A DNA stretch of 64,000 nucleotides. Origin: Propionibacteriaceae bacterium (GTDB lineage: Bacteria; Actinomycetota; Actinomycetes; Propionibacteriales; Propionibacteriaceae). Positions 1 through 64,000 of this stretch are shown in pieces (positions within the stretch are counted from its first letter, which is position 1; every line of letters begins with the position of its first letter). The translations under genes were made by a program, and so were the position numbers. The notes beneath the pieces were generated by a model. That model did not search any database and was not told where the DNA came from. It saw only the letters and a program-made list of their open reading frames with translations. The stretch lies in NCBI GenBank assembly GCA_031271975.1, contig JAISUR010000016.1, forward strand, positions 62,001 through 126,000, in the 5' to 3' direction.

Positions 1-130
1 CCCACGGCCATTGTTCGGGCAGTTCGGCGTCGATGTTGAGGTGCGTGAGGATGTAGCCGCCCATCGCCAGGGTGATGGCCAGCAGAAGCATGAACGCCTC
101 AACTAGTCTGCGCTTGCGGTAGACGATCAT
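1..130 (-). CDS. rodA: FtsW/RodA-type cell-wall polymerase, N-terminal part only
   Basis: Only the first 43 codons are inside the window; the gene runs off the left edge. The visible peptide is a short basic stretch (MIVYRKRRLVEA) followed by a hydrophobic segment (residues about 13-28), as expected for the first membrane helix of a SEDS peptidoglycan polymerase. Its ATG (130-128) overlaps the TGA of the phosphatase gene as ATGA, so the two are probably translationally coupled. The call rests mostly on context: in many actinobacteria fhaA-fhaB-pstP is followed by rodA-pbpA-pknA-pknB. Another membrane protein cannot be excluded from 43 residues. Confidence 0.7.
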   Translation of the reverse strand, partial: MIVYRKRRLVEAFMLLLAITLAMGGYILTHLNIDAELPEQWPW

Positions 131-1515
131 TCACACGGGTCCAATGCTGGTGGCTCCGGTTCGGGCGTGGTGGGCGAAGCGGAGGGTGGGGTGGGCGTGG
201 TTTCGGGAGATTCCAGCGGGTCGGGAGACTCAGTCGGGTCGGGCGTTGCCACTGGCTGCGCCGGCACGACCTGTTCCCGCAGCGCTTTGCACGTGGTGGC
301 TTCGTTGCGGAGCATGGTCACGGCGTTGTCGACGCTGGTCTTCGACCCCGTGTACTGCATTCGCGTCACCTGTTCGCGGTAGTAGCTGGGCAAGTCAGAG
401 ATGTCGATCCCAGTGTCCGTGTCGATGGACGAGAGCGGGATGGACAACACAGTCTCCGGGACGCCGCGGAAGACCGTCACGCGGCCGTCCTTGGCCGTGA
501 GGTAATACTGCTGCTGCGTGTAGGCGTACCAGCCCAGGCCTCCGGCTGCGAGCAGCCCGACTGGGATGATGATCGCAAGGAAGAGTTTCAGCCAAGTGGA
601 AATGCGGTGTTTGGATGTGGGCGAGTAGCGGATTCGTTCGGCCGCGGCCGGGTCTGGGCGGGGCTCAGCGAGCGGTTCCTCTTCCAAGAGCGGGATCTCG
701 TTGGTGGTTTCCGGGGCGTCGACGCGCAGGTTGGCGGCTGCTCCGAACAGTTCTTCGGAGCCTTCCGCTTCGCCGTCGACGACGTCGGCGAGCAGGATGG
801 TGATGTTGTCCTGGGCGCCCTCGTCGTAGACGGCCTTCAGCAGGCGTTCCACCACAGCTTCCTTTTCGCCGGGTAGTTGCTGCTCGATTATGGGGTCGGT
901 GATCATGCCGCACAACCCGTCCGAGCAGATCAACAGCCGGTCGCCGGCGCGCGCCGAGACCAGCTTCAGATCCGGGGTGTGCTGCGGTTGGCCGTTAATG
1001 ACTTTGAGGATCAGCGAGCGGTGCGGATGGCTGAGGGATTCCTCTTCGGAGATCCGGCCGTCGTCCACCAGCGTCTGCACGAACGAGTGGTCGTGCGTGA
1101 GCCGGGTGAGTTGCTGGTCGCGGTAGAGGTAGACGCGGGAGTCGCCGACGTTCACGATGCCGAACTGTTCCCCATCGAACATCAGGCCGGATGCGGTGGA
1201 GCCCATGCCGTCGAGGCTGGGATCGGATTCGACCAACTCGGAAATGGTGTCCGATGCCCGGTCGACCGCTGTGGACAGCGCTTGCAGCATTTCCTCGCCG
1301 GTGTGCTTGCCGTCGATGCGGGCCATTTCCCGCACGACTACCGCAGAGGCCAAGTCGCCCGCCGCCGCGCCGCCCATGCCGTCTGCCACGAGCAGCATCG
1401 TGGGTGACGCGTAGGCCGAATCCTGGTTGTTCTTGCGCACCAGGCCGATTTCGGAGTGCCCGATGTACCGCAGCGCCAACTGCGGTGTCTTCGCGGATGT
1501 CTCGTTCTCAGCCAC
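127..1515 (-). CDS. pstP: PP2C-family Ser/Thr protein phosphatase PstP
   Basis: A 462-residue membrane-anchored phosphatase that would remove phosphate from Ser/Thr kinases and their substrates in cell-wall control. The PP2C domain spans residues about 15-245 and has the metal-binding signatures VADGMGG, GSTA, NVGDSRVYLY, ICSDGL and DNITILL. A basic linker precedes one membrane helix at about 310-335, and an acidic, proline-rich tail (PTESPDPLESPE) would lie outside the cell. The start is GTG at 1515; it overlaps the FhaB stop by one base (TAGTG). Length and layout match mycobacterial PstP, and the FHA neighbours upstream support the assignment. Confidence 0.95.
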   Translation of the reverse strand: MAENETSAKTPQLALRYIGHSEIGLVRKNNQDSAYASPTMLLVADGMGGAAAGDLASAVVVREMARIDGKHTGEEMLQALSTAVDRASDTISELVESDPSLDGMGSTASGLMFDGEQFGIVNVGDSRVYLYRDQQLTRLTHDHSFVQTLVDDGRISEEESLSHPHRSLILKVINGQPQHTPDLKLVSARAGDRLLICSDGLCGMITDPIIEQQLPGEKEAVVERLLKAVYDEGAQDNITILLADVVDGEAEGSEELFGAAANLRVDAPETTNEIPLLEEEPLAEPRPDPAAAERIRYSPTSKHRISTWLKLFLAIIIPVGLLAAGGLGWYAYTQQQYYLTAKDGRVTVFRGVPETVLSIPLSSIDTDTGIDISDLPSYYREQVTRMQYTGSKTSVDNAVTMLRNEATTCKALREQVVPAQPVATPDPTESPDPLESPETTPTPPSASPTTPEPEPPALDPCE

Positions 1516-1973
1516 TATTTCTCCACCGATAGCAGGGTGCGGCCGATACGGAGTGTGTCTCCCAGCGCGAAGGGTGTGGGCGCCGAGATGCGCGCGTTGT
1601 TGACGAAAGTGCCGTTTGTAGAGCCGAGGTCTTCGAGGATGTAACCGTCTTGGCCGCGCATGATGCGGGCGTGTTTGGTGGAGACGTAGTCGTCGTCAAG
1701 ATTGAGCTGGCAATCCGCTGAGCGGCCGATCAGGATGCCCTCGCCCAGTTCCACCACCGTGCCGGCCTGTGCCCCGTGCGTCACCTTCACGGCTTTCGGC
1801 CAGCCTTTGCGGGCTTTGCGCTCTTTGCGCGTGGGCTTCTTGCCGCTCAGTTCCGCGGGGTTCACCTTGCGGCCGAACAGGTCGGTGCGCACGACATTGC
1901 CCGTGAAGAGTATGAACAGCCACAGCAGGGCCAGGAAACCCAGCTTCAGCCCGACGATGACAAGCTCAGACAT
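1515..1973 (-). CDS. fhaB: FHA-domain membrane protein FhaB (FipA-like)
   Basis: A 152-residue protein with one N-terminal membrane helix (residues about 3-25), a basic linker rich in KPTRKERKARK, and a C-terminal FHA domain (about 65-145) with the phosphothreonine-binding signatures GRS, DDYVSTKHARI and LGSTNGTFVNN. FHA domains read phosphothreonine made by PknA/PknB-type kinases; FhaB homologues work at the septum. The chosen ATG (1973) overlaps the FhaA stop by one base (TGATG). A TTG codon one position upstream is an alternative. The gene lies in the fhaA-fhaB-pstP-rodA operon. Confidence 0.93.
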   Translation of the reverse strand: MSELVIVGLKLGFLALLWLFILFTGNVVRTDLFGRKVNPAELSGKKPTRKERKARKGWPKAVKVTHGAQAGTVVELGEGILIGRSADCQLNLDDDYVSTKHARIMRGQDGYILEDLGSTNGTFVNNARISAPTPFALGDTLRIGRTLLSVEK

Positions 1974-2662
1974 CAATCGCTTCCCGAGACGATCAGAGCT
2001 TGGGTGTTGCCGATGGACAGTCTGGTGCCGACGGTCAGCGGGGCGGATTGCACCTTTTGGCCGTCGACGGTGATGCCGTTGGTGGAGCCCAAGTCTTCTA
2101 TGACGTACCCCTGGCCGGTGGAGACGATGCGGGCGTGTTGGCGTGAAATCCCGGGATCGTTGATGCGCAACCCGGCTTCTGTGCCGCGTCCGATGACGAG
2201 CACCAAATCGGTCAGCGGATGCTTGTAGCCGTTGACCTCTATGGCGAGAGCGGCGGGTTTGGCGAGCAGCGGCTCTTCGTCCACGGCGACCGACGCCACG
2301 GCTGCCGATGTCACCTTGAACCGGCCGATGGGCAGTTTTTCATCTTCGGTGTAGCTGATCGTGACATCGCCGTTGAAGATGTAGCCGCGCTCGGCTGCAT
2401 ATGCCAACAATTGCGGGATGACTTCGGAGTTCAGTGTCTTGCTATATGGGCTGAGCCTGCTGTAGTCGTGCGGCGAAAGCAGGATGTGGAACTCGTTCGG
2501 AACAAGCTTGCGGTCACGGCTGAGCAGGGACGCCTCGGAGTCCAGTTCGCGTTGTAGGCGCGCGGTGATCTCCACAGGCTGCACGTCTCCCTTGAAGGCG
2601 CGCGCGAACACGCCGCCCACGGCGTCCTCAAGTTTCTTTTCGACGCGGTCAAAGACCCCCAC
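1973..2662 (-). CDS. fhaA: FhaA-like protein: DUF3662 plus FHA domain
   Basis: A 229-residue cytoplasmic protein that should link kinase signalling to peptidoglycan synthesis. The N-terminal DUF3662 region (residues about 1-115) begins MGVFDRVEKKLEDAVGG, typical of FhaA. The C-terminal FHA domain (about 150-225) shows GRGTEAGLRINDPGISRQHARI and LGSTNGITVDG. The linker is far shorter than in mycobacterial FhaA, which is above 500 residues because of a long low-complexity middle. A GGAGGAT ribosome site precedes the ATG. It is the first gene of the operon in this window. Confidence 0.93.
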   Translation of the reverse strand: MGVFDRVEKKLEDAVGGVFARAFKGDVQPVEITARLQRELDSEASLLSRDRKLVPNEFHILLSPHDYSRLSPYSKTLNSEVIPQLLAYAAERGYIFNGDVTISYTEDEKLPIGRFKVTSAAVASVAVDEEPLLAKPAALAIEVNGYKHPLTDLVLVIGRGTEAGLRINDPGISRQHARIVSTGQGYVIEDLGSTNGITVDGQKVQSAPLTVGTRLSIGNTQALIVSGSD

Positions 2663-2887
2663 GGATCCTCCTAAAGCACACTTTCGGCCTCAAGCCTACT
2701 GGCATGCGGGGACAGGCAGGTTGCAATCGGCCTTGTCGGTGTCAGACTCTGAAGCCCCGCTTGAGCGCTGCGCGACCGTGTGGCCGCCCCGGCGCCACGC
2801 GGAGTTGAGTAACGTCCGCGGCTGCTCGCAAACATGGCTTTGACCAGGTTAGGTAGGCTGAAGCCACGAGCCAAAGGAGGTGCACCT

Positions 2888-3490
2888 ATGGACACTTATC
2901 GGATTCGCACCGTTCATTTTCTGAAGCGCCGCATTGCCAGTCTCGCCTTGGTTGCCGTGCTTGTGCTGTTGGGCTATTTCGGGGCGTTTCGCTCCGGCCA
3001 GGTGGACGCCTTTCGGGAAGCCTTCGCTGATTTGATCGCCGGGAAGATTGGGCCACAGGCCATAATCCTGATAGCTGTCGTGGTGGCCGCCGTGATCGCA
3101 TTGTTCGTGATCCAGGCCCTTACCTCCGTCACCACCACGGTGGAGGTCGGTGATTCCGAGCTCGCTATCTCTGCGTCCGGGCGCAGTAAGCGAATCGCCT
3201 ATACCGACATCATGCGGATGGAGGTGGCCGGCCGAGGCGCCAAGAGCAATGACCCGGCCATGGTGATCTTCGGAGCCAGCCCCATACCGTTGTACCGTTT
3301 CGAAACCAACGGCACACCCGGACGGTCGTTTTCCGACGGACGCCTGGCGTTCGACCGGATAGTCAACCGGGTGCGAAACTCCGCCGCATTCGACTCCCAC
3401 ATCGTCGGCCCGGAACAGTCTCCCGCCAAGACGGTTTACTCCCGCCGCCCCGCTACGTTGGGCCAGATCATCAACCAGTTGGCCAAGTAG
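2888..3490 (+). CDS. Small two-helix membrane protein with PH-like region, function unknown
   Basis: A 200-residue protein of unknown role. Two hydrophobic segments (about residues 17-35 and 58-80) are followed by a soluble region of beta-rich character (TTVEVGDSELAISASG..KRIAYTDIMRMEVAGRG) that resembles bacterial PH-like domains, in which a short membrane anchor carries a seven-strand barrel. The open frame extends upstream to 2834, but an AAAGGAGG ribosome site at 2873-2880 fixes the start at 2888. It is transcribed away from the fha operon and is followed by tRNA-Leu on the same strand. Confidence 0.75.
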   Translation: MDTYRIRTVHFLKRRIASLALVAVLVLLGYFGAFRSGQVDAFREAFADLIAGKIGPQAIILIAVVVAAVIALFVIQALTSVTTTVEVGDSELAISASGRSKRIAYTDIMRMEVAGRGAKSNDPAMVIFGASPIPLYRFETNGTPGRSFSDGRLAFDRIVNRVRNSAAFDSHIVGPEQSPAKTVYSRRPATLGQIINQLAK

Positions 3491-3554
3491 CGCGACTCCA
3501 TGCCGGAGCGGAAACCGCCGAGGTTGTGATAATCTCGTTCGGCTGCATGCACTC

Positions 3555-3637
3555 GCGCGAGTGGCGGAATGGCAGACGCGCACGGTTCAGGTCCGTGTGC
3601 CCGAAAGGGCGTGGAGGTTCAACTCCTCTCTCGCGCA
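3555..3637 (+). tRNA. tRNA-Leu (anticodon CAG)
   Basis: The sequence folds as a class II tRNA with acceptor stem GCGCGAG (3555-3561) pairing with CTCGCGC (3630-3636) and discriminator A at 3637. The anticodon stem CACGG/CCGTG surrounds a TTCAGGT loop with CAG at 3588-3590. A long variable arm and a T arm GGAGGTTCAACTCC follow. CCA is not encoded. Confidence 0.95.
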
Positions 3638-3810
3638 CGATATAACCCCTAGTCAGCACGTAAATGGCTAGGGTGACAGTCCAAGTGTGGGGCCAATATG
3701 TTGCTTCCAACCCTCGGCTACCGCTCGGGCGGCGTACCAGTTCCCGATCATCCAGAGTCTCCAGACGATCCAGCAGGACCGGCTCAGGATGCTCCGCCGC
3801 TCACCGGCCG

Positions 3811-5657
<1,847 letters not shown>

Positions 5658-5661
<4 letters not shown>

Positions 5662-7622
5662 TTCGTTGGCACTTTCTGCAGGCCGGTGCCGTCGGTGCGC
5701 ACCATCTGGTAGCTGGGGCCCTCCTTGACCTGCTTGTCGATGAACACCAGCCAGTCGCCGGCGACGTTCAACCGGTACGCCGGCTGGTCGCACAGTTGCT
5801 TGTTCTCGCTACCGCCCATCGGATCGACGAGGTAGATGCCGCTGGACGCGGGCGCGAAGAAGCCGCGTTCGGTCGGCACGATGTAGGTGAAGTAGTTCCG
5901 GTTCGGCAGTCTTTCCGGCTCCAAGCCGCCGTTCCAGCGGTAGGCGTTGCCGTCCGAGTGGCTTTCGAAGTACAGGTAGCCGTCCCAGAGGAAAGGCCAG
6001 TGCATGTCGTAGAAACCGGGGTTGGCGGTGACCCCGGTGTCGAGGTCGAACACATACAGCCGGTAGCCGTAGCAGCCGGAGCCGAAGGCTATGCCGTCCA
6101 CCACTCCGGCGTAGCATCCCCCGCCGGTGCTGCGGTTCACGTACTGGCTGTCGCTGCCGTCCATGTCCATCATCCAAAAGGATCCAAAGGTGGTGACGCC
6201 AAAGAATCGGCCATCTTCCACGTAGAGGTACTCTAAGCCCGCCGCTTTCACCAGGGTGGCTTCGGCCGTGGCCGGATCCATCGTGTAGATGTCGGACTTG
6301 AAAACGTAGTAGAGCTTGCCCTGGTAGTAGTTGAGTGATTTGATGCCGGCGTCCTCGCTGAGCCGGCGCTTGAACTTACCGTTCGCGCCGATCTCGTACA
6401 GCCCGTTGCCGTCGCTGACGTAAATGACGCCCTTACCGCCCACCGCGAAACCGCCCATCTGGATGTTACGCGGATAGTTGCCGTGGGTGGCCAGGAGATC
6501 CCCGGAGGATTTGCGGAACAGCGCGGCGATCTCTTCCGAGCTGGGTTCGGCGACGATCGTGGTTTCCGGAGTCCTGGTGGCCGTCGGCGAAGCCGCCGGG
6601 GTGGCGGCGGGGGACGCCGGGGGAGAGGTGGGGGCCGGGGACGGTGTCACCGGGGCGGGGCTGGATTGCGAGATCGCGGCCGGGGAGGGCAGCAGGCCGT
6701 TCGGGCCGGATGGGTTCAGCAGCGACGGCAGCAGCAGACAGCCGGCTCCGATCGCCGCCAACGCCAAGGCAGCGCCCGCGAACCAGCCCGTTCTGTTGCC
6801 GCCGTCCAGCGCTTTCAGCACTTCCGCGGCGCTGTGGAACCGCTTCGCCGGGTCGTATTCCACGCACTTGGCCACCACTTCGCGCAGCCGGCGGTCGCCG
6901 ATCGCAGCCAGACCGGCCCGGTCCGGGCTGCCGGTGAGCATGAAAATCACCACCACGCCGAGGGCGAAGATATCGCTGGCGGGGGTGGATTGCCCGTAGC
7001 CGTACTGCTCCGGCGGGGCGTAGTCGCGGGTGCCGGCGAAGGAGGTGTCGGAGGTCTGCCCGGGTTTCAAGGTGCGGGCGATCCCGAAATCCGTCAACCC
7101 CAGGGTGCCGTCCGGCCGCACGATGATGTTCTGCGGTTTCAGATCTCGGTGTACCACCGGCGGCCGCCGGGTCTGCAGGTAGCCCAGGATCCCGCACAGC
7201 TGCCGCAGCATGCCGAGGGCCTGCCCGGCAGCCAGCGGCCCGCGCGCCACGACCTGGTCCAGGGATTCTCCGGCGAGATACTCCCGGACGATGAAGCTGC
7301 GCCCAGCTCCGGTGAAGCTGCCATACACCTTGGGGATGCCGGGATGGTTCAGCCCGGCGAGAATCTCCGCTTCGGCGCCCGCGTCGCCAGCTGCATCCCC
7401 GGCGGTGGAGCGCACGATAGCCCGCCCGCCAGTGCGCCGGTCGGTGACCAGGAACACCCGTTTGGACTCCTCGGCCTTCAGGCATTCGTCGACCTGGTAG
7501 GCCTGGGTCCAAGTAGCCGGCCAATCCGACAACTCCGCGTCGAGCGCACCCTGATACGACACCAGGAAGTCGTGGGCATCAGCCTTGCTGGGATCACCCA
7601 CCACGGCGTTCTCGTCGTCCAT
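5658..7622 (-). CDS. Second atypical membrane Ser/Thr kinase with DUF5050-like ectodomain
   Basis: A 654-residue paralogue of the next kinase gene in the operon. The kinase domain is at residues about 40-275: HRDLKPQN (158-165), LTDFG (176-180) and PPEQYGYG. A membrane helix lies at about 280-300, followed by a Pro/Ser/Thr linker and a beta-propeller-like outer domain (about 365-654) with units like YYQGKLYYVFKSD and LWDGYLYFESHSD. As in its partner, Arg (R71, RAIVRS) takes the place of the catalytic Lys and the glycine loop is degenerate. The frame is open to 7838, but MDDENAV at 7622 is the likely start because a TAGGCT box lies 7 nt upstream, suggesting a leaderless transcript. Confidence 0.85.
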
Positions 7623-7697
7623 GAGGAAAAGCCTATTGCCCAGGACCGGAAAAGCAGTCTGCTGGCAGCAGACCTCCGAGCGCCATTCCCGTGAGTT
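7611..7697. repeat. 87-bp direct repeat, copy A
   Basis: This segment matches 9746-9832 at 84 of 87 positions in the same orientation. Read on the minus strand it holds a short coding tail ending in TAG, the palindrome GTCTGCTGGCAGCAGAC (7657-7673), a TAGGCT box, and the start codon and first codons of the upstream kinase gene. Confidence 0.97.
7630..7635 (-). promoter_or_regulatory. Candidate -10 box (TAGGCT) of the kinase operon
   Basis: TAGGCT on the minus strand lies seven bases before the ATG at 7622, the spacing expected for a leaderless actinobacterial transcript. No Shine-Dalgarno sequence precedes this ATG. No clear -35 box is seen. Confidence 0.45.
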
Positions 7698-7762
7698 CAA
7701 TCCATGGCGCTCAGCACGTGCACATTTGAGTTGGGTGTACTCGTTCAAGTGGTGGGGGGTCG

Positions 7763-7912
7763 TCAGATACTGGTGGTCTCGGCGATGTGGCGGACGACGG
7801 CGTGCCCGGGGATGTCTTCTTCCCACAGTATCGTCCAATCCTGCCTGGCGCCGTAGACGCCGATCACCCAGATCCCGTTGCTGAAGCGACGTCTGGTGGC
7901 GCGTGGGTCCAT
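7763..7912 (-). pseudogene. Short ORF, probably a gene remnant (49 codons)
   Basis: An uninterrupted frame of 49 codons (MDPRATRRFSNGIWVIGV.. to ..VVRHIAETTSI) has a folded-protein composition rather than the Arg/Pro/Gly-rich look of shadow frames in this DNA. The same frame is open upstream to about 7948 without another start codon. No ribosome site is visible, so it may be the 3' end of a lost gene. It lies inside the segment bounded by the two copies of the 87-bp repeat. I do not recognise the family. Confidence 0.4.
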
Positions 7913-7983
7913 CGGGTCCGCTTCGATCCAGTCACCCGTACTACCCCAATACCCTTTTCAGGGCAGTTGGGAGGGTCAGGCCC

Positions 7984-9690
7984 TCAGCTGCCCTTGATGA
8001 GCTTGTCGATGTACGCCTGGGCCTTGTCTTCGTCCATCCGGCCGGTCGCGCCGAGGGAGCCTTGGACGGTGCTCGGGGGTTGGGTGGTGGCCACTTTCTT
8101 CGGCTTGTACTTGATCTGCTTTTGCAGGTCGTAGACGCCCACCATGGTCAGGCCGGTCCAGGCGCTGCCGCCGTTGGTGTAGATGCCCACCTCTTCGCCG
8201 GGTTCGAGGTAGGCGACGATCAGATACCGCAACTCCCAGGTGGGGTAGGCGTCCTGCACGTCCAAATCGCAATCACTGGGGACGATGTCATCGGTCGTAT
8301 TACCGGACAGCCAGCAAACCAGGTAGTTCTTCGGCACCTTGGAGATACTGCCGGACGTCTTGTACTTCCTGGCTTTCGCCCACACCGTCTCAGCGCGCTG
8401 GAGCATCGTGTCGTGGAAGAACTGCCGAATCTGCGTAGTCTGCGCCACCGGGTCGGGGGTGGCGGGCAGCGGAGCCCCGTTCAGCAGTTCGATGCTCCCC
8501 GGATGCCGCTGGACGTACCAGGTGAGCGCCTGCTGGCCAGGCGTATCGGTGGGATGGACGTAGCTGAGCGATTTGAGTTTCTTCAGTTTGCCCAGCAAGT
8601 CGTACCCCACCGCGGCGGTGTTCTCGCCCGGGGCGCAGGTCAACTCGGCAAGGTTTGCCAACCCGGAGATCAGATCCAGGTTGCAGCCGCTCTCCAGGGT
8701 GAGCCGCAGCAGGGATTTTGAGGCCAGCTTCACATCCATTCCGGTGATCCAGGGGAGGGTCAGCCCCTCGATGTTCGCCAGCTTCGCCGCCGCTTTTGCC
8801 ACCTCGCTGCTGTATCCGTACTGGAATGACCCGTTCCCCAAGTCCACCTTCGCGGAGTCGACCTGAAGTGAAACGTGTTTGCCCGGCAGGGACGAAACCG
8901 CCCCCACGGCCGCCGCCGTCGTCTCCCGCACATTGGTATGCCGGGGGGCGAGAACCCCCATCCAATCCAAGGCCAACGGATTGACGGTCACCGTTACTTC
9001 GATGACGTCCGCGGTGATCCCAGCGAGGGCCTCCCGGAGCCGTTCCTGGTCCAACATGAGTTCACTGACGCCGTAATAGTCTGCCGAAGTAGGTTCCTGC
9101 CCGGTGTCGACTCCGTCGACGCGAATCTCCAGCCGCATGGGAGTGCCCACGGCCAACGCCAGCGTCGCGCCCGGTACGAGTGATTTCTCCGACGGTGGCG
9201 TCACAGCCGGCGTGACCGAACCGTCATCTGCCAAGCCATACACTTGGAATCCGAACAGCACCGTGTCCCCCGGCTGCGCCGAACCGTCCGCCCCGAATCC
9301 CTCCGGGTCACGGATCGCGACGATGAAATCGCTGCCCAACTCCTGCCCGGCCAAAACCGCCCGCAAGTCCGCCCCCAGGGATTCGATGTCCAGCTCACCC
9401 GAAACCACGGCGGAATCCAACCGCTCGCCGGTGCGCCCGTTGTAGACGGTCATGAAGCAACTCAGCAAGCCTGTCGCCGGGATCAGCTCGCCATTGCCCG
9501 GCTGGAGCACCCGCACCTGGGTCTGCTCCACCGCGAACGGGATTGGAAATCGCAGCTCCCCGACGTCGACGGTCACCTGTGCCAAGTCGCCGGACCCTAC
9601 CTCCGCCGGCACTTCGGCCGCGCCATCCGGCACGCATCCGGTCAGCAGCAGCGCCACGGCTGCCAACACCGGCGCCAACTTCGAACCCAC
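7984..9690 (-). CDS. Large lipoprotein of unknown function
   Basis: A 568-residue predicted lipoprotein. The start is GTG at 9690 behind an AAGGAGG site; the signal peptide ends in lipobox LLTGC, with the acceptor Cys at residue 19. The rest is soluble and would sit on the outer face of the membrane. The middle (about residues 290-400) contains leucine-spaced stretches (LANIEGLTLPWITG.., LASKSLLRLTLESG.., LISGLANLAELTCAPG) reminiscent of irregular leucine-rich repeats. I do not recognise the family. The gene is in the 2-kb segment between the two 87-bp direct repeats, just upstream of the kinase operon and on the same strand. Confidence 0.8.
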   Translation of the reverse strand: MGSKLAPVLAAVALLLTGCVPDGAAEVPAEVGSGDLAQVTVDVGELRFPIPFAVEQTQVRVLQPGNGELIPATGLLSCFMTVYNGRTGERLDSAVVSGELDIESLGADLRAVLAGQELGSDFIVAIRDPEGFGADGSAQPGDTVLFGFQVYGLADDGSVTPAVTPPSEKSLVPGATLALAVGTPMRLEIRVDGVDTGQEPTSADYYGVSELMLDQERLREALAGITADVIEVTVTVNPLALDWMGVLAPRHTNVRETTAAAVGAVSSLPGKHVSLQVDSAKVDLGNGSFQYGYSSEVAKAAAKLANIEGLTLPWITGMDVKLASKSLLRLTLESGCNLDLISGLANLAELTCAPGENTAAVGYDLLGKLKKLKSLSYVHPTDTPGQQALTWYVQRHPGSIELLNGAPLPATPDPVAQTTQIRQFFHDTMLQRAETVWAKARKYKTSGSISKVPKNYLVCWLSGNTTDDIVPSDCDLDVQDAYPTWELRYLIVAYLEPGEEVGIYTNGGSAWTGLTMVGVYDLQKQIKYKPKKVATTQPPSTVQGSLGATGRMDEDKAQAYIDKLIKGS

Positions 9691-9745
9691 GCCCGACCTC
9701 CTTGCCCGAACAGGCCCGCACCTCAGATTCTGCGGCGTGCGGAGC

Positions 9746-9832
9746 CTCGCCGTCCATGAGGAAAAGCCTATTGCCGTGGACCGGAAAAGCAGTCTGCTGG
9801 CAGCAGACCTCCGAGCGCCATTCCCGTGAGTT
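9746..9832. repeat. 87-bp direct repeat, copy B
   Basis: The second copy of the repeat at 7611-7697, with mismatches at three positions. On the minus strand it contains the last codons of the 30-codon ORF behind the HNH gene, the GTCTGCTGGCAGCAGAC palindrome (9792-9808), TAGGCT, and a stranded copy of the kinase start codon (ATGGACGGCGAG). That start leads into a frame unrelated to the kinase. Confidence 0.97.
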
Positions 9833-9860
9833 GCCGGGCGAGTGCTTCGGCGAGCTTCAT
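9768..9860 (-). CDS. 30-codon ORF coupled to the HNH gene
   Basis: A very short ORF (MKLAEALARQLTGMALGG..) begins one base after the HNH stop codon, with AAGGAG seven bases before its ATG, so it is well placed for coupled translation. From codon 10 onwards its sequence is the 87-bp repeat. It may be a genuine small protein, or the start of a longer gene cut off when the repeat formed. No function can be assigned. Confidence 0.4.
   Translation of the reverse strand: MKLAEALARQLTGMALGGLLPADCFSGPRQ
9785..9808 (-). terminator. Possible intrinsic terminator inside repeat copy B
   Basis: On the minus strand a 7-bp stem GTCTGCT-GCC-AGCAGAC is followed by TGCTTTTCC, a short T run. It lies within the 3' end of the 30-codon ORF and could end the HNH transcript. 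The stem is short, and the same palindrome could instead be a protein-binding site. Confidence 0.35.
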
Positions 9861-9861
9861 C

Positions 9862-10341
9862 TCAATCTCCTTCCTGTTCATCGTTTGAGTCTTGCGGCCA
9901 CAGGTCGTCCAGCGTGGGCTCCTGTGGCGTGACGTCGAGGCGCATACGCGCCTCGGCGGGGGTGCGGTCGGCCTTTTTTTGGTTGCAGGCGAAGCATGCG
10001 GCCACGCAGTTCGACCAGGTGTTCTTGCCGCCGCGGGAGCGGGGCAGTACGTGGTCGACCGTGGTGGCGCGCCGACCGCAGTAGGCGCAGCGGTATTTGT
10101 CGCGCCGCAGCACGCCCTGCCGAGTGCAGGGCAGGCGCCCGCTGGTCTCCCACACCCATTTGGTGTAGAGGTAGCGCACCAATTCCACCGAGCGCGGCAC
10201 CGGGTAGGGGCCGAAGGTGGCCCCCGGCACCGACTCATGCACGCGTGCCACCTGCCGGTAGAGCATTCCGATGGCGTGCTTGAGCGACACCTTGTGCAGC
10301 ACCTGCCCGCCGCCGGCGTTCAACACCAGTACTTCGGTCAT
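9862..10341 (-). CDS. HNH endonuclease
   Basis: A 159-residue protein with a classic HNH nuclease core. A zinc pair CAYC at about residues 85-88 precedes the HNH motif VDHVLPRSRGG..NTWSNCVAACFACNQKK (about 97-125). The N-terminal part (VLVLNAGGGQVLHKVSLKHAIGML) matches the stand-alone HNH proteins common in actinobacteria, whose role is usually unknown. The open frame continues upstream to 10380, but an AAGGAGG site fixes the ATG at 10341. It is followed by a coupled 30-codon ORF. Confidence 0.9.
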   Translation of the reverse strand: MTEVLVLNAGGGQVLHKVSLKHAIGMLYRQVARVHESVPGATFGPYPVPRSVELVRYLYTKWVWETSGRLPCTRQGVLRRDKYRCAYCGRRATTVDHVLPRSRGGKNTWSNCVAACFACNQKKADRTPAEARMRLDVTPQEPTLDDLWPQDSNDEQEGD

Positions 10342-10693
10342 CTCCAGCCCTCCTTTCTGTGATTGCCAGGATCTCCGCATGGAGTGCGGTCCCGGTGTCG
10401 CTGATGTGACCTTGTTCAGTTGTGGGGAAACGAAAAGCCGCCCAATCCAAGCGGACGGGCGGCCTCAAAGGTCGTTGGCTCGACCTCAAGGCCCACTTCT
10501 CGCCTGCTCACTGGAGAAAGCGCGCGCGCATGTAGCCGCGTACGGCATGTCTTTAATCAAGCTGGACACGCGCCTCCTTTCGTTGCAAAGCGTTACAGGA
10601 TTTCAACGAACTTTCCGCTTGTCAAATTGCGGTCGTTGGAGGGTTCCGGCGGCGTCTGGAGGTCCGGAAACGAGTTCGATATGTCGCCCGGTG
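10342..10693. other. 352-bp gap without a convincing gene
   Basis: The gap lies between the HNH start and the FAD-enzyme stop, both on the minus strand. It holds the terminator at 10432-10463 and must contain the HNH promoter between that and 10341. I see no credible protein frame in it. Confidence 0.7.
10432..10463 (-). terminator. Intrinsic terminator of the MFS/FAD-enzyme operon
   Basis: On the minus strand a 7-bp GCCGCCC/GGGCGGC stem with a 13-nt loop is followed by TTTTCGTTT. It lies about 230 bases after the FAD enzyme stop codon. Confidence 0.7.
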
Positions 10694-12007
10694 TCAGCCC
10701 AGGTAGTTTGCGGCCAAGGTGCCCGCATTGTGGCCGCCTACGGCTTCCACTTCTATCGCCCCGGCTGCGGTCTCGAACGCGCAGGCGTAGTAGAGGCCAT
10801 CGGCCAGCCGGAACGGCACGTGGTCGATGTTGGGCGGAAGCTTCGGGTAGGCGCCGCGCCAGACGTGCCGGTGCACCGCGTCGGCTTTCTTGAACACTTT
10901 GGCCAGGAAGTCGTCAGTCAACTCGGTTTCGGCGGAGAACAGCTTGTAGATCTTCTGGTTGTACTGCGGGGAGATGCCGGTGATGCCCAACGACATGAAC
11001 GGCTGGCCGGCAGAGTCGGCCACGAAGAAGTTGCCTGGCAGCGCGGATCCTGGCGCGAGGCCGAAATACTCCGGGTCGAGTTCGCCGACGACCAGGGTGG
11101 TATTGACCGTCTGGTAGGGGTGAACAGGCGGCGGGTTGTCTATCACCAAGTCCAAGTTGGCCATGGCCAACGGCGCCGCTAGCACGACTGCGTCATAAAC
11201 CTGCTTGCCAGCAGCGGTTTCGACCGTCCATTGGCCGCCCGTTGGGGCGATGCGGGTGACGGCCGTGTCCAGCTTCACCTGCGCGCCGACCTTGTCCAAC
11301 GCGCGGGAGAACAGCGTCTTGTTGCCGCCCTTGATCGAGAAGAGATAGCCACCGGCGAGCCCGGCTCCAGCCAGCCCAACTTGGCCCGCCAAGGCGTTCA
11401 ATTCCCCGCCTTGGTTGTACATGTTGTGGACGATTGGCACGACGATGTCGTCGACCATGCGCTGATTCACCTTGTGGCCGCGCAGCCCATCGCCCAGCGT
11501 GACGTGGGTCTCGTCCTCCAAGCCCAGCGCTCGCAGAAGTTGCTGCGGTGACTCGAAAGTGACTCCCGCATCCTGCAGCGCGTAAATCCCAGTCCATTTT
11601 TCGGCCACCTTCTGCACGGCCGTGGTCACGCGCAGCGCGGAGAACGGGCCGACGTGGCGGATGATGCCGAGCGCCATCGACAGCAGCGTTTCACGGCATT
11701 TCACCACGAAGCCCTGCCCCGTCCAGAACCAATACGTCTTGTCGGCCTCCTGGATTCCGGCGGTGTACATGCCTTCTTCGGCGCCGGTCAGCTTCATCAG
11801 GTCCATGATGTGGCGGCCCGTGGAATGCAGAACTGTGCCGCCGATCTCGACGGTCGTGCCCGCGAAGTCGACATCCCAGGCACGGCCACCGGCGTGCGGC
11901 CCGCGTTCGTAGACAGTCAACTCCGCGTCGCCCAGCAACTCGCGCAGGCGCACAGCCGCGTTGGTTCCCGCCGAACCAGCCCCGACAATCGCAACAGACT
12001 TACCCAT
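10694..12007 (-). CDS. FAD-dependent oxidoreductase, prenylcysteine-oxidase/amine-oxidase-like
   Basis: A 437-residue flavoprotein. The N-terminus carries the dinucleotide-binding motif VAIVGAGSAGTNAAVRL and the second FAD motif YERGPHAGGRA, followed by the strand EIGGTVLHS. The C-terminus ends with a FAD-closing segment (YYACAFETAAGAIEVEAVGGHNAG). The middle resembles prenylcysteine lyase/amine-oxidase superfamily proteins; the substrate is not evident. Its ATG overlaps the end of the upstream MFS gene by eight bases, so the two are probably co-expressed and the transporter may move the substrate or product. Confidence 0.85.
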   Translation of the reverse strand: MGKSVAIVGAGSAGTNAAVRLRELLGDAELTVYERGPHAGGRAWDVDFAGTTVEIGGTVLHSTGRHIMDLMKLTGAEEGMYTAGIQEADKTYWFWTGQGFVVKCRETLLSMALGIIRHVGPFSALRVTTAVQKVAEKWTGIYALQDAGVTFESPQQLLRALGLEDETHVTLGDGLRGHKVNQRMVDDIVVPIVHNMYNQGGELNALAGQVGLAGAGLAGGYLFSIKGGNKTLFSRALDKVGAQVKLDTAVTRIAPTGGQWTVETAAGKQVYDAVVLAAPLAMANLDLVIDNPPPVHPYQTVNTTLVVGELDPEYFGLAPGSALPGNFFVADSAGQPFMSLGITGISPQYNQKIYKLFSAETELTDDFLAKVFKKADAVHRHVWRGAYPKLPPNIDHVPFRLADGLYYACAFETAAGAIEVEAVGGHNAGTLAANYLG

Positions 12008-13409
12008 TAGCCACTCCTTCTTTGACCACTTCCGGATCCTTCGTCAACAACCAAATCACAACACCCAGGCCCAGGGCGAGGATGAAGGCCGAAGTCACCC
12101 AAACTACTGTGTAGCCGGTGCCGGTGATCGCGCCGTCGGGCGCCGCCCCCACTTTGAGCAGCGACAGGAACAGCCCGCCGCCGAGGGCGCCGCCGAGCGT
12201 TTGCGCGGAGTTGAACAGGCCGGTGGCCAGGCCATGCGTGCCCTGTGGCGCCCGCTGCGGGATGATGACGGGGATGGCCGCCCCCATGATCCCGAAACCC
12301 AGGCCGGCCAGCACGATGAACAGCGCCAGCTTCAAGATGGAGTTGTCCAATCCCGCCCAGAGCAGAAAACCCACCACCGTGCCCGCGAATCCGACGATCA
12401 GGGACACCTTGGCTCCGATCCGCCCGATGACCAGCGGCAACGCCAACGCGGCGGCGACGGTGGCCACCAGGATCAGGGTCTGGGAAACGGAAATCTGTTC
12501 CGGCCCGAACCCGAAACCGTAGCCGTCGGCGGCGAGGAATGTGGCCAGCGGGGACAGGAATCCGTAGAACACGGCGCCGTAGGCGATTGAGCCCAGATAC
12601 AACGGGCCCAGCTCGCGTGAGAAGAGCACTTTCACGTCTATAGCCGGATGCTCCGCGCGCGCCTCGATGCGGTACCAGAAGAACGCCACCACGGCAGCGG
12701 CAAGCAATGACACCCCTCCGATTGCCGAATCCAGGCCGCCCTCCACGATTTCGACGAAGCCGATGATGGTCAGGAACATCACCACGCCGAGCAGAACGAA
12801 ACCCTTGATGTCCAAGTGCGGATGCGCCCCAGAGACGAACTCGGGCATGACTAGGAAGACCAGCAACACGGCCAGGCCGACACCGATGGGGACGACCCCG
12901 GTAGTCGGCGCCAGCGCGCCGAACGCGCCATAGATGAAGCCGGACGAGCCCGTGCCCACGACCGTGCCAACTGTCAGTGTGGCGATGATCGCCGAAACGG
13001 CGCTGGTGGCCTGCTTGCCGGACGTCTTCGCGTGGACCAATGCGATGTGCAGCGGCAGCCAAACCGCTATCGGCCCGTTGAGGAAACGGCCGAACAGCAC
13101 CAGCGGCCAAGATCCGAGCGTCGCGCCGGCCCAGATCAGCAAGGTGGCGGCGAACACTGTGGAGATGACGCAGCGCAACACGATGCGGTAGCCCTTGATG
13201 TCACCGAGCCGGGTCAAGAAGGGGACGAACAGTGCGGCGACGGCCGTGGGGATGATGTTGAAAAGAGTCAGCCCGGAGGCGTCCACCGAAAGGTGCTCTC
13301 CGAACTTCGGGATGAGTGGCTCATAAAAGCCCTGGGTGAATCCGGAAACGAATTCGATGACGACGATGGTCAAGACGAGGGCGAACGCCTCTTTGCTGAG
13401 TTTGCGCAC
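12000..13409 (-). CDS. Major facilitator superfamily transporter
   Basis: A 469-residue polytopic protein with about 14 hydrophobic segments, in the drug:H+ antiporter size class. The loop-2/3 motif appears as FLTRLGDIKGYRIVLR, and GRFLNGPIAVWLPL marks the fourth helix. GTG at 13409 is used as the start; the preceding GAAAG is a weak ribosome site. It overlaps the FAD-enzyme gene downstream, which suggests one transport/oxidation unit. The substrate is unknown. Confidence 0.88.
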   Translation of the reverse strand: MRKLSKEAFALVLTIVVIEFVSGFTQGFYEPLIPKFGEHLSVDASGLTLFNIIPTAVAALFVPFLTRLGDIKGYRIVLRCVISTVFAATLLIWAGATLGSWPLVLFGRFLNGPIAVWLPLHIALVHAKTSGKQATSAVSAIIATLTVGTVVGTGSSGFIYGAFGALAPTTGVVPIGVGLAVLLVFLVMPEFVSGAHPHLDIKGFVLLGVVMFLTIIGFVEIVEGGLDSAIGGVSLLAAAVVAFFWYRIEARAEHPAIDVKVLFSRELGPLYLGSIAYGAVFYGFLSPLATFLAADGYGFGFGPEQISVSQTLILVATVAAALALPLVIGRIGAKVSLIVGFAGTVVGFLLWAGLDNSILKLALFIVLAGLGFGIMGAAIPVIIPQRAPQGTHGLATGLFNSAQTLGGALGGGLFLSLLKVGAAPDGAITGTGYTVVWVTSAFILALGLGVVIWLLTKDPEVVKEGVANG

Positions 13410-13638
13410 TGGAGTTTCTTTCGTGTTGTCGGGTGGGAAAAGAGCGGACGCACGCCTCAGTCAGCGCGCGCCCCCGCGACAACAGCAGCCGCGCGGAACA
13501 ATCTGGGACTGCATGCCGAGAGTGTATCCCACGAAGCCGGGTCCGTGTTCGCCGCGGCCTCATTTGTCTGCCGGGCGCAGACCCGCGCCCTGGCAGCCGC
13601 ACCTAGAGTCTTGGACAAGATCCGATCCAGGAGGTCCA

Positions 13639-14193
13639 ATGAAACGTCTATTCGCTCTAGCCAGCGCCGCGTTGATCGGCTTGTCGCTGACCGCTTGCGG
13701 CGGTCCTGCCCAGCCGTCCAGCACCGCTTCCGCAGTCCCGGTCGCAGCGCAGAATTCTGAGCCTGCTCCCGCCGCCAAGTCGGTCGCGCCCGAACCAGCG
13801 ACTCCGGATGTCCCCGCCGAGTCCGTCAACAAGGACAAGCTCGAAGGCCGTTGGGAGTTCAAGAACGCCTACACGGTCGGCTTCGGCACGCCGGATTCCG
13901 TGAAGAAGCTCGACATACAGGTCATGGGTCTCCGGTTCAAGGGGGACGCGGTCAACGTGTTCGTCGTGATGACTGGAGGGCTCGCCGGCTACTTCGACGT
14001 CGAGTACGGCATGGATTACACCTTCGCCGGGGACGAGACCATTAACTTCACCAACAGCAACGGCGCGCAGATGTTCGTCCAGATCAAGAAGAAGTGGGTG
14101 CCGCTGACTGGCGTCGTCGCTTTCTCGGGCAAGACGATGACCATCGCCTTGGAAGACGGCACCATGCTCAAGGCCACCCAGCCGGACAGCTGA
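13639..14193 (+). CDS. Small lipoprotein of unknown function
   Basis: A 184-residue predicted lipoprotein. AGGAGG lies just before the ATG at 13639, and the signal peptide MKRLFALASAALIGLSLTAC ends in lipobox LTAC with Cys20. A Ser/Ala/Pro-rich linker (about 21-60) leads to a compact domain (about 65-184) beginning LEGRWEFKNAYTV and ending in strand-turn-strand segments (MTIALEDGTMLKATQPDS), like lipocalin-type or surface-binding domains. It is followed after 44 bases by the YibE/F gene on the same strand. Confidence 0.8.
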   Translation: MKRLFALASAALIGLSLTACGGPAQPSSTASAVPVAAQNSEPAPAAKSVAPEPATPDVPAESVNKDKLEGRWEFKNAYTVGFGTPDSVKKLDIQVMGLRFKGDAVNVFVVMTGGLAGYFDVEYGMDYTFAGDETINFTNSNGAQMFVQIKKKWVPLTGVVAFSGKTMTIALEDGTMLKATQPDS

Positions 14194-14225
14194 GCCGTAC
14201 ACGGCAACTCGTAAACACACCCACT

Positions 14226-14231
14226 AACATC
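14226..14231 (+). promoter_or_regulatory. Candidate -10 box (TAACAT) for a leaderless YibE/F gene
   Basis: TAACAT ends seven bases before the ATG at 14238, and there is no Shine-Dalgarno sequence. This fits a transcript that starts at or next to the start codon. Confidence 0.5.
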
Positions 14232-14237
14232 GACCCC

Positions 14238-15398
14238 ATGCACGCCCATTCGCATTCGGACGCTCCCGCAGCCGCTAGTCGCACAGTCAAATTCGTCTTG
14301 GCGGGAGTCATGGCGGTGCTGTTCGCCGTGACCGCCGTGGGAGTGGCGTGGCTGTGGCCGGGGCCGGGCGAGGCGGTCGAGAAACGCGCTTGGCTGGACG
14401 AGGGGGCCCAACTCGTTTCGGGCACCCTCGTCGCCGTGTACCCCGACCGGGAAGAAGGGCAGTTGGATGTCCTGCTGGACACCGGGGAGACCGTGATCGC
14501 GCAGGCGAGTTCCGGGGTGCCTTCCGAATCGATGCGCCCCGGAGATTCAGTCCAGCTCATCTCATTCACCGATGAAGCCAACCCCACCGCCGGCTCGGGT
14601 TACATCTTCTTCGACTATCACCGCGAGTGGCCGATGGTGGCGCTCGCGGTCCTTTTCATCATCGTGGTGCTGGCGGTGGCCCGGCTGAAAGGCCTGCTGG
14701 CGGTCGTCGGCCTGGCGGGGGCGCTGACCATGGTGTGGGTGTTCACGCTCCCGGCCCTCACCGCGGGCAAGAATCCGCTGTTGGTCGCGCTGGTGACCGC
14801 CAGTTCGGTGTTGTTCATCGTGATCTACCTCGCCCATGGCGTCTCGGTGAAGTCCACGACGGCGCTGCTCGGCACATTTGCCGGGATCGCCGTGGTCACC
14901 GGCCTGGCCTGGCTGGCCATTGGGGCTGCCAAGCTCACCCCGCTCGTCCATGAAGAAATGACCGAGCTCACCTGGGCGGCCCCGGCCGCCGATGTCAACG
15001 GCGTCCTGCTTTGCGGCATGGTGCTTGCGGGCGTCGGCGTGCTGAACGACGTCACCATCACCCAGGCCTCGGCAGTGTGGGAACTCCGGGCGGCGGCGCC
15101 CAACGACGGCCGCCTCGAACTGTTCTCCCGGGCCATGCGCATCGGACGCGACCACATCGCCTCCACCGTCTACACCATCGCGTTCGCCTACGTCGGCACG
15201 TCGCTGAGCCTGTTGGCTGTGGCATCCACCCTCGACTTCAGCTTGACCAGTCTCCTCACCTTCGAGGACATCGCCGAAGAGCTCATTCCGACGCTGGTGG
15301 CCTCCATTGGGCTGGTGCTCGCCATTCCGCTGACCACGGGCCTGGGTGCGTGGCTTGCCGGCAGGGCGGCGCCGGCGGCAGAAACCAGCGCCAGCTAG
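14238..15398 (+). CDS. YibE/F-family membrane protein
   Basis: A 386-residue integral membrane protein of the YibE/F family, whose biochemical role is not established. After a His-rich cytoplasmic start (MHAHSHSD) there is one helix (about 20-42), an outer beta-type domain (about 50-130, with VLLDTGETVIAQ), then about seven more helices. The family signatures PLVHEEMTELTWAAPAADVNGVLLCGMVLAGVGVLNDVT and MRIGRDHIASTVYTIAFAYVG are clear. The frame is open upstream, but the ATG at 14238 with a TAACAT box is the better start. Its stop codon overlaps the convergent RlmA stop (shared CTAG). Confidence 0.88.
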   Translation: MHAHSHSDAPAAASRTVKFVLAGVMAVLFAVTAVGVAWLWPGPGEAVEKRAWLDEGAQLVSGTLVAVYPDREEGQLDVLLDTGETVIAQASSGVPSESMRPGDSVQLISFTDEANPTAGSGYIFFDYHREWPMVALAVLFIIVVLAVARLKGLLAVVGLAGALTMVWVFTLPALTAGKNPLLVALVTASSVLFIVIYLAHGVSVKSTTALLGTFAGIAVVTGLAWLAIGAAKLTPLVHEEMTELTWAAPAADVNGVLLCGMVLAGVGVLNDVTITQASAVWELRAAAPNDGRLELFSRAMRIGRDHIASTVYTIAFAYVGTSLSLLAVASTLDFSLTSLLTFEDIAEELIPTLVASIGLVLAIPLTTGLGAWLAGRAAPAAETSAS

Positions 15399-16219
15399 CC
15401 GGCCTTCCTTTCCAGCATGTGCACTGTGATGTCAACGTGGTCTTCGATGCTGGCCGCCGGGTGGCTGGTGGGATGGAACGCGTTGGGGCCCATGGCGATC
15501 ACGTCGCTGGCCAGCTCGGCGTCGAGCGCCACCGGATACCGGACTGTTTGCGAGTCGGTTATCCGGAACGGGCCCGATTCCAGTTGTTTCTCCTTGTGTT
15601 CGGCGATGTCCAGCAATTCGTCGCGGGATCGCAAGGCGGCCAGGTGGCCGGAGTTCGGGGTCACGACGATGAGCCGGCCTTCGGGGTGCAGCGCTCGCGC
15701 GAACTCGGCGAGGTTCCGCGGGGCGAATACACACAGGATCAAACCAACGGACTGGTCGCAGATCGGCAGCGCCTGCCACACGTCGGCGACCACGCTGGCG
15801 ATCAACGGCGACGCCTGTGCGGCCGCCCGGGCCGCGGCGGTTGAGACGTCAAGGGCGATGCCCGCGGCACCGTACGGATCTACCACCTCGCGCAGGTAGT
15901 AGGCAGTTCCCGCACCCACTTCCAGTGCCGGATTGTCGACCGACAGGCACAAATCGCTGGTCGGTTGGCGCAAGGCTTGGGCTACGGGAGCGAAAACGCC
16001 GGCCTGGTGGACCCGCCCGCGGGCGGCCACCATGCCGGCGTTGTCAGCGTTGCGCGGCTGGGCGCTGCCCAGCAGGTTCAGGAAACCCTGCCGGGCGATG
16101 TCGAAACAATGCCCATTGGCGCATGTCGCCGTCTTGTCGCCGATGAACAGGGCTTTGGTCGCGATGCCCGGCCGCAAGCAGACCGGGCAGGCCAGGAAGC
16201 CCTGCGCAACCGAGATCAC
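15395..16219 (-). CDS. rlmA: 23S rRNA (guanine-N1) methyltransferase, RlmA family
   Basis: A 274-residue SAM-dependent enzyme expected to methylate a guanine in helix 35 of 23S rRNA (G745 or G748 in E. coli numbering). The N-terminal zinc ribbon uses CPVC at residues 11-14 and CANGH near 33-37. The SAM-binding motif is LEVGAGTAYYLREV (about 100-113). GHCFDIARQGFLNLL and DNAGMVAARGRVHQAGVFAPVA are characteristic of RlmA/TlrB-type proteins. GTG at 16219 is taken as the start; it follows the hsp20 stop by six bases, so it may be read from the heat-shock promoter. Confidence 0.9.
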   Translation of the reverse strand: MISVAQGFLACPVCLRPGIATKALFIGDKTATCANGHCFDIARQGFLNLLGSAQPRNADNAGMVAARGRVHQAGVFAPVAQALRQPTSDLCLSVDNPALEVGAGTAYYLREVVDPYGAAGIALDVSTAAARAAAQASPLIASVVADVWQALPICDQSVGLILCVFAPRNLAEFARALHPEGRLIVVTPNSGHLAALRSRDELLDIAEHKEKQLESGPFRITDSQTVRYPVALDAELASDVIAMGPNAFHPTSHPAASIEDHVDITVHMLERKAG

Positions 16220-16225
16220 GGCGAG

Positions 16226-16657
16226 TTAGTCTGCCACAGATCCTTCGATCTGCTGGGCCGAATCAGCATGGCTCACGGAGATCTTCCGCGGCTTGGCCTC
16301 TTCGGCCACTGGAATCTGCAGCGTCAGCACGCCGTCGGCGTAGTTGGCGGCGATCTTGTCCAGCGCCACCCCGTAGCCCAGAGTCAGTTGCCGGGCGAAT
16401 GTGCCGGCGGGGCGCTCCCGCACCAGCCACTTCTGCTCGCCATTCTGCACGGAGGCGCGCTCGGCGCGAATAGTCAAGGTGCGCTCGTCGACGTCAACGT
16501 CGATGGAAGCCGGATCCACGCCAGGCAGGTCGATCTTGGCCACGAACGAGTCGCCTTCCCGGTACAGATCCATCGGCATCGCAGTGCTCGCCGGAGTCCT
16601 GTTGAAGTCTCCGAACCAGCGGTCTACTTCGCGGAATGGGTCGAATGCACGTGCCAT
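16226..16657 (-). CDS. Small heat-shock protein, Hsp20/alpha-crystallin family
   Basis: A 143-residue ATP-independent chaperone. The alpha-crystallin domain occupies residues about 30-125, with the strand LPGVDPASIDVDVDERTLTIRAER, the motif FARQLTLGYGVALDKIAANYADGVLTLQIPV close to the family consensus, and an N-terminus (FDPFREVDRWFGDF) typical of the class. AAGGAG precedes the ATG at 16657; the longer frame to 16747 would read through the promoter and operators and is rejected. A CIRCE element and a HAIR-like element upstream indicate repression by both HrcA and HspR. Confidence 0.95.
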   Translation of the reverse strand: MARAFDPFREVDRWFGDFNRTPASTAMPMDLYREGDSFVAKIDLPGVDPASIDVDVDERTLTIRAERASVQNGEQKWLVRERPAGTFARQLTLGYGVALDKIAANYADGVLTLQIPVAEEAKPRKISVSHADSAQQIEGSVAD

Positions 16658-16683
16658 GGTGATAGCTCTCCTTCGGTATGTCG

Positions 16684-16710
16684 TTAGCACTCGGACCTCC
16701 CGAGTGCTAA
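16684..16710 (-). promoter_or_regulatory. CIRCE operator (HrcA binding site)
   Basis: TTAGCACTC-N9-GAGTGCTAA is a perfect match to the CIRCE consensus. It lies just downstream of the proposed -10 box of hsp20 and covers the expected transcription start, so bound HrcA would block initiation. Confidence 0.95.
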
Positions 16711-16714
16711 TACG

Positions 16715-16743
16715 AGTATGCAACGGACTCGCGCCGAAATCAA
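16715..16743 (-). promoter_or_regulatory. hsp20 promoter
   Basis: On the minus strand TTGATT (16743-16738) and CATACT (16720-16715) are separated by 17 bases, a fair vegetative promoter. It sits exactly between the HAIR-like box upstream and the CIRCE box downstream. Confidence 0.65.
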
Positions 16744-16748
16744 GCAAG

Positions 16749-16767
16749 TTGAGTCAATAAGACTCAA
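16749..16767 (-). promoter_or_regulatory. HAIR-like operator (HspR binding site)
   Basis: TTGAGT-N7-ACTCAA matches the core of the HspR inverted repeat CTTGAGT-N7-ACTCAAG. Only the outermost pair differs (G/C instead of C/G). The palindrome extends to 10-bp arms (16746-16770) and lies directly upstream of the proposed -35 box. Confidence 0.8.
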
Positions 16768-16808
16768 CTTTGTTCGGGAACAGATCCATCCGCTGCGGTC
16801 GGGATGAA

Positions 16809-18632
16809 TCAGGCCGCTCGCACCAGGCCCATCAGGTAGCGCATCACGTCGCCACGGCTGATCGTCCCGACCACCTGCCCATCCTGGGTCACCGGGAGCT
16901 TGTTCAGCTTGCGCTCGGCGAACAGACGGCAGATTTCGGGCAACTCGGTACTGCGGTCCACCGAGATCGGGTGTCGGATGGCCACGTCCATGATGTTGGC
17001 CTGCAACAACTCGTCCGCCTTCGCCCGGAAGTCCTTGTCATCGGGCAGCACAGCCGAGAATCCGTCCGTCACGACGCGGGCGTCATGCCGTCCCAGGTAG
17101 CGCAGCAGCCGGCCATCCGTGATCAGTCCCACCAGGTTGCCCTCCTTGTCCACCACGGAGATGCCGCTGGTCTTGTATTCGATGAGCTTGTCGATGACGT
17201 CGGCCAGCGACGCGGTGGACTCGATCGTGTAGGGCGGTGTGCGCATGGCCTGGTCCAGGTCGAACTCCGCCACTTGGGCGGGCCCCTTCTTCTTGTCCCA
17301 CACCCGCACGACCACGATCACGACGCAAAGCACCGCGATGCCGAAGCTCACCCAGTAGGCGGCCACGATCCCGGTCAACTCGCTGCCGGACGAGCCGTGG
17401 AACAGCGACATCACAGTGACCATCACCGCCGTGCCGAACGTCGCGGCGATCATGCGCAACGTGCTGGAAACCGCGTTGCCGTGGCTCAACAGCTTGTTGC
17501 CCAGCTTCTCAATCGCCCACAAGTTGATCGGTGTGTTGGCGAGCATCAGGCCCACCGAGCGCACACAGAACGTCGTGATGATGAACCACAGCGGAGTGTC
17601 GTCGCCGAACAGCGCCATGCCCAGCGAGCCGATCATCAGCAGCGAGACCCCGCTGATCGTCAGGTAGCGGGAACCGAAACGGTCGTGCAGGTTGCCTGCG
17701 AAGTAGCCGACGATGGCGCCCATGACCGCCCCTGGCATCATCACAATCCCGGAAATGGTCGCCGACATGCCCCGCACATTCTGGATGTACAGCGGGAGGG
17801 TCACCGCGGCGGCCGTCAGCGAGGCGGAAACCAGCATCGCCACGATTGTCCCGGTCAGAAACTGCTTATCCGCCAACACGCGCAACTGCAGGACCGGCGT
17901 ATCCATGTGCAACTGGCGGCGCGCGAAGAACACCAACACGGCGGCGCCGAAGGCGATGGTGAGCACGCCCGCCACCGGCTGGTTGCCCACCTCAGACAGG
18001 CCATACAGCAGCGCGAACAAGCCGATGGAACACAGCGCCAGCGACAGCTTGTCCAGCTTCGGCCGTGTCAGTTCGCCCACGTCTGTGAGCCACAGTCCCC
18101 CCAGCACGAGAATCACCAGCGCCAGAAAAGCCATGATGAAGAACATGAGGTGCCAGCCGACGGAGTCGGTCAGGATGCCGGACACCACCGGCCCGATCGC
18201 TGGCGCGAACATCGTCACCAGCGTGAACAGGCCCATCGCCGCGCCGCGCCTTTCCCGCGGGAACACCAGCATCATGATCGTGATCGACATCGGCATCAGC
18301 ACGCCCGCGCACACGGCGGTGAGCAACCGCCCGGCCAGCACCAGCGCGAAGTTCGCCCCCCAGCCCGCGAGCAGGCTGCCCGCCACGAACAGCCCGAAGA
18401 TGGACATGAAGAGCTTGCGTGTGGAGAACCTGTCCATGAGGAATGCGGTGACCGGGATTACCAGCGCGTTCACCAGCGTGAACCCGGAGATCAGCCACTG
18501 CGCGGTGGTCGCGGACACACGCAACTCGGCCATTATCGCGGGCAAGGCGGGGTTCAACAGCGTCTGGCACAGCACAGACACAAATGCCCCCGCGACCAGC
18601 ACCGCGACAGTGATGCGTTGCTTCTTGACCAT
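16809..18632 (-). CDS. MFS transporter (DHA2-like) fused to a C-terminal CBS-domain pair
   Basis: A 607-residue protein. Residues about 1-455 form a 14-helix drug:H+ antiporter-type transporter, with PALPAIMAELRVSATTAQWLISGFTLVNA and FPRERRGAAMGLFTLVTMFAPAIGPVVSG as DHA2 signatures. Residues about 478-605 form two CBS units (TIESTASLADVIDKLIEYKTSGISVVDKEGNLVGLITDGRLLRYLG and HPISVDRSTELPEICRLFAERKLNKLPVTQDGQVVGTISRGDVMRYL). CBS pairs bind adenosyl ligands, so transport may respond to nucleotide status. AAGGGAG precedes the ATG. Substrate unknown. Confidence 0.92.
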   Translation of the reverse strand: MVKKQRITVAVLVAGAFVSVLCQTLLNPALPAIMAELRVSATTAQWLISGFTLVNALVIPVTAFLMDRFSTRKLFMSIFGLFVAGSLLAGWGANFALVLAGRLLTAVCAGVLMPMSITIMMLVFPRERRGAAMGLFTLVTMFAPAIGPVVSGILTDSVGWHLMFFIMAFLALVILVLGGLWLTDVGELTRPKLDKLSLALCSIGLFALLYGLSEVGNQPVAGVLTIAFGAAVLVFFARRQLHMDTPVLQLRVLADKQFLTGTIVAMLVSASLTAAAVTLPLYIQNVRGMSATISGIVMMPGAVMGAIVGYFAGNLHDRFGSRYLTISGVSLLMIGSLGMALFGDDTPLWFIITTFCVRSVGLMLANTPINLWAIEKLGNKLLSHGNAVSSTLRMIAATFGTAVMVTVMSLFHGSSGSELTGIVAAYWVSFGIAVLCVVIVVVRVWDKKKGPAQVAEFDLDQAMRTPPYTIESTASLADVIDKLIEYKTSGISVVDKEGNLVGLITDGRLLRYLGRHDARVVTDGFSAVLPDDKDFRAKADELLQANIMDVAIRHPISVDRSTELPEICRLFAERKLNKLPVTQDGQVVGTISRGDVMRYLMGLVRAA

Positions 18633-18871
18633 TAATGACTCCCTTGGACTTGACTCGGATCACGGCAACCCGGTGGAACGCCGGAAGGCCGTTGGACAGC
18701 TTGTTTGGCAGGTGCGACCGATGGGGACCTGCAAGCAAACAACGCTATCACCAGTTGCCAAACGGCGTGCGGCGAATCGTAACGTCTTGGTTTCGAATTC
18801 CGCGGTCGCTTGAATGAGGGAAACCTGCGCAGCAGCATGGGGGCAAGTACCCCGGAATGATCGGATGAGAC

Positions 18872-19870
18872 ATGAAGAATCGCAGTTTGAAGGTTTGGGC
18901 CGCCGTGCCCGTCGCGGCACTCGCAGCGTTGCTCATGGTCGGTTGCTCGGCGAGCACCAGCGCCGGGACGCGAGACCAAGCGCCCGCAGCGGGCGCCGGT
19001 GTACCCGAATACGCTCCCGCAGATGGCTCCGACACGACAACGCGGCAGATCGCGCGGACCGCGAGCATCGACGTCCGGGTCGACGACATCGCCGCCGCCA
19101 CCAGCCAACTGCGCGCCATCGCGGCCGCTTCCGATGGGCTGATCACGGCTGAGGACATCCGGCTGCCTTCGGACGAGCAGTCGTCGGGTTACGCGACCGT
19201 CGTGGTTTCCGTATCCGCCGACAAACTCGACGCGACACTGGCCAAGCTCGCCGAGCTTGGGGTCGTGCAGTCGCAGAACATCAACGCGACCGACGTCACC
19301 GACCAAGTTGTCGACGTCGATTCGCGCGTCAAGACGATGCGCGAATCCATCGCCCGGCTGCAAGACCTGATCGCGCAAAGCGGATCCGTTACGGAGATCG
19401 CCGCAGTCGAACGCGAACTCACCGAGCGCCAGACCGAGCTGGAAGTCCTGCTGGCACAGCAGGCGCAACTCGGCCAACGTGTGGCCCAAGCTCCGATCAC
19501 GGTGACCTTGTGGACCAAGGCGTCTAACCGCCCGCCCGAGTCTGAGACCGGCTTCCTTGTCGGCTTGGCGGCCGGCTGGGAAACGCTCACCTCGCTCGGC
19601 GTGATCCTGTTGACGGCCCTCGGCGCCATGCTGCCCTTCTTGGGAGTGGCCGCCGTGATCGGCGTTCCGCTCTTCTTCTGGCGCCGCGCGTGGCGCAAGA
19701 AGCACCCCAAGCAGCCGAAGATGGCGCCGCCGCAGTACTACTTGCCACAAACCCCGCCGGCGCCGCAACCGCGTCCCGCCGCCCCAGCTCCCGCTCCGCA
19801 AGCGGCCCCGGCCAAGCCAACGGCGCCGCAGCAGCCCGACTCGCAGGTGTCGCCGACCGCGAAGGAATAG
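18872..19870 (+). CDS. DUF4349 membrane lipoprotein
   Basis: A 332-residue protein with a lipoprotein signal ending LLMVGC (Cys25). The DUF4349 region (about 50-265) has RTASIDVRVDDIAAATSQLRAIAAASDGLI, a long helical stretch with likely coiled coil (DSRVKTMRESIARLQDLIAQSGSVTEIAAVERELTERQTELEVL), and one membrane helix (about 235-260). A proline/alanine-rich cytoplasmic tail follows. It is transcribed divergently from the MFS-CBS gene and lies 43 bases before glyA. Function unknown. Confidence 0.88.
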   Translation: MKNRSLKVWAAVPVAALAALLMVGCSASTSAGTRDQAPAAGAGVPEYAPADGSDTTTRQIARTASIDVRVDDIAAATSQLRAIAAASDGLITAEDIRLPSDEQSSGYATVVVSVSADKLDATLAKLAELGVVQSQNINATDVTDQVVDVDSRVKTMRESIARLQDLIAQSGSVTEIAAVERELTERQTELEVLLAQQAQLGQRVAQAPITVTLWTKASNRPPESETGFLVGLAAGWETLTSLGVILLTALGAMLPFLGVAAVIGVPLFFWRRAWRKKHPKQPKMAPPQYYLPQTPPAPQPRPAAPAPAPQAAPAKPTAPQQPDSQVSPTAKE

Positions 19871-19913
19871 GAGCCGGTAAGCTTTCCTCGCGTCCATACC
19901 AGAGGAGACACAA

Positions 19914-21341
19914 GTGAACGACGCCTGGTCAGCTATCTACTCGCAAGCCCTAGCCCTCATCGAGCAGGTCGAACCCCGCGTGGCCGCGGCCACCCGGCAG
20001 GAACTCGCCGATCAACGGGCGTCGTTGAAGCTAATCGCTTCGGAGAACTACGCCTCGCCGGCCGTGCTGGCGACGATGGGCACCTGGTTCTCCGACAAAT
20101 ACGCCGAGGGCACCGTCGGACACCGCTTCTACGCCGGCTGCCAGAACGTCGACACGGTTGAAGCCGCTGCCGCTGAACACGCGCGGGAGCTTTTCGGCGC
20201 CGAATACGCCTACGCCCAGCCGCATTCGGGAATCGATGCCAACCTCGTCGCGTACTGGTCGATTCTCGCCCACCGCGTCGAATCCCCCACGTTGGAACGC
20301 CTCGGCGCGAAGACTGTCAACGACCTGTCGGAAGGCGACTGGGAAGACTTGCGGCACACCTTCGCCGAGCAGCGCGTGATGGGAATGAGCCTCGATGTGG
20401 GCGGCCACTTGACGCACGGATTCAGGCCCAACATCTCCGGCAAGATGTTCCGCCAGCGCTCCTACGGCACCGATCCGATCACGCAATTGATCGACTACGA
20501 CACCCTGCGGGCCCAGGCCAAGGAGTTCAAGCCGCTGATCATCGTCGCGGGCTACTCCGCGTATCCGCGCCGGATCAACTTCGCCAAGATGCGGGAAATC
20601 GCCGACGAGGTGGGCGCGACGCTGTTCGTCGACATGGCGCACTTCGCCGGCTTGGTCGCGGGGAAGGTCTTCACCGGCGACGAGAATCCGGTTCCCCACG
20701 CGCACATCGTCGCCACCACCACGCACAAGTCGTTGCGCGGGCCGCGCGGCGGGCTGGTGCTGGCCACCAAAGAGTATGCGGCCGATGTCGACCGCGGGTG
20801 CCCGATGGTGCTGGGCGGGCCGCTCTCACACGTCATGGCCGCCAAGGCCGTCGCCCTGGCCGAGGCTCGCCAGCCGTCCTTCCAGACGTATGCGCAGAAC
20901 GTCGCTGACAACGCCAAAGTCCTCGCGGAAGGCTTGGCCAAGCGCGGCGTGAAGCTGGTGACCGGCGGCACGGACAACCACATCGTCCTGCTCGACGTCT
21001 CGACGTTCGGCATCACCGGGCGCCAGGCGGAGTTCGCGCTGCTCGATTCCGGCATCGTCACGAACCGCAACTCCATCCCGAACGACCCGAACGGCGCCTG
21101 GTACACCTCCGGCGTCCGCATCGGCACCCCGGCGCTCACCACGCGCGGTTTCGGGCCCGCCGAATTCGACAAGGTCGCCGAGCTGATCCACGGGGTGCTG
21201 GCGGGCACGGTGCCCGCGTCAGCGCCCAACGGCCCGTCCAAAGCCAAGTACGTGTTGGCCGACGGCCTGGCAGCGCGCACCAAGGCCGCCGCCGCCGAGT
21301 TGCTGGACGCGCACCCGCTGTACCCGGGGCTCCAGCTGTAG
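19914..21341 (+). CDS. glyA: Serine hydroxymethyltransferase
   Basis: A 475-residue PLP enzyme that converts serine and tetrahydrofolate to glycine and 5,10-methylene-THF. The start is GTG behind GAGGAGA. Family marks are [39 protein letters not shown]-type [17 protein letters not shown], and the PLP-lysine segment [15 protein letters not shown]. It is about 50 residues longer than the common bacterial form because of an insert at about 120-170 ([33 protein letters not shown]), seen in the long-form SHMT subgroup. It is followed by a REP-like hairpin. Confidence 0.96.
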
Positions 21342-21387
21342 CAGCGCATGCTCCTGGGTGGCGGAATGACGAGAGCTTCGTTCCGTC

Positions 21388-21408
21388 ATCCCGGACTAGT
21401 TCCGGGAT
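21388..21408. repeat. REP-like hairpin, convergent gap glyA/DUF2207
   Basis: A perfect ATCCCGGA-N5-TCCGGGAT palindrome with CTAGT as spacer, one of a dispersed family in this window. It is followed by a second short palindrome TCCGGACGAAGTCCGG-like (about 21410-21425). It lies between two convergent genes and may act as a bidirectional terminator or mRNA end-protector. Confidence 0.85.
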
Positions 21409-21468
21409 CTCCGGACGAAGTCCGGTCCTCATCGCTTCCGTTGGGCATTTGACGCCTTCCGCGCACGG

Positions 21469-23145
21469 CTACCGCGTGAAGAGCGTCCCTTGCACGGTCG
21501 TCACGAAGTTGCGCAGGGATGCTGGGAGGTGGCGCAATTGCCAGCCCGCCGGGGCGTGGTACCAATAGACCTCGGTCGGATCCTCGGCTTCGTCGAAGTC
21601 CAAGGCGGCCAAGGCGTCCAGCCAGCGTTCCCAGCCGCCCAGCACCACGGCGTAAGGCAGGATCGCGGAAACCTGCTCGATCTCCTGGTCCGCTGGAAGC
21701 TGGTCGGTGGGTTGGGATTCGAGGGTGGCGGCGAGCAGTCGCAGGCCCCAGAGCACACCGGTGCCCTTGGCTGTACGGGCGGGCATCTCTTGGGCGACGA
21801 AGAGCACGCCGAGCGCCAAGACGACCAAGGCCAAGCCGGTCAGGCCGAACGTCGTCAAACAGGCCAGCAGGATCGTGGCCAGCACGGCCAAACCGATTGC
21901 GAACCAGCCCACGCGGCCCCAGACGTTGCGCGTGGAATCCGGACGCCGGGCGAACCAGTCGCGGGCCACCACCTCGTCGTATAGCTGCGATTGCACGGTG
22001 CCGACAACTGGGTGGATGTGCTCGACCAGGTCGGAGACCAGCACGGGCTCAGCTTCGGCGGGCGCGATGGCGTCCAGCAGGGTGCGCTCGTAGGGGCGCA
22101 GCGATTCCACATCGGTGGAGATACGCGTGAACGACCAATCGGTGGGCGAATGCGGCGTCTCCCGCGGCAACTCCTCAATGCGGACGTGCCCGCGCGCGGC
22201 CAGATCCAGCAGCGTGGCTGTGATGTCGATCGGGTCCACGCGTTCGTCCAGCACCGTTCCGACCAGGCCCGGACGCGCATTATCCAGGACGCGGAATTCG
22301 GTTCGGCCTTCAGCCACCGGGTGAAACTCGGCCACGCGGATGCCGCCTTCGCTGCTGGCGTCGCTGCCGTGGCTGCGGTGCGCCAACCACAGCGCTCCCG
22401 CGCCCAACACCAAGACGCCTATGGCCACGCCGAGTTGCAGCGGTTCGACGGAGAACGCCCGCTCGAACATCCAATGCTCGGCAATCACCTGGTTGACGGC
22501 GACGTTCTTGGCGGGGAAACGCAAGGTGGCGCGGACCACTTCGCCGGCAAGCACGCCCTCGTCGTGGAACTTGGGCACCGGGCAATCGGACGTGCCGCCA
22601 CAGTAATACGTGCACGAGCCTGGCGAATCCGGGTGACCCGCTTCGCAGTCGATGGATGTGAACTGGCCCGGCACGTCGACGTCCGCCTCGACGATGTCAA
22701 TGGGCAGGGCGATGCCCTGGACGAAATCCCAGCTGACCACCGTCGCGCCGTCAGCCGCGCGAGTGGCGGCGCCCAGCACGGTGTAGGAGAACTCGCGGGC
22801 GTTGTCATCCAAGGGTTGGTCCAACGTGACCGTCAGGGTTTCGCCGTCCGACGCCACCTGCAGAGGCTCGGTCGGCTCGGATTCGCCCGGCACGGTCACC
22901 TTGAAATCCGTCAACGTGTAGACGTAGTCGCGCCGGTCGGCGATCTCCTTCTTCAAGGCGAACGTCTGCTGCACCGGGCCGGTGATCTGGGTGCGGATGT
23001 AGACTCGCACGTTCATCGAGCCATCCTCGTTGACGGCGGCCGTCACCAAGTACTCGTCCAGCATGTCCTCGGCCATCGCCCGCGGGCAGGCGAAGCAGAG
23101 CGCGGCAACCAGGATCAGCCAGAAGGCGAAAAGGCGCGTCTTCAC
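21469..23145 (-). CDS. DUF2207-family membrane protein
   Basis: A 558-residue secreted/membrane protein of unknown role. A signal peptide (about 1-25, ending AMA) is followed by the DUF2207 domain (about 28-240: YLVTAAVNEDGSMNVRVYIRTQI.., FSYTVLGAATR, RATLRFPAKNV), a membrane helix (about 247-265), a winged-helix-like cytoplasmic region (ITATLLDLAARGHVRIEEL, about 318-400), then two further helices (about 420-460). The order matches DUF2207 proteins in other actinobacteria. Two extra Cys pairs (CTYYCGGTSDC) lie in the outer domain. Confidence 0.88.
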   Translation of the reverse strand: MKTRLFAFWLILVAALCFACPRAMAEDMLDEYLVTAAVNEDGSMNVRVYIRTQITGPVQQTFALKKEIADRRDYVYTLTDFKVTVPGESEPTEPLQVASDGETLTVTLDQPLDDNAREFSYTVLGAATRAADGATVVSWDFVQGIALPIDIVEADVDVPGQFTSIDCEAGHPDSPGSCTYYCGGTSDCPVPKFHDEGVLAGEVVRATLRFPAKNVAVNQVIAEHWMFERAFSVEPLQLGVAIGVLVLGAGALWLAHRSHGSDASSEGGIRVAEFHPVAEGRTEFRVLDNARPGLVGTVLDERVDPIDITATLLDLAARGHVRIEELPRETPHSPTDWSFTRISTDVESLRPYERTLLDAIAPAEAEPVLVSDLVEHIHPVVGTVQSQLYDEVVARDWFARRPDSTRNVWGRVGWFAIGLAVLATILLACLTTFGLTGLALVVLALGVLFVAQEMPARTAKGTGVLWGLRLLAATLESQPTDQLPADQEIEQVSAILPYAVVLGGWERWLDALAALDFDEAEDPTEVYWYHAPAGWQLRHLPASLRNFVTTVQGTLFTR

Positions 23146-23204
23146 ATTCGACTCCGTTTCTCGTCCGCGACCAGCTTAGTGGCAACCGGGGTGGCAATGG
23201 GCGG

Positions 23205-23210
23205 TACCCT
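23205..23210 (+). promoter_or_regulatory. Candidate -10 box (TACCCT) for a leaderless peptidase gene
   Basis: TACCCT ends seven bases before the GTG at 23218 and there is no ribosome site. This supports GTG rather than the in-frame ATG at 23197. Confidence 0.4.
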
Positions 23211-23217
23211 TGGTGGC

Positions 23218-24555
23218 GTGACGCAACAATGGCCTTCGCGGCAGCAGTGGGGCGCGACCCCGCCTGGCCAATGGCGTCCGCAGCAGACTTGGCAGCAGAC
23301 CGCGACGCCGTGGCAGCAACCGCAGTACCAACAGCCGCAGCAGTCTCAGCCAGCCCAGGCCTACCAGCAGTCTCAGCCAGCCCAGACCTACCAGCAGGCT
23401 CAGCCAGGCCAGGCCTACCAGCCAGGGCAACTCCCGCAGCCAACCGCCTACCAGCCGCAGGCCTATCAGCAGCCGCAGTATCAGCAGCCCGCCTACCAGC
23501 CGTATCAGCCGTACCAGCCCACTGGCTACTCGCCGGTGCAGCCGAACTGGCAGCCGCCGACGTATCGGCCCCCCGCGGTCAGGAAACACACTGCGCGCTC
23601 GATTTTCATCGCCCTGATCGGCCTTGTCCTGGTGGGCGCGTTCGCCGTCTCGCTCATGAACTACCTGTCCGGCCGGTCGCGCACCACAGGTAACGACCCG
23701 CTGCCCACTTGGTCCACGAGCGCGCCGGATCCGGATCCGACCAGTTCGACCAGCACACCGGGCAACGTGGACGTGCCCGAGCCCGACCGCAACCCGCCGG
23801 ACCTGCCCGAACCAGAGACGTACTCGGAAGCAACCAAGCTGATGCAGGATAACGCGCTGTACGGCCAGGTGACCGTGCCCACACAGTGCGTGGTGGACGA
23901 CATCGACATCACCACGGCGTCCAAGTCCGAGTTGGAGCGGCATCTGAACGAGCTGACGGCGTGCCTGTGGATGGTGTGGAACGCGCCGGTCACGAATGCC
24001 GGCTACGAGCTGCCGCGGCCGCCGGTGACGGTCTACACCAGCTCTGTGACTACGGGTTGTGGCCGCATCGAAGACCTGAACGCCGTCTATTGCTCAGCGG
24101 ATCAGCGCGTCTATTATGCGCGCGACATTTACGAGATCATCCCCAAGTCGCTGCGCACCTCGCCCTTCATCGCGGACACCATCATCGCGCACGAGTTCGG
24201 CCACGCGGTGCAGGCCCGTACCGGCATCCTGATTTCGGTGCACGCTTGGGAGGAGCGCAAGTCCACGAAGAACTCCGAGGCGGAGGAATACTCCCGGCGC
24301 ACGGAAATGCAGGCGGACTGTTTCGCGGGCGCATTCGCTCAGGCTGTCGCGCAAGCCAACTCCCTGGACGACAGCGAACTGGCCGCCTTGGCCGAATTGA
24401 TCTACAACCTCGGCGACGATGTGCTGTCCGGGGAGGATTTGGTGGCCGACCACGGCTCCGGTGAGGCCCGTTCGAGGTGGTTCAACGCCGGATTGGCGGA
24501 CAGTTCGGTCGGCGCCTGCAACACCTACACCGCGGATTCTGCCGCCGTGCGGTAA
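23218..24555 (+). CDS. Neutral zinc metallopeptidase (YpfJ-like) with Q/P-rich N-terminus
   Basis: A 445-residue predicted membrane-bound peptidase. Residues about 1-120 are a low-complexity Gln/Pro/Tyr region with repeated QPAQAYQQSQ-type units. A membrane helix (about 130-150) and a Ser/Pro linker follow. The peptidase domain (about 210-440) has the zinc motif HEFGH in IIAHEFGHAVQARTG and the downstream glutamate region RRTEMQADCFAGAFA, as in the putative neutral zinc metallopeptidase family. The Q/P-rich cytoplasmic head is like those of other actinobacterial membrane proteins and may mediate protein contacts. The open frame upstream to 21991 is antisense to DUF2207 and is not real. Confidence 0.88.
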   Translation: MTQQWPSRQQWGATPPGQWRPQQTWQQTATPWQQPQYQQPQQSQPAQAYQQSQPAQTYQQAQPGQAYQPGQLPQPTAYQPQAYQQPQYQQPAYQPYQPYQPTGYSPVQPNWQPPTYRPPAVRKHTARSIFIALIGLVLVGAFAVSLMNYLSGRSRTTGNDPLPTWSTSAPDPDPTSSTSTPGNVDVPEPDRNPPDLPEPETYSEATKLMQDNALYGQVTVPTQCVVDDIDITTASKSELERHLNELTACLWMVWNAPVTNAGYELPRPPVTVYTSSVTTGCGRIEDLNAVYCSADQRVYYARDIYEIIPKSLRTSPFIADTIIAHEFGHAVQARTGILISVHAWEERKSTKNSEAEEYSRRTEMQADCFAGAFAQAVAQANSLDDSELAALAELIYNLGDDVLSGEDLVADHGSGEARSRWFNAGLADSSVGACNTYTADSAAVR

Positions 24556-24561
24556 GGATTG

Positions 24562-25038
24562 TCAGTACGGGCGCTGCAGCAGCGCGGTGGCGATCGCGGC
24601 TACTCCCAAGCCTTGGCCGGTCAGTCCCAAGCCGTCCGTCGTGGTCGCGCTGACACTCACCGGAGCGTCCAGCACGCCGCTCAACACCGCCTCTGCCTCG
24701 GCCCGGCGCGGCGCTATGATCGGCCGGTTGCCGATCACCTGCACTGCCACGTTGACCACCTCATAGCCAGTTTGCGTGACCAGCCGCAGCGTTTCCGAGA
24801 GAAACTGCACGCCGTGGGCGTCGGCCCAATCGGCGTCGCACGTGCCGAAGTTGGATCCAATGTCGCCCAGCCCGGCGGCCGACAGCAACGCGTCGCAGAT
24901 CGCATGCGCGGCCACATCGCCGTCGGAGTGGCCGACCAAACCGGCGGGTTCGCCGGGAAACTCCACCCCGGCCACCCACATGGGCACACCTTCTCGCAGT
25001 TGGTGCACGTCGGTGCCGATGCCGATTCGCAGACTCAT
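24562..25038 (-). CDS. ispF: 2-C-methyl-D-erythritol 2,4-cyclodiphosphate synthase
   Basis: A 158-residue enzyme of the MEP isoprenoid pathway. It has the metal ligands in GIGTDVHQL (Asp8, His10) and the substrate loop [16 protein letters not shown], plus the C-terminal [22 protein letters not shown] typical of IspF. The ATG overlaps the IspD stop by four bases (ATGA). It is the last gene of the carD-ispD-ispF unit. Confidence 0.97.
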
Positions 25039-25691
25039 GTTTCCTCCTTCGCCAAAACCTCCGCCAGCGCCAGGTCCAGCGGGTCGGTGATCTTGAACGC
25101 GCGCCGGTCACCTTCGACCAGGGCGATCTGGTGGCCCAGCAGTTCCACGGCGGCGGCGTCGTCGGTCACCGGCTGGCTGAGCGCCTGATGCGCGGCGGCG
25201 AGCACGGCGGTCGCAAAGCCCTGCGGGGTCTGCACGACGCGGTAGTCGTCCCTGTCGACTACATGAGAAGCGCCGCTTTGCACCCTGCGGATGCTGTCCA
25301 CCAGGGAGATCACCGGAACAACACCGACGGCGCCCGCCCGCAACGCCTGAACCACCCGCTCGACGACTTCCGGGGGCACCAGCGCCCGGGCCGCGTCGTG
25401 CACGAGCACGAGATCGGACTTCACCAGCGCCAGGCCCTTGGCGACGGAATCTTGCCGAGAAGCGCCGCCGGCACAGAAATCGACGGGTATGGGCGCGGTG
25501 GCGAGGGCTGCGCGGAAATCTGCTTCGGCGCCACCTGGGTGGACCACGGTCGCCCGCGTAACGCCGCCGCGCGCCAACGCCGCTACGGAGCGGGAAACAA
25601 GCGGGCGCCCACCGACGGTTCGCAGGGCTTTCGGGATGCCCGCGCCCAGGCGTACTCCGGCGCCTGCTGCGACGACGATGGCATGGACCAT
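25035..25691 (-). CDS. ispD: 2-C-methyl-D-erythritol 4-phosphate cytidylyltransferase
   Basis: A 218-residue nucleotidyltransferase that makes CDP-ME from MEP and CTP. The N-terminal CTP loop is [30 protein letters not shown]; the second signature is [20 protein letters not shown], with the catalytic-site segment [17 protein letters not shown]. It follows carD by 69 bases and overlaps ispF. The order carD-ispD-ispF is widely conserved in actinobacteria. Confidence 0.97.
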
Positions 25692-25760
25692 GGCCTTATG
25701 CTACTTCGAGCGCCGCCCAAGTCGAGTGGGGTTGGGGACTGTTGGGGAGAAAACGAGCGT

Positions 25761-26246
25761 CTAGCTGGCGAGGACTTCGTCGAGGAGCACCTCGGCGCGG
25801 TCTTCCTCCACCTTTTCGGCGAGCGCCAACTCGGAAACGAGGATCTGGCGGGCCTTCGCGAGCATCCGCTTCTCGCCCGCGGACAGCCCACGGTCGCGCT
25901 CGCGGCGCCACAGGTCGCGCACGACTTCGGCCACTTTCATCACGTTGCCAGAGTGCAGCTTTTCAAGATTCGCCTTGTAGCGGCGGGACCAGTTTGTCGG
26001 CTCTTCCGCGTATGGTGCGCGGAGCACGCCGAAAACGCGTTCCAAACCGTCAGCGTCAACCACGTCGCGCACGCCAACCAAGTCGAGGTTGTCGGCGGGG
26101 ACGCGGACGATCAGATCGGACTGCCCAACAATGCGTAGCACGAGATAAAGACGATCGACACCCTTGATCTTGCGGGTTTCAATTTCTTCGATGACGGCTG
26201 CTCCGTGATTGGGGTAGACCACTGTTTCACCAATTGTGAACGTCAT
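25761..26246 (-). CDS. carD: CarD-family transcription regulator
   Basis: A 161-residue RNA-polymerase-binding protein that stabilises open promoter complexes, notably at rRNA genes. The N-terminal Tudor-like beta-subunit-binding domain (about 1-60) starts [21 protein letters not shown]; the C-terminal helical DNA-binding domain (about 65-161) contains [43 protein letters not shown] with the conserved Trp. GAAAGGGG precedes the ATG. Confidence 0.97.
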
Positions 26247-26332
26247 ACTGATAGGCCCCTTTCGCAGAAGACTATTGTATCACGTTCCGGGCAACCGATG
26301 TTTCGCGTTATGCCTTGTCAGAGCGGAGGAAA

Positions 26333-27082
26333 CTACTTCTTGCCCTGGTTCTTCACAGCCTCGATGGCCTCGGCTGCGGCCGCCGGATCGAGGTAGCGTC
26401 CGCCACGGGTTATGGGCTTCAACTCGTCGTCCAATTCGTACAGCAGCGGGATGCCGGTCGGTATGTTGAGCCCGGCGATGTCGGCGTCCGAAATGCCGTC
26501 CAAGTGCTTCACCAGAGCGCGCAGCGAGTTGCCGTGCGCGGCGACCATGACCAGCTTGCCGTCGTTCAAGTCCGGCACGATCGCGTCGTACCAATACGGC
26601 AGCATGCGGACCACCACGTCGGCGAGGCATTCCGTCAACGGGCGCAGTTCGGGCGGCAGGTTGGCGTAGCGCGGGTCGGCGAATTGGGAGAACTCATCGT
26701 CGGCGGCGATCGGATCCGGCGGGATGTCGTAGGAACGGCGCCACTGCATGAACTTCTCTTCGCCGTAAGCCTCCAGCGTCTGTGCCTTGTTCTTGCCTTG
26801 GAGGGCGCCGTAGTGGCGCTCGTTCAGCCTCCAGGAGCGCTTCACGGGAATCCAGTGCCGGTCGCATCCGTCGAGGGCGAGATACGCGGTGTGGATGGCC
26901 CGGCGCAGGACGGATGTGTGCACGACATCCGGCAGCAGGCCTTCGGCCCGCAACAACTCGGCGGCGCGCTTGCCCTCGCCGATGCCCTTCTCGTTGATGT
27001 CGACGTCCACCCAGCCGGTGAACAGGTTCTTCGCATTCCATTCGCTCTCGCCGTGGCGGAGCAGGATCAAAGTCGCAGTCAT
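26333..27082 (-). CDS. gpmA: 2,3-bisphosphoglycerate-dependent phosphoglycerate mutase
   Basis: A 249-residue glycolytic enzyme interconverting 3- and 2-phosphoglycerate. The phosphohistidine motif is [10 protein letters not shown], and [16 protein letters not shown] and [22 protein letters not shown] are the other active-site segments. Length matches the dPGM family exactly. It stands alone between carD and the LRR-SLH gene. Confidence 0.97.
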
Positions 27083-27145
27083 GGCGATGATCCTACCGGC
27101 CCGGAGCCTTCCGGATGGGGCAGGATCAGCAAGTAGTCACTCGCT

Positions 27146-28414
27146 TCAGTAGCGCACCACGTCGACGGGCGGGAGCGCCGTCATGTAGCGGTACATGAAC
27201 GCCGCGAACTCATCGCGCAAGCACTCCCGCTCCGGGTGGTATTGCGCGTTCGGGCTGGTGATCCCTTTGGCCAGCATCCACTCGACGTCCCAGTTGAAGG
27301 TGTGGGTCTTGGGCACGTCGGTGAATGACGGCGTCGGCGGCATGGTGAAAGGCTGGTTGCCGAACAGGTAGATGTCGAGGCGGTGCAGGAACGCGGCGAG
27401 TTCGCCGCGGGTGGCGGTGTCGGACGGCTTGAACGTGGTCGGCGAACCCTTGCCAGACGTTATCCCAGTGGTCTTGAGCCATTCGATTTCGCTGTAGAAC
27501 ATGTGGGTCTTGGGCACGTCGGTGAACGACCCGGTCGCGGGCGCGGAGAACTGCGGGCGGCCGGCCAAACGGTACATGTAGGCCGCGATTTCGCCGCGGG
27601 TCAGGGTGCGGTCGGGATGGAACTCGTCGTTGGTCGCGCCGTGCGAAATGATGTTCCTTTCGGCCAGGTAGTTGATGGCCTCATAGAAGCGTTGCGTGGA
27701 CGGTACGTCGATGAACCAGCGCACCTGGCGCGTGGTCCGCGCTATGTACGAGTCCACCTCGTTTTGCCACATGGCGTCGACGGTCAGCATCACCCGCTGG
27801 CCGGCGTCGGCGGCCGTGGGCGTGTAGGTCGCCTCGGTGCCGACGACGTTGCCGCCGATCTCCCAGGTGTAGGCGTACTCCGCCTCTTCGTCGCAGTCGA
27901 AACCCGTGATCGACAGGGGTTGTCCGACGCGGATCGAGCCGGAAATGACCGGGTAGCCGGTGCAGAACTCTATGAAGCAGGCCATGATCGGATAATCGGA
28001 ATGGACGATCGTGGGTTTGCCATCCCAGAATCCCGGAGGCAAGCAGTCCCACGGATTACCCTCCAGGAACACTTCGCGTAACTGGGGGTTTTGGTCGAAC
28101 AGCCCAAGCGGCAGTGTCGTCAGCTGGTTGTATCTGAGATACACGTATTTCAGATTGTGCAGACCAGCGAAGGTGCCGAGTTCGAGTTGGGTCAACCGGT
28201 TGCCGTCCAGCCGCACTTCCTCCAAGTCCGACATCATGGACAACGATCCGGGAATGATGCTTTCAATCCCTCTGCCGGTCCAGTCCAGGATGGTGCAGTT
28301 GGGCTCGGGGCTGGTGCAGTAGACCTCGGCGTGCGCTTGCGGCGCCGCGGTGGCAAATGTGGTGATCGCCATGGCGCTGGCCAGCAGGATGGATCCGATT
28401 CGGGTGCGCTTCAT
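27146..28414 (-). CDS. Secreted leucine-rich-repeat protein with C-terminal SLH domains
   Basis: A 422-residue exported protein. A signal peptide (about 1-29, ending AHA) is followed by leucine-rich repeats (about 45-115: LEEVRLDGNRLTQLELGTFAGLHNLKYVYLRYNQLTTLPLGLF), a Cys-containing cap and an Ig-like region (about 150-225), and three S-layer-homology-type units (about 235-420) with the recurring FTDVPKTH and ITRGE-like turns (LTRGEIAAYMYRLAG, ATRGELAAFLHRL). SLH units usually anchor proteins to cell-wall polysaccharide, so this is probably a surface adhesin. TGAGGAG precedes the ATG. Confidence 0.88.
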   Translation of the reverse strand: MKRTRIGSILLASAMAITTFATAAPQAHAEVYCTSPEPNCTILDWTGRGIESIIPGSLSMMSDLEEVRLDGNRLTQLELGTFAGLHNLKYVYLRYNQLTTLPLGLFDQNPQLREVFLEGNPWDCLPPGFWDGKPTIVHSDYPIMACFIEFCTGYPVISGSIRVGQPLSITGFDCDEEAEYAYTWEIGGNVVGTEATYTPTAADAGQRVMLTVDAMWQNEVDSYIARTTRQVRWFIDVPSTQRFYEAINYLAERNIISHGATNDEFHPDRTLTRGEIAAYMYRLAGRPQFSAPATGSFTDVPKTHMFYSEIEWLKTTGITSGKGSPTTFKPSDTATRGELAAFLHRLDIYLFGNQPFTMPPTPSFTDVPKTHTFNWDVEWMLAKGITSPNAQYHPERECLRDEFAAFMYRYMTALPPVDVVRY

Positions 28415-28526
28415 CGCGACTCCTCAGCTCGGGGGGATGGCTGTGAAAAGCGTAGCGCTGCCAGGAGGCCCGCGGAAAGCCCCCAACGGCAGTCGGACTA
28501 CGGCTGTTGGCGCGGTCCAGAACCAC

Positions 28527-28561
28527 AAAGGCCCCACCGGGGTCGGTCCGGTGAGGCCTTT
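28527..28561. terminator. Hairpin terminator after the Ig-like protein gene
   Basis: A 14-position stem (AAAGGCC-CACCGG with CCGGTG-GGCCTTT, one mismatch) closes a short loop; the flanks end in T or A runs on both strands, so it could work in both directions. It lies 22 bases after the 171-codon-frame stop. Confidence 0.75.
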
Positions 28562-28582
28562 GCGGGTTGTTGTGGGATGGAG

Positions 28583-29083
28583 TTACCGGAAGCCCTTCAT
28601 TGCCCCGGCACTCTTGGCTTGTGTTGCTTTCCGCGCGGCGCTCGTCGCGACCCCCGTGCGGTGTCCGAGCAGCGTCCCCACCGCCCGGGCATAGATTCTC
28701 TTTCCAGCGTCCCTTGGCTGGACTTTGTAGCAGGCGCCCGTCCACACGCGTTGGCCGCCCACATACCATTCATAGCGGACGGAGACGCCGGCAAAGTTCC
28801 ACGTGACGTGGGACGCCGTGAGCGTGTCGCCTACCCTGGCGCCGCCTGAGATAGTGAGCGCCGATGTGGCGCGCACCGGCGCGAGCCCGAGGCGCGGCAA
28901 GCCGCTGGCATCGAAGGAACGCGCGAAGGTGGCGTACCCTGCCTCCGCTGTGGTGCCAGCGGCCGCCGCAGACTGGATGTTCCCTGGAAAGTCCGGCAAG
29001 GCCGTCGCCACGGCGGCTAGCAGAGCCATGGCGACGAACCTTCCGGTGGCGGCCGATACGGCTGCCGATCGAGTCCCGTTCAC
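28583..29083 (-). CDS. Secreted Ig-like-domain protein, function unknown
   Basis: A 166-residue exported protein. The GTG at 29083 behind GGGGGGAG is preferred to the TTG at 29098. A signal peptide (about 1-42, ending AAAA) is followed by a region with LTISGGARVGDTLTASHVTWNFAGVSVRYEWYVGGQRVWTGA, which matches the repeated Ig-like module found in bifidobacterial and actinomycete cell-surface proteins. Only one module is present. It is next to the LRR-SLH gene on the same strand, and both are probably surface components. Confidence 0.75.
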   Translation of the reverse strand: MNGTRSAAVSAATGRFVAMALLAAVATALPDFPGNIQSAAAAGTTAEAGYATFARSFDASGLPRLGLAPVRATSALTISGGARVGDTLTASHVTWNFAGVSVRYEWYVGGQRVWTGACYKVQPRDAGKRIYARAVGTLLGHRTGVATSAARKATQAKSAGAMKGFR

Positions 29084-29211
29084 GTTTTCTCCCCCCAAAC
29101 AAAACGCGCGGTACGTTGCAAACGAACCTAGTTCTTCACTACCTGGTCGCGCTGGGAATTCAGCGAATTAAGTAGTGCTTGGGCGTGGCGCGGGAAAACT
29201 GGATCGGTCAT

Positions 29212-29229
29212 CACGTAGTTCGCTACGTG
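29212..29229. repeat. Perfect palindrome upstream of ilvD
   Basis: CACGTAG-TTCG-CTACGTG is a perfect 7-bp inverted repeat about 80 bases before the ilvD start. A second, imperfect CCCGGTT/AACCGGG stem follows at about 29235-29267. It could be an operator or a leader hairpin. Confidence 0.5.
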
Positions 29230-29309
29230 GTCAACCCGGTTTGCTGGATCGGTCCATCGCAACCGGGCGCGGGTATTAATCTATATCCGACCCTACGAAA
29301 GGCCGCGAT

Positions 29310-31145
29310 ATGCCAACGCTGCGCTCCCATACCACCACCCATGGCCGCAACATGGCCGGCGCCCGCTCCCTGTGGCGGGCCACCGGCATGGCCGAAGCCG
29401 ACTTCGGCAAACCCATCATCGCCATCGCCAACTCGTTCACGCAGTTCGTGCCCGGGCACGTTCACCTGCGGGATGTCGGCGCGCTGGTTGCCGAATCCAT
29501 CGCCGCCGCCGGGGGAGTGGGTCGCGAGTTCAACACCATCGCCGTCGACGACGGCATCGCCATGGGCCACGGCGGCATGCTCTATTCGCTGCCGAGCCGC
29601 GAGGTCATCGCCGATTCCGTCGAGTACATGGTCAACGCGCATGCGGCGGACGCGCTGGTGTGCATCTCCAACTGCGACAAGATCACGCCGGGCATGCTGC
29701 TGGCCGTGCTGCGGCTCAACATTCCCGCCGTCTTCGTCTCCGGCGGGCCGATGGAAGCCGGCAAGGCGGCTCTGGGCATCGGCGAGACCCGGCTCGACCT
29801 GATTGACGCCATGATCAAGTCCGCCGACGAGTCCATCTCCGACGCCGACATGGAGTTGATCGAGCAGCACGCCTGCCCGACCTGCGGTTCGTGTTCGGGC
29901 ATGTTCACGGCCAACTCGATGAACTGCCTGCTGGAAGTGATCGGCTTGGCGCTGCCCGGCTCCGGCTCGACGTTGGCGACCGCCGCAAAACGCCGCGACT
30001 TATTCATCGACGCCGGCAAGCTCATCGTCGAGCTATGCGAGCGGTACTACGCCAAGGGCGACGAGTCTGTGCTGCCGAAAGCCATCGCCGCCAAGGCCGC
30101 CTTTGCCAACGCCATGCGGGTCGACATCGCTATGGGCGGCTCCACGAACACCGTGTTGCACCTGCTGGCCGCCGCCCACGAGGCGGGCGTCGATTTCAAC
30201 TTGGACGACATTGACGCGCTCTCCCGTGTCACTCCGTGCATCTGCAAGGTGGCGCCCAACACGAATAAGTACTACATGGAAGACGTGCACCGCGCCGGCG
30301 GCATCCCCGCGATCATGGGCGAGTTGCGCCGTGGCGGCCTGTTCGACGAATCGGTGCGGGCCGTGCACTCGCCCGACCTGGACAGTTGGTTGGGCAAGTG
30401 GGACATCCGCGGCGGCAGCGCGACCACGCAGGCCATCGAACTGTTCCATGCGGCTCCGGGCGGCGTGCGGACCACCGAGGCGTTCAGTTCGGATGCCCGC
30501 TGGGAGACTTTGGACTTGGACGCCGAGGCCGGCTGCATCCGGTCGGTGGCCCACCCGTATACCGAGGACGGCGGCCTGGCCGTGCTCAAAGGCAACATCG
30601 CTCCGCACGGCTGCATCGTCAAGACCGCCGGCGTCCCCGCGGACCAGTGGACGTTCTCCGGGCCGGCGAAAGTCACCGAGTCGCAGGAGGAGGCCGTCGC
30701 GGCGATCCTGGGCGGCCGCATCGAGGCCGGTGACGTGGTCGTCGTCCGTTACGAGGGCCCCAAGGGCGGCCCCGGGATGCAGGAGATGCTTTACCCGACG
30801 TCGTTCCTCAAGGGCCGCGGCCTCGGCCCCAAGTGCGCCCTGATAACCGACGGCCGGTTCTCCGGCGGCTCGTCCGGCCTGTCTATCGGCCACATCTCGC
30901 CCGAGGCGGCCGCAGGCGGCCCGATCGGCCTGATCGAGGACGGCGACATCGTGGAAATCTCCATCCCGGACCGGGCCATCAACCTGCTCGTTGACGACGA
31001 CACGCTAGCCGCCCGCCGCGCCGTGCAAGAAGCCGCTGGCTGGAAACCGAAGCACCGCCAGCGCGAGGTCTCCACTGCTCTGCGCATCTACGCGTCCATG
31101 GCCCTGTCCGCCGACCGTGGCGCCGCCCGGGAGTTCCGAGGGTAA
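29310..31145 (+). CDS. ilvD: Dihydroxy-acid dehydratase
   Basis: A 611-residue iron-sulphur enzyme of branched-chain amino acid synthesis. The start follows GAAAGG. Cluster cysteines are seen in [11 protein letters not shown] and [23 protein letters not shown]. Other family marks are [29 protein letters not shown], and the C-terminal [31 protein letters not shown]. Length is normal for the family. No ilvB, ilvN or ilvC gene is adjacent. Confidence 0.97.
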
Positions 31146-31170
31146 CCGCGGCGATCGGACCGCGTCCGAG

Positions 31171-31191
31171 ATCCCGGATCAAGCCCAGGAT
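31171..31191. repeat. REP-like hairpin, imperfect, convergent gap ilvD/rocD
   Basis: ATCCCGGA-N5-CCCAGGAT is a degenerate member of the dispersed hairpin family, in the 49-bp gap between convergent ilvD and rocD. Confidence 0.6.
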
Positions 31192-31194
31192 CGC

Positions 31195-32364
31195 TCAAAG
31201 CGCCGCGCGGAAGGCAGTGGCGACCGTGTCGACTTCTGCTGGGGAGATGGTCAGCGGAGGGGCCAGGCGGACGGTTTGGCCGTGAGTGTCTTTCGCGAGG
31301 ACGCCTTTCTCCATCAGTCGCAGGCAGACGTCGCGGGCGGTGCCGCGGGACGGGTCGATGTCGATGCCGAACCACAGGCCGACGTTGCGGATCGCGGTCA
31401 CGCCGTCGCCGAGCAGCGGATCCAGGGCGGCGCGCAACTGGGCGCCGCGTTCGCGGGCGGCGCGTTGTGGCTCTCCGGTGCGCAGCAGGCGGACGACGGC
31501 GCGGCCGATAGCGGATCCCAGCGGGTTGCCGCCGAAGGTGGAGCCATGTTCGCCGGGGCGCAGCACGCCCAGTACTTCAGTGGGGCCGACTACGGCGGAC
31601 ACCGGCATGATGCCGCCGCCCAACGCTTTACCCAGGCAGATCAGATCCGGCTTGATGCCCTGGCGTTCGGTTTCCAGGGTCGCCCCAGTGCGGCCCAGGC
31701 CGGATTGGATCTCGTCGGCGATCAGCAGGGCACCTGCTGCCGAGGTGGCTTCGCGGGCCCTGGCCAGATAGCCCTCGGGCGGAATGATGACGCCGGCCTC
31801 ACCCTGCACCGGCTCCAGCAGCACGCCGACCGTTTCAGAGTCGATCGCGGCCGCCAGCGCGTCGGCGTCTCCGTAGCGGACTTGTCTGAAGCCTGGCGTG
31901 AACGGGCCGAAGCCGTCACGCGCGGACGGGTCGTCGCTGAACGAGACGATCGTCGTCGTGCGGCCGTGGAAGTTGCCGGTGACAGTCACAATGTTCGCCC
32001 GTCCCGGCGCGACGCCTTTCACGCGCTCGCCCCAGGCCCGCGCCAGTTTGATGGACGTCTCGACAGCTTCGGCGCCGGTGTTCATCGGCAGCATCATCTG
32101 GGTGCCGGTCAATTCGGTCAACTCCGCCGCGAACGGTTCGAGTTGGTCGTTGTCGAAAGCGCGGCTGGTCAGCGTGAGCCGGTCCAACTGCGCGTGCGCG
32201 ACCGCGATGAGCTCCGGGTTGCGGTGCCCGAAGTTGACCGCCGAGTAGGCGGCCAGGCAATCCAGGTAACGCCGACCGTCGACGGCCGTGAACCAGACGC
32301 CTTCAGCGCTGGAAATCGTTACCGGGAGCGGCGCGTAATTGTGAGCGAGAACGTCCATGCGCAA
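31195..32364 (-). CDS. rocD: Ornithine aminotransferase
   Basis: A 389-residue class III PLP aminotransferase that turns ornithine into glutamate semialdehyde. Marks are NYAPLPVTISSAEGVWFTAVDGRRYLDCLAAYSAVNFGHRNPELI, the PLP aspartate in LLIADEIQSGLGRTG, and the Schiff-base lysine in DLICLGKALGGG. It starts three bases after the DdaH stop, so the pair is an operon that would take arginine derivatives or citrulline/ornithine towards glutamate or proline. Confidence 0.95.
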   Translation of the reverse strand: MRMDVLAHNYAPLPVTISSAEGVWFTAVDGRRYLDCLAAYSAVNFGHRNPELIAVAHAQLDRLTLTSRAFDNDQLEPFAAELTELTGTQMMLPMNTGAEAVETSIKLARAWGERVKGVAPGRANIVTVTGNFHGRTTTIVSFSDDPSARDGFGPFTPGFRQVRYGDADALAAAIDSETVGVLLEPVQGEAGVIIPPEGYLARAREATSAAGALLIADEIQSGLGRTGATLETERQGIKPDLICLGKALGGGIMPVSAVVGPTEVLGVLRPGEHGSTFGGNPLGSAIGRAVVRLLRTGEPQRAARERGAQLRAALDPLLGDGVTAIRNVGLWFGIDIDPSRGTARDVCLRLMEKGVLAKDTHGQTVRLAPPLTISPAEVDTVATAFRAAL

Positions 32365-32367
32365 ACA

Positions 32368-33192
32368 CTATCGAAGCTCTTGCGTGCAGCACTTGATTCC
32401 GCCGCCCGCAAGCCGAAACTCGCTCAAGTCGAGTGGCACCGGCGCATACCCGCGCTCAGCCAACTGGTCGATGAAACCGGCCGCGTCCGCCGCGCAGAAT
32501 ACGTGCAAACCGTCGCTCAGCGAGTTCAGGGCGAAGTGGTGTGCGTCTGCTTCGGCGACGCGGATCGCCGTGGGGTAGAGCCGCGCGAGGGTCTCCTGCG
32601 AGTCGGCGTCGAAGGCTCCCGGATAGTAGGCCACCGTCGTTTCGTCCAGCACAGTCAGCGCGGTGTCCAAATGATAGAAGGATGGGTTGACCAGCCGCAG
32701 CGAGACAACTTCGCGGCCGGTGACGTCGGCCAGTTCCGCATGCGCGGCCAACGACGTGCGGAAGCCATGCCCGGCCAAGATGCGCTCGCCGACGACGGCG
32801 AAATCGCCCTCTCCCTCGTTGATCTGCGTGGCCTGCACCACGCGCGAGCCGTGCGTCTGATGCCAGGCTGCGTGCCAAACTGCTTCGGCGACGCGCTGCG
32901 GATGGGTGAACAGAGCCGTGTAGAAAATGCCGTCTACGCTCAGCCCGCCATTCGCGGAAAACACCATGTCGGGCAAGCCAGGCATTCCCTCCAGCAGCCG
33001 CACATCATGTCCGTGCTCCCGGTAGGCGGCCACCAGAGCCTCCCACTGCGCCATCGCGCGCTCGGTGTCAACAGGCTTGCGCTTGTCCATCCACGGATTG
33101 ATTTCATAGTTGACGGTGAACTCGGTGGGCGGCACCATCAGGAAGCGGCGGGTGCGGGCTTGCGGGCAGGTGCGTTCGGGTGTCAGTAGCAT
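32368..33192 (-). CDS. ddaH: Dimethylargininase / arginine-deiminase-superfamily hydrolase
   Basis: A 274-residue member of the amidinotransferase fold. AGGAGG fixes the ATG at 33192; the frame is open upstream. Visible marks are TEFTVNYEINPWM, DMVFSANGGLSVDG, the His region LVNPSFYHLDTALTVL and the C-terminal nucleophile Cys in GGGIKCCTQELR. In actinobacteria this gene is often paired with rocD and an Lrp-type regulator, as here. The exact substrate (methylarginine or arginine) cannot be read from sequence. Confidence 0.88.
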   Translation of the reverse strand: MLLTPERTCPQARTRRFLMVPPTEFTVNYEINPWMDKRKPVDTERAMAQWEALVAAYREHGHDVRLLEGMPGLPDMVFSANGGLSVDGIFYTALFTHPQRVAEAVWHAAWHQTHGSRVVQATQINEGEGDFAVVGERILAGHGFRTSLAAHAELADVTGREVVSLRLVNPSFYHLDTALTVLDETTVAYYPGAFDADSQETLARLYPTAIRVAEADAHHFALNSLSDGLHVFCAADAAGFIDQLAERGYAPVPLDLSEFRLAGGGIKCCTQELR

Positions 33193-33214
33193 TTTTCCTC
33201 CTGGGCGACAGTCT

Positions 33215-33292
33215 GCAACAAAGTCCGCAACAGAACACGCCATTTCCGCGCAACAACACTGCGAACAAAGATGTCATGCGCAACAACATTGC
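33215..33292. promoter_or_regulatory. GCAACA-repeat operator region between ddaH and the Lrp gene
   Basis: The 112-bp divergent gap has four GCAACA repeats. Two are longer and nearly identical (GCGCAACAACACTGC at 33248 and GCGCAACAACATTGC at 33278), exactly 30 bp apart, about three helical turns. This is the pattern expected for an Lrp/AsnC-type octamer wrapping DNA. Confidence 0.6.
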
Positions 33293-33298
33293 TAGACT
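33293..33298 (+). promoter_or_regulatory. Candidate -10 box (TAGACT) of the Lrp-type gene
   Basis: TAGACT ends six bases before the ATG at 33305, with no Shine-Dalgarno sequence, suggesting a leaderless transcript. It overlaps the last GCAACA repeat, consistent with autorepression. Confidence 0.5.
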
Positions 33299-33304
33299 GC
33301 GGCC

Positions 33305-33736
33305 ATGGACGCACTAGACAGCCGCATCATCCAGGCTTTGCGCGCCGACGCCCGGGAGAGCTATGCCGCCATCGGCGCCCGGATTGGACTCTCGGCTTCG
33401 GCGGTCAAACGGCGAGTGGACCATTTGCGTGAACGCGGCGTCATCCGGCGCTTCACCGTGGAGGTGGACGAATCCGCGCTCGGTCCGCGCACGGAGGCAT
33501 ACGTCGAGCTGTTTTGCCGCGGCACGATCTCCTCTGCCGAGCTGCGCCGGGTTTGCGCCGCCGTCCCCGAAGTCGTGGAAGCCTGCACCGTCACCGGTGA
33601 GGCCGACTCAGTGTTGCGCATGCGCGCGGCAAACGTGCACGCCTTAGAGGAAGCCCTGCAGTCCATCCGCTCCAAGGCCAACATCGAACGCACCCGCTCG
33701 GCGGTGATCCTGACCAGCCTGGTCGAGCGAAGGTGA
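33305..33736 (+). CDS. Lrp/AsnC-family transcription regulator
   Basis: A 143-residue regulator. The N-terminal helix-turn-helix is LDSRIIQALRADARESYAAIGARIGLSASAVKRRVDHLRERGVIRRFTVEVD (about 3-55), followed by an effector-binding ferredoxin-like domain (about 65-140) with EVVEACTVTGEADSVLRMRA. It is divergent from ddaH-rocD and probably senses arginine, ornithine or a related amino acid to control that operon. No ribosome site; see the -10 box directly upstream. Confidence 0.92.
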   Translation: MDALDSRIIQALRADARESYAAIGARIGLSASAVKRRVDHLRERGVIRRFTVEVDESALGPRTEAYVELFCRGTISSAELRRVCAAVPEVVEACTVTGEADSVLRMRAANVHALEEALQSIRSKANIERTRSAVILTSLVERR

Positions 33737-33789
33737 GTTGACTGCCAAGGGAGCGGACCCCTGTCTGCCACCAAGCTCCCAGCACCGTC

Positions 33790-33811
33790 ATCCCGGAACA
33801 AGGTCTGGGAT
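33790..33811. repeat. REP-like hairpin, imperfect, convergent gap lrp/nifJ
   Basis: ATCCCGGA-ACAAG-GTCTGGGAT differs from the consensus by one insertion and one change and is followed by the usual GACGGG flank. It lies between convergent genes. Confidence 0.7.
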
Positions 33812-33826
33812 GACGGGTGCGGGACG

Positions 33827-37432
<3,606 letters not shown>

Positions 37433-37433
37433 G

Positions 37434-39056
37434 TCACGCCTCCTTCACCATCTCGATGGCGTGCACCGGACACTGCTCGTAGCAGGTCGCGCAGCCAGTA
37501 CATTTGTCGTAGTCAAAGCGGTATCGGAAGCCTTTACCGAGCTTGATGACCGCACCTTCGGGGCATGAGCCCAGGCAGCCGTCGCATTCGAAGCAGTTAC
37601 CGCAGGACAGGCAGCGGGCCGCTTCGGTGTGGCCCTGTTCGTCTGTGAGGCCGCCGACGATCTCATCGAAATCGTCTATGCGCTCGGCGGGCTCCAACTC
37701 GGGCTGGTTTGTGCGCCGGGCGTCGCCGAAATACCACAAGTTCAGCTTGGCGAACTCGGCGATCGGATGCTTCGAGCGATGGGAGACGTCCTTGCCGGCC
37801 AGCCAGGCGTCGATATTGCGCGCGGCCCGTTTGCCGTGGCCCACGCCCACCGTCACCGTGCGCTCCGACGGAACCGCGTCGCCGCCGGCGAAAATGCCGG
37901 GGACGTCGGTCATCAACGACTCCGGATCGACCTGCACGACGTCGTGGTCAAAACGCATTCCGGGGATGCGGCGCAGGAAGTTGGAATCCGTCTCTTGGCC
38001 GAGGGCGAGGATGACCGTGTCGGCCTCCAGCTTCTCGAACCGGCCGGTGCCGCGGGCTTTGCCCTTCTCGTCCAATTCCATGATCTCGACCGTCAGGTCG
38101 TCCTCGTCAACGGAGGTGATCGTGCGCAGCCAGTTCATCGTGACGCCTTCGCGCTCGGCGGATTCGAACTCCTCCTCGTGCGCGGGCATCTGCTCTTTCG
38201 TGCGGCGGTAGACGATGATCGACTCCTCGGCGCCCAGGCGGCGGGCCACGCGGGCGGCGTCCATGGCTGTGTTGCCGCCACCGTAGACGGCTACCTTGCG
38301 GCCGATGAGCGGCCTTCCGCCGGACGCCACGTCACGCAGGAAAGAGACCGCGTCTACGATGCGGGAGGCGTCGCGGTTGGGGATGTCGACCCGGCGCGAC
38401 AAGTGGGCGCCGATGGCTACGAAGACGGCCTCGAAACCGCCCTCTTGCTGGTCGCCGATCAAATCCTTGACCGTGTAGTCGTTGACGATCTTCACGCCCA
38501 GCTTCACCAGCCGCGCAATCTCCGCGTCGAGGACGTTGCGCGGGAGGCGGTATTCCGGGATGCCGTAGCGCATCATGCCGCCGGGCAGCGGCGAAGAATC
38601 GCGGATCTCGACCTGGTGGCCGAGCTTTGCCAGGTGGTATGCGGCGGACAGGCCAGACGGGCCGGCGCCAACCACGAGGACCTTCTTGCCCGTCGCCGGA
38701 GCCGGGGGATCGTACTCCCAGCCCTTGCTGAGGGCGAGATCCCCGAGGTACCGCTCCACCGAGTGGATCGACACCGCGCCGTCCAACTCGACACGGTTAC
38801 ACGCGACCTCGCAAGGGTGGTAGCAAACGCGTCCGTGGATCGCGGGGAACGGGTTGTTCTTGACGATCTCGCGCCAAGCTTCCTCGTCCTGACCCGCCTT
38901 GGTGAGGCGCAACCACTCTTGGATGTTCTCCCCGGCCGGACACGCGTTGTTGCACGGCGGCAGCAGGTCGACATAGATGGGCATTCTGGAACGGACAGGA
39001 GCTACCCGTCCAGCTTCGGCTTCCAGGTTGGGAAGCTCGGTAATATCACGAGCCAT
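37434..39056 (-). CDS. GltD-like NAD(P)H oxidoreductase with C-terminal ferredoxin domain
   Basis: A 540-residue flavoprotein related to glutamate synthase small subunits. The N-terminal cluster domain has CNNACPAGENIQEWL and CYHPCEVACNR; the FAD motif is VLVVGAGPSGLSAAYHLAKLGH, and the NAD(P) motif VAVYGGGNTAMDAARVARRLG. The C-terminus adds ferredoxin-type motifs (CLSCGNCFECDGCLGSCP, CTGCATCYEQCP). No GltB large subunit is nearby; the gene ends one base before nifJ. By inference it is a ferredoxin-NAD(P)H electron-transfer partner of PFOR rather than a glutamate synthase. Confidence 0.88.
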   Translation of the reverse strand: MARDITELPNLEAEAGRVAPVRSRMPIYVDLLPPCNNACPAGENIQEWLRLTKAGQDEEAWREIVKNNPFPAIHGRVCYHPCEVACNRVELDGAVSIHSVERYLGDLALSKGWEYDPPAPATGKKVLVVGAGPSGLSAAYHLAKLGHQVEIRDSSPLPGGMMRYGIPEYRLPRNVLDAEIARLVKLGVKIVNDYTVKDLIGDQQEGGFEAVFVAIGAHLSRRVDIPNRDASRIVDAVSFLRDVASGGRPLIGRKVAVYGGGNTAMDAARVARRLGAEESIIVYRRTKEQMPAHEEEFESAEREGVTMNWLRTITSVDEDDLTVEIMELDEKGKARGTGRFEKLEADTVILALGQETDSNFLRRIPGMRFDHDVVQVDPESLMTDVPGIFAGGDAVPSERTVTVGVGHGKRAARNIDAWLAGKDVSHRSKHPIAEFAKLNLWYFGDARRTNQPELEPAERIDDFDEIVGGLTDEQGHTEAARCLSCGNCFECDGCLGSCPEGAVIKLGKGFRYRFDYDKCTGCATCYEQCPVHAIEMVKEA

Positions 39057-39271
39057 GTTTGGGCTTTCACTAGAGATACGTCGCTGTGAACCCTACATTA
39101 GTCATTTTCCTTGAACTCCGGATTTTCGCTACGGAAGTGCTTTGTAAATGGAGGCCTTCCTGAGCGCGCCGGCACGCCTCAACTACGTAGGCGCGTACGC
39201 ATCCTGAGACAGTTCGCGGGCTTTTTTACCGTTTCAGCACACAGTTCACTAGGACCGGGCTAATATGAGAT

Positions 39272-39398
39272 CACACCTGAAAACTTGCTCGGTGAGGCTG
39301 CAACCCCCAAGTTGACTCACCACACACCACCACGCTTGGGTAGGTCACCGAGCTATCACTAGATGGGTTCCCATCCCCCCGGGAACCCATCTCCTTTT
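39272..39398 (+). ncRNA. Candidate structured small RNA with own terminator
   Basis: No protein frame is present here, yet the plus strand folds well. GCTCGGTGA (39287-39295) pairs perfectly with TCACCGAGC (39345-39353). Inside it CCCAAG (39306-39311) pairs with CTTGGG (39335-39340), leaving a C/A-rich loop. A 12-bp terminator with a C-run loop ends the unit. TAATAT at 39261-39266 is a good -10 box; no clear -35 is seen. The C-rich loops recall the actinobacterial 6C RNA family, but only one six-C loop is clear, so that identity is tentative. Confidence 0.6.
39361..39398 (+). terminator. Strong intrinsic terminator of the candidate small RNA
   Basis: A perfect 12-bp stem (AGATGGGTTCCC with GGGAACCCATCT) around an 8-nt loop ATCCCCCC, followed by CCTTTT. 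No protein gene precedes it on this strand, so it must end a non-coding transcript. Confidence 0.85.
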
Positions 39399-39430
39399 CC
39401 CGGGGTCCCACCCGGGAACTGACTTGCGGG

Positions 39431-39856
39431 TTATGGCGCTTCGTAGGGGTTGACGATGGGCAAACCGAGGGATTCGAAGCCGCTGGTGTCGCGGGTGGCG
39501 ACGGCGGCGTGGTGACGCAGAGCGATTGCGGCTATTTGGGCGTCCAACTGTGCTATTGGGCGGCCTGCTGCCTTCCTTGCGGCGATGACGGCGCCGTAGT
39601 AGTCGGCGCAGGCCACATCGAAGGGCAGCGTGACGGGCTCCAGGTGGGCGAATAGCTTCTTCATCCGGTCGGCGTACTCCCGCTTTCGGCGGCCATCGGG
39701 CAGAACGGCCACGCCGGCGGCGATCTCGGCCCTGGTGATCGTGGTGATGTGTAATTCGCCGCGCGGCATCGACTCGACCCATGACATCACCGCCGGATCC
39801 CAACGATCCTGGGGGTGAAGGAAAACTGAGGCGATGTTCGTGTCCAGGATGATCAC
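39431..39856 (-). CDS. PIN-domain toxin (VapC/FitB-like)
   Basis: A 141-residue predicted ribonuclease toxin. PIN-domain acidic residues appear in MIILDTNIASVF (Asp5), TRAEIAAGV (Glu44) and QLDAQIAAIALRHHAAVATRDTSGFE (two Asp). Its start overlaps the antitoxin stop by four bases, the usual type II toxin-antitoxin arrangement. It probably cleaves RNA when not bound by its partner. Confidence 0.93.
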   Translation of the reverse strand: MIILDTNIASVFLHPQDRWDPAVMSWVESMPRGELHITTITRAEIAAGVAVLPDGRRKREYADRMKKLFAHLEPVTLPFDVACADYYGAVIAARKAAGRPIAQLDAQIAAIALRHHAAVATRDTSGFESLGLPIVNPYEAP

Positions 39857-40125
39857 GAGGTTGCGCCCTCCGAGAAGTCGACCCAGCGCGCTTCGTCCTG
39901 CTCGCGGGCCGTTTCAAGAGTTTCAGTCGAACCGAGCCGGGCGATGTCCGCGGCGTAGTTGCGCAGCGCCCACTGGAAGTCGTGCGGCTCTTCGTCCTCC
40001 AGCGGCGTGGCGGTGAGGATGGCCCGGATCTCCGCCTCCATGGAGCGTTCGTGGCGGCGCGCCCGTTGGCGCATCCGTTCTTGGACCTCCGGATCCAGGT
40101 TGCGGATAGTGATGATGCTTGCCAT
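39853..40125 (-). CDS. FitA-like ribbon-helix-helix antitoxin
   Basis: A 90-residue protein. Residues 1-45 (MASIITIRNLDPEVQERMRQRARRHERSMEAEIRAIL) match the FitA/VapB ribbon-helix-helix DNA-binding fold; the C-terminal part should wrap the PIN toxin and block its active site. The ATG at 40125 is chosen because this motif starts there; the frame is open to 40254. The complex probably represses its own promoter just upstream. Confidence 0.92.
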   Translation of the reverse strand: MASIITIRNLDPEVQERMRQRARRHERSMEAEIRAILTATPLEDEEPHDFQWALRNYAADIARLGSTETLETAREQDEARWVDFSEGATS

Positions 40126-40199
40126 GGCTATCAGGCTACTGGGATGCATGCATCGCATGCAAGATCTGGCCGGGTTTGGTTTGCGGGTTTGCCTCATGC

Positions 40200-40541
40200 T
40201 CAAACTCCCAGGCGGCCGGCGTGGCTGGTGGCCCCGATGGCCCACATGCCCCACCAGTCGAAGTCTCCTTGGACTGTGACGGTCACCACGTAGTCGAATA
40301 CGTCGCCCGTTTCCTTGCAGGATTCCAGGCGGACGTTATTGGCGGCCGCGGTCTGTTTCGCGCGTGCGCAGGCGTTGTCGGGGTCTTCGGCGGCGGATAG
40401 GGCGACCAGGTCGGCTGCGCCGCGGACTTGTTCCGTCTTGGCCTTGAAGGCGAAGACGCAGAACACTGCGAGGGCCAAGACCGCCGTCAGGATCATCACC
40501 CATAGTGCCGTGACTGAGCCGGAGCCGCGTTCGCTTCGCAT
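40200..40541 (-). CDS. TadE/Rv3654c-like protein, last gene of tad locus
   Basis: A 113-residue small membrane protein. The N-terminus MRSERGSGSVTALWVMILTAVLALAVFCVF is the pilin-like segment of Rv3654c-type proteins, followed by a short outer domain with LVALSAAEDPDNACARAKQTAAANNVRLESC and two Cys. The ATG overlaps the preceding TadE stop by one base (TGATG). Probably a minor pilin or pilus-assembly factor. Confidence 0.85.
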   Translation of the reverse strand: MRSERGSGSVTALWVMILTAVLALAVFCVFAFKAKTEQVRGAADLVALSAAEDPDNACARAKQTAAANNVRLESCKETGDVFDYVVTVTVQGDFDWWGMWAIGATSHAGRLGV

Positions 40542-40879
40542 CAGCCCTCCTCGGCCAGCACGTGCGCCTGGGCGTGCAGCGGGACGGATGGCACCCAGCT
40601 CGTCCATGGCCGGGCGTCCAACTCCACGTCTACGTCCACCTGCTTGCCGTGCCGCGACACCGTCACGCGGGCTCCGGGCGGGGCGTCCGCCTTGGCCTGC
40701 GCCGCCGCTGCGGCGTCGCCGCGGGCCTCCTGGCGGGCCACTTCGGCGGCCGTGGCCTGGCAGGAGCCCAGCGCCAGCAGCACTGCGGCGATCCACGCCA
40801 CGGTCACCACAAAGGCGGCGGCGATGAGCGACGCCAACGCAAACTCGGCGGTCACCATGCCGCGTTCATCTTTGTTCAT
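40541..40879 (-). CDS. TadE-family minor pilin
   Basis: A 112-residue protein. The N-terminus (MNKDERGMVTAEFALASLIAAAFVVTVAWIAAVLLALGSCQ) contains the typical TAEFAL motif of TadE proteins, with Glu five residues after the likely cleavage region. Two ATG codons are adjacent; the second (40879) has better spacing from AGGAG. It corresponds to Rv3655c in the mycobacterial locus. Confidence 0.88.
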   Translation of the reverse strand: MNKDERGMVTAEFALASLIAAAFVVTVAWIAAVLLALGSCQATAAEVARQEARGDAAAAAQAKADAPPGARVTVSRHGKQVDVDVELDARPWTSWVPSVPLHAQAHVLAEEG

Positions 40880-40943
40880 CATTCTCCTAAGACGCAGGTG
40901 CGGGGGCAGGCCGAGACCTGCCCCCACGCACCAACCCGAACCA

Positions 40944-41141
40944 CTAGACGGTCGGCACCTGGATCCACTGGCCGATGAAGCCGAAGAGGGCCTTGATCAG
41001 GGTGAACAGCAGTTCGCGGAACTGGTCGTTGCTCAGGATCGAGATGATGACGCCGACCAGGCTGACCGAGGCCACCGTGCCGACGGCGTATTCAGCGGTC
41101 GTCATTCCACGCTCATCAAAACGGGCGAGCAATTTCTTCAT
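40944..41141 (-). CDS. DUF4244 / Flp-like major pilin candidate
   Basis: A 65-residue protein starting MKKLLARFDERGMTTAEYAVGTVASVSLVGVIISIL. The G-MTTAEYA junction is the class IVb prepilin cleavage site (Gly at -1, Glu at +5), and the rest is one hydrophobic helix and a short amphipathic tail. This is the DUF4244 family found at Rv3656c in the same position. It is the best candidate for the main pilin of this tad system. GGAAAC precedes the ATG. Confidence 0.9.
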   Translation of the reverse strand: MKKLLARFDERGMTTAEYAVGTVASVSLVGVIISILSNDQFRELLFTLIKALFGFIGQWIQVPTV

Positions 41142-41266
41142 TGGAGTTTCCTTTCCTTGGCGGACATTTGCACTCTGGACTATCGGCGTTCGGGCGGATT
41201 TCTGCGCGGTGACTTTCTGCGGTGTGGAAAACTCGCTCCCGGCCAGGTTGCCTGTGGATACGGCGT

Positions 41267-42004
41267 TCAGCCGAAGAAGTTGCCGACAATGCCCCCGATG
41301 ATCGGCACGATGCCCAACAGCATGAAGGCGGGCAGGAAGCACGCCATCAGCGGCAGCACGGAGCGGACGCCGGCCGACCGCGCCTTCTCCAAGGCCTTTG
41401 CGGCCACGTCTTTGCGCGTGGACGCGGCCAGTTCCCGCAAGGACGCGGCGAGCGCCATGCCTCCGGTTAGCGACCGGCAAACCTCATCCGCCAACGGTCC
41501 CCACGGGCCACCGCGTTCCTCGGCCCAAACTGATGCTTCGTCGGCGCCCAGTCCCACACGCACCCACAGGCTGCTCAGCACCTCGCCGGCGGGCCCCGGA
41601 TAACGTTCGGCCAAGGCGCGCAAGGCGTTGCGCAATGGCAGGCCAGATTCCATGCATACAGCCAGCAAGTCGCAAACAACGGGCAAGGCCGCCGCGAGCG
41701 ACTCTTGGCGTTTGGTGTAAGCGTTGGAGGGCACCCGGCCCAAGCCGATCACACCCCCGCCGAACAGCAGCGGGCCAGCCGCCAACCCCAGCCAGCCGCC
41801 GAGAGCCCAAGTGATGGCTGCGGCCGCAACCGCGGAAAGCAGTAGGCGTTGCCGCAATTCCATTGCGCCGGGGACCCCTGCGACGAGTTGGCGCAACCAC
41901 AGCCCGGAGTATCTGGGCTTGGCCAAGCGAGTTGCGGGAGAGGGCGGCAAGATTGCCATGACCAGGGCGAAGGTGGCCCCCGCAGCCAGCAACGAGCTAT
42001 CCAT
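41267..42004 (-). CDS. TadC-like pilus inner-membrane platform protein
   Basis: A 245-residue membrane protein with the type II secretion F domain (about 95-215: VCDLLAVCMESGLPLRNALRALAERYPGPAGEVLSSL, ELAASTRKDVAAKALEKARSAGVRSVLPLMACFLPAFMLLGIVPII), flanked by N- and C-terminal helices. It overlaps the TadB gene by eight bases and matches Rv3657c by position. Confidence 0.9.
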   Translation of the reverse strand: MDSSLLAAGATFALVMAILPPSPATRLAKPRYSGLWLRQLVAGVPGAMELRQRLLLSAVAAAAITWALGGWLGLAAGPLLFGGGVIGLGRVPSNAYTKRQESLAAALPVVCDLLAVCMESGLPLRNALRALAERYPGPAGEVLSSLWVRVGLGADEASVWAEERGGPWGPLADEVCRSLTGGMALAASLRELAASTRKDVAAKALEKARSAGVRSVLPLMACFLPAFMLLGIVPIIGGIVGNFFG

Positions 42005-42767
42005 TAGCGATCCTCTCCGTCCACAGCACTCCTGCGCAGGCGAGCGCCATGCCGGTCACGAGCAGGATCTCGCCGACCAGCGATCCGGTGAGGAAGTGCA
42101 GCGGATCACCACCGATTCCATAGCCCAATCCGATGCCCGCAAAAGGGAGTGCCGCCAGTATCCGGCTGGTGGAACGAGCAGCCGACAATTCCGCGCGGGC
42201 GGCCTGGGCGGCAGTCGCCTCTTGGTCCATGCGTTCGGCCATGGAGTCCAGGGCCGTGGTGAGTGAAGCCCCGGTGGCCTGTGCGACATCCCAAGCCAGG
42301 CCCAAGTCCGCCAGGCCGGATTGGCCAGGCGTCGCGGACAACCGGTGGAAGACAGCGGGCACATCGCCTCCGACCGCCAACGCGGCGGCAGGCTCGGCAA
42401 ACACGGGCAAGTCCTGGGCAGCCGCAGTCAGGGCGCGTGCGGGCACATGGCCGAGCCGCAGTAGGCCTGCCAACGCTCTGGCCCCACTCAACACTTGGCG
42501 GCGACGTTGCGCGGCCCTTTTATTGTCAAAGGCCCCGCGCGCCACCCAGCAGGCGGTAGCCGTGGCCAGACCGCTGGCGACACCGATCGCCCATGACGTG
42601 GCGAGTGCGAAAACCAGCCCCACAGCGGCACCGGCGCCCAGGGGCCAGGCACGGCGTCCCAATTGGTGCCCGGCGCGCCTTGGCGGCGCCTGGCGCAGAC
42701 GACGCAGCCGACCGGTATCCGGAAGGCACCACCAGACGGCCAGACCAGCGAAGAAGGCGGCAAGCAT
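41997..42767 (-). CDS. TadB-like pilus inner-membrane platform protein
   Basis: A 256-residue membrane protein with a type II secretion F domain (about 95-225: LSGARALAGLLRLGHVPARALTAAAQDLPV, DLGLAWDVAQATGASLTTALDSMAERMDQE). Helices lie at the N-terminus, near 60-80 and at the C-terminus. The ATG at 42767 overlaps the TadA stop by one base (TGATG); the longer frame to 42815 lies within tadA. It probably pairs with TadC as the membrane platform. Confidence 0.9.
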   Translation of the reverse strand: MLAAFFAGLAVWWCLPDTGRLRRLRQAPPRRAGHQLGRRAWPLGAGAAVGLVFALATSWAIGVASGLATATACWVARGAFDNKRAAQRRRQVLSGARALAGLLRLGHVPARALTAAAQDLPVFAEPAAALAVGGDVPAVFHRLSATPGQSGLADLGLAWDVAQATGASLTTALDSMAERMDQEATAAQAARAELSAARSTSRILAALPFAGIGLGYGIGGDPLHFLTGSLVGEILLVTGMALACAGVLWTERIANG

Positions 42768-43897
42768 CAGGCGACCAACCTTTCTAATTCGCCGCTGGCC
42801 GGACCGCGGGTGCAAGTCCCGTCCGGATCGAACCGAACCGCCGAGACCACCTGGCAGATGCCCTCCATCGGTCGCAGCACGCCGATTTCCTCCACCCAGC
42901 GCCTCGGGCCGATGCGGCGGATGTGCACCAGGGCGTCGAGGGCTGCGGCCACCTGGGCGTGGGCGGCTTCGCGGTTCAATCCACCCAGGGCGGCGAGCGC
43001 CTCCAACCGGGCGGGAATGTCGGCTACGGAATTGGCGTGTATCGTGCCGCAGCCGCCTTCATGACCGGTGTTCAAGGCCATGAGCAGGTCGACGAGTTCG
43101 GCGCCGCGCACCTCGCCTACGACGAGCCGGTCCGGGCGCATGCGCAGGGCTTGGCGCACCAGGTCGGTCAGCGTCACGGCCCCCGCTCCCTCCGCGTTGG
43201 CCGGGCGTCCTTCCAGGCGCAGGCAGTGTGGATGGGACGGGGCCAACTCACGGGAATCCTCCACCACCACTAGGCGCTCATTGGGTTCGATCAGCGACAG
43301 CAGGCTGGCCAGCAGTGTTGTCTTGCCACTGCCCGTGCCTCCGCTGACCAGGAACGCCCGGCGTTTGGCCACCAGGCGTTGCAGGATTATCGCGGCTTGT
43401 GGGCACATGCCGCCGCCGGCGACCCAATCGCCCATTGTCAGCAGCTTGCGGTGAGGCACACGCAGGGAGAGGCAGGTGCCGCAATCCGTCAATGATCCGA
43501 GGATGGCGTGCACGCGTACTCCCGAACCCAGCCGGGCGTCGACGAATGGGCTGCCGTCGTCCAGGCGTCTGCCGACCATCGCCGCCAGGCGCGTGGCCAG
43601 CCTCCGCACCGCGGCTTCGTCGGTGAAACGAGTCTGGGTCAGTTCCAATCCCTTGCCGCGATCCAGGTAGACGCGGTCGGGCCCGTTGACCACCACGTCG
43701 GTGACGTTCGGCAGCGCCAGCAGCGGATCGAGGATGCCGGCCCCTTCGCTCTCGGCCCGCAGGTCCTCCAAGACCGAACGCACCCGCGCGTCCGTGACCA
43801 GTTCTCCCGAAGCGCGCAGAGCCGTGCCGACGGATGCCGGGTCGGCGGGAAGCTGGAAGCGGGCCAGGTAGTCGCGTACCGCTGCGACGGGTGTCAT
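42767..43897 (-). CDS. tadA: TadA pilus assembly ATPase (CpaF family)
   Basis: A 376-residue type II/IV secretion ATPase. Walker A is GGTGSGKTTLL (about residues 185-195), followed by VVVEDSRELAPSHPHCLRLEGR (Asp box), Walker B/His region LRMRPDRLVVGEVRGAE and HEGGCGTIHANS. The N-terminal domain includes DVVVNGPDRVYLDRGKG. The ATG at 43897 overlaps the upstream stop by four bases; the open frame to 44092 has Arg-rich shadow composition. It powers pilus assembly. Confidence 0.95.
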   Translation of the reverse strand: MTPVAAVRDYLARFQLPADPASVGTALRASGELVTDARVRSVLEDLRAESEGAGILDPLLALPNVTDVVVNGPDRVYLDRGKGLELTQTRFTDEAAVRRLATRLAAMVGRRLDDGSPFVDARLGSGVRVHAILGSLTDCGTCLSLRVPHRKLLTMGDWVAGGGMCPQAAIILQRLVAKRRAFLVSGGTGSGKTTLLASLLSLIEPNERLVVVEDSRELAPSHPHCLRLEGRPANAEGAGAVTLTDLVRQALRMRPDRLVVGEVRGAELVDLLMALNTGHEGGCGTIHANSVADIPARLEALAALGGLNREAAHAQVAAALDALVHIRRIGPRRWVEEIGVLRPMEGICQVVSAVRFDPDGTCTRGPASGELERLVA

Positions 43898-44910
43898 GCG
43901 ACGAGCTTCGCGCAGGTGCGCAGATAGGTGCGCCGGGCGCTCAGCCAGGGCAGGTCGCCACGGTCGGCCGCCAGCGCCACCGCTTTGTCGTCCCCGATGG
44001 TGGCGACGACGGGCTGTCCCAGCAAATCCTGGACGGTCCCGGCGTCTCCGGCGGCTCCGGGCGTGCGCCGTAAAACGACTTCGACCGGGCAACCGTGGGC
44101 CTGGATGACCTGGTCGGCCGCGGCAATCCCACGGACGGTGCCCGCGACGACCAGCAGCCGCCTGCCCGCCAGCCGGATCGCTTCCCGGGAGCCGCCCGTC
44201 AACCCGCGTCCGGCGTCAATGACGACAAGGTCATGGGTGCGGCGCAAGGCCTGGATGATGGCCGTAAGCGGGCCCTTTGCCAAGTCGGCGGGGTTTTCGC
44301 GGGCCATCGATACCACCGACACGCCCTCGACCTTCGGCAAATACTCCCGCAGGTCGCCCACGTGCCCTTCAGCCCCGCCGAGTCGGGGCCAACGCCAGCC
44401 GGCGGCCGCTTCCGCGCCGAGCAACAAGTCGATCCCGCCGCCGAGTGGGTCCACGTCGACCAGCGCGGCAGTTTTTTTCTTCTTGGCGGCCGCCAAGGCC
44501 AGGCATGCGGCCAGCGTGGATGTGCCCACGCCGCCCGAACCGCCCAGCAGCGCCACCACTTGACCGCCCGCAGAGGTGGAACCCTCGTCCAGCACCGCGC
44601 CCAGCCAAGCGATCCCGTCCGGCAGGATGATCACTTTCGCCCCCAATGGCGTGGACCAGGTGGCCAGTCGTTTCTGGTCGCACCCGACCAGGTAGACGTG
44701 CTCGCGGCGCGGCAGGGCCCGCGAAATCAGATGCTCGGCCTGTTTCTCGTCGACGAAGATGGTCTCCACCGCTGACCAGGCTTTGCAGATTTCGTCCAAG
44801 TCGGTGGTCGCCAAAGCCGACAGATCTTGGGCCGCGGCCGCCGACAGAATCAGGTCCTGGACATCCGACGACTCGGCAACGACCAGGACTTGCGCGTTTT
44901 CATTTCTCAT
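43894..44910 (-). CDS. TadZ/CpaE-like ATPase (Ssd family)
   Basis: A 338-residue MinD-like protein. A receiver-like N-terminal region (about 1-115) precedes a deviant Walker A (LLGGSGGVGTSTLAACLALAAAKKKKTAALVDVDPLGGGIDLLLG), typical of septum-site-determining Ssd/CpaE proteins. It probably places the pilus machine in the cell. It is the first gene of the tad operon, as Rv3660c is. Confidence 0.9.
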   Translation of the reverse strand: MRNENAQVLVVAESSDVQDLILSAAAAQDLSALATTDLDEICKAWSAVETIFVDEKQAEHLISRALPRREHVYLVGCDQKRLATWSTPLGAKVIILPDGIAWLGAVLDEGSTSAGGQVVALLGGSGGVGTSTLAACLALAAAKKKKTAALVDVDPLGGGIDLLLGAEAAAGWRWPRLGGAEGHVGDLREYLPKVEGVSVVSMARENPADLAKGPLTAIIQALRRTHDLVVIDAGRGLTGGSREAIRLAGRRLLVVAGTVRGIAAADQVIQAHGCPVEVVLRRTPGAAGDAGTVQDLLGQPVVATIGDDKAVALAADRGDLPWLSARRTYLRTCAKLVA

Positions 44911-44960
44911 ATCCGGATTTATGGCAATGAACGGTTGGGGTTTACACCTGACTTGTTCAG

Positions 44961-44997
44961 TTGTGGATAACTCGGCACGCCGCCGGGTTTATCCACA
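44961..44997. promoter_or_regulatory. Two consensus DnaA boxes in opposite orientation
   Basis: TTGTGGATAA (44961-44970) and TTATCCACAA (44989-44998) are both perfect DnaA 9-mers (TTATCCACA) on opposite strands, 18 bases apart. They sit in the 110-bp divergent gap between the tad operon and the methyltransferase gene, so they may link these genes to DnaA activity, or act simply as an inverted-repeat operator. Confidence 0.65.
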
Positions 44998-45007
44998 AGG
45001 GTCTCGG

Positions 45008-45013
45008 TACCAT
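45008..45013 (+). promoter_or_regulatory. Candidate -10 box (TACCAT) of the methyltransferase gene
   Basis: TACCAT ends seven bases before the ATG at 45021, with no ribosome site, as in the other leaderless candidates. Confidence 0.5.
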
Positions 45014-45020
45014 TTCAGGC

Positions 45021-45758
45021 ATGGCGGACACGTTTCCCGAGGCCGCGCTGGCCTGGATGGTGCCGGTGGAGCGGGTGAAAATCCTCGCCCTCGGCCGTCG
45101 CAGTTTGCCAATGGCGCGCAGGCTGTCCCGGCTCGGCCACCAAATCGTCCTTGTCGAGCCAGATGCCCCGGCTGCCGCCAAGGCCGCCGTCAAAGCGCCC
45201 GGAATCCGGGTTATCAGCGCTGACCCGGTCCAGCTTCCTTTTGCCGCCGCCACCTTCGGCGCGGTGCTCATCTCACAAGCGATGGGAGCCTTCGACCGGG
45301 AGCCGGTCATGGCCGAGTTGGCGCGGGTTCTGGAGGCTTCCGGGGAACTGGTCGTGCACAACACCGTCCGAGACGACTCTGTGCCCTGGGTGCGCAGGCT
45401 GGCCGGCATTCTGCAACGCGTCGACCCGACGGCGATGACCGCCTCGGCCGAGCATGGCAGCGAACGCGTCGAGTCGAAGCACTTCGCCAAAGCCGTCGAG
45501 CGCGACTTCAGGCTTTGGACGCCCATGGACAAGGCGACGCTGCTGCAGCAAGTCGGCGCCAACCCGCGCGTCAAAGAACTCGACGACGCCGCGCGGGCCA
45601 GCATGTTGGAAGAGGTGGCGGCGCTGTACGACAGTTGCGCCCGCGCGCCCGAACCTTTGCTGCTGCCTTACAAGATCGCCTGCTGGAAGGCCGAGGTCGA
45701 CCATCGCGGTTACATCATGCCGCTGCGGCGCGACGCCGGGTTCCGGATAAGTTTGTAG
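45021..45758 (+). CDS. Class I SAM-dependent methyltransferase-like protein
   Basis: A 245-residue protein with a Rossmann-type methyltransferase pattern: VKILALGRRSLPMARRLSRLGHQIVLVEPD (motif I region, with ALGRRS in place of the usual GxGxG), VISADPVQLPFAAATFGAVLISQAMG (motif IV), and LEASGELVVHNTV (motif VI). The glycine loop is degenerate, so SAM binding is uncertain. The C-terminal part has no recognised domain. The start at 45021 is supported by a TACCAT box; the longer frame crosses the DnaA boxes. Substrate unknown. Confidence 0.75.
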   Translation: MADTFPEAALAWMVPVERVKILALGRRSLPMARRLSRLGHQIVLVEPDAPAAAKAAVKAPGIRVISADPVQLPFAAATFGAVLISQAMGAFDREPVMAELARVLEASGELVVHNTVRDDSVPWVRRLAGILQRVDPTAMTASAEHGSERVESKHFAKAVERDFRLWTPMDKATLLQQVGANPRVKELDDAARASMLEEVAALYDSCARAPEPLLLPYKIACWKAEVDHRGYIMPLRRDAGFRISL

Positions 45759-45769
45759 CCAGCGTGGTC

Positions 45770-45775
45770 TAGAGT
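45770..45775 (+). promoter_or_regulatory. Candidate -10 box (TAGAGT) of the Holin-X gene
   Basis: TAGAGT ends six bases before the ATG at 45782 and overlaps the 12-bp tail after the methyltransferase stop. No Shine-Dalgarno sequence is present. Confidence 0.5.
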
Positions 45776-45781
45776 AGGCGC

Positions 45782-46252
45782 ATGGCTAACGAGGTTCCCT
45801 CCGTTTCGGAAATCCTGAAGAACGTCCAAGCTGACGTCACCACCATTGTCCGCGGCGAAATCGAGTTGGTGAAGGCCGAGCTGATTCCACAGGCGAAATC
45901 AGCTGGCGTGGGCGCGGGTTTGTTCGGCGCCGCCGGGTATTTCGCCCTCACCGCATCCATCTTGCTGTTCATCGGCGCGTCCATCGGCGTGGGGGACTTG
46001 CTGTACCACCAGCTTTTCGGAGTAGGCGAGTTCGCCGCCGCCGCGCTCGGCTTCGTGACGGTCGCCGTCGCCTTGCTGGTGCTCGCCGGAATCCTCGCCC
46101 TCATCGGCAAGGGGCGCCTCAACATCACGGGCCCGGAGCAGACCATCGGCTCGGTGGAGCAATCGGTCGGCGCCGTGCGCAACGCCGTGACGACCAGCAC
46201 GTCCGCCATCGCCGACACTAGCTGGTTGCCCAAGAAAGGCCTCAGCGAATAG
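45782..46252 (+). CDS. Actinobacterial Holin-X / phage-holin-superfamily membrane protein
   Basis: A 156-residue protein. An amphipathic N-terminus (VSEILKNVQADVTTIVRGEIELVKAELIPQAKSAGVGAGLFGAAGYFAL) and two membrane helices (about 45-72 and 83-108) match the PF07332 Holin-X family, which is chromosomal in actinobacteria and despite its name is not tied to phage lysis. The C-terminal tail is cytoplasmic. There are no phage genes nearby. Confidence 0.85.
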   Translation: MANEVPSVSEILKNVQADVTTIVRGEIELVKAELIPQAKSAGVGAGLFGAAGYFALTASILLFIGASIGVGDLLYHQLFGVGEFAAAALGFVTVAVALLVLAGILALIGKGRLNITGPEQTIGSVEQSVGAVRNAVTTSTSAIADTSWLPKKGLSE

Positions 46253-46255
46253 CGA

Positions 46256-46291
46256 GAGGCGGGCCGCCCATCGGGGAGGGCAGCCCGCCTC
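46256..46291. terminator. Hairpin between convergent Holin-X and Kelch-like genes
   Basis: A perfect 9-bp stem GAGGCGGGC/GCCCGCCTC with an 18-nt loop starts four bases after the Holin-X stop and ends 14 bases before the Kelch-like stop. It could terminate both transcripts, although the T run (AGTCTTT) is weak. Confidence 0.65.
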
Positions 46292-46305
46292 AGTCTTTGG
46301 CGGCG

Positions 46306-47376
46306 TTACGCCTGGGGCGGGATCGCTTCGCCAAATGGGCGGTATTGGCACGAGCCAGTCAACGTGGAGTCATCCTCGTCGCGGTCGCACATCAGGATCG
46401 CGTCTGCTCCGACGGCGAAATCGCCGGTCAGATCGCCAGTCGAGTAGCGCACGCCGGTGACCGGGTCGAGCACATAGTCGCCGTCCCAAAGCAAGCCGCG
46501 CCGGTCGGTGCCGGTGTTGTCGAATACCACGGGCGGCCCCTCAGGCAGGTCGTATTTGCCCGGTGTCGAAACCAGCTTGCCGCCGTCGACGGACATGTAC
46601 GTGTCCGCGGTGAAGATGCCGAGCGATTCGCCGAACTGGCTCGCCACGATCCACGGATTTCCCCAGCCCAGCTCGGACGATTGCAGCGTGGACAAGTCGA
46701 TGACGCGGTTGATGTCGATCAGGTAGAGCTTGTCTTCCCACCAAGTGCCGCGCGCGCCACCCGCGGTGCCGGGCAAGGTGATCCAAGTGCTGGATGCCAG
46801 GTCATAGCGGACACCGTCGCGTTCATCGTCGAGACAGATCAGCGAGTTGTCCGTCGGCACCGAGCCGACGCACCCGATGGGCGCGGGGCTCGGGAGCTTG
46901 TTCCAAGCATCTGCGTCCGCGTCATACAGGTAGACATCCCCTGCCGAGACGTCCAACTGGAAGATGTTGTCGCCCGCCTGGCGGATTTCCACGTAAGGCT
47001 CGTCGCCCGGCAAACCGGCAATCGGCGTCCAAGCGTTCGTGGCCGGGTCGAAGCGATACGAATCCGGAACCCAATTTGGGTTTTCGCCGTCCCCGGTGTT
47101 TCCACCCAGCACGTAGTAATAGCCGGCGGAATAGACCATTGCCGCATTGCCTACCCGCGGGCCAGGGTATTCGGCCGTCGGCGTCCACTCCCCGGACACC
47201 CAGGAGACAGCTTCCACTTCGGGCGTGGGCGTGGGCGCGACGGCTGTTGGAGTCGGAGTGGGAGTTTCGGGCGTGATGGTGGCGGGAGGGGCGAACACGA
47301 GTTGCGCCACCGTCACCACCGCGGCACCAAAGATCATGGCCCCCAAAGCAACGGCTGCGACAAGGCCCTTGTTCAT
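46306..47376 (-). CDS. Secreted/anchored Kelch-like beta-propeller protein
   Basis: A 356-residue protein. One N-terminal membrane helix (about 4-28) is followed by a Pro/Thr linker (TPETPTPTPTAVAPTPTPE) and a propeller-like domain with Kelch-type units (PGPRVGNAAMVYSAGYYYVLGG, YRFDPATNAWTPIAGLP, YLYDADADAWNKLPSP, VRYDLASSTWITLPG). GGAGGAGG precedes the ATG. It stands alone. Role unknown; such domains usually bind protein or sugar at the cell surface. Confidence 0.85.
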   Translation of the reverse strand: MNKGLVAAVALGAMIFGAAVVTVAQLVFAPPATITPETPTPTPTAVAPTPTPEVEAVSWVSGEWTPTAEYPGPRVGNAAMVYSAGYYYVLGGNTGDGENPNWVPDSYRFDPATNAWTPIAGLPGDEPYVEIRQAGDNIFQLDVSAGDVYLYDADADAWNKLPSPAPIGCVGSVPTDNSLICLDDERDGVRYDLASSTWITLPGTAGGARGTWWEDKLYLIDINRVIDLSTLQSSELGWGNPWIVASQFGESLGIFTADTYMSVDGGKLVSTPGKYDLPEGPPVVFDNTGTDRRGLLWDGDYVLDPVTGVRYSTGDLTGDFAVGADAILMCDRDEDDSTLTGSCQYRPFGEAIPPQA

Positions 47377-47485
47377 GTCCCTCCTCCGTTTCGGCGTCTC
47401 ACCAATATGACGCTCCGGAGCGGTAAATAGTCGCGGTTCTCAGCGAACTTTCAGGGAAGTTTTGGAATGTGACAAGCTTGGGCGC

Positions 47486-48427
47486 ATGCGAGTCATCGAA
47501 GTCCAAGAACCCGGCGGGCCGGAACAACTGCTGGTTTCCGAGGCTGCCACGCCGGAGGCCGGGCCCGGCGAGGTGCGGATCAAAGTCGTGGCCGCCGGAG
47601 TGAACCGGGCCGACTTGTTGCAGCGGCAGGGGTACTACCCGCCCCCGGCGGGCACGTCCGATGTGATCGGCCTCGAAGTCTCTGGCATCGCCGACTCGGG
47701 CGAGCCCAAGGTGGCGCTGTTGGCGGGCGGCGGCTATGCCGAATACGTCGTGGTTCCCGCCGGGCAGGCGATCCGGCCCCCGGACGGCGTGGACCTGGTC
47801 AGCGCGGCGGGATTGATCGAAGTGGCCGCGACGGTGCTTTCCAACTTCGACCACGTCCATTTGGCTCCCGGCGAGACGGTGCTCATTCACGGCGGCGCGG
47901 GCGGCATCGGGACGTTTGCCACTCAGTACGCGAAGGCCCTGGGCGCGCGCGTCATCACCACGGCGGGCAGCGCATCCAAGCTGGCCCTCAGCCGGGAACT
48001 GGGTGCCGATGTGGCCATCGACTATCACGGCGATTGGGCCGCCGAGGTGAAGCAGGCCGCTCCCAAAGGCGTCGACGTAATCCTCGACATCATGGGCGCC
48101 AAGTATTTGGAGGCCAACGTCGCCGCACTGGCCACGGGCGGGCGGTTGGTCGTCATCGGGCTGCAAGGCGGCCGCAAAGGCACGCTGGACTTGAACCGGC
48201 TGCTTTCCAAGCGCGGCACCGTCACCGCCACGAGCCTGCGCTATCGCCCCGCCGCGGAGAAGGCCGCGATCTGCGCCGCCGTGGAAGCCCGCGTGTGGCC
48301 GCTAGTCGAGAGTGGCACCATCCGCCTCGCGCCCCAGACACTGTTCGAGTTCGCGGACGTCGCCGCCGCGCACCGGCTGTTGGAATCCGGGGAGAACGCC
48401 GGGAAGATCCTGCTTGTGCTTGGGTGA
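47486..48427 (+). CDS. Quinone oxidoreductase / zinc-type MDR reductase
   Basis: A 313-residue NADPH-dependent reductase of the medium-chain dehydrogenase group. The N-terminus MRVIEVQEPGGPEQLLVSEAATPEAGPGEVRIKVVAAGVNRADLLQRQGYYPPPAGTSDVIGLEVSG and the NADPH motif VLIHGGAGGIGTFATQYAKALGARVITTAGS are typical of quinone oxidoreductase QOR/TP53I3-like enzymes; no zinc ligands are visible. The ATG at 47486 is preferred because the family N-terminus begins there. The REP cluster follows the stop. Confidence 0.92.
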   Translation: MRVIEVQEPGGPEQLLVSEAATPEAGPGEVRIKVVAAGVNRADLLQRQGYYPPPAGTSDVIGLEVSGIADSGEPKVALLAGGGYAEYVVVPAGQAIRPPDGVDLVSAAGLIEVAATVLSNFDHVHLAPGETVLIHGGAGGIGTFATQYAKALGARVITTAGSASKLALSRELGADVAIDYHGDWAAEVKQAAPKGVDVILDIMGAKYLEANVAALATGGRLVVIGLQGGRKGTLDLNRLLSKRGTVTATSLRYRPAAEKAAICAAVEARVWPLVESGTIRLAPQTLFEFADVAAAHRLLESGENAGKILLVLG

Positions 48428-48437
48428 CGACGTCACC

Positions 48438-48590
48438 TGTCATCCCGGACTTGTTCCGCTAGGGGCACCCCTTCGGCGTGCATGGGACTTCGTCCCAAGA
48501 TCCCGGAACAAGTCCGGGATGACGGGGTTGGGGGCTTGATCCCGGAACAAGTCCGGGATGACGGGGTTGGCGGTTCCGGGATGACAGGGT
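48438..48590. repeat. Tandem REP-like hairpins, convergent gap qor/LCP
   Basis: Two perfect ATCCCGGA-N5-TCCGGGAT hairpins (48500-48520 and 48539-48559) repeat with a 39-bp period including the GACGGGGTTG flank. A half copy precedes them (about 48440-48455) and another half follows (about 48572-48590). This is the largest cluster of the family here. Confidence 0.9.
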
Positions 48591-48601
48591 TGGGGGCGCT
48601 G

Positions 48602-50389
48602 TTACTTTTCCTTCTCCGGATGGTAGGCGCACACGTCGTCCAGGTCTTCGCTCTTGGGTTTTGAGGTGCTGGTCGGCGTGGGCGTGGACTTGCCCGGGGT
48701 GACGCTCGGCGTCGCGGTGGCCGTCGGCTGGGCGGCTTCGGCGTTGGCTTTCGCGGTCTCCTTGATTGCCTGCTGCACGCGCTTCTTCACCTTGTCCCAA
48801 GGCGGATTCGCGCTCACCCAGCCGTCTTTTCCGGTCTGGAACACGATGGAACGCATCTTGGTGCCCTGGATCCGCGTCGCCAGCTCGACGAAGGCCGGCA
48901 GCATGTCCTGCGGCACGTCGGTCAGCACCATGTTCTTGCCAGCCTCGGCGACGGCGTTGAAGCGGGCCAGCACGTTGGCTGGATTCGCCTGGTGGACTAC
49001 CGCGTTGATCACGCAGCGCTGGCGTTCCATGCGGGAGTAGTCGTTCAGGCCGTAGCGGCCGCGCGCATACCACAATGCCCGCGAGCCTTTCATCAACTGA
49101 TTCGGCCCCACTTCGATCCAGTCGCGCGGCGGGACCTTCTGATCCGTCTTGCCGCCGATCGGAATGCGGTAGTTCACGTTGAGCGTGACGCCGCCAAGGG
49201 CGTTGATGAGCTGCTTGAAGCCGTCCATGTTGACCACGATGTAGTAGTCGATGTCCAAGCCCAAGGCCTCGCTGACGGAGATCTTCATGACGTCCGCGGC
49301 CAGGTTGTCCGTCTTGCCCAGGATGTTCTTCGGCACGCGTGCCGGGACGTTGCGGTACATGGCGTTGAGGAAGTATTCGGCGTTCTTGCCGTCTTTGCCG
49401 TCGTAGAAACCGTTCGGATAGTACTTGTAAAGCGGTGAGTCCTTCGGGAAGGGCATCCGCGCCGTATTGCGCGGCAGCGAGAACAGCGTGGTGTCACCTG
49501 TCTTCGTGTCGATCGAGGCGACGATGACGGTGTCCGCCCGCATGCCCAGCTTGTCGCTGCGGCCCGTGCCGGAGTCGCCGCCCAAGATCAGGATGTTCAG
49601 GCGCGGAATCTGCTCCCACGGATCGACCTCCGGCTCGATGGTTGGCACATTGTCGGAGCGGCCCGTCTCGGCGAACACCGAGTTGACAACGGTGGACGTT
49701 GTGTAGGCATAGTTTGCGCCGATCGCCATCGGGGCCGTGATGGCCAGTGAAAGAATGCCGACAACCACGGCTCCGCCCAGGCGCTGGCCCAGGCTCGGGT
49801 TCTTCGGCCGCAAGGCCAGATGCGAAGCGCAGATGATCAGCACCATGACCAGCCCCAACGCCGCGAGGCCGACGGCCACGCCCTGCAGCACGGACGACTG
49901 GGTGGCGTAGGTGTACAGCAGTCGCCGGTTCGTCACCGCGAGCGCTCCCAACGCCCCGGCCGCGCCCAGGAAAAGCACCAGGATGATCACGCCGACCACC
50001 TTGCGGCCCGCTTTGATCAAGCCGACGCCGGGCAGGATGGTGCCCAACACCGTCCACACGACGGCGGCACCGAATGAAGCTTTCTTCGCAGGCTCCTCGT
50101 AACGCCTGGCGGCGGCGTGCTTGCCAGGTTTGGCCGTGCCCTCGGCCTGCCTGCGCGGCGCGCGAGATTCGCCTTCGGGTGCGAAGACATCGGCGAAAGC
50201 CGGATCGTCGGCGATCTTGTCCGATTCCGATTGCGCGCGCAACTGCGCCAATGACACCGTGGATTCGTCTACGCCTGGCGTGGCCGCGAAGCGGCGTCCC
50301 GGATCAGTGTCGGTTAGCGGATTGATTTGCCCGTCACTGGCCCGGCGTTTAGCGTCGCCCTCGCCCGGCAGTGAATCATCCGTAGCCAT
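48602..50389 (-). CDS. LytR-CpsA-Psr (LCP) family cell-wall ligase
   Basis: A 595-residue membrane protein that probably attaches glycopolymers to peptidoglycan. An acidic cytoplasmic head (about 1-110) is followed by four closely spaced helices (about 112-245) and the LCP domain (about 265-520) with NILILGGDSG, RADTVIVASIDTKTGDTTLFSLPRNT (polyprenyl-phosphate-binding Arg), GLDIDYYIVVNMDGFKQLINALGGV and ARGRYGLNDYSRMERQR. The C-terminal tail is Pro/Thr-rich. Three extra helices compared with the usual single-pass form place it in the multi-helix actinobacterial subgroup. Confidence 0.93.
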   Translation of the reverse strand: MATDDSLPGEGDAKRRASDGQINPLTDTDPGRRFAATPGVDESTVSLAQLRAQSESDKIADDPAFADVFAPEGESRAPRRQAEGTAKPGKHAAARRYEEPAKKASFGAAVVWTVLGTILPGVGLIKAGRKVVGVIILVLFLGAAGALGALAVTNRRLLYTYATQSSVLQGVAVGLAALGLVMVLIICASHLALRPKNPSLGQRLGGAVVVGILSLAITAPMAIGANYAYTTSTVVNSVFAETGRSDNVPTIEPEVDPWEQIPRLNILILGGDSGTGRSDKLGMRADTVIVASIDTKTGDTTLFSLPRNTARMPFPKDSPLYKYYPNGFYDGKDGKNAEYFLNAMYRNVPARVPKNILGKTDNLAADVMKISVSEALGLDIDYYIVVNMDGFKQLINALGGVTLNVNYRIPIGGKTDQKVPPRDWIEVGPNQLMKGSRALWYARGRYGLNDYSRMERQRCVINAVVHQANPANVLARFNAVAEAGKNMVLTDVPQDMLPAFVELATRIQGTKMRSIVFQTGKDGWVSANPPWDKVKKRVQQAIKETAKANAEAAQPTATATPSVTPGKSTPTPTSTSKPKSEDLDDVCAYHPEKEK

Positions 50390-50458
50390 AAAAGCCTTTC
50401 GCCAATCTACTCAACTCGCACGATTGTACTCGGCGTTTCTGTGCGACGTGGCTGGCGG

Positions 50459-50543
50459 CGGCGAGGGAGGGATTCGAACCCTCGGAGGTTTCACCCTCGG
50501 CCGCTTTCAAGGCGGCTGCACTAGTCCACTATGCGACCTCGCC
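50459..50543 (-). tRNA. tRNA-Ser (anticodon UGA)
   Basis: Read on the minus strand, GGCGAGG (from 50543) pairs with CCTCGCC (ending 50460), with discriminator G at 50459. The anticodon stem GCCGC/GCGGC holds a CTTGAAA loop with UGA at 50509-50507. A long class II variable arm and the GGTTCGAATCC T loop follow. CCA is not encoded. Confidence 0.95.
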
Positions 50544-50625
50544 GAACGGGGACCATCCTACCTGCTCCGTGAGCAGCGGACTTCGTCCGAGATTCTGAAA
50601 CGAGTTCTTCGAGGACCAGGTTGGG

Positions 50626-52110
50626 TCACAGGCCGCGGGCCAGGCGGTAGTACGCCTGGTTCCAGTGCAACTCGTTGGCAAAGGCGCGCGCCGTGGTGCC
50701 CTGCGTGATCAGTGCCAACTCGGTGCCGGTCATCTGGGCGAAATCGGCCCAGGTGTCGGCGTCCACGTTGGTCGTCATGCAGGTGTGGTGGGCGGCACCA
50801 GCCGTCAACCAGCATTCCGCCGAAGTGTAGAAGTCCGGATCGGGCACCCACACCGCGCGGGCCACCGGAAGCTTCGGCAACGGCTGGTCCGGACCGACGA
50901 TCTGGACCGTGTTCGCGGTCAAGCGGAAACGGTCGCGCATGTCGGACAGGGCCACCACGATGGCCGGCCCCGGGTCCGCGTCGAACACCAGCCGGCACGG
51001 GTCTTCGCGGCCGCCGATGCCCAGCGGGTGGATTTCCAGGCGGGGCTTGGACGTGGTCAGCGACGGGCAGACCTCCAGCATGTGCGCGCCGAGGATCTTC
51101 TCTTGGCCGGGCACCAGGTTGTAGGTGTAGTCCTCCATCAGCGAGGCCCCGCCGGGCAGGCCCTGGCCGATCACCTTTGCGGTCCGCACCAGAACGGCCG
51201 TCTTCCAGTCGCCCTCGGCGCCGAAGCCGTAGCCGTCCGCCATCAAGCGCTGCACGGCCAGACCGGGCAGTTGCCGCAGCGCGCCCAAGTCCTCGAAGTT
51301 CGACGTGAACGCGTGGGCGCCGTGGGCTTCCAGGAAGGACCGCAGCGCGACCTCCTGCTTGGCGGCATACACCAGCGAATCGCGGCGCTCGCCGAGCAAT
51401 TCCGGCGCCACGTCGTACAGGTCGGCGTACTGGGTCACCAGGCTCTCAGCCTCCGCGTCGTCCACCTGGGCAACCGCGTCCACCAAATCGTTGACGCCGT
51501 AGGTGTTCACCGAGACACCGAAGACGTGCTCCGCTTCCACCTTGTCGCCCTCGGTGACCGCCACGTCGCGCATGTTGTCGCCGAAGCGGACCAGGCGCAG
51601 GGCGCGGGTGGCGGCAGCGCCGGCGGCGGCGCGGATCCAGCGGTCCAGCCGCGCGGTGACCTGTGGGGCCGAGACGTGGCCGACGACCGTCGTGCGGGCG
51701 ATGCCCAGCCGGGTTTCGATGTAGGCGAACTCGCGGTCGCCGTGGGCAGCCTGGTTCAAGTTCATGAAGTCCATGTCGATCGTGGACCAGGGCAGTTCCA
51801 CGTTCGCTTGAGTGTGCAGGTGGCACAAGGGCTTGTTGAGGGCGTCCAGGCCGGCGATCCACATCTTCGCCGGGGAGAAGGTGTGCATCCAGGCGATCAC
51901 ACCGATGCAGTCGTCATCCGCGTTGGCCTCCAGCATGGTGCGCAAGACGGCCTCCTTGGAGGTGAGCGTGGGTTTCCACACGACCTCGGCCGGGAAGCCG
52001 GCGCCCTGCAACTGCGCGACGATGGCTTGCGAGTTCTGGGCGACCTGCTCAACTACCTCGGGGCCGTAGAGGCCCTGGCTGCCGGTGAGGAACCAAATCT
52101 TGGATGTCAT
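50626..52110 (-). CDS. araA: L-arabinose isomerase
   Basis: A 494-residue enzyme that converts L-arabinose to L-ribulose. The N-terminus [21 protein letters not shown], the core [46 protein letters not shown], the metal-site Glu in [17 protein letters not shown] and MEDYTYNL, and the C-terminal HHTCMTTNV are all typical. GTAAGGAAAA precedes the ATG. The frame to 52587 lies antisense-free but inside araD and is not used. It follows araD after a 134-bp gap with a REP-like hairpin. No ribulokinase gene (araB) is in the window. Confidence 0.97.
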
Positions 52111-52155
52111 TTCATTTTCCTTACTTCTGGGGCGGGATAACGGACTGCGTCCGAG

Positions 52156-52176
52156 ATCCCGGAACGAGTCCGGGAT
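52156..52176. repeat. REP-like hairpin between araD and araA
   Basis: A perfect ATCCCGGA-N5-TCCGGGAT palindrome (spacer ACGAG) with the GACGGG flank. Here the element is inside an operon rather than between convergent genes, so it may set relative araD and araA mRNA levels. Degenerate copies follow to about 52240. Confidence 0.85.
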
Positions 52177-52244
52177 GACGGGTGGGGTGCTGGGTACTGG
52201 GATGACCCGGTGGGGTGCCAGGACGACGGGGTGGATGCGCCGGA

Positions 52245-52928
52245 CTATTGGCCGTACACATTTTGGTATCTCTCGTAGAGGTGGTCGATGTCGTCCTGGT
52301 GGATGGGGACGGGGTTGCCGAGTTGGCGGGCGATGTGGATGGTCTTGGCCACCTCTTCGCACATGACGGCGGCTTTCACGGCGTCGCGGGCGTCTTTGCC
52401 GACCGTGAAGACGCCGTGGTTGGCCATCAGCACGGCCGGGGACCGGGAGCAGCTCAAGGTCTCTACGATGCCGCGGCCTATGGAGTCGTCGCCGATTAGG
52501 GCGAACGGGCCGACGGGGATATCGCCGCCGAACTCGTCGCCCATCATCGTCAGCACGCACGGTATCGGCTCGCGCCGGGCGGCCCACGCCGTGGCGTAGG
52601 TGGAATGGGTGTGCACCTGCCCACCCACGTAGTCCAGGTTGCGGTAGACGTAGGCGTGCGCGGCCGTGTCCGAACTCGGCTTGAGGCCGGGCACGTTGCC
52701 GAAGCCGTCGGCCAAGTTGCCGTCAAGGTCAGTGACGACCATCAGCTCGGGAGCAAGTTCGTCATAGGAGACGCCGCTGGGCTTGATGACCATCAGATCG
52801 GCGTCCGGGACGCGCCCAGAGATGTTGCCGGCCGTCCAGACCACCAGGCCGTAGCGGGTTAGTTCTGAGTGCAGCGCGGCAACCTCGTTGCGGAGCCTGG
52901 CCACCGCCTCAGTGATCGTCTCAGTCAT
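52245..52928 (-). CDS. araD: L-ribulose-5-phosphate 4-epimerase
   Basis: A 227-residue class II aldolase-fold enzyme that makes D-xylulose 5-phosphate. Zinc-site and phosphate-site motifs are [34 protein letters not shown] (two His) and [18 protein letters not shown] (third His). GAGGTGG precedes the ATG at 52928. It is the first gene of the araD-araA unit, behind its own operator-controlled promoter. Confidence 0.96.
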
Positions 52929-52960
52929 TTTCCACCTCTGCGGGATCGGGCAATTCCAAG

Positions 52961-52988
52961 TGTGAACGCTCACAGCTTGGAATGTCAA
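52961..52988 (-). promoter_or_regulatory. araDA promoter with LacI-type operator O1
   Basis: On the minus strand TTGACA (52988-52983) is followed at suitable spacing by a weak -10 (CACACT or TCACAC). The perfect palindrome TGTGAACGCTCACA (52961-52974) lies between and over the -10, flanked by CCAAG/CTTGG arms. A bound repressor would block RNA polymerase. Confidence 0.85.
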
Positions 52989-53017
52989 CGACCCACCCCA
53001 CGCTTCCTTTCTTGGGT

Positions 53018-54091
53018 CTAGGCGCGCTTGCGGCGCACGTAGGCGAATACCGATTGCAGGATGATGAAGAAGCTCATGATCGCTGCCAGGATGACGCTGG
53101 ACCAGCCGTTGGCCAGCGTGCCATTGAAGTTGATGAACTTGGTGATCGTGGTCTGCACGAGCACGCCGATCAGGGAGCCGGGCACCGAGCCGACGCCGCC
53201 GGTCAGCAGCGTGCCGCCGATGACCGAACCCGCGATGGCTTGCATCTCGAAGGCTTGGGCTTTCTCGACCGCGCCGCCCGTGGAGAACAGGCAGAACAGG
53301 AATCCGCCGAACGCTGCCAGCAGGCCGTTGAAGGTGTAGACGATCAGCTTGGTGCGCCGCACGTTCAGGCCCATCAGCAGCGCGGACTGCTCGGAGCCGC
53401 CCACGGCGTACACGTTGCGGCCGAACTTTGTCCAGCTCATGACGATCCACACGATGATCAGCGCCGCGAAGGCGAGCACCACCGAGAGGTAGATGAACGG
53501 CTCCTGGTAGACCCCGGCCGCGTTCGTGTAGCCGCCGAACGGGAACTTGATCTTGAACAGGGCCAACGCCATGAAGTCCTTGTTGGTGATGTCGATCGTC
53601 TGCGGGGAGATGATCGCCGTCATGCCGCGGGCGAAGAACAAGCCGGCCAAGGTCACGATGAACGGCTGGATGCGGAAGTAGGCCACCAAAATGCCCTGGA
53701 ACAGGCCGAAGACGATGCCGGTGATCATGACCACTGTGATCATGACGTAGCAGTTCGCTCCCTGCTTCTCCATATAGAAGGCGAACATCATGCAGTACAT
53801 GGCCACCTGCGAACCCACCGAAATGTCGATGCCGCCCGAGATCAACACCATGGTCATGCCGGCGGCGATGACGATCAGGCCCGGGTTGGAGTTCAACATG
53901 TCGAAGAACGAGTTCAGCGAGGCGAAGTTCTTGTTCTGGTAGATGACGCAGCCCGCGCCGTAAATCCCGATGAACAAGGCCACGGTGATCAACACCAGGA
54001 AGTTGTTTCCGTAGAACTTCGACCGGACGCGGCGCCACAGCCGCATCAGGAAGCTGTCATTGCGGACGATGGGGGTCACTTCGGTGCTCAT
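53018..54091 (-). CDS. Sugar ABC transporter permease (YjfF-like)
   Basis: A 357-residue permease of the ribose/galactofuranose type (BPD_transp_2). About ten helices are visible; the conserved segment is MTMVLISGGIDISVGSQVAMYCMM, plus AVGGSEQSALLMGLNVRRTKLIVYTFNGLLAAFGGFL. Its start overlaps the stop of the second permease by four bases. It is the last gene of the four-gene transporter operon. Order and similarity follow E. coli ytfQ-ytfR-ytfT-yjfF. Confidence 0.92.
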   Translation of the reverse strand: MSTEVTPIVRNDSFLMRLWRRVRSKFYGNNFLVLITVALFIGIYGAGCVIYQNKNFASLNSFFDMLNSNPGLIVIAAGMTMVLISGGIDISVGSQVAMYCMMFAFYMEKQGANCYVMITVVMITGIVFGLFQGILVAYFRIQPFIVTLAGLFFARGMTAIISPQTIDITNKDFMALALFKIKFPFGGYTNAAGVYQEPFIYLSVVLAFAALIIVWIVMSWTKFGRNVYAVGGSEQSALLMGLNVRRTKLIVYTFNGLLAAFGGFLFCLFSTGGAVEKAQAFEMQAIAGSVIGGTLLTGGVGSVPGSLIGVLVQTTITKFINFNGTLANGWSSVILAAIMSFFIILQSVFAYVRRKRA

Positions 54092-55232
54092 GCCTGCACC
54101 TCCTGCCCCCGGGAACTGAGTTGTCGGACGAACGCGAGGCCCTTGTTGACCATCGGCCGCAACTCCGGCGACTGCAAGACCACGATGATGACCACGACGA
54201 CGGCTTTGTAGACCGGCAACTGGTCGGCCGACACGTTGACCGAGTAGAGCACGGTTGTCAGCGCCTGGATGGTGACCGCGCCGATCACCGAACCGGACAG
54301 CGAGAACTTGCCGCCAGCGAGCGAGTTGCCGCCCAGGGCCACCGCCAAGATGGCGTCCAGTTCGAGCATCTTGCCGCAGTTGTTGGCGTCGATGCCGCCG
54401 ATGCGGGAGGTGGCGATGATGCCCGCGATGCCCGCGCAGACGCCGCAGAAGATGTAGCCGATCAGGATGATCCGGGCCGAATTAAGGCCGAAGATCCGCG
54501 AGGCGCGGTTGTTGATGCCGACCGACTGGATATTCATGCCCCAGGCCGTGTAACGCAGGATCAGAGCGGTGAAGATCACCATGCCCGCCGCGATGAAAAT
54601 AGCGGTCGGGATGGGCACCAGGTTGTTGCCGGCGTCGTCCTGGATGAAGTTGCCCAGCCACTTGTAGTTGGGCACGTCCACCTTGTCGATCTGGCCGTCG
54701 GCGAACACCTTGGCGGCACCGCGGCCGCCGGTGTAGAGGATCAGCGTGGCCACCATGGGCTGGATGCGCAGGTTCGCCACCAAGAAGCCGTTCCAGGCTC
54801 CGGCGATAGCGCCCACACCGATGGCTATGGCCAAGCCCAAGACGTAGGGGATCACATACTCCTTGACGTGGTAGTCGTTCTGTGGCAGCGTGCCGAAACC
54901 CAGCGCCCAGATGGACACCGCTCCGGAGAACGCCATGACGGCGCCCACGGAAATGTCGGTCCCAGCCGAACAGGAGACGCAGATGGTCATGCCCAAGGCC
55001 ACGATCACCAGTTCCGAGGAGCGGTTCAAGATGGTGATGAGCGGGCCGTTCAAGGTGCCGTTGGTGAGCGTGATCTCGAAGAAGGTGAGGGGCGAACCGC
55101 CGGAGGACACGTTCACCGCCACGTTCATCATCATCACGAGGATCAGGCACAGGATCGGCAGGAACAGCTTGCCGTGGGTGATCTTCCGGACCAGTTGTTG
55201 GAACGAGGTGCCGCTGAAGTCGATGTCTGTCG

Positions 55233-55236
<4 letters not shown>
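54088..55236 (-). CDS. Sugar ABC transporter permease (YtfT-like)
   Basis: A 382-residue permease with about ten helices. LGMTICVSCSAGTDISVGAVMAFSGAVSIW is the family motif, and SVGINNRASRIFGLNSARIILIGYIFCGVCAGIAGIIATSRIGGIDANN the cytoplasmic coupling region. It overlaps the ATPase gene and the other permease by four bases each, so the three are tightly coupled. With YjfF it would form a heterodimeric channel. Confidence 0.92.
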
Positions 55237-56747
<1,511 letters not shown>

Positions 56748-56843
56748 CGTTGCTCCTTCCGCCTTGGGAAAGCAGACGCGCAGAGATTATCAACCTCTGC
56801 GCGTCTGCTCACTTCTCAAAGATGGTTAATGAGACGCGGCGGC

Positions 56844-57899
56844 TTACGAACCGAACGCGACCGTGATCTTCTCGGCGGCGTTCGAGGAATCGATGACACC
56901 CTCGACCGAGTAGGTGATCTTGGCGATGGTCTCGCCGGCGGCGGCCTTCTTGATCAAGTCGCCGACCTGCGGGCCGAGCAGCGGATCGCACTCGGCGATG
57001 ACGTCGATCTTGCCATCAATGACCATCTGCACGGCGGACTTGTTGCCGTCGAAGGAGATGATGATGTAGTCCTCGACCTTCTTGCCAGCGGCAGTGAGGG
57101 CGTCGATGGCGCCGTAGGTCATGTCGTCGTTCTCGGAGTAGATCACGTTGAAGTCGGCATTCTGCTGCAGGATGGACTCCATGACTTCCTGGCCCTTGGC
57201 CTGCGTGAACTCACCGGTCTGCTGGGCGACGAGCGACCAGTTGGCGTTGGCGGCGACTGCGTCGTCGAGAGCCTTGGAGCGGCCCTTCTGAGCGGTCGAG
57301 CCGATGGTGCCCTGCAGGTGGACGATCTTGGCCTCGGCAACGCTGTTGTCGGCCATGTACTTGGTCAGCCACTCGACTGCGCGGTTGCCTTCGGCCTCCA
57401 TGTCGCCACCGAAGTAGGTCAGGTAGAGGTCTTCAGAAACCGAGAGCTGGCGGTCGGAAACGATCAGCGGGATGCCGGCGGCCTTGGCCTCTTCCAGGAT
57501 CGGCTCCCAGCCGGAGTCGGTCACGGGGGCCAGGTCGATGACTTCGGCGCCCTGGGTGATCAGGTCGCGCACGTCCTGCTTCTGCTTGTCAGCATCCTGG
57601 TTGGCGTCGGCGAAGATCAGCTTGAAGCCGTTGGCCTCGACGAAGTAATCCTTATAGGACTGCGTGTTCGCGGTACGCCAGCCGGACTCGGCGCCCACCT
57701 GGGCAAAGCCGAGGGTGATGTAGCCGTCGCCGTCAATGTCCTTGGGAACCAGGTTGTAGCCTTCGGCCGCGGGAGCTTCTCCGCCGCCGTCAGCAGGCGT
57801 CGTCGTGTCAGCCGTGGGGGTGCTACCGCCGCCGCAAGCAGCGAGGCTCAGCGCCAGGGCGATACCGGATACCGCGATTGCGACATTCTTGATTTTCAC
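56844..57899 (-). CDS. Sugar ABC transporter substrate-binding lipoprotein (YtfQ-like)
   Basis: A 351-residue lipoprotein. The GTG at 57899 has AAGGAG at good spacing; the ATG at 57938 would put a basic stretch before the signal peptide. Lipobox LAAC gives Cys21. The mature part is a periplasmic-binding-protein type I domain: ITLGFAQVGAESGWRTANTQSYKDYF, VRDLITQGAEVIDLAPVTDSGWEPILEEAKAAGIPLIVSDRQL, FNVIYSENDDMTYGAIDAL. This is close to YtfQ, which binds furanose sugars. The arabinose context suggests L-arabinose, perhaps in furanose form, as ligand (inference). Confidence 0.92.
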   Translation of the reverse strand: MKIKNVAIAVSGIALALSLAACGGGSTPTADTTTPADGGGEAPAAEGYNLVPKDIDGDGYITLGFAQVGAESGWRTANTQSYKDYFVEANGFKLIFADANQDADKQKQDVRDLITQGAEVIDLAPVTDSGWEPILEEAKAAGIPLIVSDRQLSVSEDLYLTYFGGDMEAEGNRAVEWLTKYMADNSVAEAKIVHLQGTIGSTAQKGRSKALDDAVAANANWSLVAQQTGEFTQAKGQEVMESILQQNADFNVIYSENDDMTYGAIDALTAAGKKVEDYIIISFDGNKSAVQMVIDGKIDVIAECDPLLGPQVGDLIKKAAAGETIAKITYSVEGVIDSSNAAEKITVAFGS

Positions 57900-57963
57900 T
57901 CGTTTTCTCCTTTTCGAGTACGTCTGTGGACTCCGCAACGGCCGCCTTGGCCGTTGTTACCGC

Positions 57964-58149
57964 TCACATGCGGTGATACCAGTGTGAACGTTCCCACGCG
58001 GGCGAGTCAAGCTTGCCATGGTCGCGATTCGGTAACGATTCAGCACCCGGAGATGTTGGGGATCCGGCCGCAGTGGCCGGGTCGGAGGGGTTGTGGAAGG
58101 GGACGCGAGAGCGGGCTGTTTGGCCATGTTTTGCGACTGATGCGCTCAT
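57964..58149 (-). CDS. 61-codon ORF at the head of the transporter operon
   Basis: Between the operator-controlled promoter (about 58223-58249) and the binding-protein gene lies a 61-codon ORF (MSASVAKHGQTARSRVPF..) with AAAGGAG six bases before its ATG, one of the better ribosome sites in this region. It has no signal peptide or membrane helix and no recognised domain; it ends 64 bases before the next start. It may be a small protein or a translated leader. Composition alone is not convincing. Confidence 0.4.
   Translation of the reverse strand: MSASVAKHGQTARSRVPFHNPSDPATAAGSPTSPGAESLPNRDHGKLDSPAWERSHWYHRM
57983..57996 (-). promoter_or_regulatory. LacI-type operator O2 (imperfect)
   Basis: TGTGAACGTTCCCA matches the TGTGAACGCTCACA operator at 12 of 14 positions. 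It lies about 85 bases before the binding-protein start and inside the 61-codon ORF, so it could be an auxiliary site or mark a second promoter. Confidence 0.6.
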
Positions 58150-58197
58150 GCCTGCTCCTTTGCCTTGGTGGGGGACCGTGATGGGCTTCCGTGTCCA

Positions 58198-58211
58198 TGT
58201 GAACGGTCACA
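58198..58211 (-). promoter_or_regulatory. LacI-type operator O3
   Basis: TGTGAACGGTCACA differs at one position from the perfect palindrome. Its centre is 25 bp from O4, so one repressor dimer each could bind side by side downstream of the promoter. Confidence 0.8.
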
Positions 58212-58222
58212 TTGGGTAATAG

Positions 58223-58249
58223 TGTGAACGCTCACAATTGATTTGTCAA
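58223..58249 (-). promoter_or_regulatory. Transporter operon promoter with LacI-type operator O4
   Basis: On the minus strand TTGACA (58249-58244) is followed after 17 bases by CACACT. The perfect palindrome TGTGAACGCTCACA (58223-58236) overlaps that -10, the same arrangement as at araDA. Confidence 0.85.
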
Positions 58250-58290
58250 GTCCCCCCGGAGACCGCACTGCGTTTTGACCCAACCCCGTC

Positions 58291-58311
58291 ATGCTGAACT
58301 TGTTTCAGCAT
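58291..58311. repeat. REP-like hairpin variant after the repressor gene
   Basis: ATGCTGAA-N5-TTCAGCAT keeps the size and flanks (GTC before; TTGGGACG after) of the dispersed hairpin family but with changed stem bases on both sides. A degenerate copy follows at about 58350-58370. It lies between the repressor stop and the transporter promoter. Confidence 0.65.
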
Positions 58312-58387
58312 CTTGGGACGCAGTCCCATGCGCCCCGCAGGAGGGGACCCCGCAACGAGTCCGGGATGACAGGAAAGGGTTTGGCGA

Positions 58388-59401
58388 TCAGGCGCGCGGG
58401 GGGGCGGTGGACGCCCGTACGATCAATTCCGGGAGTACGGTGTGGAGGCTGGGCTCGCGGCCCTCGATCAACTCGATCAGCATTTCCAGGCAGTATTCGC
58501 CCATGGTGCCGAAGTCCTGGTTGATGGTGGTGAGCGGGGGCACCAGGTCTGCGGAGCCCACCGCGTTGTCGAAGCCGACCACGGAGATTTCGGAGGGTAC
58601 TTTGATGCCCGCCTCGGTGAAGGCGCGCAACAGTCCGATCGCCATCATGTCGTTGCCGGCGAATACGGCGGTGGGGCGGTTGTCCTGCTCGGCGATGCGG
58701 CGGCCGATCTCGTAGCCGGTTTCGGGATACCAGTCGCCCTCGGCGAAGAAGCCGGGCGGCAGATTGGCCTGGGCCAGCTCGTCGCTCCACGCGGAGGCAC
58801 GTTCCGCGGCCTGGAATTCGTTGAGCGGTCCGGAGATGTGGGCGATATCGGTGTGCCCCAGGTCGATCAGGTGCCGCACGGCTCGGATCGCGCCCGCGCG
58901 CTGGTCCACGTCGATGGAGTGCAACTGGGTATCGGCGCTGGTCGCGACGATGATTGGCAGCCGGTCGGCCAGTTGCGCGGCGGCGTCCAAGGTGGGTTGG
59001 TTGGGGGCGATGACGACAGCGCCCTCGGCGCCTTGGTCGAGGAAATGCAGCAGCGCGGCGTCCATCTCAGCCTGGGTGTGGTCGCGCAAGAAGGTGACGG
59101 AGACCCAATAGCCCGCCCGGCGGGCGGCCTGGTCGATGCCCAGCAGCGCTCCGGAGGGGCCGGAGAGCTGCGCGTTGGTGACGGCCACGCCGAGCACGTT
59201 GGATTTCTTCGAAGCCAGCGTGCGGGCGGCGGCGTTGCGGCGGTAGCCCAGCCGGGCGATGACGTCTTGCACCCGGCGGCGAGTGTCGGGGCGTACGGCC
59301 GGGTGGTCGTTTATCACTCGGGAGACGGTCTGCCGGGACACGCCGGCCAGTTCAGCCACGTCGACGATCGACGGCGCGCGGGCTTCCGTGTCGGTTGTCA
59401 T
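58388..59401 (-). CDS. araR: LacI-family repressor of the arabinose genes
   Basis: A 337-residue regulator. The helix-turn-helix is SIVDVAELAGVSRQTVSRVINDHPAVRPDTRRRVQDVIARLGYRRNAAARTLASKKSNVLGV (about 10-72), followed by a sugar-binding domain with AVFAGNDMMAIGLLRAFTEAGIKVPSEISVVGFDN. GGGAGG precedes the ATG. Seven copies of its likely operator occur at araDA, the transporter, its own gene and the divergent GH43 gene. The name is by context: LacI-type AraR proteins regulate arabinose use in other actinobacteria. Effector not visible in the sequence. Confidence 0.9.
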   Translation of the reverse strand: MTTDTEARAPSIVDVAELAGVSRQTVSRVINDHPAVRPDTRRRVQDVIARLGYRRNAAARTLASKKSNVLGVAVTNAQLSGPSGALLGIDQAARRAGYWVSVTFLRDHTQAEMDAALLHFLDQGAEGAVVIAPNQPTLDAAAQLADRLPIIVATSADTQLHSIDVDQRAGAIRAVRHLIDLGHTDIAHISGPLNEFQAAERASAWSDELAQANLPPGFFAEGDWYPETGYEIGRRIAEQDNRPTAVFAGNDMMAIGLLRAFTEAGIKVPSEISVVGFDNAVGSADLVPPLTTINQDFGTMGEYCLEMLIELIEGREPSLHTVLPELIVRASTAPPRA

Positions 59402-59445
59402 CCAGACCTCCCTGTCGCGCGCAGCTTACCTTCTTTGGCGAAAAA

Positions 59446-59459
59446 AGTGAACGCTCTCA
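59446..59459 (-). promoter_or_regulatory. LacI-type operator O5 (imperfect), at the repressor gene
   Basis: AGTGAACGCTCTCA matches the operator at 12 of 14 positions and lies about 50 bases before the repressor start, suggesting autoregulation. Confidence 0.6.
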
Positions 59460-59533
59460 TCCCAGGTTCTTCCTAGTCCCGGCGTGGCCAAGGTGTCGTT
59501 TCGATAACTTCTCTGTGAGTTCCAAGATTGGTG

Positions 59534-59569
59534 TTGACAACCAAGCCCTCGGCGATGATACCGTTCACA
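59534..59569 (+). promoter_or_regulatory. GH43 gene promoter with operator-like site O6
   Basis: TTGACA at 59534-59539 is followed after 17 bases by GATACC (59557-59562), a weak -10. TGATACCGTTCACA (59556-59569) is a degraded copy of the operator overlapping that box. Confidence 0.65.
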
Positions 59570-59578
59570 TGGAAATTG

Positions 59579-59592
59579 TGTGAACGCTCACA
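59579..59592 (+). promoter_or_regulatory. LacI-type operator O7, at the GH43 gene
   Basis: TGTGAACGCTCACA is a perfect copy of the operator, just downstream of the proposed GH43 promoter and about 95 bases before the start codon. The rest of the leader to 59686 holds no other feature I can identify. Confidence 0.85.
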
Positions 59593-59686
59593 TGGCCAGT
59601 GAGCCGACTCACTTACCCACCCTCACAACTCAGTCACCCCACAATCGCATAGCCGGATCAAAGAAGAGCCGACCCAGGAGTCCAAT

Positions 59687-62600
59687 ATGACTAGGCCTTA
59701 TGCCGCCGTTGCCAAAAACACCGCCACAATTCTCGCCCTTGCCCTGTGTGCCACCTGGCTCTCGCCGGTGGCCGATGTGCGCGCGGACACGCCCGCGACA
59801 GCGATCGCATCCTTCAGCTTCGACGACGCCACCGACGGTATGTCGGGCGCGGGCGCGAAAGCGACCACCACCGGCACGCCGGCCTTCGCCGCGTCCTGGG
59901 ACGGGACGCAGGCGGCCAGCGTTTCGTCCGGTTTCTGGATGAGCGTCACCAAAGACGACGACACCGGGTTGCTGGCCGGGCTCGACGAGATCACGGTCTC
60001 CTATGACGTGAAGGCGACGACCTCAGGCGCGGGCTGGACGTTCTACGCGGCGCCCAGCACCACTACGCAGCCCATCGGCGGCGCGTCCAACGGGGAGATC
60101 TACGTCGGCGTGCTCGACAAACCGGCGTCGGTCACCGTGGAGCGCTACTACAACGGCCGCGCCTCTGGGGCCAACAACGCCGCCGTCACCGGCCGCAGCG
60201 ACACCGGCTGGAAGCATGTGGACATCGTGATTTCCAACACCGCCACCAAGCTCTACCTGAACGGCGTGTTGGTGGAGCAGTCGACGGCGGCGACCCCGCC
60301 CGCCCTGAGCACGATCCTGGGCAGCTCGGGCGGCATCATCCAGCTTGGCAAGGCCAACTGGGGCGGCGGCGAGTATTTCTCCGGCCTGCTGGACAACTTC
60401 ACCATCTACGACGGGCCGCTCACCGACGACGAGATTACGGCGGCCAACGCAGCGCGCGACGCGGTGGTCTTCGACCAGATGGCCATCACAGTGCCCGCCA
60501 CCGCATCCAGAGACCTCACCCTCGCTGCCACGGCGACCGCATTCGGCTCCGCGATCACCTGGTCTTCCGATCATCCCGAGGTGATCGATGGCGACGGCAC
60601 CTTCACCTTGCCCGCTGCCGACACCACGGTCACCCTGACCGCCGCGGTGGGCGGCGCGACCCGCACCTTCTCCGTCTTCGTGGAAGGCGGCGCCGAAACC
60701 GCTGCCACCCCCATCGCCGACTTCAGCTTCGACGACGAGACGGACGGCTTCGCGGGCGCGGGCGCGAAAGCAGTCCCGAACGGGACCGTGGCCCTGGCAG
60801 ATTCTTGGAACGGCACCCAGGCCGCCGACATGTCGTCCGACTTCTGGATGAACGTTGTCAAAGCCGACGACAGCCCGCTGCTCGCCGGCGTGGACGAGTT
60901 GACCGTTTCCTACGACGTCAAGCTCGCCGCCAGCGGCAACGAGGGTTGGACCTTCTTCGCAGCTCCGAGCGCCTCCACTGTTACCTACCAGCAGGAGAAG
61001 TACATCGGCGTCATCGACACGGCAGCGAAGCTGACCGCCGAGCGCTACTACAACTCTGGTTCCCGCATTTCCACGGGCAACGCCGCCGGCGCGCTGGACA
61101 ACGCCGGCTGGAAGCACGTGGACCTGGTCGTCGGCCCGAACGCCACCCGGCTCTACGTGAACGGCGAACTGCTCGCCAAGAACTCCGGCGCGGTCGCCGA
61201 CATCGCCACTATCTTGGGCGCTTCCGGCGGGGTCATCCAGATCGGCAAGGCCAACTGGGTCTCGGGTGAGTACTTCAAGGGACTCATGGACAACCTGGCC
61301 ATTTACGCCGACTCGTTGACCGCCGGCCAACTCGCCGACATGCAGTGGGAACGCGACAAGGCCGCTCTGCATTCGCTCGGCCTGGATGTGCCCGCTGCTG
61401 CCGCTGACACGTTCACGCTGCCCGCGCTGCCTGCCCAGACCGTCTTCGGCGCCGAAATCGAGTGGGTTTCCTCCCATCCGGCTGTCGTCGGCATCGACGG
61501 CTCCTACGAGCAGCCGCTCTACGACACGGCGGTGACGCTGACCGGCACCATCACCGGCCCCGGCGGCACCGAAGCCGTCACCTACCCGATCGCCGTCACC
61601 GGCACCGAGCCGCCCGGCCCGACGCTGCCCACGCCGATCGCGCAGTTCACCTTTGACGACCAGACCACCGGCTTTTCCGGCGCGGGGGCCAAGGCCACCA
61701 CCACCGGCACGGTGAGCCTGGCCGACTCGTGGAACGGCACCCAAGCCGCCTCGATCTCGTCCACCTTCTGGCTGACTGTCCGCAAGGACGACAACTCCGC
61801 GCTGCTCGCCGGGCTGGAAGAGATCACCGTCTCCTACGACGTGAAGGCGACCAGTGCGGGCAACGGCTGGACGTTCTACGCCGCCAACTCCACCACGGCC
61901 CAGACCGGCGGCTCGGAGCGCTACGTCGGCATCATGGACAAGCCCAACTCGGTAACCGTCGAGCGCTACTACCAGGGCCGCAGCTCGGGAGCCAACAATG
62001 CCTCCGTCGCCGGCTTGGCCGCCGCCGACTGGAAGCACGTCGACCTGGTGATCACCGCGAGCGCCACCAAGCTCTATGTCAACGGCGAACTGGTCTCGAC
62101 GTCCACGGCGGGCTCGCCGCCGGCGCTGAGCACCATCATGGGTTCCTCGGGGGGCATCCTGCAGATCGGCAAGGCGAACTGGACCAGCTCCGGCGAGTTC
62201 TTCCAAGGCTTGCTGGACAACTACACCATCTACGGCGAAGCGCTGTCCGGCGCCGACATCGCCGCCGCCAACTGGGCGCGCGACCGCGTCGCGCTGACCT
62301 CGCTGGCCGTTCCCACCCAGGTGGCCAACAACACCGTGCTCCCGGCGACCAGCACCTTCGGCTCGGCGATCTCCTGGGCCACCTCGGATGCCGCGCACCT
62401 GGACGTGGACGGCACGGTCACTCGCCCGGCCGAAGGCGACCCGAACGCGGTCGTCACGCTGACCGCCACGATCTCCAACGGCTCGGATTCCAAGAGCCGC
62501 AACTTCACGGTGACGGTGCTCTCCTTCGGCGAGCCCGAGCCGGCGGTGACCATCGCCAACGTGTGCGCCACCGAGCGCGTGTCCTACTCGGCGACCTATA

Positions 62601-64000
62601 CCGAGTGGGCCTACTACCCGAAGAAGTCCTGCGACCAGAACGCCGCGACCAGCTGGTCGAACTGGGTCTCCGGCGGGCGCTCCGCCGACACGGTCACCTA
62701 CGACTTCGTCGACCCGTATGTCTTCGCCCAGATCACTGTCCGGCCCACCGAGCGCGCCCCGCTGACGTTGGCCGTCGAGTACTTGGACGCCGTCACCCAC
62801 GAGTGGACCGCGGTGTCTAACTCCAACACTTCGCCCGCGCTGGCAATCAACGTGGACTCTGTCATCACCTTCGACCCGGTGACCGCCAAGGGTATCCGGC
62901 TGGTGATGACGATGAACTCGTACGCCAAGATCGCCGAAGTCGTGCTGGGCCCGGTGACCACGCCGGTCGCAAACGCGGCGGACCGGGTGCAGGCGGATTT
63001 GGACGCCATCTCATTCCCGTACGCCAACGACGTCCGCTCCGCTGTCACCTTGCCTGCCACGGGCGAGGTTTACGGCACGGCGATTTCGTGGGTGTCCTCG
63101 GATACGTCCGTCATCACTGACACTGACGCGGACGGCAAAGCAGCGGGCATGGTCAACCGCCAAGCCACCGATCAGACGGTCACCCTCACCGCGACCGCCG
63201 CCTACGGCGCTACCACGGCGTCCAAGGCGTTCACACTGACGGTGAAAAAGGCCTACACGATGCCGGAAACCACCGACTACCTGTTCGCCTCGTTCACCGG
63301 CTCAGAGGGCAGCCGCACCGACGAGCAGATCTACTTCGCCACCAGCCAGGACGGCGCCCACTTCACCGACCTGACCGCCAACGGCCAGCCCGTCCTGGAG
63401 AACAACTCGGGCGACCGCGGCACCCGCGACCCGTACATCGTGCGTTCCCCGGAAGGCGACCGGGTCTACATGATCGCCACCGACCTGTCCATCTACTACC
63501 GCAAGGGCTGGGGCTCCGCCGAGGCGACCGTGGTCGACTCCGGTTCCACCAAGATCGTGGTTTGGGAATCGACCGACCTCGCGCACTGGAGCGAGCCCCG
63601 GCTGGTCGAGTTGGCCGGCTACATTCCCGACGCGGGCATGATGTGGGCTCCCGAAGCCATGTGGGACGACACCACCGGCCAGTACTACGTCTACTGGGCC
63701 ACGACCTCGTCCGCGACGAACACCTTGGGTGACGCGACGAACGTCTACATCTCCACAACCCGCGACTTCTACTCGTTCACCGAGCCGAAGCTGTGGATTG
63801 ACCGGGCAAACAGCTCCATCATCGACACCACCATGATCAAGGTGGGCGACTGGTACTACCGCGCTTCCGGAGACGGCCAGATCACCATCGAGAAGACGAA
63901 GAACCCGGCCGCGCAGACCCTGGGCCTGAACACCACCGGCACCGACCAGGAATGGGTGCTCGTGGGCACGCTTTCCTCGATCTTCGGCAACTCGAACTAC
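59687..64000 (+). CDS. Very large secreted multidomain GH43 glycosidase (3' end outside window)
   Basis: The frame is open from the ATG at 59687 (behind AGGAG) to the last base, 1438 codons, with no stop. Signal peptide about 1-34. Then come three LamG-like lectin modules (about 41-262, 342-562, 650-870; each begins F-F-DD, e.g. SFSFDDATDG), each followed by a small bacterial Ig-like unit (AITWSSDHPEVI, EIEWVSSHPAVV, AISWATSDAAHL), a discoidin-like region (about 953-1092), a fourth Ig-like unit (about 1098-1188) and a GH43 catalytic domain from about 1192. That domain shows the base Asp in GTRDPYIVRSP and the acid Glu region MWAPEAMWD. It probably releases arabinose from plant arabinan-type chains outside the cell. 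Confidence 0.9.
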   Translation, partial: MTRPYAAVAKNTATILALALCATWLSPVADVRADTPATAIASFSFDDATDGMSGAGAKATTTGTPAFAASWDGTQAASVSSGFWMSVTKDDDTGLLAGLDEITVSYDVKATTSGAGWTFYAAPSTTTQPIGGASNGEIYVGVLDKPASVTVERYYNGRASGANNAAVTGRSDTGWKHVDIVISNTATKLYLNGVLVEQSTAATPPALSTILGSSGGIIQLGKANWGGGEYFSGLLDNFTIYDGPLTDDEITAANAARDAVVFDQMAITVPATASRDLTLAATATAFGSAITWSSDHPEVIDGDGTFTLPAADTTVTLTAAVGGATRTFSVFVEGGAETAATPIADFSFDDETDGFAGAGAKAVPNGTVALADSWNGTQAADMSSDFWMNVVKADDSPLLAGVDELTVSYDVKLAASGNEGWTFFAAPSASTVTYQQEKYIGVIDTAAKLTAERYYNSGSRISTGNAAGALDNAGWKHVDLVVGPNATRLYVNGELLAKNSGAVADIATILGASGGVIQIGKANWVSGEYFKGLMDNLAIYADSLTAGQLADMQWERDKAALHSLGLDVPAAAADTFTLPALPAQTVFGAEIEWVSSHPAVVGIDGSYEQPLYDTAVTLTGTITGPGGTEAVTYPIAVTGTEPPGPTLPTPIAQFTFDDQTTGFSGAGAKATTTGTVSLADSWNGTQAASISSTFWLTVRKDDNSALLAGLEEITVSYDVKATSAGNGWTFYAANSTTAQTGGSERYVGIMDKPNSVTVERYYQGRSSGANNASVAGLAAADWKHVDLVITASATKLYVNGELVSTSTAGSPPALSTIMGSSGGILQIGKANWTSSGEFFQGLLDNYTIYGEALSGADIAAANWARDRVALTSLAVPTQVANNTVLPATSTFGSAISWATSDAAHLDVDGTVTRPAEGDPNAVVTLTATISNGSDSKSRNFTVTVLSFGEPEPAVTIANVCATERVSYSATYTEWAYYPKKSCDQNAATSWSNWVSGGRSADTVTYDFVDPYVFAQITVRPTERAPLTLAVEYLDAVTHEWTAVSNSNTSPALAINVDSVITFDPVTAKGIRLVMTMNSYAKIAEVVLGPVTTPVANAADRVQADLDAISFPYANDVRSAVTLPATGEVYGTAISWVSSDTSVITDTDADGKAAGMVNRQATDQTVTLTATAAYGATTASKAFTLTVKKAYTMPETTDYLFASFTGSEGSRTDEQIYFATSQDGAHFTDLTANGQPVLENNSGDRGTRDPYIVRSPEGDRVYMIATDLSIYYRKGWGSAEATVVDSGSTKIVVWESTDLAHWSEPRLVELAGYIPDAGMMWAPEAMWDDTTGQYYVYWATTSSATNTLGDATNVYISTTRDFYSFTEPKLWIDRANSSIIDTTMIKVGDWYYRASGDGQITIEKTKNPAAQTLGLNTTGTDQEWVLVGTLSSIFGNSNY

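Follow-up and report, generated by a model that had tools for sequence, protein, structure and literature searches.

The hsp20 locus and its promoter

The window, i.e. the whole 64-kb stretch of DNA that was analysed, belongs to a 2.7-Mb genome of 99.86% completeness and carries on its minus strand a small heat-shock gene, hsp20, together with a compact promoter region bounded by two operator sequences. The genes and features of the locus are as follows.

15395–16219, minus strand: rlmA-like gene for a 23S rRNA guanine-N1 methyltransferase, starting at a GTG 6 nt beyond the end of hsp20
16226–16657, minus strand: hsp20, encoding a 143-aa small heat-shock protein with an alpha-crystallin domain (Pfam HSP20, 2e-20)
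16657 and 16228–16226, minus strand: ends of hsp20, the ATG at 16657 and the stop codon TAA at 16228–16226
16684–16710, no strand: CIRCE (HrcA site), matching 18/18 consensus positions, which begins 4 nt past the -10 and lies over the predicted transcription start
16715–16720, minus strand: predicted -10, CATACT, conserved in congeners (genus consensus CAnACT)
16738–16743, minus strand: predicted -35, TTGATT, with a 17-nt spacer (in the genus mostly TTGATT, TTGAAT or TTGAAA)
16746–16770, no strand: HAIR (HspR site), a 25-bp perfect inverted repeat, AAGTTGAGTC-N5-GACTCAACTT, centred at about -50
16809–18632, minus strand: upstream gene for an MFS transporter fused to CBS domains, co-oriented with hsp20 and outside the promoter module

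Read toward hsp20, the region consists of AAGTTGAGTC TTATT GACTCAACTT (16770–16746), TTGATT (16743–16738), 17 nt, CATACT (16720–16715), 4 nt and TTAGCACTC-N9-GAGTGCTAA (16710–16684), and a purine-rich, ribosome-binding-site-like GGAGAG stretch lies between CIRCE and the ATG. The original prediction, of a promoter squeezed between a perfect CIRCE right after the -10 box and a HAIR-like TTGAGT-N7-ACTCAA just before the -35 box, agrees with this arrangement: CIRCE has 0 mismatches, the HAIR core (16749–16767; 12/12 bases, 0 mismatches) lies 5 nt before the -35, and TTGATT-17-CATACT is located between the two. The perfect HAIR repeat reaches 10-bp arms, and just four distinct perfect inverted repeats in the 64-kb window have arms of 10 bp or more and a loop of 3–9, the two operators being among them. 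No CIRCE match was found in the shuffled window, even at ≤3 mismatches.

A strict consensus promoter scan did not call the hsp20 promoter, the -10 of which (CATACT) is imperfect; the promoter was instead predicted from the conservation of its -35 and -10 in congeners (see below). Transcription is expected to start near 16708, as judged from the predicted -10, and relative to this position CIRCE extends from about -2 to +25 and HAIR from about -59 to -41.

Since only 6 nt separate hsp20 from rlmA, a gap also given in the original prediction, the two genes are probably co-transcribed in the source species. The rlmA product is RlmA/Erm32-like, with its best profile matches below the curated cut-offs. 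In the upstream gene, two CBS domains are located at the C-terminus of the MFS transporter domain.

HspR, HrcA and their sites in the source genome

The original prediction presupposed that hrcA and hspR occur in the rest of the genome, and both are present. HspR is encoded directly after dnaJ in the order dnaK-grpE-dnaJ-hspR (NCBIfam HspR equivalog, 143 bits vs. a cut-off of 105), and HrcA is encoded by a gene with a CIRCE just upstream (Pfam, 172 bits vs. a cut-off of 22.2). A search for other sites, likewise proposed with the prediction, located HAIR (≤1 mismatch, whole genome) at 3 places, i.e. clpB, dnaK and hsp20, and CIRCE (≤3 mismatches, whole genome) in the groES-groEL1 region (two sites, just before the GroEL ORF of L018) and at groEL2 (two sites), hrcA and hsp20. 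The hsp20 promoter is the sole promoter in the genome with both operators.

On its own, the HAIR core is so short that chance could produce it in a 2.7-Mb genome, and the 12-base core allowing 1 mismatch was not enriched genome-wide (3 places vs. 5 in the reversed-pattern control). Because this count was not above the control, it was dropped as evidence against chance, and position and conservation were used. On these grounds HAIR is credible, since its three places, dnaK, clpB and hsp20, are canonical HspR targets and the site is conserved. The extended form of the hsp20 site also resembles that at clpB and dnaK; the outermost C/G of the CTTGAGT-N7-ACTCAAG type is G/C at hsp20 and likewise at the other two, and G/C here also falls within the bifidobacterial consensus AAAsTTGAG..CTCAAsTTT (PMC9004370). 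The three sites differ in their placement, however. By our own reading, HAIR overlies the -10 at dnaK and comes immediately after a TATTAT-like -10 at clpB (L016, 3962–6577 and 16577–18424), whereas the hsp20 HAIR is located upstream of the -35 and overlaps neither hexamer.

Conservation in the genus and the proposed control of hsp20

A copy of hsp20 was found in 21 of the 30 genomes of the genus, the source genome included, and 20 of these 21 hsp20 promoters contain both operators, HAIR first, with a gap of 36–43 nt (38 nt in 13 of them). The sequence between the operators is conserved in the same proportion (20/21) and consists of a TTGA(A/T)-type -35, 17 nt and a CAnACT-type -10. In the genus alignment, mean information is 1.67 bits in the arms of HAIR and 1.94 bits in those of CIRCE; outside the arms it is 0.63 bits in the HAIR spacer, 0.49 in the CIRCE spacer and 0.41 upstream. 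The one exception (L160, genome G103) is a diverged hsp20 with neither operator, though its genome has both hrcA and hspR. Among the genus genomes that are ≥90% complete and ≤5% contaminated, hrcA is present in 15/15 and hspR in 13/15.

Neither rlmA nor the MFS-CBS gene was found beside hsp20 at any of the 20 congeneric loci. As the neighbours vary while the promoter module is kept, the module travels with hsp20 and is under selection. The same comparison led us to reject rlmA as a conserved heat-shock partner: with the linkage not conserved, no functional heat-shock pairing can be read from the adjacency, and rlmA probably rides along with hsp20 in the source species only.

Judging from the sites and their conservation, dual control of hsp20 by HspR and HrcA is very likely real, and we have considerable confidence that a vegetative (sigma-70-type) hsp20 promoter is under repression by both proteins simultaneously. 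DnaK acts as a co-repressor that aids HspR in DNA binding, and GroEL/GroE aids HrcA. In the scheme of binding, repression and chaperone feedback that we infer, i) HrcA on CIRCE would cover the predicted start and block initiation, ii) HspR on HAIR, just upstream of the -35, would close the other flank, iii) unfolded proteins would titrate DnaK or GroEL and so weaken one of the two locks, and iv) the promoter would be the point at which the DnaK-sensing and GroEL-sensing branches converge.

Promoters under dual HspR/HrcA control are a known type, of which the present one is a further case, those of acr2 and groESL having already been published. The accounts of Mycobacterium tuberculosis in PMC8223512 and PMC7464140 place the dnaK operon, clpB and acr2 (Rv0251c) in the HspR regulon, with HrcA also involved; in these accounts acr2 is like the source hsp20 in gene family (hsp20), phylum and HspR/HrcA control, but differs in that PhoP and SigE also act there. 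At groESL of Helicobacter pylori and Campylobacter jejuni, HrcA is described as occupying the promoter/start and HspR as bound upstream of the core promoter, full repression requiring both (PMC6032397, PMC7464140), and the two repressors are described as binding cooperatively and in contact in C. jejuni, in contrast to independent binding of the H. pylori pair (PMC7464140, PMC6032397). As described there, the groESL and hrcA operons of these species show the same order as the source hsp20, with HspR upstream and HrcA at the start, but they are chaperonin/dnaK operons rather than hsp20, and HspR covers an extended multi-site region.

Graded derepression, i.e. partial on loss of either repressor and full on loss of both, seems to us likelier than a strict AND-type release, because HspR bound upstream of the -35 would be poorly placed to block transcription alone, unlike at the HAIR sites of dnaK and clpB, and because of the published precedents. 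The strict form, put forward in the original prediction, holds that either repressor alone shuts hsp20 fully and that only the joint loss of HspR and HrcA activates it. The core promoter does lie between the two operators, each of which could in principle block polymerase; however, the need for both repressors at the groESL promoters with the same site order comes nearer to a promoter released when either one is lost, and the hsp20 HAIR keeps clear of both hexamers, unlike those of dnaK and clpB, so that we regard the strict form as unlikely.

It is much less probable still that CIRCE is the sole functional operator, with the HAIR-like palindrome either serving the upstream MFS-CBS gene as a weak terminator or representing a decayed operator. 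A terminator scan flagged 16770–16746 (10 pairs, loop 5, T-rich tail), and the CIRCE arms are under the tighter constraint in the genus. However, HAIR is kept in all 20 genus genomes with CIRCE, behind different upstream genes, on which grounds we rejected termination as its main role; TTGAG/CTCAA hardly changes whereas the arms vary in symmetry at the sixth base, as would suit protein binding better than stem formation; and in the rest of the family HAIR is the commoner hsp20 operator. That HspR alone acts on the DNA, CIRCE being mainly a 5'-leader hairpin for mRNA stability or translation, would fit the strong CIRCE hairpin of the predicted leader (-21.2 kcal/mol, z -3.98) and the scarcity of CIRCE at hsp20 in the family, but is highly improbable given that the CIRCE arm sequence is nearly invariant beyond pairing and equals the HrcA consensus, and that the genome has hrcA and further genes with a CIRCE. 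Under the joint repression by HspR and HrcA that we favour, the leader hairpin could have an added effect on the mRNA.

Operator arrangements at other hsp20 promoters

Across the family, 100 regions upstream of hsp20 were compared; HAIR (≤2 mismatches) was found in 82 (3 for the reversed control) and CIRCE (≤4 mismatches) in 26 (0 for the control). The commonest state is HAIR alone (58 of the 100), and most hsp20 genes of the family lack CIRCE. The HAIR-then-CIRCE order occurs elsewhere in the family in genus g7 (3/3, gap 11–12) and at 1 of 6 loci of g22. At least two HAIRs were found in 39 of the 79 family regions outside the genus and in none of the controls. In the sibling genera g4, g13 and g14 (regions L180–L239 and L161–L179), 12 hsp20 promoters lie between two HAIRs with a gap of 33–35 nt, the second of which starts at the -10, in the slot held by CIRCE here. 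These promoters thus resemble the source hsp20 in having two operators that flank the promoter in similar geometry, but both of theirs are HAIR and CIRCE is lacking. Several hsp20 promoters of g13 have three HAIRs.

The presence in these siblings of a second HAIR in the CIRCE slot suggests operator exchange at a fixed geometry. We tentatively propose, as a reading somewhat short of an even chance, that the hsp20 promoter of the family is a fixed two-slot frame, with one slot upstream of the -35 and the other downstream of the -10, that the downstream operator was exchanged between HAIR and CIRCE, in either direction, and that Micrococcales have the opposite order. If so, the exchange would have turned a doubly HspR-clamped promoter into one answering two chaperone-sensing repressors, or the reverse.

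A wider scan of one genome per species (84,980 species) for the strict pair (HAIR-N13..43-CIRCE) yielded at least 117 loci. Among the 117 loci listed, 100 precede hsp20 by blastp, 94 of them CIRCE-first and 6 HAIR-first; five precede groEL (in Actinomycetota and Arcobacter/epsilonproteobacteria) and one precedes dnaJ. The remaining 11 listed loci had no blastp assignment, and at least one of them, L125, encodes hsp20. The CIRCE-first pair at hsp20 was found in Microbacteriaceae, Arthrobacter, Kocuria and relatives (L023–L139, Micrococcales), where the same two operators as in the source hsp20 occur in reverse order with 13–18 nt between the searched cores. By our reading of the consensus of this reversed layout, CIRCE spans an apparent -35 (TTGGCA) to an apparent -10 (TAATnT), and the start is covered by HAIR. 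In the hsp20 tree the CIRCE-first loci are split from the rest (SH-aLRT 100), and support inside the family is weak.

Of 297 genomes drawn evenly from the class, 2 had the strict pair, a lower bound in that most congeners carry one HAIR mismatch. Two extreme views were excluded by these counts, namely that dual control exists only in this gene (the pair precedes hsp20 at 100 of the 117 listed loci) and that the pair is common everywhere in Actinomycetes (2/297). The pair is, then, uncommon overall and fixed in particular lineages. The original prediction had described dual control as rare, with mycobacterial acr2 as its precedent; the rarity holds across the class, but within the genus the pair is the rule, and many Micrococcales genera also have it, so that acr2 is not the sole parallel.

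The most interesting part is therefore comparative: one frame occupied by HAIR/HAIR or HAIR/CIRCE, with the reverse order in Micrococcales. The hsp20 promoter is a conserved, compact natural promoter at which two chaperone-sensing repressors would meet, and we found no published description of it for these lineages. Its sister promoters (HAIR-HAIR, HAIR only, CIRCE only and reversed order) allow testing of how operator order and identity set heat-shock logic and threshold.

At many hsp20 genes of the family (L163, L165, L214, L222, L224 and others), an operator is located near a GGAATA sequence with a GTT motif about 17 nt further on, an arrangement that resembles an ECF sigma (SigE/SigH) promoter and not a sigma-70 promoter. 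At L165, CIRCE sits on the -10 of the ECF-like promoter.
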